Positions 1-44,682 of a stretch of 44,682 bases of DNA are shown piece after piece. Below the pieces are notes generated by a model, which saw only the letters and a list, made by a program, of their open reading frames with translations, had not been told where the DNA came from and did no database searches. The position numbers and the translations under genes were made by a program. Each line of letters begins with the position of its first letter. Positions within the stretch are counted from its first letter, which is position 1. Source of the DNA: Fluviicola sp. XM-24bin1 (GTDB taxonomy: Bacteria; Bacteroidota; Bacteroidia; Flavobacteriales_D; Crocinitomicaceae); NCBI GenBank assembly GCA_003149635.1, contig QCWI01000018.1:1-44682 (forward strand), given 5' to 3'.

Positions 1-246
1 TGCAGGAGAATCTCTGAGAGTGAAAATTTACTTTTCACTACGCTCTTTAGAAAGACACACCCGGTACATTTCAATTATCTCAGATATACTAAAAAGGAAC
101 TGTTCATTTGTGGTGGCTTTGTGCTGTCTGTAGTATTGTCAAACGCACTTAAAGACATGAAACAAGCGGTGGATCAAAAGATCCTTAGCTGCTCACATTT
201 CAATAAGATCAATCCAGATGATACTATTTCAACTATCGGTAAGTAA
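1..246 (+). CDS. 3' end of an unrecognised protein (partial)
   Basis: Frame 1 is open from the first base to a TAA at 244-246, giving an 81-residue C-terminal fragment that ends in DDTISTIGK. The upstream part lies outside the window, so there is no start to judge. One moderately hydrophobic stretch (ELFICGGFVLSVVLSNAL, about residues 33-50) could be a buried helix or a membrane segment. The composition is protein-like, but I do not recognise the family. It converges with ilvA (stop at 327-329), leaving about 80 bases between them in which I see no strong terminator. It could be the end of a real gene or a chance open frame; length alone does not settle this. Confidence 0.45.
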   Translation, partial: CRRISESENLLFTTLFRKTHPVHFNYLRYTKKELFICGGFVLSVVLSNALKDMKQAVDQKILSCSHFNKINPDDTISTIGK

Positions 247-326
247 TGATCGAAGGGGAAATTAGAACAGGTTAAGTACTATTAACTTTATAATCACTTT
301 GATATTCAATTCATAAATTCTGGTCC

Positions 327-1580
327 TTATACCAATAGTTGAAATAAATCTGAATTGTCATTTAAATATTCACCGTAGAAATTTCGTTCTACCATTCTTT
401 CTTTAATGGCCTCAACTGTTTCATCTCCTCCTAATTCAATTCCAATTACAGCTGGACCGGTAGTTCGGTTGTGTTTTTTTGAATATTCAAAATGTGTAAT
501 ATCATCTGTAGGACCAAGAACTTCCGAGATAAATTCCTTTAATGCACCTGCACGTTGAGGAAAGCGTACAAGGAAGTAGTGCTTGACCCCAGAGTAAAGT
601 AGGGCTCGTTCCTTAATTTCTTCAGTACGCGTGATGTCGTTATTACTACCACTTATCAGACAAACGACATTTTTCCCTTTTATTTCCTCTTTGTACATAT
701 CGAGCACCGCAACTGATAAGGCGCCAGCTGGTTCAACGACGATTGCATCCTTGTTGTACAATTCCAAAATTGTCTGACATACTTTTCCTTCGTCAACAGT
801 CACCATATCATCAAGGTTTTCCCTGCAAATGGTGAAGTTTAAATAACCAACTTTTTGCACTGAAGCACCGTCAATGAATTTGTCAATGGTCTTCAGAGAA
901 GTATTGATCCCATTTTTCAGAGCTGTCGACATAGAGGGAGCTCCTTTTGGTTCTACCCCAATAATTTTTGTATCCGGAGACAACAACTTAAACACACTTG
1001 AAACTCCCGCAGCTAGTCCTCCACCTCCAACAGGAAGAAATAAGTAATCAATCGGTTCGGATGATTGTTTTAGTAACTCCAATCCAATTGTGGCTTGCCC
1101 TTCAATTACTTTCATATCATCAAAGGGGTGGATAAAGCTCATTTGATTCTTTTTACAATACTCCAGTGCCAGATTTGACGCTTCATCAAACGTATCGCCG
1201 ACTAAAACTATCTCCACCCATTCGCCACCAAACATTTTTACTTGTTCGATCTTTTGTCTGGGCGTGGGCGTGGGCATAAAAATAGTTCCTTTAATATTTT
1301 TCATCCTACACGCATACGCTACTCCCTGAGCGTGATTTCCGGCACTTGCGCAGACCACTCCATTTCTCAGTTCTGGAGGGAGAAGCGAAGAAATTTTATT
1401 ATAAGCTCCCCGGATTTTGTAGGAACGTACTTGTTGTAGGTCTTCCCGTTTGAAAAGCACATTCGCACCATATACCTCAGATTGGTTGTGATTTACCTTT
1501 AAAGGGGTGAAGGAAGCCACCTCCTGCAAAACAGAGGCGGCTTCCTTGACTTTCTCGAGATTAAAATTGTTCATGTTCAT
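327..1580 (-). CDS. ilvA: Threonine deaminase (threonine ammonia-lyase, biosynthetic, short form)
   Basis: Converts L-threonine to 2-oxobutanoate with PLP, the committed step to isoleucine, in the cytoplasm. The 417 residues carry the fold-type II signature SYKIRGA with the PLP lysine at K55, a glycine-rich phosphate loop [11 protein letters not shown] near residue 190, and one ACT-like regulatory region from about residue 330 to the end. It is about 100 residues shorter than E. coli IlvA, matching the single-regulatory-domain form found in Bacillus and Corynebacterium. The regulatory domain implies allosteric control (isoleucine is expected). The start ATG overlaps the ilvC stop as ATGA (1577-1580), so it is translationally coupled as the last gene of the ilv operon. 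Its presence fits an operon controlled by Ile-rich leader peptides. Confidence 0.96.
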
Positions 1581-3043
1581 AATGTTTTCATGCTTGTCAT
1601 TTCAGAGCGCAATTTCTCTCCGATCAATTCTATAGGATGGTTTCTTATAGCTCTATTCAATTCAATTAACTGAACATTGTCGACTTGATTTGTCGCCGAA
1701 AATGCTTGGCCGATGTGTCGAACTGTGATAGAATCCATAAACTCCTTTAACAAAGGACGGCAAGCGTGATCAAACAAGTAGCAACCATACTCTGCGGTAT
1801 CGGAAATTACTTTATTCATTTCATACAATTTCTTGCGTGCAATAGTATTCGCAATCAACGGAGCTTCATGCAAGGACTCGTAATAAGCAGACTCAGCTTT
1901 AATTCCTGTCGCGACCATTGTTTCGTACGCCAATTCTACCCCGGCTTTCACGAAAGCGACCAATAAAGTCCCATGATCAAAGAATTCTTGTTCTGTGATT
2001 TCGTCATCCGTACATTCCGTTTTTTCAAAATCAGTTTCCTCTGTCTGGTTTCGCCAGTGTAAAAGCTTTTCATCGTTGTTGCCCCAATCTTTCATCATTC
2101 CAAATGAAAAAGCCCCGGACATAATATCGTCCATGTGTTTTTTAAACAAAGGCTGCATTATTTCCTTCAAACGGTCCGAAAGTGAAGCCGCTTCGAGTTT
2201 TGCAGGGTTAGACAATCGATCCATCATATTGGTTAACCCTCCATGTTTCAATGCTTCGGTGATAGCCTCCCATCCGTACTGCACAAGTTTTGCAGCGTAA
2301 TGCTTATCCACTCCTTGCTCCACCATTTTATCAAAAGCCAGAATAGAACCCGTTTGCAGTACCCCGCATAATATGGTTTGTTCCCCCATTAAATCTGATT
2401 TTACTTCTGCAACGAAGGAAGAATTGAGCACTCCGGCTTTATGTCCTCCTGTTGCGGCGGCGTATGCTTTGGCCACTTCAAAACCTTCTTCCTTAGGATC
2501 GTTTTCAGGGTGTACAGCGATTAAAGTCGGCACTCCGAATCCTCTTTTGTATTCTTCACGAACTTCAGAACCTGGTGATTTTGGGGCTACCATCACTACG
2601 GTAATATCCTCGCGTATCTGCATACCTTCTTCCACGATATTAAACCCATGGGAATACGACAAAAACGAATCGCGCTTCATCAATGGCATTACCTGCTCAA
2701 CTACCTTGCTGTGGTGTTTGTCTGGTGTTAGGTTGATCACCAAATCAGCTTCCGGGATCATTTCATCAAAACTTCCTACTGCAAAGCCGTTGTTAACTGC
2801 ATTCTGATAAGAAGTTCTTTTTTCGTTTATGGCAGATTGCCGTAAAGCATAGGTTATATCCAATCCCGAATCACGCATATTCAACCCTTGATTCAATCCC
2901 TGTGCTCCACACCCAACGATGACGATTTTTTTCCCCTTGAGCGTGTCAACTCCTTTTTCGAATTCCGCTTTTCCGAGAAGTTCACATTTTCCGAGTTGCT
3001 CAAGTTGTTGTCTTAACGATAATGTATTAAAGTAATTTGTCAT
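1577..3043 (-). CDS. ilvC: Ketol-acid reductoisomerase (NADP+), class II (long form)
   Basis: Isomerises and reduces acetolactate or acetohydroxybutyrate to the dihydroxy acid, using Mg2+ and NADPH. At 488 residues it is the long class II enzyme, as in E. coli (about 490), not the roughly 330-residue class I. The N-terminal Rossmann segment reads [19 protein letters not shown] near residues 41-59. The following KARI core includes [15 protein letters not shown], and two knotted helical domains with conserved acidic residues follow, for example [10 protein letters not shown]. It starts 1 nt after the ilvN stop and overlaps ilvA by 4 nt, consistent with tight operon coupling. Nothing looks damaged. 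Confidence 0.97.
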
Positions 3044-3044
3044 T

Positions 3045-3581
3045 TTAATTTTGTTTTATTTCACTTTCTAATTCTTCTACAATTGCTGTCAATGTGCGCA
3101 TAGGTTTGGTTATCGCGATTCGTCCAGAACGCACAAACTCTAATATTCCAAAGGGTTTTAGCTCATTAAACAATGCCTGAGTTTCTTCTTTCTGTCCTGT
3201 TTTTTCTATCACGGTAAACTGAGACTCGACCGAAAGCACACGTGCATAATGTGCACGCACGATTTTCTCAGCCTCTTTACCTGCTGCTAGCACATCTGTC
3301 GGGACTTTGTAGAGAGCTATTTCCTGATATACTATCTCTTCATCAAGATGATAAAAGGCCTTGATGATTTCCACTTGTTTTTCAAGTTGCAATACGATCT
3401 TCTTTACCGTATCTTCATGTTCCTCTATCACTATCGTGTATCGATGTACATTGGGTACTTCACTTTCTGAAGCGGCAATGCTGTGGATGTTTATTTTTCT
3501 ACGTGTAAAGATGATGGTGACACGATTCAATAGTCCTACCATATCTTCTGTAAAAACTGATATTGTGTATCTTCTTTTCAT
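3045..3581 (-). CDS. ilvN: Acetolactate synthase small (regulatory) subunit
   Basis: Regulatory partner of IlvB; it binds branched-chain amino acids and tunes acetohydroxyacid synthase. The N-terminal ACT domain (residues 3-75) begins [20 protein letters not shown] and carries the expected ITIVIEE-like beta strands. The rest (about 80-178) is the C-terminal domain of the IlvH/IlvN family. At 178 residues it is nearer the E. coli IlvH length than the short E. coli IlvN, so ilvH would be an equally valid name. It lies 7 nt after ilvB, its catalytic subunit, and 1 nt before ilvC. Confidence 0.95.
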
Positions 3582-3588
3582 GATTACT

Positions 3589-5322
3589 TTATTTTAATCT
3601 TATTTCCGAAACAGAGGCTCCCGTTGGAACCATTGGGAAAACATTTTTTTCTCTTCCTACCTTCACTTCAAGGAAGAAAGATTCAGTACTGTTCAGCATT
3701 TCTTTAACTGCACTTTCTAATTCAGAGCGTTCACGAACTTCTCTGGTTTGTATATGGTACCCCTTCACAATGGTTTGAAAGTCTGGGTTCACCATGGTCG
3801 TTGAGGCGTAACGTTTATCAAAAAACAAGTCCTGCCATTGGCGTACCATTCCTAAGAATTCATTGTTCAGTACGACTATTTTTACCGGTGTTTTTGATTG
3901 GAAAATCGTCCCCAGTTCCTGTATGGTCATCTGAAAACCACCATCGCCGATTACTGCAACAACTTCTCTGTTGGGGTGTCCCATTTTCGCGCCTATAGCT
4001 GCTGGTAAACAAAAGCCCATAGTTCCTAAACCTCCGGAAGTGATGAGTGATTTTGACTGTTTGAACTTCGCATAACGACAAGCGATCATCTGATGCTGTC
4101 CTACATCCGTCACTACGATGGCTTGGCCGTCGGTGCATTGATTAATGGTGCGCATGACCTCTCCCATGGTGAGTTCCTTGGAGGAAGGGGTTAATTCATC
4201 CTTTACAACCATTGCGAATTCTTCCTGCTCCAATTTGCGAAATTCAGCCAACCAGCTCTCGTGCTTATTTTCATCCACAAGACCTGTCAAAGCTAGTAAT
4301 GCTTCTTTAGCATCCCCTAGCACAGCGACATCGGTTTTTACATTTTTATCGATTTCCGCGGGATCGATCTCCAAGTGAACAACTTTGGCCTGTTTCGCAT
4401 AGCGGGATAAGTCCCCGGTTACACGGTCATCGAAACGCATGCCTACTGCAATTAGTACATCGCATTCATTGGTCAGTTTATTGGGGGCATAATTTCCATG
4501 CATACCCAACATCCCCACATTCAGGTAATGGTCTGAATCCAGTGCGCTTGCTCCCATTATAGTCCAAGCCGATGGTATTCCGGCTTTTTCGATAAAGGCT
4601 TTGAAGGCTTCTTCAGCTTGGGACAAAAGCACTCCCTGACCAAACAAGACAAATGGTTTTTTTGCTGCGTTGATTAGCTCCGCAGCTTCCGCTACTTTCT
4701 GCATGTTCAACTTGCTTTTCGGTTGATAGCTTCTCAAGCCTTTAAAGGAATACTGGCTGTATTCAAGTTGCTCAAATTGTGCATCTTTGGTTATATCCAC
4801 CAATACCGGTCCTGGTCTTCCAGACCTTGCGATGTAAAAAGCTTTTGCTATGGCCATGGGGATTTCTTCGGCTTTAGTTACCTGAAAGTTCCATTTTGTC
4901 ACTGGCATAGATATGCCCACGACATCCGTTTCCTGAAAAGCATCGGTTCCTAACAAATGACTATGTACTTGTCCTGTTATGCATACTAACGGTGTTGAAT
5001 CGATTTGTGCATCCGCTATTCCAGTTATTAAATTGGTAGCACCCGGACCTGAAGTCGCAATGCAAACTCCTACCTTTCCAGTTGCTCTTGCATATCCTTG
5101 TGCTGCATGTGTTGCCCCTTGTTCATGCCTTGTTAAGACGTGATTCAAGCGATCTTCTACATCGTATAAAGCATCATAAACAGGCATAATGGCTCCTCCT
5201 GGATAACCAAATAGCAGATCCGTCCCTTCATCGATCAAAGCCTGCACAACTGCCTGGGCTCCGGACATCGTTTGTGTTGGTTTTTGTGCAAAAACTTCGT
5301 TTTGTAATTCCACTGTTTTCAT
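3589..5322 (-). CDS. ilvB: Acetolactate synthase large (catalytic) subunit
   Basis: ThDP-dependent condensation of two pyruvates, or of pyruvate with 2-oxobutanoate, the first common step to Val/Leu and Ile. The 577-residue protein has the three usual domains: an N-terminal pyrimidine-binding domain with the activating glutamate in LTRHEQGATHAAQGYARATG, a central FAD-binding domain, and a C-terminal ThDP domain with the GDG...NN motif (GDGGFQMTIQEL ... VVLNN). The C-terminal VPTGASVSEI segment is also typical. It is placed between ilvD (4 nt gap) and ilvN (7 nt gap). The length is normal and no damage is visible. Confidence 0.97.
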   Translation of the reverse strand: MKTVELQNEVFAQKPTQTMSGAQAVVQALIDEGTDLLFGYPGGAIMPVYDALYDVEDRLNHVLTRHEQGATHAAQGYARATGKVGVCIATSGPGATNLITGIADAQIDSTPLVCITGQVHSHLLGTDAFQETDVVGISMPVTKWNFQVTKAEEIPMAIAKAFYIARSGRPGPVLVDITKDAQFEQLEYSQYSFKGLRSYQPKSKLNMQKVAEAAELINAAKKPFVLFGQGVLLSQAEEAFKAFIEKAGIPSAWTIMGASALDSDHYLNVGMLGMHGNYAPNKLTNECDVLIAVGMRFDDRVTGDLSRYAKQAKVVHLEIDPAEIDKNVKTDVAVLGDAKEALLALTGLVDENKHESWLAEFRKLEQEEFAMVVKDELTPSSKELTMGEVMRTINQCTDGQAIVVTDVGQHQMIACRYAKFKQSKSLITSGGLGTMGFCLPAAIGAKMGHPNREVVAVIGDGGFQMTIQELGTIFQSKTPVKIVVLNNEFLGMVRQWQDLFFDKRYASTTMVNPDFQTIVKGYHIQTREVRERSELESAVKEMLNSTESFFLEVKVGREKNVFPMVPTGASVSEIRLK

Positions 5323-5326
5323 CTTT

Positions 5327-7003
5327 TTAAAATTTGTCGGTTACGCACCCTTCCGAGGCTGAAGAAACCGTTTGTACATATTTGCTCAATACTCCTCGTT
5401 TGAACTTTAAATCAGGAGCTTTCCATTTATTTTTTCTTTCCGTTAATTCTTCTGGTGAAACATTTAATTCAATTGAGTTATTTACAGCATCTATTGTTAT
5501 TTCATCTCCATCTTTAACCAGCGCTATCGTACCTCCAACCTGAGCTTCCGGAGATATATGTCCCACAACAAAGCCGTGAGTACCGCCGGAAAATCGACCG
5601 TCTGTTATCAATGCCACGTCACTGCCAAGTCCTGCACCTATTATGGCTGCAGTCGGTTTCAACATTTCCGGCATTCCGGGACCTCCTTTAGGCCCTTCAT
5701 ATCGAATCACAACGACATCTCCTTTTATAACCTTCCCGTCGCGTATTCCATCGTTGGCCTCATATTCCGAATTGAATACTCGTGCCGGTCCTGTAAATTG
5801 TAGACCTTCTTTTCCTGTAATTTTCGCCACTGCACCTGTGGGCGACAAATTGCCTTTAAGAATCCTTAAATGCCCCGTAGCTTTTATGGGTGAATTAAGC
5901 GGCTTGATTATTTCTTGCCCCTCCTTCAGGGATTCAACTTCCTCCAGATTTTCAGCCAGAGTTTTACCTGTTACTGTGAGACAGTCTCTATGCAACAACC
6001 CTTCCTCCAGAAGGTATTTTAAAACCGCTGGAACTCCACCAATTTCGTGGACATCCTCCATGAGGTATTTTCCGCTCGGTTTTAAGTCTGCCAGAAATGG
6101 TGTTGTGTCAGATATACGTTGAAAATCGTCCAGTGTAAAATCTACCTGAGCTGTACTGGCAATGGCCAAGAAGTGGAGTACGGCATTCGTGGATCCTCCT
6201 AGTACAGTTACCAAACGCACTGCATTTTCTATAGACTTTCGGGTAACGATGTCTCTGGGTTTGATGTCGTTTTCACAAAGTAATCGCACCGCTTCACCAG
6301 CCCTTACGCTTTCTTTCTGTTTCGCTTCTGACAATGCAGGGTTCGAAGAATTAAACGGCAGTGCCATTCCAAGTGCTTCAATTGCTGAAGCCATGGTGTT
6401 GGCGGTGTACATTCCACCGCACGCACCTGCTCCGGGACACGCCTTTTCAATCACATTCTGGTATTCTGTTTCTTCTATTTTTCCAGCATTTTTCTGTCCC
6501 CATGCCTCGAATGCTGAAACCACATCGAGTTTTTTTCCCTCATGACATCCTGAGGCAATTGTTCCACCGTAGACCAAAACACTTGGTCTGTTTACGCGCA
6601 ACATTGCCATCAAAGCACCGGGCATGTTTTTATCGCAACCGACTACCGTCACCAACCCATCATAAGACATTCCTTCAACCACCGTTTCCATTGAGTCGGC
6701 GATGACATCTCTGGAAGGTAACGAGTACCTCATTCCAGGTGTCCCCATTGAAATTCCGTCGCTAACTCCGATGGTATTGAATATCAATCCCACCAGATCC
6801 ACGTTTTGTGTCCCTTCTTTCACTTTTTTTGCCAGATCATTTAAATGCATGTTGCAGGGGTTTCCTTCGTACCCCGTGCTGGCAATCCCTACAAACGGTT
6901 TTTTCAAATCTTCTTTTGTTAATCCTATAGCGTGTAGCATGGCCTGTGCTGCCGGCTGTGAGTCATCTTGTGTTACGCGACTGCTGTATTTATTGAGTTT
7001 CAT
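5327..7003 (-). CDS. ilvD: Dihydroxy-acid dehydratase
   Basis: Fe-S dehydratase that makes the 2-oxo acid precursors of Val and Ile. The 558 residues contain the IlvD/Edd hallmarks: [20 protein letters not shown], the cluster cysteine in [12 protein letters not shown], a second cluster motif [16 protein letters not shown], and the C-terminal [19 protein letters not shown] signature. The start ATG at 7003 overlaps the ilvE stop by 4 nt, so the two genes are coupled. ilvB follows after 4 nt. The order ilvE-ilvD-ilvB-ilvN-ilvC-ilvA puts the entire Ile route from threonine into one transcript. Confidence 0.97.
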
Positions 7004-7890
7004 ACCAATTCAAAATTTTTATATTCCTTTTTCTTTACTCTATTCAGGTAGGCAGCAGAGAGTGTTGCTCCCAATGTGTCTTCCCATTTCAAGTTAAATT
7101 TGTTTCCATCAAGACTTTCAACTCCGGCAACTTCAGCGGCTGTTCCGGTAAAAAAAGCACCATCAGCCTGGTACACTTCTTCCGGTGTGAAATACTTTTC
7201 TACCACTTCTATTTCAAGTTCTTCTGCCAGTTCGAGTATTGTTTTCCTAGTGATTCCAGCAAGGATATTTCCCAGTGGCGCTGTGTACAGTTTATCATCC
7301 TTTTCGTAGAAAAAATTTGCTCCAGGTCCTTCGGCAACATTTCCATGCATGTCCAGAAGCAAGGCTTCATCGAAGCCTTTGTTTTTCGCTTCGGTGGTCG
7401 CTAATATGGAATTGGTATAATGTCCAACTACCTTGGCTTCTACGAAACAGGATTTTGGATTAGGGCGATGAAAAGAAGAGGTCATTAACTTTAATTGTTT
7501 GTCTCCTAGATAGCGTTCCCAGCTCCACGCACATAATAAAACATGCACCTTATCGGTTGGTTGCAAAGACATGTTTTGCCCTAGGTAAACCAAAGGACGT
7601 ATGTAAGCATCCTTGAGGTTATTCCTTTCAAGAAGCTCGTAAGTCAACGCAACAAGTTGATCAACGGAATAGTCTAACTTGATGTGCATTTTCTCCGCTG
7701 AATAAAGCAGTCGTTCATAGTGTTCCCTAGCTTTAAATACATGAGTTCCCTCTTCTGTTTCATAAGAGCGTATTCCTTCGAATACACCTGATCCATAGTG
7801 TAAAGTCTGTGCATACAGATCTGTAGTTGCTTCCGTGGCTTTTAACCATTTTCCATCCAAAAAGATGGTTGTATTGTCATTGTAATACAT
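7000..7890 (-). CDS. ilvE: Branched-chain amino acid aminotransferase
   Basis: Class IV PLP aminotransferase that converts the 2-oxo acids to Ile, Val and Leu with glutamate as donor. The 296-residue protein begins with the family pattern [16 protein letters not shown] and [15 protein letters not shown]. The PLP lysine is expected in [16 protein letters not shown] (about residue 154). The C-terminal part carries [19 protein letters not shown] and the GTAAEV phosphate-binding segment. It is the first structural gene of the ilv operon. Its ATG lies 23 nt beyond the last base of the second attenuator's U-run, with no recognisable Shine-Dalgarno, as is usual in this phylum. Confidence 0.96.
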
Positions 7891-7913
7891 GATAGTTTAT
7901 TGTTTATTTATTC

Positions 7914-7947
7914 AAAAAAAAAGCCCTTCTCGATGTGAGAAGGGCTT
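7914..7947 (-). terminator. Intrinsic terminator of ilv attenuator 2
   Basis: Read on the minus strand, an 11-bp perfect stem AAGCCCTTCTC (7947-7937) pairs with GAGAAGGGCTT (7931-7921) around a 5-nt loop and runs into nine U's (7922-7914). It sits between leader peptide 2 and ilvE. A strong terminator just before the first structural gene only makes sense if read-through is regulated. The 5' arm plus the first loop bases (CCCTTCTCAC, 7944-7935) can instead pair with the sequence at the end of leader peptide 2. Confidence 0.9.
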
Positions 7948-8011
7948 GTGCGTTTATGTCAATATCGTCCCAGTCTCACCCCGTCAGAGGAGAAATAATA
8001 ATGACTGCGAT
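7935..8011 (-). promoter_or_regulatory. Alternative RNA pairings of ilv attenuator 2
   Basis: Pairings read directly from the minus strand. Pause hairpin (1:2): AUCGCAGUC (8011-8003, the Ile-Ala-Val codons 10-12 of leader 2) with GACUG-gga-CGAU (7975-7964), 9 bp with a 3-nt bulge. Antiterminator (2:3): GUGAGA plus GGG (7979-7974 and 7971-7969) with CCC plus UCUCAC (7944-7942 and 7940-7935), 9 bp with a small internal loop. Terminator (3:4): 7947-7921. Region 2 is shared by 1:2 and 2:3, and region 3 is shared by 2:3 and 3:4, which is the logic of enterobacterial attenuators. Stalling at the Ile codons would hide region 1 and favour the antiterminator. No folding energy was computed. Confidence 0.75.
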
Positions 8012-8038
8012 AATAATTGTGTTTTCTATGTGTTTCAT
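7976..8038 (-). CDS. ilv leader peptide 2 (Ile-rich, 20 aa)
   Basis: ATG at 8038-8036 to TGA at 7978-7976, 20 codons. The peptide reads MKHIENTIIIAVIII followed by SPLTG and contains seven Ile and one Val. Ile codons fall in two clusters of three (codons 8-10 and 13-15), the pattern expected of a ribosome-stalling leader. The region 1 pairing arm overlaps codons 10-12 and the region 2 arm begins at the stop codon. It starts 15 nt after the U-run of terminator 1, so it is translated only on transcripts that have already read through the first attenuator. It was too short for routine gene calling. The function is inferred from composition and placement. Confidence 0.85.
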   Translation of the reverse strand: MKHIENTIIIAVIIISPLTG

Positions 8039-8053
8039 TCTAATATTTTAAGC

Positions 8054-8083
8054 AAAAAAAAAAGCCATCCTATTGGATGGCTT
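8054..8083 (-). terminator. Intrinsic terminator of ilv attenuator 1
   Basis: Minus-strand hairpin AAGCCAUCC (8083-8075), loop AAUA, GGAUGGCUU (8070-8062), followed by about ten U's (8063-8054). It lies 27 nt after the stop codon of leader peptide 1 and 15 nt before the start of leader peptide 2, so two terminators stand in series before ilvE. Its 5' arm GCCAUCC can alternatively pair with GGAUGGU just after the leader 1 stop codon. Confidence 0.9.
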
Positions 8084-8155
8084 CTCTTTAAATTTATTTC
8101 ATACCATCCCTAGCATCTGTGATCAATAATCACGATGTTAATAATTGAAAGGATG
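8075..8155 (-). promoter_or_regulatory. Alternative RNA pairings of ilv attenuator 1
   Basis: Antiterminator (2:3): GGAUGGU (8109-8103) with GCCAUCC (8081-8075), 7 pairs including one G-U. Competing 1:2 pairing: CAUCCU in the leader coding region (8155-8150, the first Ile-Leu codons) with GGGAUG (8110-8105). There is also a hairpin inside the Ile codons, CAUCGUGAU (8137-8129) with AUCAC-a-GAUG (8123-8114). A ribosome at the stop codon (8112-8110) would cover region 2 and allow the terminator. A ribosome stalled on the Ile codons leaves region 2 free to form the antiterminator. This is a prediction from complementarity only. Confidence 0.65.
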
Positions 8156-8172
8156 TTGTTCATTTTGCTCAT
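8110..8172 (-). CDS. ilv leader peptide 1 (Ile-rich, up to 20 aa)
   Basis: ATG at 8172-8170 to TAG at 8112-8110: MSKMNNILSIINIVII followed by DHRC, with six Ile, one Val and one Leu in 20 residues. A second in-frame ATG at 8163-8161 would give 17 residues and is a plausible alternative, because the first ATG lies only 7 nt after the -7 promoter box and would be almost leaderless. The Ile codons (7, 10, 11, 13, 15, 16) precede a terminator whose 5' arm has an alternative partner at the stop codon, as expected for a leader peptide that senses charged tRNA-Ile. It is the first of two leaders on the same transcript. Confidence 0.85.
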   Translation of the reverse strand: MSKMNNILSIINIVIIDHRC

Positions 8173-8179
8173 TGCGTTG

Positions 8180-8211
8180 CAAAGATATGAACATTTTTTT
8201 TAGACATGCAA
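8180..8211 (-). promoter_or_regulatory. Promoter of the ilv leader and operon
   Basis: On the minus strand a -7 box TATCTTTG (8187-8180) fits the Bacteroidota consensus TAnnTTTG exactly. A TTG -33 element (8211-8209) lies 21 nt upstream. The predicted transcription start, a few bases after 8180, falls at or just before leader peptide 1. No second promoter of this quality is seen between the two attenuators, so both should lie on one RNA. Confidence 0.8.
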
Positions 8212-8378
8212 TTTTTTTTTCTGGCGATGGTGATTTGTAATAAATGCATGGTAATCTACTACGTTAGAAACGTCTTTAATGCAATTTATTGATTCGTACC
8301 CAAACAAATAATGTTGGATACTGAAATATTCAAGCGTCTCAACAACGTCTCAGTTGTAAAATTAAGGAGCCGAAAGGT

Positions 8379-8468
8379 TTGCGGTGGATGCCCTGTATTA
8401 CAGGTCTCTAGCGCCGTCCAGACCGCAAGAACACTTGCAGAGCCTCACAGAAATGTGAGGCTTTTTTT
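8379..8468 (+). ncRNA. Candidate small structured RNA ending in an intrinsic terminator
   Basis: About 90 nt with nested complementarity. TTGCGGT (8379-8385) pairs with ACCGCAA (8422-8428), GGA (8386-8388) with TCC (8417-8419), and CCTGT (8392-8396) with ACAGG (8400-8404). The block is followed by the terminator at 8441-8468. It contains CGGTGGATGCCCTG (8382-8395), identical as I remember it to 14 bases near the 5' end of E. coli 23S rRNA, with a TTAAG about 15 nt upstream as in the rRNA. It may be a remnant of an rRNA gene or a coincidence. I see no clear promoter and do not recognise an Rfam family. An overlapping 74-codon frame (8311-8535) reads through the terminator and is probably not a gene. 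Confidence 0.4.
8441..8468 (+). terminator. Intrinsic terminator after the candidate RNA
   Basis: AGCCTCAC (8441-8448) pairs with GTGAGGCT (8455-8462) around a 6-nt loop, followed by seven T's (8462-8468). It is a strong plus-strand terminator with no plus-strand protein gene upstream, which is the main reason to suspect a transcribed RNA here. Confidence 0.8.
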
Positions 8469-8507
8469 GTTTCTATACTTCCGTTTTACGCCTCGATCAC
8501 GTCTCAG

Positions 8508-8867
8508 TCATAAATATTTAAGAATCACATTGTAAGGATGGCAAGCCTTCGGTCTGAATTTATTTAACAGATAAATGGTATCGTTCCACAGTTGCCCTCT
8601 GTCATCATCAAAACCCAGATTCCGTCCGGCAATTGACCAACTTTGGCAAGGCACTCCTGCCGTTAATAAATCGTGTTCAGGCAGTTCCTGAATCTTAGTA
8701 ATATCACCCAAGTTGTTCTCAACAGGAAGATCATGGTTTTTGCAATAATAGGCTATCGCATTCTTATCGATTTCACTAAAACAAAGATTCTTGCCGCCAT
8801 TCGCTTCTAGTCCCAAATGAAACCCTCCAATGCCAGCAAACAAATCAATAAACGTGAATTTCGCCAT
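8508..8867 (-). pseudogene. Truncated DNA cytosine-C5 methyltransferase (N-terminal fragment)
   Basis: The first ~108 residues are clearly a C5-cytosine methyltransferase: motif I IDLFAGIGGFHLGLE (residues 7-21), a SEID motif II (31-34), and motif IV GVPCQSWSIAGRNLGF with the catalytic cysteine at C74. The match stops near 8545, just before the expected motif VI (ENV). The last 11 residues are unrelated and end at a stop. Motifs VIII-X and the target-recognition domain are absent, and I did not find them nearby on either strand. Such enzymes normally exceed 300 residues, so this 119-residue frame cannot be active. No cognate restriction endonuclease is visible. It is a remnant of a restriction-modification or solitary methylase gene, probably acquired and then deleted. 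Confidence 0.85.
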
Positions 8868-8871
8868 GACA

Positions 8872-8879
8872 CAAATTTA
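8872..8879 (-). promoter_or_regulatory. -7 box TAAATTTG before the methyltransferase fragment
   Basis: Minus-strand TAAATTTG matches TAnnTTTG and ends 4 nt before the start ATG (8867-8865). Transcription would begin at or next to the start codon. No clear TTG -33 element is seen. Confidence 0.45.
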
Positions 8880-8997
8880 TTTAAAGTAAGACGTAATCTA
8901 TTTCCGTTTTGCCCTGAGTTAACCAAAAAATTTGAACAATTCCAACTTTGCTTTGCCATGTTCAAAACATGCTCCAACAATTCCTTATCTTCACTGA

Positions 8998-9204
8998 CAT
9001 GCTTCTACTACACAGCTTTCGCTTTCTATCATTTGTTATAGCGAAAGAGGAGACACATCAAATCGATATGTGAAATTTTACAGCAACGATCAACTGGAAG
9101 AGCTGGGCTATTATACAAAGGGTAAAAAGACGGGAGCATGGAAGGAGTTCCACCGGAATGGCAATTTAGAGAAGCTTGTTACTTACGTTAACGGAGTGAA
9201 GTAA
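8998..9204 (+). pseudogene. Remnant of a YwqK/MORN-repeat protein
   Basis: Frame 1 is open from 8998 to TAA at 9202-9204. It encodes YVKFYSNDQLEELGYYTKG followed by KKTGAWKEFHRNGNLEKLVTY and NGVK, which is one and a half MORN-like repeats (G-x-W-x-x-F/Y-x-x-N/D-G pattern) typical of YwqK-family lipoproteins. No ATG is in frame. The preceding codons read LSLSIICYSERGD and could be the remains of a signal peptide. In another frame an ATG at 8970 gives a hydrophobic start (MLQQFLIFTDMLLLHSF) that ends at about 9071, consistent with a frameshifted signal sequence. I read it as a decayed 5' end joined to an intact 3' end. A longer relative lies at 33325-34665. Confidence 0.55.
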
Positions 9205-9213
9205 TGAATTCTA

Positions 9214-9516
9214 CTATTGCACCTCCAAAGCGTCGTACAATCCTACTTCATTGGCGCATTCATCTCGCACCCCGTCCATGAGCTTTGGCTTCTCGGTAAT
9301 TTCATCAAAAGTCCAACGATCTATGATTTTATCCATGACGCAATCCAACCAGGCTTCTTTCACTTTTGGATACACAGAAACGCCTGAACCATCGAAGCCT
9401 TGCGTAAATCCTTCGTCAATAGATTTTCTCGCCGCTTTCTTTTGATTTTCTGACCAACCACAAGCCGTAAGCGATAATGCACCAATAAGTACTAAAGTGA
9501 ACGTAAGGTATTTCAT
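9214..9516 (-). CDS. Small lipoprotein, function unknown
   Basis: Starting at the ATG at 9516 gives 100 residues with a good lipoprotein signal, MKYLTFTLVLIGALSLTAC, where LTAC is the lipobox. A longer frame starting at 9546 would put ten residues ahead of the signal and is disfavoured. The mature part is hydrophilic, has a KKAARKSIDEGFTQGF segment, and contains two further cysteines (in LDCVMDK and DECANEV) that could form a disulphide. I do not recognise the family. It lies 46 nt downstream of the YwbE gene and may be co-transcribed. It converges with the YwqK remnant. Confidence 0.75.
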   Translation of the reverse strand: MKYLTFTLVLIGALSLTACGWSENQKKAARKSIDEGFTQGFDGSGVSVYPKVKEAWLDCVMDKIIDRWTFDEITEKPKLMDGVRDECANEVGLYDALEVQ

Positions 9517-9562
9517 GACGCTGGTTTTGATCAATAAGTTAAGCATCTTTTTGGAAATGAGG

Positions 9563-9757
9563 TTATTCGATGATTTCCTTCACGCGCCCGACCTTGCCGT
9601 CATCCAACATTACTTTGATCCCGTGTGGATGAAATTTCGAATTCGTTAAAATGCGTTTTACGAATCCATGCGTGAGCGCCCCAGATGCTTGATCTTTCTT
9701 GAGAACTACCTCTACCTCCAATCCAATTTCGATGTTTTCGCGTTTTCTTCCATCCAT
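9563..9757 (-). CDS. ywbE: YwbE family protein
   Basis: The 64-residue product MDGRKRENIEIGLEVEVVLK... is a clear YwbE homologue: a small conserved protein with a KKDQ-x-x-G-x-LT-x-G-x-V-x-x-ILTNS core and the ending HPHGIKVMLDDGKVGRVKEI. Its role is not established; the fold is a small beta barrel. The start was set at the internal ATG at 9757 because family members begin there. The frame extends to 9844, but the added residues look non-native. It is divergent from yjbQ with only 42 nt between starts, so their promoters must overlap. Confidence 0.85.
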   Translation of the reverse strand: MDGRKRENIEIGLEVEVVLKKDQASGALTHGFVKRILTNSKFHPHGIKVMLDDGKVGRVKEIIE

Positions 9758-9787
9758 GGTGTGAAGATATTTAAATCTATGAATTCG

Positions 9788-9795
9788 TACCTTCG
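9788..9795 (+). promoter_or_regulatory. -7 box TACCTTCG of yjbQ
   Basis: TACCTTCG (one mismatch to TAnnTTTG) ends 4 nt before the ATG at 9800. This supports that start over the upstream ATG at 9779 and predicts a leaderless message. Confidence 0.45.
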
Positions 9796-9799
9796 ATAC

Positions 9800-10201
9800 A
9801 TGCAAACGACCTTTAACCTCCCGCCCTTTCCTAGAGGATTCCATATTATCACCGATTACGTTGAAGATGCCATGCCTTTGCCTGAATCAGGTGTATTGCA
9901 CGTTTTTATAAAACATACATCTGCCGGACTCACAATCAATGAAAACGCCGATCCCACAGTATTGCAGGATTTTGAATCTTCCTTCAATCATATCGTGAGA
10001 GAAAATGAACCCTTCTATAAGCATACGTTCGAAGGATCAGATGACATGCCTGCCCATATTAAATCAACCATGGTGGGATCTTCTGTGACCATTCCGATCA
10101 CGAATGGAAGACTGAACTTGGGAACCTGGCAAGGCATTTATCTGTGTGAGTTTCGCAACCACGGCGGGTCACGAAAATTGGTCTTGACCGTACTCTCTTA
10201 A
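9800..10201 (+). CDS. yjbQ: YjbQ family protein (secondary thiamine-phosphate synthase family)
   Basis: The 133-residue product shows the family signatures RGFHIITDYVE, FIKHTSAGLTINENADPTV, EGSDDMPAHIKSTMVGSS and LGTWQGIYLCEFRNHGGSR. The E. coli homologue has weak thiamine-phosphate synthase activity in vitro; the physiological role is unclear. The start at 9800 (MQTTFNLPPF) matches the E. coli N-terminus and follows a -7 box by 4 nt. The open frame continues upstream to 9668 but lacks family similarity there. The stop TAA shares bases with the stop of the opposite gene (10198-10201 is TTAA), so the two genes meet tail to tail with a 4-nt overlap. Confidence 0.9.
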   Translation: MQTTFNLPPFPRGFHIITDYVEDAMPLPESGVLHVFIKHTSAGLTINENADPTVLQDFESSFNHIVRENEPFYKHTFEGSDDMPAHIKSTMVGSSVTIPITNGRLNLGTWQGIYLCEFRNHGGSRKLVLTVLS

Positions 10202-10899
10202 TTAGTAGGAAAGTCGTAAACGGTGAAATGTGCGTATTGCGATAAAGCCGTTGGATCGTACGTCAAGCTAATACTACCAGACGTGGTGAATAGCGTAAAT
10301 ATCCGCACTTCGATTGTATTTGACACCCCAGCATTCACTCCTATGGGATGGGTGAAATTCGTCGGAACAAAACCGGTAGAAACGTTCTTCGTAGTTTCAG
10401 AATACGTCTGTTTGTACAAGGCGCCATTGACATAAATTCGATACAAATAATGTTGCGCTGGTGTTGCCGGGATGGACGAAGACGTGATATCGCCTTGCGC
10501 ACTGAAATTAACAATCACTGTATCATTATCCGGAACAAATGAATAACTCAGGAGCGAACCAGAAGGAGCCGTTGAAAAGTTCACTGTAATTGAAAATGTA
10601 CTCGCCAAACTTCCGAAATGAATTTTCCCGCCAGATGATCCAGAGGCCATTGTCGTCCACTCTGGAGCAAGACCCGGGCCTTGAGAAGTCAATACTTGAC
10701 CTGAGGTTCCCGTTTCAAGGTTGATTAATGTACCGTTGACATCAGACACTACAACATTCGTGTCGGTATTCGCCAATGAATCGCTTCGAATTGCTCCGTT
10801 CACATGCAACTTCTATTGAGGAGTATTTGTTCCTATCCCTACATTTTGTCCGAACGAGATTGTCGAAACCAAAATAATCAAGCAAACGGCGTATTTCAT
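10198..10899 (-). pseudogene. Secreted tail-fibre-like protein interrupted by one in-frame TAG
   Basis: The frame from ATG at 10899 encodes MKYAVCLIILVSTISFG, a clear signal peptide, then QNVGIGTNTPQ, then TAG (10813-10815), and resumes in the same frame with KLHVNGAIRSDSLANTD to the stop at 10198. The VGIGT-x-TPQ-x-KLHVNG motif is the standard start of Bacteroidota tail-fibre-like secreted proteins, and the expected residue at the stop is Ser, Ala or similar, so this is a single nonsense change (for instance TCG to TAG) in an otherwise full 233-residue frame. The rest is a beta-rich domain of about 140 residues with no S74 chaperone motif. It could be a young pseudogene, a sequencing error or stop-codon read-through; the downstream ATG-led frame (10809) lacks a signal peptide. 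Confidence 0.8.
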
Positions 10900-11005
10900 G
10901 CAGGCAAATTACGACTTGCACCATGAATTTCTTGGGCAAACAAGACAACAATTAGCAAGCGGTCGATTTATTTATAATTTGGTTGGATATTCTCTATATT
11001 GAACT

Positions 11006-11113
11006 GTGAAGCCTTTCATTGGAATCATATTATTTTTAGTCTTTCTGCTTTTACACAATTGTTTTGAAATGAGTGAATCAGGTTGGCAGGAACTGTATAA
11101 ACACCTCAATTAA
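11006..11113 (+). CDS. Short putative lipoprotein or membrane peptide (35 aa)
   Basis: GTG at 11006 begins VKPFIGIILFLVFLLLHNC, a hydrophobic signal-like stretch ending in Cys (weak lipobox), followed by FEMSESGWQELYKHLN and TAA at 11111-11113. A TATATTGA box (10995-11002) lies 3 nt before the GTG, in line with other starts in the window. The next gene starts 13 nt downstream. Small size and a GTG start make this uncertain, but signal, spacing and box agree. Confidence 0.45.
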   Translation: MKPFIGIILFLVFLLLHNCFEMSESGWQELYKHLN

Positions 11114-11126
11114 TTATTAAAGTGTT

Positions 11127-11981
11127 ATGCAGACACCTCTTGAAAAAGTATTAAACAAGAACGTTCAGATTTTATCCAGAATCCCGTTGTCCGGTGGAGA
11201 CATTAATGCCGTCTTTAAAGTGAAAACGGACAAAGGAATCTTCTGCGTAAAACAAAACAATCGAAATCGATTTCCTGAGATGCTTAAGAAGGAGGCCAAG
11301 GGATTGAAAGCGCTCGCGGAGAATTCAAAATTTCACATTCCAAATGTTATTGGCAATTACGAGGATGACAGTTCCCAACATCTTGTTCTTGACTTCATAG
11401 AATCTGGTCAGAAATCCCCCAGTTTTTGGAAGGACTTTGGGACACATTTGGCACAGATGCATCAACAAACATCTGATCAATTCGGTTGGAGCGAAGACAA
11501 TTACATTGGTTCGCTGCATCAATCGAACAAACAGCACTCGAATTGGGCTGACTTTTATACCGAAGAACGAATTCTTCCTCAAATTCAGATGGCATTCAAT
11601 GCTAAATTGATAGATGCTCAGCTTGTCGAATCCGCAGAACGACTGTGCTCAAAATTGCCTGATCTTTTCCCTAAAGAAGCTCCTGCACTACTTCACGGTG
11701 ATTTATGGTCGGGAAATTTCATGGTGGATGCAAAAGGAAATCCCGTATTGATTGATCCAGCGGTGTATTACGGTCATCGTGAAATGGATTTGGGAATGAT
11801 GCAACTATTTGGCGGCTTTTCGAATGAGTTATTTGAAATTTACCACGAAGTCTTTCCCTTGGAAAAGAGTTGGCAAGATCGCATCCAACTCACACAGTTA
11901 TATCCAATTTTGGTGCATGTGAATCTTTTTGGTGGCGGATACGTTCGAAGTGCAGCCTCCATTATTCATCAGTATTGTTAA
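11127..11981 (+). CDS. Fructosamine kinase family protein
   Basis: The 284-residue kinase-like protein has the family's N-terminal PLSGGDINAVFKVKTDKG nucleotide-binding loop, FCVKQNN lysine, catalytic HGDLWSGNFMVD (Asp as base, about residue 192) and metal-binding DPAVYYGHREMDLGMMQLFGG. It phosphorylates sugars attached to amines, or related free metabolites, allowing repair of glycated proteins. Bacterial members are cytosolic, and their natural substrate is usually unknown. The C-terminus LYPILVHVNLFGGGYV is typical, so the gene is complete. It may be co-transcribed with the preceding short lipoprotein. Confidence 0.92.
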   Translation: MQTPLEKVLNKNVQILSRIPLSGGDINAVFKVKTDKGIFCVKQNNRNRFPEMLKKEAKGLKALAENSKFHIPNVIGNYEDDSSQHLVLDFIESGQKSPSFWKDFGTHLAQMHQQTSDQFGWSEDNYIGSLHQSNKQHSNWADFYTEERILPQIQMAFNAKLIDAQLVESAERLCSKLPDLFPKEAPALLHGDLWSGNFMVDAKGNPVLIDPAVYYGHREMDLGMMQLFGGFSNELFEIYHEVFPLEKSWQDRIQLTQLYPILVHVNLFGGGYVRSAASIIHQYC

Positions 11982-12014
11982 CTCATCTTCAAATATTTAC
12001 CGTACGTGTATTCA

Positions 12015-12038
12015 TACCGTTCATTGGGATGAACGGTA
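12015..12038. repeat. Perfect hairpin between two plus-strand genes
   Basis: TACCGTTCAT (12015-12024) pairs with ATGAACGGTA (12029-12038) around TGGG, a 10-bp perfect stem. It is followed by GGCTTTAAAT rather than a T-run, so it is a weak terminator at best. It may instead be an operator or an RNA stability element between the kinase and the NTF2-like gene. Confidence 0.6.
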
Positions 12039-12086
12039 GGCTTTAAATGCCCCAACTTGCGTAATCTTGAGTATAAATTCAACCCT

Positions 12087-12551
12087 ATGAAATACATCGC
12101 TATTGCCTTTTTATGTTTCTCTTTTACTGCTTTTTCTCAAGATGAAGATGTGATGATCTCCGACAGCGCAGCAGTTCGTGCAGCCATAGATCAATTATTC
12201 ACCGGAATGAGAAATGGTGACAGCACCTTAGTTGCAGACATCTTTCATCCCGACATTCAAATGATGTCCACTTTTGTCGATAACGAAGGGAATCCGCGAT
12301 CACAGATGGGGAGCGCAGTTAAATTTAAAACAGCGGTTGGAACACCACACAAAGAAGTTTGGGATGAGCGTATTTCCAATGTCGAAATTCAGATTGACGG
12401 AAACTTGGCACAAGCCTGGATGAATTACTCCTTCTACATCGACGAGACATTCAGTCATTGCGGCGTAAACGCCATTCAACTCTTCAAAACGATTGATGGA
12501 TGGAAAATGGTGCATTTGGCTGACACAAGAAGACGCGCGAATTGTAATTAG
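12087..12551 (+). CDS. Secreted NTF2/SnoaL-like protein
   Basis: Starting at 12087 gives 154 residues with a typical Bacteroidota signal peptide (MKYIAIAFLCFSFTAFSQ). The frame opens ten residues earlier, but that would displace the signal. The mature protein has the NTF2-like layout: helix VRAAIDQLFTGMRNGDS, then LVADIFHPDIQMMS, and the closing sheet GNLAQAWMNYSFYID...HCGVNAIQLFKTIDGWKMVHLADTRR. Such domains bind small ligands or act as hydrolase/isomerase-like enzymes; no specific role can be assigned. It converges with the NhaC gene, the stops overlapping at 12548-12551. Confidence 0.82.
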   Translation: MKYIAIAFLCFSFTAFSQDEDVMISDSAAVRAAIDQLFTGMRNGDSTLVADIFHPDIQMMSTFVDNEGNPRSQMGSAVKFKTAVGTPHKEVWDERISNVEIQIDGNLAQAWMNYSFYIDETFSHCGVNAIQLFKTIDGWKMVHLADTRRRANCN

Positions 12552-13957
12552 GCCGTTTGAATTTTATTGGTCGTCCGCTTTGACAGCAAGAAGAACAATC
12601 CGACTCCAAATAAATTGAAGAACGCAAACGGCAGATAATCAAAGGTTTTAACGCCTAAGGTTGCCGACATGTAAATCGCTGTAACGTGCCATGGAATGAG
12701 AGATTCCAAAAGTGTCATCGAATTCTCCATACTTCTGGATAAGAGCGATAATGGCAAGTTTCGTTCTTTAAACCCAGCAGAGAACATTTGACCAGTGGTA
12801 AGAATGGAGAACATTGCATTCCCCGAGGCCATATTGAGTAATCCACCAGAGAAAAATGCCGCAACAACTAATCCGTATGCACTGCGGATCCAACCGAAAA
12901 TCACGCGCATCAAACGTTTGATGAATCCACCTTGTTCCATGATAGCGCCAAATGCAACAGCGAGAATACAGTAAAATACGGCACCACTCATCATGCCTTC
13001 CATTCCACCACGATTCAACAATGCTTTCAATAATCCCGGCAGTTCAACCATAGTAACCCACTCTACATCAAACCCTTGAACCATAGATCGCGTCCCTTCG
13101 AAAATGTCAAAACCATTCAAAAACACGCCAATTAAAATCGCGGCAAAACTGGATAACAACATAAGCACCACTGGCGGATATCCTTTGTAACCTCCCACAA
13201 ACACGATTGCTGATGGAAGCAACATGATAGGATTGAGTTCATATATCGTATCCAGATGCATCAAAACATCGTTGATTTGATCAGAAGATGCCGAGGTTCC
13301 CGAATAAACAAATCCAAAGATGAGGAACATGATTGCTGCCAAAACTCCAGCAATTCCAACGTTCGGAAGCATGCCTCTAATGTGCTCATAGACCGAAATC
13401 TCCGTTGCCATGGCACAAATGTTCGTGGTATCCGAAACGGGAGAAACCTTATCTCCGAAGACAGCTCCTGATAAAACCGCTCCAGCTACCAATTCAGCTG
13501 GGACTCCCATGCTTATTCCTATCCCCATAAATGCAACTCCTGAAGTTGCCGCCGATCCCCAACTTGTCCCAGTAAATGTGGAAACTATCGCAGTCACAAT
13601 AAATGCCGTAATGGGCAAATAATCCGGGTGAATCAATTTCAATCCATAGTAGATCAAATAAGGAACGGTACCGCTAAACATCCAAGTCCCGACGATAGCT
13701 CCAATGGCAATCAAAATGACGATCGCTGGCATTGCTTTTTTAAGCGTATCCCCTATAGCATCTAACATTTCCGGGACTTTAATCCCACGCCGATACGCGA
13801 AAACTCCAGCTGATAAAACAGCAACAAGTAAGGTGAACTGAAGTGGTAATCCAATAATGGTACTTCCTCCAATTATGAGAACCATCATAATCAGAAATGG
13901 CAAAAGCGCTTCCCAAAGTCCAATGTCAGAAGAGGAATTATTGTTAGATGATTGCAT
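12548..13957 (-). CDS. nhaC: Na+/H+ antiporter, NhaC family
   Basis: Inner-membrane antiporter of 469 residues with about eleven to twelve hydrophobic helices. Family motifs include FTGTSWGSAATSGVAFMGIG (discontinuous helix), GAVFGDKVSPVSDTTN, and a second repeat with ASGNAMFSILTTGQMF and SLIPWHVTAIYMSATLG. It exchanges cytoplasmic Na+ for H+, possibly coupled to organic acids in some members. The cytoplasmic N-terminus is Asn/Ser rich. It is a single gene on the minus strand with a TATCTTGT box about 6 nt before the start. It faces the divergent hut operon, 214 nt away. Confidence 0.92.
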   Translation of the reverse strand: MQSSNNNSSSDIGLWEALLPFLIMMVLIIGGSTIIGLPLQFTLLVAVLSAGVFAYRRGIKVPEMLDAIGDTLKKAMPAIVILIAIGAIVGTWMFSGTVPYLIYYGLKLIHPDYLPITAFIVTAIVSTFTGTSWGSAATSGVAFMGIGISMGVPAELVAGAVLSGAVFGDKVSPVSDTTNICAMATEISVYEHIRGMLPNVGIAGVLAAIMFLIFGFVYSGTSASSDQINDVLMHLDTIYELNPIMLLPSAIVFVGGYKGYPPVVLMLLSSFAAILIGVFLNGFDIFEGTRSMVQGFDVEWVTMVELPGLLKALLNRGGMEGMMSGAVFYCILAVAFGAIMEQGGFIKRLMRVIFGWIRSAYGLVVAAFFSGGLLNMASGNAMFSILTTGQMFSAGFKERNLPLSLLSRSMENSMTLLESLIPWHVTAIYMSATLGVKTFDYLPFAFFNLFGVGLFFLLSKRTTNKIQTA

Positions 13958-14126
13958 GAAGCCACAAGATAGTTAAAGATGCGAAATGTGGTAAGGACAA
14001 GATGGGAATTAATCGTGGCATAATGAATGTGTAACTTTTGCGTAAAAATTTGCCCAAATTCGACACTTGTATAATTGTAGTAATGTTGAATTATCTCGCA
14101 TTTTCTGGATAGTTTTCAAACAATAC

Positions 14127-14134
14127 TAACTTTG
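14127..14134 (+). promoter_or_regulatory. Promoter -7 box of the hut genes
   Basis: TAACTTTG matches TAnnTTTG exactly and lies 37 nt before the hutG ATG. It leaves a short untranslated leader, unlike the near-leaderless genes elsewhere in the window. No good TTG is found at -33. Confidence 0.6.
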
Positions 14135-14171
14135 TTCGAAGTCGCGAAAAACGATCATCTTAAACTCAATT

Positions 14172-14981
14172 ATGGCGCTACCCTATCATATTATTCCCCC
14201 AAAAGGAACTCCGGTTCCCTTCATTCTAAGTGTTCCACATTGCGGCACTGATTTTCCCTCAGAACTGAAAGATCACTACGTTCCCGAAAAAATGAAGGCA
14301 CCGGATGATACGGATTGGTTCGTTCACGACTTATACAATTTTGCCTCTGAATTGGGAATCACCATCATCCACGCAAAATACAGTCGGTGGGTAATTGATT
14401 TGAACCGCGATCCGAAGAGCGCTCCTTTGTACAACGACGGGAGAATTATCACAGGACTCACGCCCAACACGGATTTCTTCGGAGGTGCCATTTATGCAAG
14501 TCCTGAAGTAGAACCTAATGAACAAGAAGTTGAGTGCCGATTGAATCAATATTATTGGCCTTACTACGAGAAAGTACAGGAGCTGTTGAACGAACGCAAA
14601 GCGGAATTTGGGAAAGTGCTCCTTTGGGATGCACATTCCATTCGTCACCTGGTACCGACCATCCGAAAGGAGGTTTTTCCAGATATGATTCTTGGAAATA
14701 ACGATGAAACTTCCGCCGATCCAAAACTCATTGCAACGGCATTAAACGGTCTAAAGTCGGGCTCCTATGGGATCAACCACAACACTCCTTTTAAAGGTGG
14801 ACATATCACACGTTACTTCGGAAAACCGAATGAAAGTGTGCATGCATTGCAGCTTGAGATGAACAAAATTTTGTACATGGATGATGCAGAAACATCTTTC
14901 CATGAAGATCGAGCGAATCAAGTGAGATCGGTTTTACAACCTACATTTGAAGCCTTGATAGAAACACTGAACACATTGTAA
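14172..14981 (+). CDS. hutG: N-formylglutamate amidohydrolase
   Basis: The 269-residue protein matches the N-formylglutamate amidohydrolase family: ILSVPHCGTDFP near the N-terminus (zinc histidine), KYSRWVIDLNRDPKSAPLYND, LLWDAHSIR with Asp/His metal ligands, and GGHITRYFGKP near the end. It hydrolyses N-formyl-L-glutamate to glutamate and formate, the last step of the five-step histidine degradation route. The following gene makes its substrate. ORF ends share one base with hutF (TAATG), so they are coupled. hutH/hutU/hutI are not in the window. Confidence 0.92.
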   Translation: MALPYHIIPPKGTPVPFILSVPHCGTDFPSELKDHYVPEKMKAPDDTDWFVHDLYNFASELGITIIHAKYSRWVIDLNRDPKSAPLYNDGRIITGLTPNTDFFGGAIYASPEVEPNEQEVECRLNQYYWPYYEKVQELLNERKAEFGKVLLWDAHSIRHLVPTIRKEVFPDMILGNNDETSADPKLIATALNGLKSGSYGINHNTPFKGGHITRYFGKPNESVHALQLEMNKILYMDDAETSFHEDRANQVRSVLQPTFEALIETLNTL

Positions 14982-16357
14982 TGAAGCATTATTTCTTCGA
15001 TAAATTGCTGCAAAATGACGGATGGAAATCGAATGTTTCCATCATGACGCAGCCGGACGGAACCATATATTCCATTAAAGAAAATCAAGAGCGTACCGTT
15101 GCACATCATGTAAAAGGTTTTGCGTTACCCGGATTTCAAAATGCCCATTCCCATGCCTTTCAATATGCAATGGCGGGATTGGCCGAAGTGCATCCAACTG
15201 GACAGAAAGCCGATGATTTTTGGTCGTGGCGCGACGCTATGTATCGCTTGGCATTGTCCGTAAATCCAGATCAAATGGAAGCGATTGCAACCATGTTGTA
15301 CACCGAAATGGTTCGTTTGGGATATACGAATGTTGCTGAATTCCATTACGTACATCATCAACAAGACGGTACTCCGTTTGACAATTTAGCTGAAATGGGC
15401 CAACGATTGATCTCAGCTGCAAAAACGGCTGGAATTGGAATCACACTTGTCCCAATTTTCTATCAAAAAGGAGGATTTGGAATGGAACCAACGGAAGGAC
15501 AACGCCGCTTCATTTCGAAGGACATCGATACATATTTACGTCTTTTAGAAGCTTCCTCCGCTGCCGCAAAAAATTATCATTTAGCCAATGTAGGAATCGG
15601 AATTCACTCCATGCGCGGTGTTGAGCCAGACGTGATTGCCGAAATCGCCAAATCTGGAGATCAAGATCTTCCCTTTCACATTCACATTGCGGAACAATTG
15701 AAAGAAATTGAGGATGCAAAATCGTATTTGGGAAAGCGTCCAGTAGAATGGCTTTTGGACAATGTCGATTTGAACGATCGCTTCCATTTGGTGCACTCAA
15801 CGCATTTAACGGATGCCGAAACGGATGGAATTGCCGCTTCCCAAGCAAACGTGGTATTGTGCCCAACGACTGAAGGGAATCTTGGAGATGGATTATTCCC
15901 GGTCCAAAGATTTCAGGAAAAACAAGGAAAATGGAGCATTGGAACGGATAGTCATATTGGAATTCATCCATTGGAAGAATTGCGTTTGTTGGACTATGGA
16001 CAACGATTAACGACACACAAGCGCAACATCATGACAAGCGAAACCAATGGAAACTCTGGTGATTTTGCGATTGAAATGGCAACAATCACTGGTAGAAAGG
16101 CTATGGATAATTTCAATCCAACCTATTTTAAAATTGGTGAGCCACTGAACGCCTGTATCATTGATGAGAACGTTCCTTTGCTGCAAGCCTGTCGCGATGA
16201 ACATTTGAACTCAAGCATTGTATATTCTTGTGACGCTTCGCACCATTCAGGGACTATCAGTAATGGTGATTGGATTGTACAACGCGGCGCCCACAGAAAC
16301 ATCGAATCGGTGAGAGAAAATTTTGTAAAAACCATCAAAGAACTTAAAAACAGATAA
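14981..16357 (+). CDS. hutF: Formimidoylglutamate deiminase
   Basis: Amidohydrolase-superfamily enzyme of 458 residues that converts N-formimidoyl-L-glutamate to N-formyl-L-glutamate and ammonia. Metal-binding motifs are in order: NAHSHAFQ (HxH), HIHIAEQ (His), VHSTHLTD and GTDSHIGIHP (Asp). The VEWLLDNV...FHLVHSTHL region is typical of HutF. Placement directly after hutG is diagnostic: organisms with HutF use HutG-type amidohydrolase instead of formimidoylglutamase. It is followed by a lipoprotein gene 2 nt downstream. Confidence 0.94.
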   Translation: MKHYFFDKLLQNDGWKSNVSIMTQPDGTIYSIKENQERTVAHHVKGFALPGFQNAHSHAFQYAMAGLAEVHPTGQKADDFWSWRDAMYRLALSVNPDQMEAIATMLYTEMVRLGYTNVAEFHYVHHQQDGTPFDNLAEMGQRLISAAKTAGIGITLVPIFYQKGGFGMEPTEGQRRFISKDIDTYLRLLEASSAAAKNYHLANVGIGIHSMRGVEPDVIAEIAKSGDQDLPFHIHIAEQLKEIEDAKSYLGKRPVEWLLDNVDLNDRFHLVHSTHLTDAETDGIAASQANVVLCPTTEGNLGDGLFPVQRFQEKQGKWSIGTDSHIGIHPLEELRLLDYGQRLTTHKRNIMTSETNGNSGDFAIEMATITGRKAMDNFNPTYFKIGEPLNACIIDENVPLLQACRDEHLNSSIVYSCDASHHSGTISNGDWIVQRGAHRNIESVRENFVKTIKELKNR

Positions 16358-16359
16358 TC

Positions 16360-17166
16360 ATGAAACTACACTACGTACTGATCGCACTATTATTTGTAGC
16401 TTCTTGTCAGCAAAAGGCTGAAACGGAAGAATCGAAGGATCAAAAGGATTCCAAAACGCAACAAAAAGGTGATGACGATGCCCCTGTAATTGAAGAGGAA
16501 GAAGAACCGAAATCTTATGATTATTACGCTGGTACAATTGGCTTGTACGGTGAAGATGTACTAGTTGAGGTAAATACAGATGATAATGTCGTGACAGGCC
16601 GATATTGGTATTTGAAACACGGCCGTCAAATTGAATTGACCGGGACAACTTCCGCCAAAGGAAACGAATGGCAAGTCAAAGAGAAAGTGAAAAGCGTTGT
16701 AACCGGAAACATGACATTACAGGTGAGCGGTGACAATCTTACCGGTCAATGGTACGCACCAGGAAAAGAATCCGATTTGCAAGAAGTCAACCTTCAGAAA
16801 GTGTATCATTCTGAAGAAGGAATGATTGAGCCCAACTTTGAAACGTATGCATTTACACACACGATTTTCATTTACAATGGTGAAGGCGAAGATGAGGAAG
16901 AGGTGACAGATGATATCAAGTTGGTGCGCATCGGTGATTACGTCTTGTTTCAATATTTCGTGATTGGACAAAATTCCCATGTGGGTCACATCAACGGATT
17001 GGCCAAAATGGAAGGAAAAGACAAAGCGGTGTACCTTGGAGAAGAAGGATGCGAATTATCAATGACCTTTGAAGGAAACGATATTACATTGGTTGAAGAA
17101 GAAAGCTGTAGTTACTACCGCGGAATGCGTGCCTACTTCGGAGGAACGCTGACAAAAACGAAGTAA
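16360..17166 (+). CDS. Lipoprotein of unknown function
   Basis: The 268-residue product begins MKLHYVLIALLFVASC, a signal peptide with lipobox VASC. A charged linker of about 35 residues rich in Lys/Glu/Asp follows, with an EEEEE run. Beta-rich sequences then follow, such as YAGTIGLYGEDVLVEVN and GRYWYLKHGRQIELTGT, which look like a repeated meander (compare LTGQWYAPGKESDLQEVNL). An acidic GEGEDEEEV patch lies further on. I do not recognise the family. It starts 2 nt after hutF and so is probably on the hut transcript, but a role in histidine use is only a guess. Confidence 0.8.
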   Translation: MKLHYVLIALLFVASCQQKAETEESKDQKDSKTQQKGDDDAPVIEEEEEPKSYDYYAGTIGLYGEDVLVEVNTDDNVVTGRYWYLKHGRQIELTGTTSAKGNEWQVKEKVKSVVTGNMTLQVSGDNLTGQWYAPGKESDLQEVNLQKVYHSEEGMIEPNFETYAFTHTIFIYNGEGEDEEEVTDDIKLVRIGDYVLFQYFVIGQNSHVGHINGLAKMEGKDKAVYLGEEGCELSMTFEGNDITLVEEESCSYYRGMRAYFGGTLTKTK

Positions 17167-18048
17167 CTAAAGCAGACGTTCAGCTCTTTTGGACTCGCGC
17201 TCTAGAAGTGATGTAAACTTATTCGGTAACGGAATCTGAATTCTTAGTGATTCACCGCTCATCGGATGTTCGAATTCCAATTCTGTAGCCGCGAGAAACA
17301 ATCCTTTGTTTCTGAAGGTTCCGTTTTCATTCGTATGTTTTTTATCCCCAGCGATGGCATTTCCAATGGAAAGACAATGAATCCTTAATTGATGGGTTCG
17401 TCCCGTAATCGGTGTCAATCGTACTAAAGATAAATGTCCATTTTTCGGTGAACCTACCGATCGAACCACAGCCAATTCAGAAATTGCTTCTTTACTATCA
17501 ATGGGTGAATTAATTCTACCTTCCGCTGGAATTCCATGTAAAATTGCATGATAGTGCTTATTGATCGATTTCTGCTCAAGCATCTCCCCTAACTTCCTTC
17601 TTGCCGAAATGGTTTTCGCAAAAACGATCAATCCGCTCGTCGGTGCATCCAAACGATGAATGGGCAACGCCCAACCTAATGCATCTTCAGTCGAACTTAG
17701 AGTCAACTGATCTACCAAACAATTTTCTAAAGTTTTGAATTGGTTTCCGCTCACTGGCAATCCTGCAGGTTTGTTGACAACGGCGAGATAATTATCTTCA
17801 AATACAATCTCAATCTTTTTATCGTACGCCGTAGGTTTTTCCGATCGCTCCAACAGTTCGACAACATCTCCCGTTTTCATCCAAATTCCAGTGGTCGCAT
17901 CTTTGCCATTTATTACAAATCGATGTTTCTTGATTCCAGTTTTGACGGCATTCTTAGTTTCGAAACCTTGGAAGACTCCAATGATGTAATCCACGAATCG
18001 AATTTCGTCTTCAAGTGCGTGAACAATATGCGTTTTCAGAACCATCAT
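17167..18048 (-). CDS. RluA family pseudouridine synthase
   Basis: The 293-residue protein has an N-terminal S4-like RNA-binding region (residues 10-70, VDYIIGVFQGFETKNAVKTG...VNGKDATTG) and the RluA catalytic motif PIHRLDAPTSGLIVFAK with the nucleophilic Asp in HRLD. The C-terminal motif LTPITGRTHQLRIHC is also typical. It isomerises specific uridines in rRNA or tRNA; the exact target cannot be read from sequence. The start used here (first of two Met codons) follows a TATCTTGG box by 4 nt. Its stop abuts the stop of the preceding lipoprotein gene. Confidence 0.9.
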   Translation of the reverse strand: MMVLKTHIVHALEDEIRFVDYIIGVFQGFETKNAVKTGIKKHRFVINGKDATTGIWMKTGDVVELLERSEKPTAYDKKIEIVFEDNYLAVVNKPAGLPVSGNQFKTLENCLVDQLTLSSTEDALGWALPIHRLDAPTSGLIVFAKTISARRKLGEMLEQKSINKHYHAILHGIPAEGRINSPIDSKEAISELAVVRSVGSPKNGHLSLVRLTPITGRTHQLRIHCLSIGNAIAGDKKHTNENGTFRNKGLFLAATELEFEHPMSGESLRIQIPLPNKFTSLLERESKRAERLL

Positions 18049-18174
18049 CGATCCAAGATACGAGATTCGATTTTAAGAAATTCATCCATTGAATTAAACC
18101 TTTTAATGACTTCGTCATCTAACCAAGCAAATGAATGATTTTCAGTTTGTTTCAAAAATCCTTAACTTGCTCTC

Positions 18175-18693
18175 ATGAATTGGCTACTGACGCTACTTAT
18201 ACCGTTGCTCTTTGCAACAAATCAAGTCACCACCGAACCTACACAGAAGTCCCTAGACATCTATGTATTCGTGGCAGAAACCTGTCCAATTTGCCAATAT
18301 TACACGGCAAAAATCAATCAAATTTCAGAGAAATATCCAGAGCATAACATTGTTCTTGTATTCCCTAATGACCTTTCTTCGGAAGAAACGATGGCAAAGT
18401 TCAAAAAGAAATACAAGCTGGATGTCGAAATGCGATTGGATAAGGATCACGACTTGGTTCAGAAGTTTGGTGCGACAGTAACTCCAGAAGTGGTAGTCTA
18501 CGATTCAGCTGCAGACAGTGTGTATTATCAAGGTCGAATTGATGACAATTATTCACGCGTGGGTCAGCGAAAACGCCAAATTCAATCCGACGATTTAATC
18601 GACGCTTTAACATCAATAACAAACGAAACACCTATAGCTATGGCGAAGACAACGCCTGTAGGATGCTACATCTCTCAAAAAATCAAAAAATGA
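18175..18693 (+). CDS. Secreted thioredoxin-fold (redoxin-type) protein
   Basis: 172 residues with a signal or anchor sequence (MNWLLTLLIPLLFATNQV) and a thioredoxin-like domain: VAETCPICQYY with the CPIC redox pair at C37/C40, DKDHDLVQKFGATVTPEVVV with the conserved cis-Pro, and YYQGRIDDNYSRVGQRKR. The last segment, TPVGCYI, resembles the linker after the redoxin domain in longer proteins where it is fused to a cytochrome c/copper monooxygenase. The next gene encodes exactly that second half and overlaps by 4 nt (ATGA). It probably maintains cysteines or assembles haem or copper in the partner in the periplasm. A TAACTTGC box lies 4 nt before the ATG. Confidence 0.85.
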   Translation: MNWLLTLLIPLLFATNQVTTEPTQKSLDIYVFVAETCPICQYYTAKINQISEKYPEHNIVLVFPNDLSSEETMAKFKKKYKLDVEMRLDKDHDLVQKFGATVTPEVVVYDSAADSVYYQGRIDDNYSRVGQRKRQIQSDDLIDALTSITNETPIAMAKTTPVGCYISQKIKK

Positions 18694-20300
18694 AAACGAT
18701 TCTAATGCTTTTTGTGGTTGCTCTTGGAGCAATTTGTATTTCGGCCAACGAATTCAGTGGACGCAAACTAGTTTCTCTGGAAAGAGATGCGGTGGTGATG
18801 CCTCCGAAGTCGGTTCCGACGTATTACGAGGATATCTCACCGATCATTTATAACCATTGTACGAAATGTCACCGACCGGGAGAAATTGGCCCGATGCCGT
18901 TGACAAATATCACTGAGGTTACTGCCTACGGAGCGATGATTAAGTATGTAACGGAATTGAAATACATGCCACCATGGAAAGCCGATCCCGACTACAATCA
19001 TTTCCTAGATGAGAATTATTTGACGGATGCTCAAATTCTTACGATTGCTGAATGGTACGATAACGGAATGCAACCAGGAAATCCAGTGAATGAAGCAACA
19101 ATGCCAACATTCCCTACAGGATCAGCATTGGGAACTCCTGATTTAGTTCTTCCAATGGACCAGTCATTCGAACATCAAGGAACCAACTCGGACGGATATC
19201 AAGTATTCGTATTGGATCCACAAATTACGCAAGCCCAAGAGGTTCGTGCTATTGAGTATCGTCCAGGAAATACAACGATTTGTCACCACGCCGTTATTGC
19301 GAAGGATAATACAGGACAGGCGGATGCATTAGATGCTGCCGATCCGAATTACGGTTATGAAATGTTCGGTGGATTCGGATTCGAACCGCAAGATCCTTTC
19401 TATGCTGTTTGGGCTCCTGGAGGTGAAGCACGCTTCTTCCCGCCAGAAATGAGTAAGCCTTTGGCACCAGGCGATAAATTATTGTTGCAAATGCACTACG
19501 CACCGAGTCCGGTAAACGAGTTTGATTCTTCTTATATCAACTTGTTCTTTGCACAAACGCCTTCACCAAGAACAGTTCAGACGCACATTATCAGTCCTTA
19601 CGATTTGTCGGTTCCTTTTGCAATTCCACCAGATCAGGTGTCTTCGTTCAAAGGATCTTACACTGTACCTGTGGACATTAGTCTTTTGACAGTTTTCCCT
19701 CACATGCACTTGTTGGGTGAAACGTGGGAATCGTACGTTGTTGATACGAACGGTGATACAACAAAATTGATTCGCATCAACGATTGGGATTTCAACTATC
19801 AAAATGGATATTCGTTCACGAATTTGATCAAAGTAGATGCTGGAAGTACCCTGTTTGTTGAAGCTTCTTACGACAATACAACCTCGAATCCGTTGAATCC
19901 GAACAGCCCTCCTGATTGGGTATTTTGGGGAGATTTTACCGGTGACGAAATGTTCCTTGGCTTCTTCGATTATGTGCCTTACCAGGTTGGAGATGAAAAC
20001 CTCCAATTGGGAACGGAAGATCTAGTAATCAATGAGCAAGAGACAAATGTCTATCCGATTTATCCTAACCCAGCGACAACTGAAGTAAAAGTTGGATTTA
20101 GCTTGAACGACGGTCAGGATGTAACACTAAGCATCTACGACATCAATGGTAAATTGATAGAGACCATCGAAAAGGATACATATTACACGAAAGGAAAACA
20201 TATTATCACATTGAACACGAGTAACCTTGCTGCTGGAGTTTATCGCTTTGGTATAGAAGTTAATGGAGAGCAATTCTCTGAGAACTTCGTGGTGAAATAG
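18690..20300 (+). CDS. Secreted haem c / copper type II monooxygenase-like protein with T9SS sorting domain
   Basis: 536 residues. There is a signal peptide (residues 1-19) and a single c-type haem motif CTKCH (57-61) followed by RPGEIGPMPL. The next block, YMPPWKADPDYNHFLDENYLTD, is characteristic of this family. A two-domain copper type II ascorbate-dependent monooxygenase fold follows with candidate copper ligands in TICHHAVI, LLQMHYAPS and FPHMHLLGE. The C-terminal 85 residues (PIYPNPATTEVKVGF ... AAGVYRFGIEVNGEQFSENFVVK) are a type A T9SS sorting domain, so the protein is exported and probably surface-anchored. The start at 18690 overlaps the redoxin stop. The substrate is unknown. Confidence 0.86.
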   Translation: MKTILMLFVVALGAICISANEFSGRKLVSLERDAVVMPPKSVPTYYEDISPIIYNHCTKCHRPGEIGPMPLTNITEVTAYGAMIKYVTELKYMPPWKADPDYNHFLDENYLTDAQILTIAEWYDNGMQPGNPVNEATMPTFPTGSALGTPDLVLPMDQSFEHQGTNSDGYQVFVLDPQITQAQEVRAIEYRPGNTTICHHAVIAKDNTGQADALDAADPNYGYEMFGGFGFEPQDPFYAVWAPGGEARFFPPEMSKPLAPGDKLLLQMHYAPSPVNEFDSSYINLFFAQTPSPRTVQTHIISPYDLSVPFAIPPDQVSSFKGSYTVPVDISLLTVFPHMHLLGETWESYVVDTNGDTTKLIRINDWDFNYQNGYSFTNLIKVDAGSTLFVEASYDNTTSNPLNPNSPPDWVFWGDFTGDEMFLGFFDYVPYQVGDENLQLGTEDLVINEQETNVYPIYPNPATTEVKVGFSLNDGQDVTLSIYDINGKLIETIEKDTYYTKGKHIITLNTSNLAAGVYRFGIEVNGEQFSENFVVK

Positions 20301-20321
20301 CGATACTATGACTGGAATTTG

Positions 20322-20346
20322 AAGGAGCTTTCGGGCTCCTTTTTTT
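20322..20346 (+). terminator. Intrinsic terminator after the monooxygenase operon
   Basis: AAGGAGC (20322-20328) pairs with GCTCCTT (20335-20341) around TTTCGG and is followed by T's to 20346. It lies 22 nt after the stop at 20300 and ends the redoxin-monooxygenase transcript. Confidence 0.85.
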
Positions 20347-20558
20347 GTGGATTCAATTACCTTGTTCGCCATTTAACTTCGTTGCTGCTTCGCGGTCGTG
20401 AACAAGCAAATTTGCTACTTCGCGGAATTGCAAATATTCGTTCCTATTTACTATTTAGGATCATTCCGAAGCATAATCTTCTACTGTTAAAAATCAAACA
20501 CATAAGCTCACCCACCTCACCCTATTTTTCCTTATCTTCCAAGTCAAACTACTACAAA

Positions 20559-21026
20559 ATGACGCATTTACTACTCGTCGTATCGTGCACAGTGATTCCC
20601 ATATTGGGCTTTTCCCAGCAGAATACAGTCGCCTCCGGTGGTGACGCCAACGGTTCCAATGGATCGGTTTCATATTCTATTGGGCAAATTGATTACACGA
20701 ATGCAAGCGGTACAGATGGCTCCACAAACGAGGGAGTGCAACAACCTTTTGAATTTTTCGATCCTGATGCCAGTCTTACAGAACTGGAGTGGGGAGCTTC
20801 ACTTTTCCCGAATCCAACCATGGATCAAGTCGTGCTCCATTTCGAGAATGTACCACAGGAGGCCAATTACCACCTGTACGACTTGAACGGAAAAATTCTT
20901 TTATCCGCCGCTATTTCTTCCGAAGAAACCACGCTAGATATTCGCTCTTTCGCAGCGGGAAGTTATTTATTAGAGATGACAGCCCCATCAAAATCAACTA
21001 GAACTATACAAATCATAAAACATTAA
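20559..21026 (+). CDS. Short secreted protein with T9SS type A sorting domain
   Basis: Starting at 20559 gives 155 residues with a signal peptide (MTHLLLVVSCTVIPILGFSQ). The frame opens as far back as 20319, but that part is intergenic and runs into the terminator. A short region (residues 20-65) of the form VASGGDANGSNGSVSYSIGQ and EGVQQPFEFF is common in small Bacteroidota surface proteins. The T9SS C-terminal domain follows from about residue 75 (ASLFPNPTMDQVVLHFENV ... FAAGSYLLEM). It is almost all sorting signal and has no enzyme domain. The next gene starts 2 nt later, suggesting co-export or co-assembly with the S74-type protein. Confidence 0.85.
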   Translation: MTHLLLVVSCTVIPILGFSQQNTVASGGDANGSNGSVSYSIGQIDYTNASGTDGSTNEGVQQPFEFFDPDASLTELEWGASLFPNPTMDQVVLHFENVPQEANYHLYDLNGKILLSAAISSEETTLDIRSFAAGSYLLEMTAPSKSTRTIQIIKH

Positions 21027-21028
21027 AG

Positions 21029-22495
21029 ATGAAAGCACTTGCAACGCTTATAGTACTTTTTAGCTTCACGTTTATATACGCACAGGCACCCGACCGAATG
21101 ACTTATCAAGCGGTTGTCCGAAACTCAAGCGACGCCTTAATTAGTAATGCTCCAGTTGGAGTTCAAATCTCCATTCTTCAGGGATCACCAACAGGAGTCG
21201 CGCAGTATATTGAGACGCACACCCCCACTTCCAACATTAATGGATTGATCACCTTTGAAATTGGAGGTGGAACGGTAGTCGCAGGAAACTTTAGTACTAT
21301 CGATTGGTCGAATGGGCCTTATTTTATCAAAACGGACACAGATCCTACCGGGGGAACGGTCTATACCATCTCCTCTACGACACAATTGCTCAGCGTGCCT
21401 TATGCGCTTCATGCTCAAACAGCATCAAACGTGGATGACGCCGACGCTGATCCGAACAACGAGATTCAATCCTTAAGTGTGAACGGAACTGACTTAACTA
21501 TTTCATCTGGTAACACGGTAACACTTCCAGGAGGAGGTAATACGTTAGATGAAGCCTACGATCAAGGAGGCGCCGGATTGGGACGAACAATCACCGCTGA
21601 TGCAGGAGCCGTAGCTATTGTGAATTCCGGAACCAATACCACGGGTCTAGATGTATCATCATCCGTTTTGAACTCTACGGGTGTGCTATCAACTCACACT
21701 GGAATTGGTGTTGCTTTCCGAGCGGAAAGTACGAACTCAGCGAACTCATTCTCGGCAATCCAAGCAAATACGAACAGTGCCACGGCGAACAACGCTGCCA
21801 TTCTTGGAAATAACTCAGGAGCAGGTTATGGAGTTACTGGACAAATTCCGGCTACTGCTTCGGGCGAAGCCGGTGTATATGGATCGAACCTGAGAACAAC
21901 CGGAGGTTACGGTGTTCTCGGAATTGGATACAATGGTGTAGTAGGGCAAACAACCTACTCACCGGGATTTGGAGTGTACGGATCGAATACGAACCCAACA
22001 GGTTTGGCCATCGGAACGTATGGCATAGGATTTAATGGAATTTACGGCCAAACAACGGATGTAATTAACGGATGGTCTGGATACTTTACACAAGATATCG
22101 GTGTTGACGGTGCTGGTTATTCCGTTGGAGGCTGGGTGACAGTTTCTGATATGCGTTTGAAAACAAACATCCGACCGATTCAGAGTCCGCTCACGCGATT
22201 ATTGCAATTGCATGGTAAAATGTACACACTGAACGCTAAAAGCAAGCCAGCCGAAAGTGATGACGTTATTGTTACGCAGACCGAGCAATACGGAGTCATG
22301 GCACAAGATGTTCAGAAAGTATTCCCAGAGATGGTGCACGAAAAAGCAGTGTTCAACAACGCTGGCGACGACACTGTTTACATGACTGTCAATTATGACC
22401 AGTTGATTCCGGTTTTGATTGAATCGATTCGTGAATTGAATGCCAAGATTGAAGCTTTAGAAGCGGAGGTTGAAGTATTGAAAGTTCAGAAGTAA
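21029..22495 (+). CDS. Secreted tail-fibre-like protein with S74 self-cleaving chaperone domain
   Basis: 488 residues. A signal peptide (MKALATLIVLFSFTFIYAQ) is followed by APDRMTYQAVVRNSSDALI, a conserved N-terminal block of Bacteroidota surface proteins. A Gly/Asn/Thr-rich repetitive middle follows (G-x-Y-G-V-x-G type repeats such as GAGYGVTGQI, GYGVLGIGYNG, GVYGSNTNPTG). The C-terminus is an intramolecular chaperone: VSDMRLKTNIRPI carries the Ser/Lys pair of peptidase S74, then YGVMAQDVQKVFPEMV and a coiled coil (IRELNAKIEALEAEVEVLK). S74 domains trimerise beta-helical fibres and cleave themselves off. It is likely a trimeric surface fibre. Confidence 0.87.
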   Translation: MKALATLIVLFSFTFIYAQAPDRMTYQAVVRNSSDALISNAPVGVQISILQGSPTGVAQYIETHTPTSNINGLITFEIGGGTVVAGNFSTIDWSNGPYFIKTDTDPTGGTVYTISSTTQLLSVPYALHAQTASNVDDADADPNNEIQSLSVNGTDLTISSGNTVTLPGGGNTLDEAYDQGGAGLGRTITADAGAVAIVNSGTNTTGLDVSSSVLNSTGVLSTHTGIGVAFRAESTNSANSFSAIQANTNSATANNAAILGNNSGAGYGVTGQIPATASGEAGVYGSNLRTTGGYGVLGIGYNGVVGQTTYSPGFGVYGSNTNPTGLAIGTYGIGFNGIYGQTTDVINGWSGYFTQDIGVDGAGYSVGGWVTVSDMRLKTNIRPIQSPLTRLLQLHGKMYTLNAKSKPAESDDVIVTQTEQYGVMAQDVQKVFPEMVHEKAVFNNAGDDTVYMTVNYDQLIPVLIESIRELNAKIEALEAEVEVLKVQK

Positions 22496-22505
22496 GAGAT
22501 ATAAC

Positions 22506-22536
22506 GGGGAGCAAATGTTAAATTTTTCTCCCCTTT
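22506..22536 (+). terminator. Possible weak terminator after the S74-type gene
   Basis: GGGGAG (22506-22511) pairs with CTCCCC (22528-22533) over a 16-nt AT-rich loop, with only three T's after it. It is positioned correctly after the stop at 22495, but the long loop and short T-run make it weak. Confidence 0.4.
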
Positions 22537-22580
22537 AGTTCTAAACATACTCTATATCAGAATATTGGAAAATTCGAATG

Positions 22581-22618
22581 ATCGAATGTCGGAATATTCC
22601 GACTTAAAAACATTCGAT
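22581..22618. repeat. Nested palindrome in the convergent intergenic region
   Basis: TCGGAATATTCCGA (22589-22602) is a perfect 14-bp palindrome. It sits inside a second inverted repeat, ATCGAATG (22581-22588) with CATTCGAT (22611-22618). It lies between the converging S74-type gene and typA, 63 nt from the typA stop codon. It could be a bidirectional terminator or a protein-binding site. There is no long T-run on either side. Confidence 0.65.
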
Positions 22619-22680
22619 TATTTAGGAATTGCTCAGTAATTTCGCTATTTTCTATAGTATCCCAAGCTCCTCTAATACAA

Positions 22681-24477
22681 CTACTTCCCTGCTCGTTTTC
22701 GATCCGTTTCCTTCAACAAAATCTTACGCATTCTCAGGTTCTCAGGAGTAACCTCAACGTACTCGTCCGCTTGAATGTATTCCAAACATTCTTCCAAACT
22801 AAATACTTTCGGCGGTGCCAATTTCACCTTGTCATCCGCGCCAGAAGAACGCATGTTCGTAAGCTTTTTCGTCTTAGTAACGTTGACAACCAAATCGTTG
22901 TTACGACTGTTCTCACCAATTACTTGACCTTCGTAAATATCTTCACCTGGTGCGATAAAGAAAGTACCACGTTCTTGCAAGTTGTTCAATGAGAATGGAA
23001 TGGAAGTTCCTTGTTCCATAGAGATCAACGATCCATTCAAACGCCCTGGAATTTCACCTTTATACGGTTGGTACTCCAAGAAACGGTGTGTCATGATTGC
23101 TTCACCCGCTGTAGCCGTCAAAAGATAGTTTCGAAGTCCGATAATACCTCGCGATGGAATCTCAAATTCAATAATCATTCGATCGCCTTTTGGCTCCATG
23201 TTCTTCATCTCCCCTTTACGCTTCGATACTGCCTCAACAGCCGTTCCACTGTGCGTTTCTGGAAGGTCAATTGTCAATTCCTCAACCGGCTCGCACTTCA
23301 CATCATCAATCTCCTTGATGATTACTTGTGGCTGCCCAACTTGCAATTCGTATCCTTCACGGCGCATGGTTTCAATCAATACAGACAAGTGCATTACACC
23401 ACGACCAAATACCATCCACTTATCCGCTTTATCCGTATTCTGAACGCGCATGGCAAGGTTCTTCTCCAACTCTTTGTCCAAGCGCTCAGAGATATGGCGA
23501 GAGGTTACAAACTTTCCTTCTTTACCGAAGAAAGGTGAATCGTTAATGGAGAACATCATACTCATCGTTGGTTCATCAATATCGATGGTTTCCAGAGGCT
23601 CAGGGTTTTCAAAATCACAGATCGAATCTCCAATCTCAAATCCATCAATTCCCGTAATTGCACAAATATCTCCCGGTTGAACGCTCTCCACTTTCACTCG
23701 CTCCAATCCCTCGAAGACAAATACTTCTTTCGTACGGAATTTCTGCAAAGATCCATCACGCTTAGATAACTGAATGGGCATGTTTGGCTTCAATTCACCG
23801 CGTGTCAAACGTCCGATAGCGATACGTCCCACAAATGATGAATAATCCAATGAAGTGATCAACATCTGCGTGTTTCCTTCTTCGATTTTCACCGGTGGGT
23901 AGTAATCCAAAATCTTGTCAAGCAACGGGATAATAGAATCTGTAGGTTTTTGCCAATCTTCAGACATCCATCCGTTCTTAGCAGAACCATAAATGGTTGG
24001 GAAATCCAATTGATCCTCGTTAGCATCCAATTCAAACATCAAATCGAATACTTTCTCGTGAACTTCGTCTGGAGTACAATTGTCTTTGTCCACCTTGTTT
24101 ACAACAACCAAAGGTTTCAATCCCATGGAAAGTGCTTTACCTAGTACGAAACGTGTTTGCGGCATTGGCCCTTCAAAAGCATCCACCAACAAACAAACGC
24201 CGTCGGCCATGTTTAAAACGCGTTCTACCTCACCACCGAAATCGGCGTGACCGGGAGTATCGATGATGTTAATCTTCGTTCCCTTGTAGGAAACCGAAAC
24301 GTTTTTAGAAACGATAGTAATTCCACGTTCGCGCTCCTGATCGTTGTTATCCATGATCAACTCGCCTTTCGGACGTGATCTTTCATCCGCTACGTTTCCA
24401 GCTTCGATCATTTTGTCTACCAACGTTGTTTTTCCGTGGTCTACGTGGGCAATAATTGCAATATTTCTAATTTCCAT
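22681..24477 (-). CDS. typA: Ribosome-associated GTPase TypA/BipA
   Basis: 598-residue translational GTPase. G1 is [17 protein letters not shown] (residues 8-24), G2 RGITI, G3 [16 protein letters not shown]4 NKVDKDN and G5 near [11 protein letters not shown]-like domains II, III and V follow, then the TypA-specific C-terminal domain ([11 protein letters not shown]-like, [14 protein letters not shown]). It binds the 70S ribosome and assists 50S assembly, especially in the cold or under stress. The gene lies 21 nt downstream of the rRNA methyltransferase gene in a run with the DEAD-box helicase, which is consistent with a ribosome-biogenesis operon. Confidence 0.96.
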
Positions 24478-24498
24478 ACAATCCGTTACGCCTTTCGG

Positions 24499-25854
24499 CT
24501 ATTTCAGTTTCATTTTAATTCTCCATTCTTTCGGGTAACCGTTGTTGAATCGATTTCCCAAATGTTTGATCCACCCGAGTGGTTCATTTTCGAAGCAAAC
24601 AAGCTGCATTCCTTTTTCTCCAGACAATGCAAACGTTTCTCCTTTCAAGTATTTCAAGGCCTCTTCGCGAGTTAAATCGATGCTTTTTTCGACTTTTCTC
24701 AGAGAAGGACTCATCGATAAATCGTGCGAAGGTACGAAGCCTTTTCGTGCTAGAGTGCCTAATTCGGTGCCCAATTTTACAATTCGCATTTGCTCGTACA
24801 CCGCGAGCGTCAAATCTTCCGTCTCTTTTGTAATTCCGAGAAGGAAATCTTTCCAGCGCCAAACGTTGATTGCTTCAAGGTTGACGTAGTCTGAAAGTTG
24901 GGATAGGTCTTTTTCGAGGGAGATGTTTTTGGCTTTGATTTTAAGCTTGTTCTTCCCTCCCATTTCGAGAGCCTCAATGTTCGGGAGTGTCTTTCTCAAA
25001 ACGGCAATGTAAAATCCTTCTGCAGCGGTTTTTCCGGGGATGGCATAATGTCCCAGATCACCTCGTCCCGATTGGAATTGAGCTGGCATTTTCACAGAAA
25101 TGATTTCGGCTCCTAATTCCTCTTGGATCCACTGAACGTTTTGTTCGTTCTCGTTTTCGTTAAAGGTACAGGTGGAGTAAATTAGATATCCGCCCGGTTT
25201 TAAACTTGACCAAACATCTCCCAAGATTCTTTTCTGGCGGGCCGAACAGAGTTTTACATTATCCTCTGACCATTCGCCTCTTGCAGCAGGATCTTTTCGG
25301 AACATCCCTTCTCCAGAGCATGGCGCATCGACCAACATCACATCGAAAAATTCAGGCAATCGCTCAAAATCTGATGGATCGTTGTTGGTGACTACGCTAT
25401 TGGTAAATCCCCACTTGGTACAATTCTCGTTCAGGATGCGCGATCTAGATTGAATGACTTCATTCGAAACTAGCAAACCGTTGTTGTTCAAAAAGCTCAA
25501 GACCAAGGTCGATTTTCCTCCCGGAGCCCCGCATAAATCCAAGACGACAGGTTGATCTGGCAACTCTAATTGTCGCAAGACAGAATCAATAACCATAGAA
25601 CCAGCCTCCTGAGGGTAATAAGCTCCTGTATGAAAAAGCGGATCTAAGGTAAATGATGGGCGTTCGGAAAGATAAAACGCATTATCACACCAATCAATCG
25701 TATTCTGAATAGGCAACTTCGATTCAGTTTTCAACGGATTTCGTCGGACGGAAATGGGAGCATCGTCATTCAATGCCTCCAAAAGGGAAGATCCCAAAAA
25801 AGAATCGTCTCCTACACGCTTTCTAAAATCCGGATGAAAATCGACGGTTTCCAT
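24499..25854 (-). CDS. rRNA cytosine-C5 methyltransferase (RsmF/NOL1-NOP2-Sun family)
   Basis: 451 residues. The SAM-binding core begins at VVLDLCGAPGGKST (motif I), continues through DVMLVDAPCSGEGMFRKDP (motif IV with the PC cysteine) and reaches YSTCTFNENENE (motif VI with the catalytic TC cysteine). The N-terminus (residues 1-70) carries the usual RNA-binding preface and the YYPQEAGSM block. The C-terminal ~120 residues form the RsmF-type PUA-like domain (LKYLKGETFALSGEKGMQLV ... GWIKHLGNRFNNGYPKEWR). It methylates a specific rRNA cytosine. The gene lies 2 nt after the DEAD-box helicase gene. Confidence 0.92.
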   Translation of the reverse strand: METVDFHPDFRKRVGDDSFLGSSLLEALNDDAPISVRRNPLKTESKLPIQNTIDWCDNAFYLSERPSFTLDPLFHTGAYYPQEAGSMVIDSVLRQLELPDQPVVLDLCGAPGGKSTLVLSFLNNNGLLVSNEVIQSRSRILNENCTKWGFTNSVVTNNDPSDFERLPEFFDVMLVDAPCSGEGMFRKDPAARGEWSEDNVKLCSARQKRILGDVWSSLKPGGYLIYSTCTFNENENEQNVQWIQEELGAEIISVKMPAQFQSGRGDLGHYAIPGKTAAEGFYIAVLRKTLPNIEALEMGGKNKLKIKAKNISLEKDLSQLSDYVNLEAINVWRWKDFLLGITKETEDLTLAVYEQMRIVKLGTELGTLARKGFVPSHDLSMSPSLRKVEKSIDLTREEALKYLKGETFALSGEKGMQLVCFENEPLGWIKHLGNRFNNGYPKEWRIKMKLK

Positions 25855-25856
25855 GC

Positions 25857-27608
25857 TTAGTTTCTACGACGCGGTGCTCTTCTTTCTCGTTTTCCTTTGA
25901 ATTTTCCACCACCGCCTCCGCGATGATTTCCTCCACCTCCACCTCTCGGACGACTTCCTGAACCTCCACGTTTTTTCTTCACGTTTTTGCTCTTCGTCAC
26001 TTCGATGCTCACTTGATTTCCTTCGTATTCGCTTCCATTTACTTTGGAGAGAATACGATCTACGTTTTCATTGTCCGCCTCGAAGAACGAGAACGAAGCC
26101 ATAATATCAATACGACCAATGGAGTTGGAACGCAATCCTGTTGAATCACAGATTACGCGAAGTAATCCGCCTGGATTCAATCCATCACGTTTCCCCAAAT
26201 TCACGAAGAAGCGCGTTTTGTTCTCATCATTTCGATTCCCACGACGATCTCCTCTATCTCCACGATCTCGGTCACGACGACCGCTATCTTTGGCGTTCAA
26301 ATCTCCAGCGCGCTCGTAGTATTCGATGAATCGGTTGAATTCTGCGGAAACAAACTTCTTGATGATTTCTTCCTTTGTGAATCCTTCGAATTCCGCCATT
26401 GCGATCGGCAAAAACTCAGCGATATCATCTTCCTTGACAGGAGTCGTGATTACGTTATCCACCAATTTCATGAGCTGGATTTCACAAATTTCCTTCGCGT
26501 TTGGAATCAATCCTTTCGTGAATTCCGTGCGAATCTTTTTCTCAATCGCTTTGATTTTGTAGCTCTCACGCGGCGTTACTAGCACCAAAGATTCTCCGTG
26601 TTTTCCAGCTCTAGCCGTACGACCCGAACGGTGCGTGTAATTCTCAATCTCATCTGGAAGGTTGTAGTTGATCACGTGCGTGATATCGTCTACGTCAATT
26701 CCACGAGCAGCTACGTCGGTAGCTACGAGAATTTGAATGTCTTTATTTCTAAACCGGCGCATTACCTGATCTCGTTGTGCCTGTGACAAATCACCGTGCA
26801 ACGGTTCAGCGCTGTATCCTTCTTTTCCTAATTTCTCTGCAACTGCAGCTGTTTCGCGACGCGTTCTACAGAAAATCAGACCGTAAATATTCGGATTGAA
26901 ATCGATCAAACGCTTCACTGCCGAATAACGGTCGCGATCGGAAACGGTGAAGTAAATATGTTCGATATTCTCATTCGTCTGGTTCTTGTGACCAATGGAA
27001 ACTTCCAACGGTTGCTCCATGTAATTCTTTGCAATCTGAGCCACTTCTTTTGGCATCGTTGCTGAGAATAACCATACGTTTCTTTCCAAGGGAGTTTCGT
27101 CAAGGATATGATCAATATCTTCCTTGAACCCCATGTTGAGCATTTCATCAGCCTCATCCAATACCACCCAATCAATTTCACGCAAAACGATTGCTTTACG
27201 CTTTGTTAAATCGACCAAACGACCGGGAGTGGCAACGATAATCTGTGCTCCTCTTTTTATTTCTTTGATTTGACGTACAATATCAGTTCCACCGTAAACG
27301 GCCACTGTATTTACATCAACGTCTTTCGAAAAATTCTGAATGTCTTTAGATATCTGCAAGCAAAGTTCTCGTGTTGGACAAATTACGAGCCCCTGAGGTC
27401 TTTTTCTACCCTCTTCTACTTTACTTACTAATGGCAGACCAAATGCAGCGGTCTTACCTGTCCCCGTTTGAGCTAAACCAACAAAATCGGATTCCTCTTT
27501 TAATAAATGAGGAATCGCTTCCTGTTGGATCGGAGTGGGTGTTTCAAACCCCAGTGTTTTTAACGACTTCAACACCCCACTCTTCAGCCCTAGTTCTTCA
27601 AATGTCAT
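25857..27608 (-). CDS. DEAD-box RNA helicase (DeaD/CsdA type)
   Basis: 583 residues. The helicase core has Q motif TPIQQEAIP, motif I AQTGTGKT, II VLDEADEML, III SAT, and VI HRSGRTARAG in the first ~370 residues. Dimerisation and C-terminal parts follow, including a DbpA-type RNA-binding domain (FFVNLGKRDGLNPGGLLR). The tail is Gly/Arg-rich and very basic (RPRGGGGGNHRGGGGG). Such enzymes remodel rRNA during ribosome assembly and cold adaptation. It heads the operon with the RsmF-like gene and typA. Its own -7 box is at 27631-27638, with a 22-nt leader. Confidence 0.94.
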   Translation of the reverse strand: MTFEELGLKSGVLKSLKTLGFETPTPIQQEAIPHLLKEESDFVGLAQTGTGKTAAFGLPLVSKVEEGRKRPQGLVICPTRELCLQISKDIQNFSKDVDVNTVAVYGGTDIVRQIKEIKRGAQIIVATPGRLVDLTKRKAIVLREIDWVVLDEADEMLNMGFKEDIDHILDETPLERNVWLFSATMPKEVAQIAKNYMEQPLEVSIGHKNQTNENIEHIYFTVSDRDRYSAVKRLIDFNPNIYGLIFCRTRRETAAVAEKLGKEGYSAEPLHGDLSQAQRDQVMRRFRNKDIQILVATDVAARGIDVDDITHVINYNLPDEIENYTHRSGRTARAGKHGESLVLVTPRESYKIKAIEKKIRTEFTKGLIPNAKEICEIQLMKLVDNVITTPVKEDDIAEFLPIAMAEFEGFTKEEIIKKFVSAEFNRFIEYYERAGDLNAKDSGRRDRDRGDRGDRRGNRNDENKTRFFVNLGKRDGLNPGGLLRVICDSTGLRSNSIGRIDIMASFSFFEADNENVDRILSKVNGSEYEGNQVSIEVTKSKNVKKKRGGSGSRPRGGGGGNHRGGGGGKFKGKRERRAPRRRN

Positions 27609-27630
27609 CTAAGTGCTTTATAATGTGGCG

Positions 27631-27638
27631 CAAAGGTA
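27631..27638 (-). promoter_or_regulatory. Promoter -7 box of the helicase-rRNA methyltransferase-typA operon
   Basis: Minus-strand TACCTTTG fits TAnnTTTG exactly and ends 22 nt before the start ATG (27608). No TTG -33 element is seen at the usual distance. Confidence 0.65.
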
Positions 27639-27700
27639 CGGAGAATAAAAGGATTAGCGGGGAAATAGTTTTTATTCGCGTGTTGTTGATAAGAAATCTT

Positions 27701-27774
27701 GGTCACCCTCCCGAGACCTCCCTCAAGGGAGGAGAAGATTTACCCTGTCCCCTTGAGGGGACTACAGGGGTCAC
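27701..27774. repeat. Double-palindrome intergenic element bounded by GGTCAC repeats
   Basis: Two hairpins lie in series. CCTCCC-tcaa-GGGAGG spans 27717-27732. GTCCCC-ttga-GGGGAC spans 27747-27762, extended by CCCTGT/ACAGGG (27743-27748 and 27764-27769). The two hairpin cores are near reverse complements of each other, so the whole block can also fold as one long stem. GGTCAC stands at both ends (27701-27706 and 27769-27774). It resembles a REP/MITE-like intergenic element; GC content is higher than its surroundings. Confidence 0.6.
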
Positions 27775-27837
27775 AATTCGGTTTATTGAAAAATTTCATT
27801 TCACTCAATTACCGTATATTCGCAAAAAATTAATTGC

Positions 27838-28563
27838 ATGGACATTAACACGCTATCCATTCTTATTCCTGCTTATAATGAGGAAAAAACGATCCACCTA
27901 ATTCTAGACAAAGTAAAGGCGGTAAAGTTGATTCACGACATTAAGAAAGAAGTGATCATTGTAAACGATTGCTCTGCGGATGACACGAAAGGTGCCGTAC
28001 AACGTTACATGCAAGCGAATCCTGATCTTCCGATTTCATACTACGAGCATGAAGTCAATAAAGGAAAAGGAGCGGCGCTACACACAGGAATTAAAGAGGC
28101 AAAAGGTGATCTTTTGGTTATCCAAGATGCCGATTTGGAATACGACCCGGAAGAATTTAACGATTTATTGCAGCCGATCTGTGACGATTTTGCTGACGTG
28201 GTGTATGGATCGCGTTTCATTGGAGGACGTCCGCACAGAATTTTGTTCTACTGGCACTCTATCGGAAATAAATTCTTAACGAAAATGTCAAACATGTTTA
28301 CCAATCTGAACCTTACTGATATGGAGACATGTTACAAGATGTTCCGCATTGATATCATTCAAGGTCTTTCTTTGAAAGAACACCGTTTTGGTTTCGAACC
28401 AGAAGTAACAGCTAAGATTTCTCGAAACAAGAAGATTCGCATCTACGAAGTAGGAATTTCTTACTACGGACGTACTTACGAAGAAGGAAAGAAAATCGGT
28501 TGGAAAGACGGATTCCGTGCGCTTTGGTGTATAGCCAAGTACGGATTGTTTAAGGCGAAGTAG
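27838..28563 (+). CDS. Glycosyltransferase family 2 (dolichyl-phosphate mannose synthase-like)
   Basis: 241 residues, a single GT-A domain with no membrane tail. N-terminal [18 protein letters not shown] (nucleotide-sugar site), [27 protein letters not shown], the metal-binding [10 protein letters not shown] (DxD-like), and VVYGSRF followed by ETCYKMFR are all typical of the DPM1/polyprenyl-phosphate sugar transferase group. It likely transfers a sugar from a nucleotide donor to a lipid carrier at the cytoplasmic face of the membrane. The sugar is unknown. It is a single gene; the start ATG at 27838 lies 15 nt after a TATATTCG box (27815-27822). Confidence 0.9.
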
Positions 28564-28606
28564 AATCGCAGACACCAGACCTACTGAGATCATATAATCG
28601 AAAGTA

Positions 28607-28656
28607 TAAAAGTCTAGAAGCGCAGCCTGTCTGCGACAGGCGCAGCGATCTAGCTT
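28607..28656. repeat. Intergenic repeat with GCCTG hairpin and GCGCAGCG-TCTAGC tail
   Basis: AAAAGTCTAGAAGCGCA leads into GCCTGTC-tgc-GACAGGC (28625-28641), then GCGCAGCGATCTAGC (28640-28654). The 15-base tail recurs with one mismatch at 31141-31155, and the leading TCTAGAAGCG recurs at 31158-31167. A GCCTGC-c-GCAGGC hairpin of the same kind is at 39795-39807. This is a dispersed intergenic repeat family. Here it abuts the truncated end of the YCF48-like gene. Confidence 0.6.
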
Positions 28657-28666
28657 CTCTTGATAC

Positions 28667-29152
28667 TTACATCCCAATAAAAGGTTGCACTTTAAATGCT
28701 GCAATGGAACGATCATTGGCAGCGGAAACTCCTCCAATGAACATATCATCTTCTCCGTTTAGAAATATGCTTACAGGATAACATTGATTCGTCTGATTGT
28801 TCTGAACTTGTGCCCAGTTCAATCCTCCGTCACTGGTTTTATACATCCAACCCTGCTCTTCTATGGTTAGATATCCAATATTTGCATCCACGAACTCAAT
28901 TTCCTGAATATTTTTGAGCCAACTTGATGAGGGAAGTCCCTGATGCGAAATTGTATCCCATGTCTCCCCTCCGTCTACCGTCTTGAGCAACGTATAATTG
29001 TCTCCTGCAATATATCCAACTTGATCATCGATAAATTGGATATCGTTGAGATTTTCCTGAGTTGGCACATTTACCTGAAGCCATGGTTGCGCCTCTGTCG
29101 AAAAGGAAAGAGCAATAAGGCTCAGTCCTAAAAGTATCTTTTGTGCATTCAT
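28667..29152 (-). pseudogene. Truncated YCF48/BNR-type secreted beta-propeller protein
   Basis: 161 residues with a signal peptide (MNAQKILLGLSLIALSFSTEAQ) and two beta-propeller blades of the YCF48/BNR kind: GYIAGDNYTLLKTVDGGETWDT and GWMYKTSDGGLNWAQVQ. Complete members have five to seven blades and often a T9SS sorting domain, about 300 residues or more. This frame stops after the second blade region, ~11 bases before the repeat at 28607-28656, so the 3' part seems to have been replaced. It may be a pseudogene or a short functional product. The ATG at 29152 looks right because the signal peptide follows directly. Confidence 0.6.
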
Positions 29153-29207
29153 AATTTTAGCTTTTCTCCAAAGCTAGGGAGTTAGCGGAGTTCCTACCAT
29201 GTATAAT

Positions 29208-30041
29208 TCATCCTTCGACATGTACATTTCGGAATTCGGAGGGAGATTGTCCAGTTTGGGCCTTGAAAAACTTACTGAAGTGCGCAGGATCGTCAAATCC
29301 AAGATCGTATGCCGCCTCCTTCGCCGTAATTCCCGTTAAGAGCAATCGCTTCGCTTCCAAAACAATTTGATCGTAGATAATTCGACTAGCGCTGCTTCCC
29401 GTATGTTCTTTCACCATTTCATTTAAAGTCTTCTCCGTCATATTGAGAGCAGCCGCGTAGTCTTTTACCTTCTTTTTAGATCGAAACTCTTGAAACAACA
29501 TGCGTCTGAATTGCGCGTAATCGTTGGAGAATAACGGGCTGTCTTGATTATCCCATTCCATACATTTCAAACACAATTGCTGGATGCCTGCACGAACTTG
29601 CAAGGCTGAGTAATGGGATTCGGAATTGAAATCTTCCCAGATTGTGTCTAATACCGTTTCAAACCATTGGTATTTGCCTTCCGGAACGAGGTACTCGGGA
29701 ATTCGATGCTCCAAATCATGACAAATATGATCGAATAAAAATCCTGCGACTTCCTTTGGTGCCTGAAGGCCTTCCAACTGAAAAAGGAACACAAACCCAT
29801 TGGAATCCAAATCGCGACTGACGCAATGAACTTGCCCAGGAGCAACCACGTGCATGGAGTACGATTGAATTGGAACATCGGTAAAATCGATCTCGTGCTT
29901 GCCTCCACCATTGACAAAACAAAAGAACTCGAAATAATCGTGACGATGCGGATTGCTAAAGTCATATTCCGTTAGGGTAGAAAGTTGGTTAACTACTACC
30001 TTGGTGTCTTTTGTTCTTTCTGATTGGTGCGTTGGAATCAT
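29208..30041 (-). CDS. AraC family transcriptional regulator
   Basis: 277 residues. N-terminal cupin-like sensor (PHRHDYFEFFCFVNGGGKHEIDF, then MHVVAPGQVHCV) and C-terminal two helix-turn-helix domains (VKDYAAALNMTEKTLNEMV; TAKEAAYDLGFDDPAHFSKFFKAQTGQSPSEFR). The ligand and the targets are unknown. It starts 29 nt after the tatA-like stop, with a TAACTTTT box (30045-30052) ending 3 nt before the ATG. It could be transcribed on its own or read through from the tat gene. No enzyme gene that would obviously be its target sits next to it. Confidence 0.9.
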   Translation of the reverse strand: MIPTHQSERTKDTKVVVNQLSTLTEYDFSNPHRHDYFEFFCFVNGGGKHEIDFTDVPIQSYSMHVVAPGQVHCVSRDLDSNGFVFLFQLEGLQAPKEVAGFLFDHICHDLEHRIPEYLVPEGKYQWFETVLDTIWEDFNSESHYSALQVRAGIQQLCLKCMEWDNQDSPLFSNDYAQFRRMLFQEFRSKKKVKDYAAALNMTEKTLNEMVKEHTGSSASRIIYDQIVLEAKRLLLTGITAKEAAYDLGFDDPAHFSKFFKAQTGQSPSEFRNVHVEG

Positions 30042-30070
30042 GTGAAAAGTTACCTTCTCACAAGAAACGA

Positions 30071-30490
30071 TTATTCTTCTCCTTTCGGTTGGTCAGGATT
30101 CGCTTCTTTTTCTTCAATACTAGGATTCTTATCCTGCTGTGGAGCCTCCACTTCCTTTGGATTGTGTCCCATTGGTTTTACGTGTGATGGACGCTTTGGC
30201 GGCTGATACTTCATTGAATCTTCAAGATCCGCAGCGTACTGATCCAGTGGTCTTCGGATATCTTCAGCAGTCTCGCGGATGGTACCTTGCAAATTCAAGT
30301 CCTTCTTCATCTCATCTCCAGATTTACGGATTTCATCCTGAATATCTGAAGATGCCTCACGCACTTGGCGAATTGTCCTACCAAAGGTACGTGCCAATCC
30401 TGGAATGCTTTTCGCACCAAAGAAAATGAGAATAAAAATGAGGATTAAGAAAATTTCCCCGCCTCCAATATCATTGAAGATTAACTGCAT
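30071..30490 (-). CDS. tatA: Twin-arginine translocase subunit TatA/TatE family
   Basis: 139 residues. One N-terminal membrane helix GGGEIFLILIFILIFFG is followed by the hinge AKSIPGLARTFGRTIRQVREA and an amphipathic region, the TatA/B layout. A long soluble tail (about residues 60-139) is rich in Pro, Glu, Lys and Gln. With a conserved Phe-Gly hinge (FFGAK) and the SIPGLAR signature, TatA/E is the likelier subunit than TatB. The gene is not next to tatC. A perfect -7 box ends 4 nt before the ATG. Confidence 0.88.
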   Translation of the reverse strand: MQLIFNDIGGGEIFLILIFILIFFGAKSIPGLARTFGRTIRQVREASSDIQDEIRKSGDEMKKDLNLQGTIRETAEDIRRPLDQYAADLEDSMKYQPPKRPSHVKPMGHNPKEVEAPQQDKNPSIEEKEANPDQPKGEE

Positions 30491-30494
30491 GGTG

Positions 30495-30502
30495 CAAAGA
30501 TA
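30495..30502 (-). promoter_or_regulatory. -7 box of the tatA gene
   Basis: Minus-strand TATCTTTG, an exact match to TAnnTTTG, is followed by CACC and the ATG. Start of transcription should fall at or within a few bases of the start codon, so the message is predicted to be leaderless. This is the cleanest of the 4-nt spacings in the window. Confidence 0.65.
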
Positions 30503-30589
30503 TTCCTTTTAGGGAGTTGAATTGTATCGCAAATGGAAGAATGCGTGATTTCTTCGATTTTTATTACTTTTCTTAACAAATTACTACAA

Positions 30590-31015
30590 ATGAAAATCCT
30601 ATCGCTACTCGCAGTTGTTTCGCTGCTCTTGCTAAACAGTTGCGCTTCCGTTAAATCCGCTGATAAAATGGAAGGTTTTGGCCCCATCAATCCTACAAAG
30701 CAAGCGTCTGACTCTAATTACGGTTATTCCGAAAAAAATCCGATCTGCGTTGGCGGCGTAATTGATAGTAATGGCCCTGCGTAAGAACGAAAATTTCTAA
30801 ATCAACTTGCGGGGCCGAATGGTGAGGAAATCAGTTACAATCGTACATCCAGCTGCTGTAATTTTAAGACCCCACGCGGATTTATGGGCGGAGGATTATT
30901 AGATGTTTACGAAATCACCTACGACGGACTGGATAAGCCGATTGAGTTGTACATCAACATGTATGATTATAACGATCCGAAGATTCCGGTAGGGTTTACG
31001 CGAAAGAAGGAATAG
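30590..31015 (+). pseudogene. Conserved lipoprotein gene interrupted by one in-frame TAA
   Basis: From ATG 30590: MKILSLLAVVSLLLLNSC (lipobox LNSC), then KNPICVGGVIDSNGPA and TAA at 30782-30784. The same frame continues without another stop as ERKFLNQLAGPNGEEISYN ... SSCCNFKTPRGFMGGGLLDVYEITY and LYINMYDYND to TAG at 31013-31015. The whole 425-bp frame encodes one lipoprotein of 141 codons. In Bacteroidota this family reads N-P-I-x-V-G-G ... GP-x-N-ER-x-[FY]-L ... SCC-x-FKTP without a break, so a single codon (for example CAA or AAA to TAA) has changed. It could be a fresh pseudogene, a sequencing error, or read-through. A separate downstream start is not evident. Confidence 0.82.
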
Positions 31016-31019
31016 AGAC

Positions 31020-31190
31020 ACTAGACATGAAGACACTAGAAGCTAGACTTTTCAGGGTTTAGACTTTTCGACTGCTTGATTTCTGGACTTCTAGACTCTT
31101 TGATGGTTTGACTTTTGAAAAGATTGTCTTGTGTCTAGGAGCGCAGCGGTCTAGCGTCTAGAAGCGAGTTCACGAGCGGTCTAAACACTA
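31020..31190. repeat. Low-complexity CTAGA-rich intergenic block
   Basis: The block contains several degenerate copies of CTAGAC/TCTAGA (at about 31025, 31045, 31053, 31087, 31097, 31132, 31152-31157, 31178). It also holds the GCGCAGCGGTCTAGC tail (31141-31155) shared with 28640-28654. Spacing is irregular, so it is not a CRISPR array. It lies between the interrupted lipoprotein gene and the thioesterase gene. No gene is seen in it. Confidence 0.55.
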
Positions 31191-31628
31191 TCCTGCAAAG
31201 CCCGCTTTCTCCATCGGATACGCATTAAACGTTCCGGTTGCTACAGCGATTTTCGTCCCGTCTTGATTTTGAATGAGTCCTTCGACGAATAAGATTCGAT
31301 GCCCATTTTTGACGATCTGAGCAGTTCCCTCAAGGTTGTCTCCTAATTTAGCCGGAGCCAGAAAGGAGATCTTCATTTCAATGGTAGAAACCACCTTGTT
31401 TTGCTCAATTACCTGAGAAAGTGCACAAACGCCCATTGTTGCGTCCATTAACGCCGCGATAGATCCGCCATGCGCCGCTATTGGAGTAGCAAGATGCTTT
31501 TCCTGAACCTTCATGGAATAGATCACTTCGCCCGGCCCAACGATGTCGAACTTTTTTGAAAGCAACTCACCAAACTGATTGGCTGCTATATATCCTTTAA
31601 CAATGGGATGCCCTAGAAAATCTTGCAT
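31188..31628 (-). CDS. PaaI-type hotdog-fold thioesterase
   Basis: 146 residues with the hotdog/PaaI pattern: ATPIAAHGGSIAALMDATMGVCAL (HGG-x-x-x-x-x-x-D catalytic region), then TIEMKISFLAPAKLGDNLEGTAQIVKNGHRILFVEGLI. It probably hydrolyses acyl-CoA or aryl-CoA thioesters in the cytoplasm; the substrate is not predictable. The start is 3 nt after the MscS stop, so it is probably co-transcribed with that channel gene. Confidence 0.88.
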   Translation of the reverse strand: MQDFLGHPIVKGYIAANQFGELLSKKFDIVGPGEVIYSMKVQEKHLATPIAAHGGSIAALMDATMGVCALSQVIEQNKVVSTIEMKISFLAPAKLGDNLEGTAQIVKNGHRILFVEGLIQNQDGTKIAVATGTFNAYPMEKAGFAG

Positions 31629-31631
31629 AGA

Positions 31632-32465
31632 CTACGCCTCTTCTTTTTGAAGGTGTACATCCATTTGTGGGAATGGAATAGACAATCCTGCCGCTTCGAA
31701 TTCAGTATAAACGCGCTCATTCATATCAAAGAAAACTGGCCAGTAATCTTCTACTTTCACCCATGCACGCACGGTAATATTGACAGATGAATCTCCCAAT
31801 TCTCCCAATCCAACGAAGTTTTCGTCGTCCTGAAGAACACGTGAATCTTCTTTGATAAATTTTGTGAGGAGGTCTTTCGCTACTTTTAAATCATCTCCAT
31901 AAGCAATTCCAAAACTCCAATCCACACGGCGTTTTTTCGCCTTCGTAAAGTTGATGATGGTATCGTTTGCTACGGCTCCGTTTGCCAAGATGATGATCTT
32001 ATTATCAAGCGTAGTAAGTACTGTATTGAAGATTTGAATTTCCTTTACAATTCCTTCTTCTCCTTGCGTTTCGATGTAATCCCCCACTTTGAATGGCTTC
32101 AACAAAAGGATGATCACTCCTCCCGCAAAATTCGAAAGTGTTCCGGAAAACGCCATACCAATGGCCAATCCAGCGGCTCCTAAGAGTGCTACGAACGATG
32201 TCATTTCCACGCCCAATTGAGTAATTACGGAAATGATCACCAATACTTTCAGACCGATGCTCGTTAAACTGGTCAAGAAAGTAGTAAGGCTTTCGTCGGT
32301 TTCACGACGCTCTAAAATCTTTCGGAAGCCCTTAGAAAGTTGTCGCGCTAACCAGAACCCAGCAATGTAGATGATTAACGCCACTGCCAAGCGAATTCCA
32401 ATCTCAGCTGCAATTCCGGCTATAGTTCCTTCATCCAATCCAAACCACTTATCGATCTCCTTCAT
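31632..32465 (-). CDS. Small-conductance mechanosensitive channel, MscS family
   Basis: 277 residues, the minimal MscS size. Three hydrophobic segments lie at the N-terminus, with the pore helix in LLGAAGLAIGMAFSGTLSNFAGGVIILL, including the Gly/Ala-rich packing seen in MscS. The beta domain has PFKVGDYIETQGEEGIVKEIQIFNTVLTTLDNK and the family's NGA-x-x-x-x-x-I-NFT pattern. The cytoplasmic domain follows to the end. It opens under membrane tension to release solutes during hypo-osmotic shock. It is the first gene of a two-gene unit with the thioesterase. The -7 box is at 32509-32516. Confidence 0.94.
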   Translation of the reverse strand: MKEIDKWFGLDEGTIAGIAAEIGIRLAVALIIYIAGFWLARQLSKGFRKILERRETDESLTTFLTSLTSIGLKVLVIISVITQLGVEMTSFVALLGAAGLAIGMAFSGTLSNFAGGVIILLLKPFKVGDYIETQGEEGIVKEIQIFNTVLTTLDNKIIILANGAVANDTIINFTKAKKRRVDWSFGIAYGDDLKVAKDLLTKFIKEDSRVLQDDENFVGLGELGDSSVNITVRAWVKVEDYWPVFFDMNERVYTEFEAAGLSIPFPQMDVHLQKEEA

Positions 32466-32508
32466 AACTTTCTAATTAAATAGTGATATTTGTTTTTTAA
32501 CGTGCGCC

Positions 32509-32516
32509 CAAAATTA
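32509..32516 (-). promoter_or_regulatory. -7 box upstream of the MscS gene
   Basis: Minus-strand TAATTTTG matches TAnnTTTG exactly and lies 43 nt before the ATG (32465), leaving a normal leader. No convincing -33 TTG is present. The divergent YdcF gene begins at 32561. Confidence 0.5.
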
Positions 32517-32560
32517 GCGATTATAACTGTGCGTGCATTATAAACACAGAAGAATACACG

Positions 32561-33328
32561 ATGTTTTTTTTCTTATCGAAAGTGCTCTTATTCATGCTCT
32601 CACCTTTCTTTTGGTTGATTCTATGTATTGGACTCTACATTTTCTGGAAGAATCAGCGGTGGAAAAAAGCATTGAAATGGACGAGCGTCGGCATCTTCGT
32701 GTTCTTTTCAAACTCGGTTATTTTTTCCCTTTTCTGCGGCATGTGGGAATATCCAGGGATCAAAAAGACCCAATTGAAACAGCACGACGTAGCGATTGTT
32801 TTAGGAGGTATGTCGGAATACAATAACGATTTGGATGTTTTGAGTATCCGACGTCCTGGGGATCGTATTTTTCAGGCGGTTACCTTGTACAAGAAGGGAA
32901 AAGTGAAAAAGATTCTCATTTCTGGAGATTCGGGTCATTTGGGAGACCATGGTCTGCATGAGGCGAGGCAGATGAAAGAAATTCTCGTTGGATGGGGCAT
33001 CCCAGAAACTGATATTATTACAGAAGAGAAATCGGTAAACACGCATGAAAATGCCAAGAACACCTGCAAACTACTCAAGCGTTCCTATCCAGAATTCAAG
33101 TCCTTTGTCTTGATTACTTCTGGAATGCACATGCGACGTGCTATGGGATGTTTTCAGAAAGAAGGATTGAAAGTTACGCCGTATTCCACCGATTTATATA
33201 CCAATCGCTCGCGCAATTTCTATTGGGATCAATACATTATCCCGAACATGCACAACTTCTCTGTTTGGCAGGATTTATTAAAAGAAATGGTCGGATACGC
33301 GGTTTATGATACCGTTGGATATATCTAA
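32561..33328 (+). CDS. YdcF/SanA-like (DUF218) membrane protein
   Basis: 255 residues. Two N-terminal hydrophobic helices (residues 3-30 and 40-62, in LLFMLSPFFWLILCIGLYIF and SVGIFVFFSNSVIFSLFCG) precede a DUF218 domain: DVAIVLGGMSEYNN, RIFQAVTLYKKGKVKKILISGDSG, ENAKNTCKLLKRSYP and LITSGMHMRRAMGCFQKEG. The family includes ElyC and SanA of E. coli, which affect cell-envelope and peptidoglycan precursor lipid use. A role in envelope maintenance is plausible but not shown. Its stop overlaps the stop of the opposing YwqK-like gene. Confidence 0.86.
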   Translation: MFFFLSKVLLFMLSPFFWLILCIGLYIFWKNQRWKKALKWTSVGIFVFFSNSVIFSLFCGMWEYPGIKKTQLKQHDVAIVLGGMSEYNNDLDVLSIRRPGDRIFQAVTLYKKGKVKKILISGDSGHLGDHGLHEARQMKEILVGWGIPETDIITEEKSVNTHENAKNTCKLLKRSYPEFKSFVLITSGMHMRRAMGCFQKEGLKVTPYSTDLYTNRSRNFYWDQYIIPNMHNFSVWQDLLKEMVGYAVYDTVGYI

Positions 33329-34665
33329 TCCTCCTCTGGCTGTTGTTCAGGCTTACTTGATTGATTCAGCTGCTCTTCCAAGGCGTGCGCTTCATCCCAT
33401 TTTCTCTGCTTTTTAAGCTTGCGGATTTTTGCCTCTATTTTGGCTTTCTCTTTACGCTCTGCTTCCTCTTTCTTACGTTTTGCAGCTTCTTCTTTCTTCT
33501 GACGACTTACTTCCGCTTTTGCATCGCTTACCGCTTTCTTGCGGTGTTCTTTCATGAACTTCTCACGATTCGCTTTTTTCTTATCGCTCGGCATGGCATC
33601 GTCTTCGAACTCTTCCCCACCTTCGTATTTCGGGAATGAATAGATCTCACGACCATGCTCATCGTAGCGGTATTCTTCAATAAGAACATCTTCCCAGTAA
33701 TGTTTTCTGTTCTTCAATTCACCGTTCGGATGATATACTTCAAACCAACCGTTTTTGCGTCCATCCTCGTAGGATTCAATTTCTTGAATGTTCTGATTGT
33801 AGAAGAAGGTCTTGAATTCTCCATTCTTTCGGCCTTTCTCCCACATCTCCGTGCGCAACAAAACGCCGTCATCATAGTAATGCTTTGCCTCTCCGTGCTT
33901 AAGACCTTTTGTGTATTCGATTTCCTGAATCACAACGCGTTCTTCGTTGAACAGTCGGAAGGTTCCATCGTACCAACCATGATCGTAGTTCACTTCCATC
34001 TTACAAACGCCATTGTCGTGATAGGTGCGCTTTAAACCATGGAGATAACCCATGTCATAATTTTCCCATTTGGTGGTATCTACACGATCACGATCACCCG
34101 GATTTTCTTTCTCTCGTTGCTTGAAAAAGATGTGTTTTCCGTGTTTTTCACCGAGATAGTAATTCATCTCCCACGCCAACATTTCCGTACTGTCGTACAT
34201 GTAGTACCATGTTCCGTGATCTACACCTTGCACCAATTCACGAATCACCTGCGGACATCCACTTTCGTAATACGTCGTGTCTTTTCCATCTTCCTTTCCA
34301 TCCACAAAGTTCACCCGTCTTTCCACGCGTCCATTCTGATAACACGATTCGCATTTCCCTGTGAATGGCTTGTCCGTTCCAGCGAAATTACTACGGTCGT
34401 TGTTAATTTTATACACCGTATTTGTCGCCTCGTCATAGGTCAAATCCGAATTACAATCGTACCAACCCGGCTTTCCACCACATTCCCATTCCAAATAGCG
34501 TAATTCGGCTTTGGTTGTGATCCGTACCTTGGTTTCCTTACCCGATTCGTCTCTCACCGTTTTGAAACGGAAATAACAGGAATCCTTTTCCTGACCAATG
34601 CTTGGAAGCTGGGCTGAGGCCGAATAAACAAAGGCGAAAGAAAGTAAGGCGATGATATACTTCAT
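33325..34665 (-). CDS. Secreted YwqK/MORN-repeat protein with basic coiled-coil tail
   Basis: Starting at 34665 gives 446 residues with signal peptide MKYIIALLSFAFVYSASAQ. The frame is open to 34776, but the extra 37 residues precede the signal and are rejected. The centre (about residues 90-330) consists of MORN-like repeats of the type G-x-W-x-x-Y-[YH]-x-[DN]-[SG]: for example KHGKHIFFKQ, GLKRTYHDNGVCKMEV, GTFRLFNEERVV, GEAKHYYDDGVLL, GEFKTFFYN and GWFEVYHPNGELKN. The C-terminal ~80 residues are a Lys/Glu-rich coiled coil. YwqK was first named as an antitoxin-like family, but most Bacteroidota members are secreted proteins without known function. It is last in the polysaccharide gene run. 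Confidence 0.82.
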   Translation of the reverse strand: MKYIIALLSFAFVYSASAQLPSIGQEKDSCYFRFKTVRDESGKETKVRITTKAELRYLEWECGGKPGWYDCNSDLTYDEATNTVYKINNDRSNFAGTDKPFTGKCESCYQNGRVERRVNFVDGKEDGKDTTYYESGCPQVIRELVQGVDHGTWYYMYDSTEMLAWEMNYYLGEKHGKHIFFKQREKENPGDRDRVDTTKWENYDMGYLHGLKRTYHDNGVCKMEVNYDHGWYDGTFRLFNEERVVIQEIEYTKGLKHGEAKHYYDDGVLLRTEMWEKGRKNGEFKTFFYNQNIQEIESYEDGRKNGWFEVYHPNGELKNRKHYWEDVLIEEYRYDEHGREIYSFPKYEGGEEFEDDAMPSDKKKANREKFMKEHRKKAVSDAKAEVSRQKKEEAAKRKKEEAERKEKAKIEAKIRKLKKQRKWDEAHALEEQLNQSSKPEQQPEED

Positions 34666-34691
34666 GGTGTTGTTTTGTAGAAAAATAGCAA

Positions 34692-35093
34692 TTATTGTTC
34701 CGGTTTCAATTGATTCAAGGCTTCTTTCATAACGGGATTGATCGGAATTGTTGCATTTTTTGAAGCATCGAAGCAAACAAGTACAGATTTCCCTTTGGTA
34801 TGCAGCGTATCATTTACCTTGATTTCATACGAAAGTGTGAAGCTTTTCTCTCCTACGTGCTCAAGGAATACGTGAACATGCGGAGCGTCGTGCAACACGA
34901 TTGGCTTGAAGTATTCCACTTCATTTTTAACCAAGAGGACGCCATTTTTGTTCCAATCCCAATCGGTGCCCAATAACTCGGCAAAATAGTGCACACGCGC
35001 AATTTCGAAATAACTTAGGTAGATGGAATTATTCACGTGGCCTAAAACATCCAAATCGGAGAAGCGCACATGAATTCTAGCGGGTTCAATCAT
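34692..35093 (-). CDS. Acyl-CoA thioesterase (4-hydroxybenzoyl-CoA thioesterase family)
   Basis: 133 residues, hotdog fold. RFSDLDVLGHVNNSIYLSYFEIARVHYF contains the D-x-x-G-H-V-N catalytic pattern (Asp near residue 15). KNEVEYFKPIVLHDAPHVHVFLEHVGEKSFTLSYEI is the strand set. It probably hydrolyses acyl-CoA in the cytoplasm. Its ATG overlaps the CapD-type gene stop by 4 nt, so it is translated with the polysaccharide genes. Whether that link is functional is uncertain. Confidence 0.88.
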   Translation of the reverse strand: MIEPARIHVRFSDLDVLGHVNNSIYLSYFEIARVHYFAELLGTDWDWNKNGVLLVKNEVEYFKPIVLHDAPHVHVFLEHVGEKSFTLSYEIKVNDTLHTKGKSVLVCFDASKNATIPINPVMKEALNQLKPEQ

Positions 35094-36970
35094 TTTTTGT
35101 CCAATTCTTCAAACAGGGAATTATTACTGATAAACTCAGGCACAATCTCCTTCATTTTACGAACGATATCCAAATTGTTTTGCGTTCCGAATAACGATAT
35201 CAGCGCTTTGATCTGCTCCATCTGTTCGCCTTCCTCTTCGCGCATTTTAGCTTTGAGAATTTGCGGATGATGGGTCGGAAGGGTGTTTTCTTCCTTGGCC
35301 AAAAGCTCTTCGTATAATTTCTCACCTGGACGCAAGCCTGTAATCTTAATTTCTATGTCTTTTCCAAGTGTCAAGCCGCTGAGCTGAATCATCTTCTTGG
35401 CGAGATCGATGATTTTCACCGACTCTCCCATATCAAAGACGAAAATCTCGCCTCCTTCCCCCATGGTTCCTGCCTCCAAAACCAATTGACAAGCTTCTGG
35501 AATGGTCATGAAATATCGGGTGATGCGTTCATCGGTTACAGTCAAAGGCCCTCCCTGATCCAATTGTCGTTGGAACAATGGAATTACCGAACCGTTCGAT
35601 CCGAGCACGTTTCCAAAACGCGTGGTAATAAATCTCGTTTCTCCCTCGGTATTTTGCGCATAAATCTCAGCTATTCGCTTGGACGCCCCCATCACATTTG
35701 TCGGGTTAACGGCTTTGTCCGTTGAAATCATCACGAATTTGAACACCTTGTATTTCACGGCTAAATCCACCAGGTTTTTGGTACCCAAAACGTTGGTAAG
35801 AACCGCTTCTGATGGATTGTCTTCCATCAATGGAACGTGCTTGTATGCCGCGGCGTGGAATACGTAATGTGGTTGATATGTTCGGAACACGTTCTCCATT
35901 CGATCCGCGCTTCGGATATCACCAATTACGACCTCAAATGTCAATTGCTGAAACTCGTCGCGCAAGGCGTTTTGCAAATCGTACAATGGAGATTCAGCCT
36001 GATCCAGAAGGATTAATTTGGAAGGTTCAAAAGCAGCGATCTGGCGCACCATACCGCTACCAATAGAACCAGCGGCTCCGGTTACGAGGATTGTTTCTCC
36101 AGTAAGTTCCTTTCCTATTTTCTCTTCATCCAATCGAATTGGTTGACGCCCAAGCAGGTCATCAATTTTAATCTTCGAGATTTGTTTGGTTGAGAATTCT
36201 CCATTGATCCAGCTCTTCGTGCTCGGTACTTTCTGAACTTCTACTCCCAATTCTAAACAGAGTTCTACCACCGCTTTTCGATTGTTTTGATCTGGATCTT
36301 GAATCGCGACAATCAATTGTGTGACGTCGTGATTTTCTATCACCTTTCGTAATGCTGAAGTATGGTAAATGGTAATCCCCTCCAATCGATTTCCGGCCAA
36401 TTTCTTATTGTCATCAAGGAATCCGACAATTCGGTAGGATGTCTCTGGTGCTTTCTCAATAGTGCGTTTGGTGATCAATCCTGAAATTCCAGCTCCGTAG
36501 ATGATAACTTTCCCATCTGCTTCTTTGCTCTTCACCGACTCCAAATAGATCAATTTCACCGAGAATCGCAGGCCTACAATAAATATCGTGGCAAAGGCAA
36601 ATTCCATGATGAGCACGGACATTGGGAAAAGATAATATCCATCCAATGCGTTCACACGCACCATACTCGCTGCAAAAAAGATCACACTACAAATCGCTGT
36701 AGCCTGTACGATACGCGCAAAATCCTGTGTTGAAGTATGACGAATGAGTCCTTTGTGAATCTTGAAAACGTAGAATACGATCAGCTTCACAGCGATATAA
36801 AATCCGATGGACTTCGAAAGAATGGCCCATTCATCGCGAATCAAATAGTCCTTGGTTTCCAGATCGAAACGAATGAGATACGCTACAAACAAGGCCACGA
36901 GTGACATCATCAGATCTGCAACGATCACGATCCATCTAGGAATATTTGACTTGGGAAGAAGCATGGTCAA
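35090..36970 (-). CDS. CapD-type nucleoside-diphosphate-sugar epimerase/dehydratase
   Basis: 626 residues. The N-terminus has four membrane helices (about residues 10-130), followed by a CoA-binding-like Rossmann domain (VIIYGAGISGLITKRTIE) and then a second, catalytic short-chain dehydrogenase domain: ILVTGAAGSIGSGMVRQI, FHAAAYKHVPLMEDNPSEAV, and STDKAVNPTNVMGASKRIAEI. In this family the usual Tyr-x-x-x-Lys is replaced by Met-Gly-Ala-Ser-Lys, as here. It converts UDP-HexNAc to a 4-keto-6-deoxy sugar for capsule, O-antigen or glycan synthesis (CapD, WbpM, PglF relatives). It is 18 nt after the FemAB-like gene and overlaps the thioesterase gene. Confidence 0.94.
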   Translation of the reverse strand: MTMLLPKSNIPRWIVIVADLMMSLVALFVAYLIRFDLETKDYLIRDEWAILSKSIGFYIAVKLIVFYVFKIHKGLIRHTSTQDFARIVQATAICSVIFFAASMVRVNALDGYYLFPMSVLIMEFAFATIFIVGLRFSVKLIYLESVKSKEADGKVIIYGAGISGLITKRTIEKAPETSYRIVGFLDDNKKLAGNRLEGITIYHTSALRKVIENHDVTQLIVAIQDPDQNNRKAVVELCLELGVEVQKVPSTKSWINGEFSTKQISKIKIDDLLGRQPIRLDEEKIGKELTGETILVTGAAGSIGSGMVRQIAAFEPSKLILLDQAESPLYDLQNALRDEFQQLTFEVVIGDIRSADRMENVFRTYQPHYVFHAAAYKHVPLMEDNPSEAVLTNVLGTKNLVDLAVKYKVFKFVMISTDKAVNPTNVMGASKRIAEIYAQNTEGETRFITTRFGNVLGSNGSVIPLFQRQLDQGGPLTVTDERITRYFMTIPEACQLVLEAGTMGEGGEIFVFDMGESVKIIDLAKKMIQLSGLTLGKDIEIKITGLRPGEKLYEELLAKEENTLPTHHPQILKAKMREEEGEQMEQIKALISLFGTQNNLDIVRKMKEIVPEFISNNSLFEELDKK

Positions 36971-36988
36971 AAATAATCAATTTCGAAT

Positions 36989-37867
36989 TCAACGATTCAA
37001 GCGGTTCTTGAACTTTCGCGCCAAACGGAACCAAACCGGGGCTTTGTTCGATTCGTAGAAAAAATAAGGCTGATCGACGCCACCAAGATTTTTATTGAAT
37101 CGCTGTACTCCTTTCACATTGGAGCCGCCAAAATCAAATTTCAAACCATTCTTTTGCGCGAACTCAATGGCAACATTCAGGGCGAAATACATGCCTCCCT
37201 TTTTTTTCAAACTATCTGGACAGGCGCCTTTCAAGTAAAGGATCTGAGATTCATCTACGAGGCATACTATCCCTCCAGTCTCTTCACCATCGGAAACTTC
37301 GAATACTTTTAGGCACCCTTCTTTCTGAGCAGACTGAAAGAGCTTCTTCAGACCTGAAATTCGTTCTGCATCCACACCTTTGAATTTGCCCTGAAGTTCT
37401 TGTTCAATGGCTGTCATGATGCCAGCAAAGGAATCGTTATCAGTTACAGAGACTCCAGAATTTACTGCCTTCTTGAGCGATCGCTTTGCTTGTGAAGAAA
37501 GTTTCCGGTGCTCGAAATTGGTAATCGTTTGATGCACACGCGTCGTTTGCGAATTGAACATATTCGTGGTCGTAGCCAGTTCGATTGCGCGAAATCGTTG
37601 TTTGATCAGAGCAACGTCATTGTTCGTATAAGTTCCTATGAATTGGGAAGATCGACTGAAAATGGGAACGTACAAGATTTCAACTCCCATGCGTTTTGTG
37701 TACGGCAAAGCGATGCCTTTGGTATAGTTGTCATCCACCAAAATGCACCAATTTTCGGCCACCGCATCCAAATACCAAGAATACGAAAATAAGAGAACAT
37801 GCTGCTCCTTAGCGACCAATGCATTCCACCTTTCTATATCGATTTCTGAACGTTCTGTGAACTTCAT
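36989..37867 (-). CDS. FemAB/GNAT-fold acyltransferase-like protein
   Basis: 292 residues. Weak but consistent similarity to the GNAT/FemAB group: VLLFSYSWYLDAVAENW at the N-terminus, an interdomain KLSSQAKRSLKKAVNSGVSV, and EVSDGEETGGIVCLVDESQILYLKGACPDSLKKKGGMYFALNVAIEFAQK ending with FDFGGSNVKGVQRFNKNLGG, which is the typical GNAT end (D-F-x-G-S-x-x-x-G-x-x-x-F-x-x-x-x-G). Such proteins in polysaccharide clusters transfer acyl or aminoacyl groups onto glycans or peptidoglycan. The start overlaps the deacetylase stop by 4 nt. Confidence 0.75.
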   Translation of the reverse strand: MKFTERSEIDIERWNALVAKEQHVLLFSYSWYLDAVAENWCILVDDNYTKGIALPYTKRMGVEILYVPIFSRSSQFIGTYTNNDVALIKQRFRAIELATTTNMFNSQTTRVHQTITNFEHRKLSSQAKRSLKKAVNSGVSVTDNDSFAGIMTAIEQELQGKFKGVDAERISGLKKLFQSAQKEGCLKVFEVSDGEETGGIVCLVDESQILYLKGACPDSLKKKGGMYFALNVAIEFAQKNGLKFDFGGSNVKGVQRFNKNLGGVDQPYFFYESNKAPVWFRLARKFKNRLNR

Positions 37868-38835
37868 ACCACTTGCTGAAACGAAATGAATTGATGTTTG
37901 TTTCGATGTTTCTCAATGAATTCCTTCAACTTCCTAATGGAATATTCGGTATTCCCTTTTGGATGACCGATTACGATCAAATCTTCGAACTGCAAATTCT
38001 CGTATTTGTTCAGTGCTGCATCCAACTTACTGGCGTAATAGCCATCACTGGAAACGTGACCAATCGTGAATTGCGTCAACTTTCTCTTTTTGCGTCCTCC
38101 CTGACTTAAGAACTGACCGTCTCCTACCATCTTATGCTGTTTCGGAAATAATCTTCCTAATGCATACAAACGCCAATAAAAGAGTGGGCTGTAACGCAGG
38201 TTTCCAATTGGATATTCTAGGAAATCTCCGTTCTCCTCTTCAAGCAATACGTCGCTTTGAAAACGATACTTGGATTTCATCGGAGACTCGCGAAAGTCAA
38301 CCGCGTAGGAAGCAGTTTCCAAAAAATCACCTGGAATTACCGTAGAATCGATCTGAATTCCCGTTTCTTTAAATGCTTCCTCTAAATGCTCAAAAGGTTG
38401 AATACACCAACCTCCTGCGCGAAACACATTCACTTTTCGGCCAATGAGATTTTCTAAATACGATTTATACTTTCGGACAATATCAGCCGCATCTTCCTTG
38501 GAAAAATCAGACAACTTGTAATGCTCGGCGGTTCCGAATGTCCATTTTCCGTCCCACGTACTTTTCTCCCAATGCGGATGAATATGCAATTGAACATCAT
38601 GTCCTTTCGAGATCATTTCTCCAATTTGCGCTTTGACTTCCGTCAATTCATCGCTTAGTTCAGAATACTTTTCTGCCTGTATTAGATAACCAACATCAAC
38701 AAAGAAGGTCATTTTGACGTCATTTCCTTCACACAATCGCATTAATTCTTGCGTTGGTTCCAACATGCATTTCTGCGCGGATCCTGAGTGCTCTCCGAAG
38801 AAAAGTTCGTAGTCGTATGTCAGAAAAATATTCAC
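37864..38835 (-). CDS. Polysaccharide deacetylase-like protein
   Basis: 323 residues, GTG start. NodB-like features: FLTYDYELFFGEHSG near the N-terminus (catalytic-Asp position), MTFFVDVGYL, HDVQLHIHPHW (metal His pair), FRAGGW, and DLIVIGHPKGNT near the end. It probably removes acetyl groups from a surface glycan; localisation is unclear because no signal peptide is seen, so it may act in the cytoplasm on a lipid-linked intermediate. The GTG lies 4 nt after a TATCTTCG box, which supports that start. It heads the run with the FemAB-like, CapD-type, thioesterase and YwqK-like genes. Confidence 0.85.
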   Translation of the reverse strand: MNIFLTYDYELFFGEHSGSAQKCMLEPTQELMRLCEGNDVKMTFFVDVGYLIQAEKYSELSDELTEVKAQIGEMISKGHDVQLHIHPHWEKSTWDGKWTFGTAEHYKLSDFSKEDAADIVRKYKSYLENLIGRKVNVFRAGGWCIQPFEHLEEAFKETGIQIDSTVIPGDFLETASYAVDFRESPMKSKYRFQSDVLLEEENGDFLEYPIGNLRYSPLFYWRLYALGRLFPKQHKMVGDGQFLSQGGRKKRKLTQFTIGHVSSDGYYASKLDAALNKYENLQFEDLIVIGHPKGNTEYSIRKLKEFIEKHRNKHQFISFQQVV

Positions 38836-38839
38836 CTCG

Positions 38840-38847
38840 CGAAGATA
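38840..38847 (-). promoter_or_regulatory. -7 box of the polysaccharide operon
   Basis: Minus-strand TATCTTCG (one mismatch to TAnnTTTG) ends 4 nt before the GTG at 38835. It implies a leaderless message beginning with GTG. The divergent small secreted gene starts at 38882, 46 nt away, with its own TATATTGG box at 38870-38877. Confidence 0.45.
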
Positions 38848-38881
38848 ACTGAATCTGCGGGAAACTGTCTATATTGGACGT

Positions 38882-39304
38882 ATGAAGCAACTCATATTTA
38901 TTAGCATTCTCTTTTTGTTGCCGCTTGCCTCTCGGGCACAGGAAATTTCGGATGATCAAATCAATTTTGTGAACGATTTCGCTGCTGCTTGTAAGAATCA
39001 CGATTACAAAAAAGTGTACAAGCATCTGGATAAATCGTATCGAAAGAAGCAAAGGAAATTTCTGAAAGGAAATAAAACCCAGTTGATGGATGAGCTGTTG
39101 GGCGGAACGGGCATCGATGATGACGAATTCGTTGTTATCCCTATCTCAGAAATTATAAAGATTGAAGTGGCCGAGGTCATGGAAAATGAAGATGGCTCGT
39201 TCGAATTTATATTTAGGGTTAGAGACGCCAAACATGATATTTTAGCGTACTTACAATTGGAGAAAAAAGGCAAACGATTTGGATTCGTTGGTGCCGTGGG
39301 ATAG
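38882..39304 (+). CDS. Small secreted protein, function unknown
   Basis: 140 residues with signal peptide MKQLIFISILFLLPLASRAQ. The mature part starts with a helical segment (ISDDQINFVNDFAAACKNHDYKKVYKHLDKSYRKKQRKFL) and ends with a beta-type module (EVMENEDGSFEFIFRVRDAKHDILAYLQLEK). The layout is like small NTF2-like or lumazine-type Bacteroidota secreted proteins, but I cannot name the family. TATATTGG (38870-38877) lies 4 nt before the ATG. The CYTH-domain gene begins 1 nt after its stop, so they are probably co-transcribed. Confidence 0.8.
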   Translation: MKQLIFISILFLLPLASRAQEISDDQINFVNDFAAACKNHDYKKVYKHLDKSYRKKQRKFLKGNKTQLMDELLGGTGIDDDEFVVIPISEIIKIEVAEVMENEDGSFEFIFRVRDAKHDILAYLQLEKKGKRFGFVGAVG

Positions 39305-39305
39305 T

Positions 39306-39761
39306 ATGGGAAAGGAAATTGAATACAAGTTTTTGGTTGATAAAGCTCAATGGGATGCTCTTGAGAAGCCCGAACCGCAATTGATTATTCAATCGTTTCT
39401 GCAAAAGGAAGTAGAGCGTATTGTTCGGATCCGCGTGAAAGGATCAAAGGGATATTTGACCATAAAAGGTGCTACAGAAGGAGTAACGCGAATGGAGTTT
39501 GAATACGAAGTTCCTGTGGCAGATGTTCAAGAGATGATTAAAACGTTTGAATTACCGCATATCCGCAAACAGCGCTATGAAATCAAGGTGGATCAGCATG
39601 TTTGGGAGGTGGATGTTTTTGAAGGGCCTTTGGAGGGTTTGATTCTTGCGGAGATTGAGGTTTCGGAAGAAGGTGAATCGTTTACGAAGCCTGAATGGGT
39701 GACAGAGGATGTTTCGAGAGATCCGAGTTATTATAATGCGGTGTTGATTGAGAGATGTTAA
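39306..39761 (+). CDS. CYTH-domain protein (adenylate cyclase/thiamine triphosphatase superfamily)
   Basis: Starting at 39306 gives 151 residues beginning MGKEIEYKFLVDK, with the E-x-E-x-K motif (E4-I-E-Y-K8) that defines CYTH domains. Further tunnel residues are in VRIRVKGSKGYLTIKGAT, RMEFEYEVP, KQRYEIKV and EVDVFEGPLEGLILAEIEV. Such proteins hydrolyse triphosphates (tripolyphosphate or ThTP) in the presence of metal; bacterial members are mostly inorganic triphosphatases. A longer frame starting at 39279 overlaps the upstream gene and is rejected. The start follows the previous stop by 1 nt. Confidence 0.92.
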   Translation: MGKEIEYKFLVDKAQWDALEKPEPQLIIQSFLQKEVERIVRIRVKGSKGYLTIKGATEGVTRMEFEYEVPVADVQEMIKTFELPHIRKQRYEIKVDQHVWEVDVFEGPLEGLILAEIEVSEEGESFTKPEWVTEDVSRDPSYYNAVLIERC

Positions 39762-39794
39762 CTAAATAAGTTAGAGAGAAATTATCGCGATCCT

Positions 39795-39807
39795 GCCTGC
39801 CGCAGGC
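39795..39807. repeat. GCCTGC-C-GCAGGC palindrome
   Basis: A 6-bp stem with a single-base spacer in the 134-nt gap between the CYTH gene and the next one. The core is like the GCCTGTC-tgc-GACAGGC hairpin at 28625-28641. It is likely part of a dispersed intergenic repeat family. A second short inverted repeat (ATTCG...CGAAT) lies at about 39834-39852. No gene is seen in this gap. Confidence 0.55.
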
Positions 39808-39895
39808 ACGGTACTAGAATTTTAGAATTATACAATTCGAGAACTTTCGAATTTGAGCAACTATCGCGCAACAAACGAGAAAAATCAAGCTGAAA

Positions 39896-40411
39896 ATGGA
39901 CAAAAGATGGAAATGCGCCTCTAAAGAAGCACCAAAAGATCCTTTCTATTTGATCCAATCAAATGGCTCCGATAAGCGCTACGTCATTTCTCTTCACGAT
40001 CCAGAAAAGATTAAATTGTTGCTTTTCAATTTCATTCGTAAATCACGGTATTTGGATTTGAAAGTGCGGGACATGAAGTCCCCGGAAAACCCGACGGATT
40101 ATGTTGGAATGCTGCGTCGTAAAAAACTACTTTCCATTCTTGAAAAGTATGACGAATTTCTTTTCGATAATGGGAATTTCGAATTCATGGCCCGTATTTC
40201 ACGAACCGGCGAATATATAGTCTTTGACGATCACGGCTTGCTCTTTATTTACTCGAAAAAAGACTACCAATCATTCATCGAAAGTATAGATATCACCTAC
40301 CAAGAAGATCAAAAATTGATTTACGAATTCAATCATTGGCACCATGGAGACGAAGATCATCATGAAAAGCTAATGAACTTCGTGAATGCATTGGGAATGC
40401 ACGAGGGATAG
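39896..40411 (+). CDS. Conserved hypothetical protein (171 aa)
   Basis: 171 residues, no signal peptide or membrane helix, so probably cytoplasmic. The sequence is moderately rich in Phe, Tyr, Lys and Asp, with segments YVISLHDPEKIKLLLFNFIRKS, RRKKLLSILEKYDEFLFDNGNFEFMARIS and a C-terminal HWHHGDEDHHEK cluster that could bind a metal. I do not recognise the family. The start ATG at 39896 follows an AT-rich gap without a clear promoter. It converges with the 105-residue gene, its stop lying one base before the other stop. Confidence 0.72.
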   Translation: MDKRWKCASKEAPKDPFYLIQSNGSDKRYVISLHDPEKIKLLLFNFIRKSRYLDLKVRDMKSPENPTDYVGMLRRKKLLSILEKYDEFLFDNGNFEFMARISRTGEYIVFDDHGLLFIYSKKDYQSFIESIDITYQEDQKLIYEFNHWHHGDEDHHEKLMNFVNALGMHEG

Positions 40412-40412
40412 T

Positions 40413-40730
40413 CTAATCTGCCAATAGTTCTTCGTCTTGAGCGTCAAAAACCGTTGCTCCTAATCGTACACTAAACCACTCGTTAAACACCTCCCAACGA
40501 ATTGGGGGAAACTTCGAATCCTTATCTGTCACAGCGTACAACTCGTTTTCAAAAATGCCTTTAAAGTATCCTTTGAGCACCGTTTCATCGTCGTAGAAAT
40601 CTTCTTCGATTAGATATACATTCGGTTCGTTGTCTTCAAGATTTGAGTAGTCGGCATCGTTTTCATTCGCCCAAACGATAAAGGCTTCTTTCGGTCGGAC
40701 GATGATGTATCCGCGGTTTACAAATTTCAT
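40413..40730 (-). CDS. Small conserved hypothetical protein (105 aa)
   Basis: 105 residues, acidic, with no signal. It reads MKFVNRGYIIVRPKEAFIVWAN, then NVYLIEEDFYDDETVLKGYFKGIFENELYAVT and RWEVFNEWFSVRLGATVFD. This small cytoplasmic family is common in Bacteroidota and has no assigned role. Its start overlaps the stop of the preceding lipoprotein gene by 4 nt, and the lipoprotein gene in turn abuts the threonine aldolase gene, so three genes form one transcript. Confidence 0.8.
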   Translation of the reverse strand: MKFVNRGYIIVRPKEAFIVWANENDADYSNLEDNEPNVYLIEEDFYDDETVLKGYFKGIFENELYAVTDKDSKFPPIRWEVFNEWFSVRLGATVFDAQDEELLAD

Positions 40731-41323
40731 AGGTCGGTTAGGTCTTTTAATTCATCTTCTTCGCGCTCAAACCATTGCGCCTTGCCAAATTTACGTTGTT
40801 TAATCCAGTAATCTCCCTCGTCCATCCATTCCTTTTCCTCTAATAATTTTTCCCACTGTTTAAAGTCAATGGAACCGCTCAACCTGAGAAGAACCGTATC
40901 CGTATATAACATGGCGAATGGATATTTTTGAATGTTTTCATTGGCTCCGAAATACGAAGTTCCCGATCTGTCCAGCCAATTGAAGAATGCGCTTTTAGTA
41001 TAAATGGAATCTGAAAAAACGAGACGCATGTACTCCAATGAATCGCCGCTTTCCAAATACCACACATACTTCTCTGTGCTTAGAGGTTGGAAGCGTTCTA
41101 GGAAATTTCGTTTGTCTGAAATACGAATGGACGAAACCTCCGGAATCCAAGATTGAAACTTTCGAAGCGGTGCTGCGAGACTGTCCTCTACTTGAAGGGG
41201 ATCCACCTCATCATAGTTGCGTGAAGATTTGGGCGTCCGATCTGACATATCAATAATCTTCTCCTTTTTCTCTCCGCATCCAGCGAGAACGATAACCAAT
41301 ACTATGAGAGCAGCACGAATCAT
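40727..41323 (-). CDS. Lipoprotein of unknown function (198 aa)
   Basis: MIRAALIVLVIVLAGC is a short lipoprotein signal with lipobox LAGC, followed by a charged linker. The body contains WYLESGDSLEYMRLVFSDSIYTKSAFFNWLDRSG and PFAMLYTDTVLLRLSGSIDFKQW, and has an acidic C-terminus. I do not recognise it. It lies between the threonine aldolase gene (start adjacent to that stop) and the 105-residue gene (4-nt overlap). Confidence 0.78.
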   Translation of the reverse strand: MIRAALIVLVIVLAGCGEKKEKIIDMSDRTPKSSRNYDEVDPLQVEDSLAAPLRKFQSWIPEVSSIRISDKRNFLERFQPLSTEKYVWYLESGDSLEYMRLVFSDSIYTKSAFFNWLDRSGTSYFGANENIQKYPFAMLYTDTVLLRLSGSIDFKQWEKLLEEKEWMDEGDYWIKQRKFGKAQWFEREEDELKDLTDL

Positions 41324-42346
41324 TTAGATCTTTTTGAGCACTTCGATGGTTCGATCAATATCTTCTGAAGAATTGTCTAAATGTGTCACCATTCGAATCA
41401 TTCCAGGGCCGAAATCCATGGCTAAAATGCCTTCATCTTCCAATTTCGATAAAACTTTTTGCAGATCATCCGGGTTCTCCATTACGCCGACTACTATATT
41501 GGTATCCACCGGAACGACTTCTTTGATCCAATTCTGTTCTTCCAACGTTTCACCTAGCATTCGAGCATGCTTATGATCAATTCTTAAACGAGCTACATTA
41601 TTCTTTAGTGCATACAATCCTCCGGCAGCAATAATTCCGGCTTGACGCATACCACCTCCGAAAACTTTTCGAACACGGCGCGCTTTATGAATAAAATCCT
41701 TCGTTCCGATGAGCAAGGATCCCACCGGAGCCCCCAAACCTTTGGAAAGGCAAAGGGAGATCGAATCGAACTCTGCTGCATATGTTTTTAAATCGATGCC
41801 ATTTTCAACCATGGCGTTCATCAATCGCGCCCCGTCAAGATGCAAGGGTAAATTATTCTCCAAACACACCTTTCGGATTCTTTGAATCTCTTCAAAATCG
41901 TAAATAGCGCCACCTCCGCGATTGGATGTATCTTCCAAACTCACCAATTGAGTTATGGGTAAATGCACATTGTCAGGGTTGATCCATTGCTTCACGTCTT
42001 CGGCAGTCAATCGACCACGATTCCCATGAATCAAACGTACAGAAGCACCGGAATTCCGAGCAATCCCCCCCCCTTCGTATTTATACACGTGGCTGTCTAC
42101 GTTGGTAATAACCTCACCGCCGGGTTGTACATGAATATTGATGGCAATTTGATTCGTCTGAGTTCCTGAAACGCAATAAATCGCCGCTTCCATCCCGAAC
42201 ATTTCCGCCGCATAACGCTCCAATTCATTGATCGTAGGGTCTTCACCAAAAACGTCATCTCCCAATGGCGCATTGAACATCGCCTCCTTCATCTCTGGTG
42301 TCGGTTGTGTCACCGTATCACTTCTGAAATCAATTGTTTTATTCAT
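41324..42346 (-). CDS. ltaE: Low-specificity L-threonine aldolase (GntG family)
   Basis: PLP enzyme that splits L-threonine or L-allo-threonine into glycine and acetaldehyde. Starting at 42346 gives 340 residues: [35 protein letters not shown], the pocket [10 protein letters not shown], the PLP lysine in [15 protein letters not shown] and the conserved [15 protein letters not shown]. The frame continues upstream seven residues to 42367, but [10 protein letters not shown] matches family starts. A TATTTTCG box (42353-42360) lies 6 nt before that ATG, in support. It heads a three-gene unit with two unknown small genes. Confidence 0.92.
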
Positions 42347-42456
42347 ACGTGACGAAAATAAGGACAATTGGATAAGGAAAAGAAATATTGAATAATGAAT
42401 TGTCCTTTCTCTACTTAAATTAATGTTGTGTTCATCTCGTTCTCCCCAACGTTCCT

Positions 42457-42464
42457 TACTTTCG
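42457..42464 (+). promoter_or_regulatory. -7 box of the TSUP permease gene
   Basis: TACTTTCG (one mismatch to TAnnTTTG) ends 4 nt before the ATG at 42469. It fits the same leaderless pattern as yjbQ, tatA, the polysaccharide operon and the methyltransferase remnant. Confidence 0.45.
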
Positions 42465-42468
42465 TTTC

Positions 42469-43290
42469 ATGGATTTGGTCATTGTTGCTATTGCGGTTGT
42501 TTTCGCCTCGGGATTGACATTCTTCTCGGGATTTGGCCTTGGCACCATCATGCTTCCAGTGTTCAGTCTCTTCTTTGATGTCAGCATTGCAGTTGGAGCT
42601 ACGGCGATTGTGCATTTGGCCAATAACATTTTCAAATTCGCATTGGTTTCGAAGCATATTCACTTCGCCACTTTATTGCGATTCGGAATTCCAGCGATGA
42701 TTTTTGGAGCAATTGGCGGTTTGTTGTTAAAGCAAATTGATGGTTTGCCTGTGCTTCACACCTATGAATTGGGAGGAGGAACTTTTGAAATTACAACCAT
42801 CAAAGTCGTGATCGGAATCTTGATGATCTTCTTCGCGATTTTCGATTTATCGCCACGATTGAGCGATATTCAAGTGCAGCCCAAACATTTACCAATTGGC
42901 GGGGTTCTCAGCGGATTCTTCGGAGGAGTTTCTGGTCATCAGGGGGCATTTAGAGCGATATTTCTCACGAAAGCGGGATTAACGAAAGAACAGTTCATTG
43001 GTACTTCTAACTCCGTTTCGCTGGCGGTTGATTTAGCCCGATTGGCAGCATACTTCCTCCCAATTGGCATTCTCGCGAGTAAAAGCGTGAATACAGGACA
43101 AGCCGAAATGCAGTTCCGAAATGCAATTATGGAGGGGCAAACGCTATTGATCGTGGGAATCGTATTCGCATTTCTGGGCACCTTCATCGGAAAGCAATTA
43201 GTTAAAAAGACCACGATTAAAGGCATCCAGCGCACAGTGGGTGTCCTTCTGATTGTGATGGGGATTCTTATGGGGGCAGGATTGATTTAA
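42469..43290 (+). CDS. TSUP (TauE/SafE) family membrane permease
   Basis: 273 residues with about eight hydrophobic helices in two homologous halves. The halves carry FSGFGLGTIMLPVFSLFFD and LSGFFGGVSGHQGAFRAIFLTKAGL, the repeated Gly-rich motif of the TSUP family. It exports or imports organosulfur or small anionic compounds (sulfite, sulfoacetate, taurine products); the substrate cannot be predicted. It is followed 38 nt later by the PqiA-like gene on the same strand and may be co-transcribed. Confidence 0.9.
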   Translation: MDLVIVAIAVVFASGLTFFSGFGLGTIMLPVFSLFFDVSIAVGATAIVHLANNIFKFALVSKHIHFATLLRFGIPAMIFGAIGGLLLKQIDGLPVLHTYELGGGTFEITTIKVVIGILMIFFAIFDLSPRLSDIQVQPKHLPIGGVLSGFFGGVSGHQGAFRAIFLTKAGLTKEQFIGTSNSVSLAVDLARLAAYFLPIGILASKSVNTGQAEMQFRNAIMEGQTLLIVGIVFAFLGTFIGKQLVKKTTIKGIQRTVGVLLIVMGILMGAGLI

Positions 43291-43328
43291 ATTCTGTTAC
43301 TTTTAAGTGAAACAAACGCCTCAATCAC

Positions 43329-44465
43329 ATGAAGAAATTATACAGTCTTCCCGGATTAATCTTATCTCTTATTTTTCTTGGTGTCACTTTTTATTTCGTT
43401 TGGAAAAGTTACGATCATTCCACAAAGTTTCGTGAGGAGAAATCCAAGATTGCCGAAATCCTAAATTTCAATGATCGTTTGCTCTCTGCCCGAGATTGGT
43501 TGTTTACCGAAGAGACCTGGAAAGAGAAAAAGGCGGAATTCGAGACTGTGATGAATAAGGCGGACGGCCACATGGAAGATGCCAAAATGCAAGGGATTTT
43601 TATCATCTACATTTCCATTGCTTACCTCATCATCATTATGGGGATTTATTTCAAGCGTCGAAAAATGTACGGTCTCACCATGGGATTGAGTTTTGTCTGT
43701 ATGTCTCTTATTGGAATGGGGGTGATGAATCCGATTTTGGAAATGGAGGCATACAAAGAAGATTTGACGATTCAATTCTACGTCGAAGCGGATGAAATTC
43801 CTTACTACGATGAGGCGGTTGTCTTTCTGGAAGAAGTAGCCGATTACGTTGGTTACGTTGAAATGAGCATTGATTTAATTCGAGTGGTAGGAGCGGACGA
43901 TGTTGCAGACTCGGCGCAAGAAGTCGTTGGCGGATGGGGACAACTAGTTATAGACGGTAAAGATTACCTTGTGGAAAATCAAGATTCGCAAGTTGGCATT
44001 GATAAAGTATTCCCGGGCAAAACCTATTTCTATTATCAGAACAAGGGCATCATGGAGGTAATAACCATGCTTTGGAAGACGGATAATAAACCGGTGGCTA
44101 TCTCTATTGGACTTTTCAGTGTGATCATTCCTTTGCTGAAATTAATTTCCACTTTGATCATCCTTCTTACCCGAACGACTGGCGCCAAAATGTTCCGAAA
44201 AGTGCTTTCGTTCCTCGCTAAATGGTCAATGGCGGATGTTTTTGTCGTTTCTCTCTTCCTAGCTTTCCTCAGCTTCTCAAATATGAGTCCTGGAGTTACG
44301 ATGGATGCGAAAATCCTGTTTGGAATGTACTACTTCTTCGGGTATGTATTGCTCTCCATCGTACTTGGATTCTTCTTGGATTTAAGCATTAAGGAACGTA
44401 AGAGAAACTTGGCACGTGCCGAAGAAGGAAATAAAGAAAATATTGCCAGCGAGGAAGAGGAATAG
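43329..44465 (+). CDS. PqiA-like (paraquat-inducible protein A family) membrane protein
   Basis: 378 residues. An N-terminal helix is followed by a soluble part (about 30-90), three more helices around residues 90-140, a periplasmic region (about 150-245) and a C-terminal block, IPLLKLISTLIILL ... KWSMADVFVVSLFLAFLSF, with the KWSM-x-D-V-F-V-V motif seen in PqiA/YebS proteins. In E. coli, PqiA works with PqiB in membrane lipid trafficking. No PqiB/MlaD partner is visible here. The periplasmic insert and acidic Glu tail are not typical of short PqiA domains. Confidence 0.78.
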   Translation: MKKLYSLPGLILSLIFLGVTFYFVWKSYDHSTKFREEKSKIAEILNFNDRLLSARDWLFTEETWKEKKAEFETVMNKADGHMEDAKMQGIFIIYISIAYLIIIMGIYFKRRKMYGLTMGLSFVCMSLIGMGVMNPILEMEAYKEDLTIQFYVEADEIPYYDEAVVFLEEVADYVGYVEMSIDLIRVVGADDVADSAQEVVGGWGQLVIDGKDYLVENQDSQVGIDKVFPGKTYFYYQNKGIMEVITMLWKTDNKPVAISIGLFSVIIPLLKLISTLIILLTRTTGAKMFRKVLSFLAKWSMADVFVVSLFLAFLSFSNMSPGVTMDAKILFGMYYFFGYVLLSIVLGFFLDLSIKERKRNLARAEEGNKENIASEEEE

Positions 44466-44682
44466 TCACTTCTTTCTCGCCAACAGCAATCCATCACGAA
44501 TCGGAAGCAGAACTTCTTCTACCCGATCATCTTCGTGAATAAGTTGGTTCAACTCCACCAAGGTTTTCGTGGATTTATCATTCTCCTTTACCGGGCCTAA
44601 AACTTTCCCCGACCAAAGAACATTATCGAACAGGAAATAACCTCCTGAACGCACTTTGTCAAAAGTCATGTTGTAGTAATTG
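44466..44682 (-). CDS. O-methyltransferase, class I SAM-dependent (C-terminal part)
   Basis: The frame is open to the window edge, and the last 72 residues are visible: NYYNMTFDKVRSGGYFLFDN, then VLWSGKVLGPVKENDKSTKTL and LLPIRDGLLLARKK. FDKVRSGGYFLFDNVLWSGKV is the hallmark of the caffeoyl-CoA/catechol O-methyltransferase family (metal-dependent, bacterial TrmR-like members included). The 5' end lies beyond the window. Its stop meets the PqiA-like stop without overlap. Confidence 0.85.
   Translation of the reverse strand, partial: NYYNMTFDKVRSGGYFLFDNVLWSGKVLGPVKENDKSTKTLVELNQLIHEDDRVEEVLLPIRDGLLLARKK

Follow-up and report, generated by a model that had tools for sequence, protein, structure and literature searches.

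Two isoleucine-rich leader-terminator units in series before an ilvEDBNCA operon of Fluviicola: probable tandem attenuators and their relatives

The window, a 44,682-nt stretch of DNA from Fluviicola sp. XM-24bin1, carries on its minus strand a single promoter, followed by two leader-terminator units in series and then by ilvE-D-B-N-C-A, as read from the sequence. The first-pass annotation had proposed tandem Ile-sensing attenuators in front of an ilvEDBNCA operon; all six genes were confirmed by NCBIfam, and on rereading of the sequence its coordinates for the promoter, the leaders, the terminators and the gap before ilvE proved correct to the base. The ATG of ilvE lies at 7890, with 23 nt separating it from terminator 2. 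Within each unit, segments 1 to 4 are numbered as in classical attenuators, 2:3 being the candidate antiterminator and 3:4 the terminator. The features, in the direction of transcription, are as follows.

8209..8211, minus strand: probable -33 element TTG (sequence), 21 nt 5' of the -7 box
8180..8187, minus strand: -7 box TATCTTTG of the Bacteroidota sigma-A type TAnnTTTG (sequence), kept in relatives
8110..8172, minus strand: leader peptide 1, MSKMNNILSIINIVIIDHRC, an ORF of 20 codons with stop TAG at 8112-8110
8149..8155, minus strand: unit 1 segment 1, CATCCTT, a weak protector pairing with AGGGATG at 8111-8105 in the full-length fold
8103..8109, minus strand: unit 1 segment 2, GGATGGT, adjoining the TAG stop; partner GCCATCC at 8081-8075
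8054..8083, minus strand: terminator 1 (3:4 and U tract), from the sequence and a hairpin-energy scan
7976..8038, minus strand: leader peptide 2, MKHIENTIIIAVIIISPLTG, an ORF of 20 codons with stop TGA at 7978-7976
8003..8011, minus strand: unit 2 segment 1, ATCGCAGTC, a protector whose partner is GAC..CGAT of segment 2 (fold)
7974..7979, minus strand: unit 2 segment 2 core, GTGAGA, enclosing the TGA stop; partner TCTCAC at 7940-7935
7914..7947, minus strand: terminator 2 (3:4 and U tract), stem 7947-7921, U tract to 7914
7000..7890, minus strand: ilvE, branched-chain aminotransferase (NCBIfam TIGR01122, NF005146)
5327..7003, minus strand: ilvD (NCBIfam TIGR00110)
3589..5322, minus strand: ilvB, acetolactate synthase large subunit (NCBIfam TIGR00118)
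3045..3581, minus strand: ilvN, acetolactate synthase small subunit (NCBIfam TIGR00119)
1577..3043, minus strand: ilvC (NCBIfam NF003557)
327..1580, minus strand: ilvA, threonine ammonia-lyase (NCBIfam TIGR02079)

Translation confirmed the six and seven Ile residues counted earlier in the two leaders. Leader 1 has its six among 20 residues at codons 7, 10, 11, 13, 15 and 16, and leader 2 its seven among 20 at codons 4, 8-10 and 13-15. Terminator 1 consists of the arm AAGCCATCC at 8083-8075, a loop at 8074-8071 and the arm GGATGGCTT at 8070-8062, with a U tract ending at 8054. A simple terminator scan caught terminator 2 and missed terminator 1, while a hairpin-energy scan caught both.

The frequency of such units was surveyed in ilvE upstream regions of genomes belonging to the window's genus, order and class, supplemented by named genomes. 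An automatic unit was defined by an ORF with an ATG start, 9-45 codons, at least three Ile and at least one quarter Ile, Leu or Val, by a hairpin with a U tract 8-60 nt past the stop, and by a 2:3 duplex, between the stop-codon region and the hairpin 5' arm, of -6 kcal/mol or better. Altogether 138 regions were scanned and 130 counted after exclusion of those shorter than 450 nt; since the records include duplicate or identical genomes (L033 = L113; L045 = L103), not all of the 130 are independent. No automatic unit was found in 21 regions, one in 86, two in 22 and three in one, which corresponds to at least one unit in 109 of 130 regions and at least two in 23. Five further loci (L049, L050, L134, L061 and L087), in each of which one unit was missed automatically, were scored as double by eye, so that tandem Ile units occur in 28 of the 130 regions (23 automatic and five by eye), with three units at L111. 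Among the controls, single units turned up in 2 of 288 further overlapping 600-base pieces taken from both strands of the window and in 1 of 390 dinucleotide shuffles, and none held two. The occurrence of Ile leader-terminator units before ilvE is therefore far above chance.

The ilvE gene of the window was found in 12 of 34 genomes of the genus (E 1e-90), and both units are present in 10 of these 12, window included. The contig of L008 stops within terminator 1, which agrees with two units. L018, of the same genus, has a divergent ilvE (62%) and a single unit, whereas Aureitalea sp. L0-47 (L053) carries both. We treated the 10 genus genomes and Aureitalea sp. L0-47 as a tandem group of 11 loci, from which L018, with its one unit, is excluded; their IlvE proteins are 76-86% identical to that of the window. 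Across these 11 loci unit 1 averages 75% pairwise identity and unit 2 73%. The inter-unit spacer reaches 41% (36% when shuffled), the 45 nt 5' of leader 1 60% (46% shuffled) and the next 120 nt upstream, beyond those 45 nt, 48% (48% shuffled). With spacer and upstream DNA near the shuffled level, both units look selected. The start, the stop position and the Ile pairs or triplets are retained in both leaders at all 11 tandem loci; codons 10-11 of leader 1 are Ile-Ile in 11 of 11, and leader 2 keeps an Ile triplet near its end in 12 of 12 group loci, L008 included. None of the 11 tandem loci keeps one leader while lacking the Ile codons or the pairing of the other, a pattern that the first-pass annotation had named as speaking against its reading.

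The distribution of promoter boxes bears on whether the gates lie in series. The gap between the -7 box and the leader 1 ATG is 7 nt in the window. In F. psychrophilum the TAnnTTTG box occupies positions -12 to -5, and leaderless mRNAs make up 5.5% of the mRNAs examined, according to the accessible part of that study (PMC9723704). By this spacing, transcription of the window operon would start near 8175, which would give leader 1 a 5' UTR of about 3 nt, that is, a nearly leaderless predicted reading frame. A TAnnTTTG box lies within 40 nt 5' of leader 1 throughout the 11-locus tandem group. More widely, among the 110 loci where one or more automatic units were called, 58 have such a box within 40 nt before the first leader, and the gap from box to leader is 7-10 nt in 27 of those 58. 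A separate hairpin at 8439-8464 has its T run on the plus strand only.

If unit 2 had a promoter of its own, the locus would consist of two promoter-attenuator cassettes whose gates act in parallel. Two loci offer a precedent, since L060 has the box 8-10 nt 5' of the leader ATG at both units and L012 has one before unit 2; the L060 arrangement may reflect an older state in which promoter and attenuator were duplicated together. These two are, however, the only cases among the 24 downstream units of all automatic tandem loci, and TAnnTTTG, the sole promoter type scanned, is absent within 40 nt before leader 2 in all 12 group loci (one contig offers only 33 nt there). We consider parallel cassettes very unlikely for the window and retain the serial arrangement.

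In both units a 2:3 antiterminator exclusive with the terminator is predicted. Unit 1 would pair GGATGGT with the GCCATCC of the terminator 1 5' arm, and unit 2 GTGAGA with TCTCAC. Sequence and folds alike place the stop codon of each leader such that a terminating ribosome would cover segment 2. The specificity of these pairings was assessed on 75 dereplicated units gathered without the 2:3 requirement, of which a few are probably not true units. The 2:3 value averaged -8.71 with the unit's own partner and -6.40 (sd 0.24) with permuted partners, and none of 5000 permutations was as low; 1:2 likewise gave 0 of 5000. The 1:3 pairing, used as control, showed no significant preference (1857 of 5000). 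In 14 of 15 tandem loci, segment 2 of unit 1 prefers its own segment 3 over that of unit 2, and segment 2 of unit 2 prefers its own in 11 of 15, with one tie and three reversals.

Alignments of 16 sequences for each element add to this picture. For terminator 1, 98.6% of cells are paired and one pair changes from G-C to A-U in 2 of 16 sequences; for terminator 2, 96.6% of cells are paired and one pair changes from C-G to U-A in 4 of 16. The 2:3 pairing of unit 1 includes one compensatory cell, its covariation score being equalled by 15 of 500 shuffles. In the 1:2 helix of unit 2, 79.0% of cells are paired, a level reached by 35 of 500 shuffles, and the covariation score was matched by 65 of 500. 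Sequences this close leave room for no more than modest covariation in the unit alignments. Several relatives, as read from their sequences, have CCATC opposite GATGG where segment 1 of unit 1 pairs.

The effect of ribosome position was modelled with truncated transcripts ending at segment 3, for 32 units from 17 loci. With the ribosome at the last Ile codon, 2:3 formed with at least five pairs in 32 of 32 units; with the ribosome at the stop codon, it kept at most two pairs in 32 of 32. With the ribosome at these two positions, truncated transcripts thus give the classical logic in both units of the window. Some stalls at earlier Ile codons left 2:3 unformed, namely at codons 16, 20 and 22 of L011 leader 2 and codons 7-9 of L012 leader 2, and stalls at codons 8-13 of L053 gave merely three pairs of 2:3. 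Full-length folds, by comparison, do not discriminate, because the terminator belongs to the minimum-energy structure at every ribosome position tried; the switch must accordingly be kinetic, as in known attenuators. Complementarities 1:2, 2:3 and 3:4 had been claimed for each unit. The folds bear out 2:3 and 3:4 in both, as well as a 1:2 helix that excludes 2:3 in unit 2, but not such a helix in unit 1. When no ribosome is placed on the truncated transcript, 11 of 16 type 2 units lose 2:3 and 4 of 16 type 1 units do so; in the window, unit 2 loses it and unit 1 keeps it.

This difference between untranslated type 1 and type 2 units would suit an arrangement in which the two units sense different signals, for instance Ile and Val or Ile and general translation, comparable to the ATP and proline signals of mgtCBR. 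Val codons, present in both leaders and three in a row in some relatives, would fit it as well. On the other hand, among the codons where a stall should, judged by position, cover segment 1 and free segment 2, each leader has Ile pairs or triplets at all 11 group tandem loci, and Ile richness is similar in the two peptides. Both leaders being Ile-rich in 11 of 11 speaks for one signal. We hold separate signals to be unlikely, and a shared response to Ile remains the preferred reading.

The genome of the window provides further context. LeuA was not found in it by a search that was positive in 14 of 14 control genomes, which is in keeping with leaders that are rich in Ile and not in Leu. HisG and the TrpE N-terminal domain are present, and the his and trp loci each show a single leader and a single terminator within the 450 nt 5' of the gene (MITTQLHHHHSNTCTQASVE and MNTTSHINTTEQNWWWSTTLRWCAWR), the his leader with HHHH and the trp leader with WWW. 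Judged by sequence, leader-peptide attenuation is thus probably used at three loci of this genome (his, trp and ilv), among which two units occur at ilv only. An extra hairpin lies 312-342 nt 5' of the trp gene, with no leader of the His or Trp type. Used as a genome-wide tag for Ile attenuators, the motif GTCATTATTATT gave one extra match, inside a long ORF of the opposite strand.

Two other classes of element share outward features with the leader region. Ibs peptides, which belong to type I toxins, are likewise short, Ile-rich and tandem, and the two leader peptides might by this resemblance be toxins of that kind lying near ilvE by chance. Against such a coincidence stand the recurrence of these units before ilvE in 109 of 130 regions, the position of the stop codon at a segment complementary to the terminator arm, a similar layout with His and Trp codons in the his and trp leaders, and the lack of an opposite-strand TAnnTTTG, the promoter type scanned, in 7103-14126; we regard a toxin origin as extremely improbable. 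A long, structured 5' leader with terminators is also what a T-box, a riboswitch or another structured leader RNA would present, but a scan of the window against 4227 Rfam families found no family at gathering score, and we give that explanation next to no weight.

How the doubling arose can be approached by comparing the units with one another. The first-pass annotation had found no shared identity beyond Ile richness and allowed for independent origins. For the window alone this nearly stands, since its two units share a 23-nt stretch at 78% identity and 8 of 200 dinucleotide shuffles scored as high. It does not extend to the tandem loci in general: at most 1 of 200 shuffles was as high in 19 of 29 unit-vs-unit comparisons, that is, at 17 of 27 loci (27 of the 28 tandem loci, L061 being left out and L111 supplying three comparisons). 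At L111, identity between units 2 and 3 reaches 76% along 104 nt. Duplication is thus the likelier origin of the tandem units, as far as these alignments suggest. Ile-rich peptides by themselves could lift unit-vs-unit scores somewhat.

The IlvE gene tree requires 14 or more switches between the single and the multiple state. The tree comprises 136 proteins (the 138 minus two shorter than 200 residues) and is a quick one, with long branches and many open forks; in its coding, 22 rows without an automatic unit were taken as not multiple and six with short upstream DNA as unknown. The clade of the window (SH-aLRT 99) has 24 rows, namely 15 multiple, eight single and one unknown. Four of its members belong to another family, so that operon and leader may have moved between families. 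A plasmid search with IlvE returned 219 records, every one below 60% identity. In the genus of the three-unit locus L111, the gene is found at E 1e-80 in 2 of 10 genomes, and the other one (L097) has no unit. Among single loci, the seven of g42 (L063-L069) retain a GGATGG-type unit, while those of g2 and g36 come closer to unit 2, with pairing segments such as GACGAGA, GTGAGAA and TGAGAAA. No decayed second unit was picked up at L018 and the other single loci in 600-nt scans.

These patterns raise the question of whether regulation rests with one unit, its neighbour being a relic or a plain leaky terminator that a duplication, or the loss of an intervening gene, left behind. Many related loci do manage with a single unit (86 of 130 by the automatic count, five of these being double by eye), the state has changed at least 14 times on the gene tree, and L063-L069 and L114 hold a unit-1-like copy only. 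In the tandem group, however, conservation hardly differs between the units (75% and 73%), with spacer and upstream DNA close to the shuffled level, and start, stop and Ile pairs or triplets are kept in both at 11 of 11 loci. We therefore judge a relic to be quite unlikely.

Taken together, conservation, the 2:3 permutation test and the truncated folds support the tandem Ile-sensing attenuators proposed in the first-pass annotation. We regard it as highly likely that the ilv transcript carries two ribosome-mediated transcription attenuators working one after the other; a two-step attenuation governed by Ile is very probably the mechanism. We infer the following course of events, from start site and leader translation to termination in vivo, Ile response and multiplication of the gates. 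RNA polymerase would start near 8175, and a ribosome would load on leader 1, very close to the 5' terminus. Given ample charged tRNA-Ile, this ribosome would reach the leader 1 stop and cover segment 2, allowing terminator 1 to form; stalled on the Ile codons of leader 1, it would leave GGATGGT free to pair with GCCATCC, and the polymerase would continue. At unit 2, an independent ribosome on leader 2 would repeat the test with the other hairpin set (GTGAGA/TCTCAC). Only polymerases that pass both gates would reach ilvE, so the two readthrough probabilities would multiply, with less leak at plentiful Ile and a steeper response as Ile drops.

A broader and much more tentative proposal is that Bacteroidota possess attenuator arrays. 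Complete leader-terminator modules serving a single amino acid would be copied, dropped and acquired again in tandem, with up to three at a locus, the number of gates tuning leak and steepness and the divergence of hairpins averting mispairing between neighbours. Since the window gates differ when untranslated, unit 1 keeping 2:3 and unit 2 losing it, their joint opening may require both a shortage of Ile and available ribosomes. We would put this extension forward as possible, though it is less likely to hold than to fail. Natural leaders with one, two and three gates before the same gene would in any case make the relation of gate number to leak, range and steepness testable, and one genome offers, at the level of sequence, a single leader each for His and Trp beside a double one for Ile.

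The enterobacterial trp, his and ilv attenuators combine a product-rich leader peptide, alternative 2:3 and 3:4 helices and an intrinsic terminator before the cognate operon. The window resembles such classical attenuators of Enterobacteria, and that of Corynebacterium ilvBNC as far as the accessible parts of PMC10272879 and PMC11857589 describe it, in its product-rich leaders, a stop near segment 2, the 2:3/3:4 alternative, the terminators and the cognate operon. It differs from them in having two complete units, with different peptides and hairpins, before one operon, and in a leader 1 that is predicted to be nearly leaderless. Within the same phylum, strong clues for leader-peptide attenuation 5' of amino-acid operons are described for F. 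psychrophilum (PMC9723704), and 5' UTR sORFs reminiscent of leader peptides for B. thetaiotaomicron (PMC7366714); the portions of these two reports available to us name no tandem attenuators. The accessible portion of PMC4833913, on leader genes, holds nothing bearing on tandems. Among the matches listed, none describes two serial leader-peptide attenuators that serve a single amino acid, and as these leave the subscription literature mostly uncovered, absence is unproven.

The nearest natural parallel is the mgtCBR leader of Salmonella, where two attenuating ORFs answer ATP and proline with additive effects and which its authors call a singular example of tandem attenuators answering different signals (PMC3641672, in the text accessible). 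It shares with the window, as read from the DNA, two short attenuating ORFs in one leader mRNA; unlike it, the window has units that both appear Ile-directed and both end in intrinsic terminators, and the mgtCBR hairpins, so far as that text describes them, do not resemble these. Two cis gates or leader peptides on one transcript are also known, from the parts of the sources at hand, in the tandem riboswitches of B. clausii metE (PMC3641672), in two synthetic pT181 attenuators placed in series for a better dynamic range (PMC3753616), in ermB with its two leader peptides (PMC8274638) and in PMC12452182, which we group with the tandem riboswitches and synthetic serial attenuators. In contrast to the window, riboswitches and pT181 sense a ligand or an antisense RNA, and ermB is translational and responds to erythromycin. 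The kind of attenuator is thus known, whereas its doubling or tripling for one signal over several lineages appears to be new. Synthetic attenuators are known to gain range when gates for one signal are placed in series, and nature has apparently done so repeatedly with ribosome-stalling switches.

A box resembling ATCAGACTTACTAAAAA or ATCAGACTTTTTATTTT was found upstream of the ilv promoter in 16 of the loci lying before ilvE in related genomes (L012, L014, L015, L033, L035, L037, L039, L052, L059, L060, L082, L086, L112, L113, L115 and L118, with L033 and L113 representing the same or identical genomes). The distance from this box to the downstream TAnnTTTG element, the sigma-A -7 promoter box of Bacteroidota, equals 51-54 nt in 10 of the 16 listed loci and 63 nt in two. 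In L012 and L060, tandem loci that carry TAnnTTTG before the downstream unit, a TCAGAC-type box is placed between units 1 and 2. Altogether, a search with the pattern TCAGAC[CT][TC] over the 110 loci with at least one automatically defined unit upstream of ilvE matched 17 of them, including one match, in L119, that appears unrelated. Perhaps this box constitutes a regulator site. The pattern was not matched in the 700 nt upstream in the window, where two further features occur near the ilv promoter:

8508-8867, minus strand: N-terminal piece (119 aa) of a C5 cytosine DNA methyltransferase (TIGR00675)
8439-8464, plus strand: strong hairpin resembling a terminator, from the terminator scan

The methyltransferase piece is cut short, covering profile positions 1-105 of 329, and is perhaps a gene remnant beside the ilv promoter; the hairpin, which has a T run on the plus strand, is flanked by these two elements.

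In the genome to which the window belongs, his (L204) and trp (L205) each have a single leader peptide, with HHHH and WWW respectively, and a terminator behind it. Three consecutive Ile-rich leader-terminator units were observed upstream of ilvE in genome G068 (L111), the last two sharing 76% identity across 104 nt. Two Flavobacterium-like loci, L043 and L044, contain two consecutive Ile-rich leader ORFs followed by one terminator only, an arrangement unlike that of tandem attenuators.
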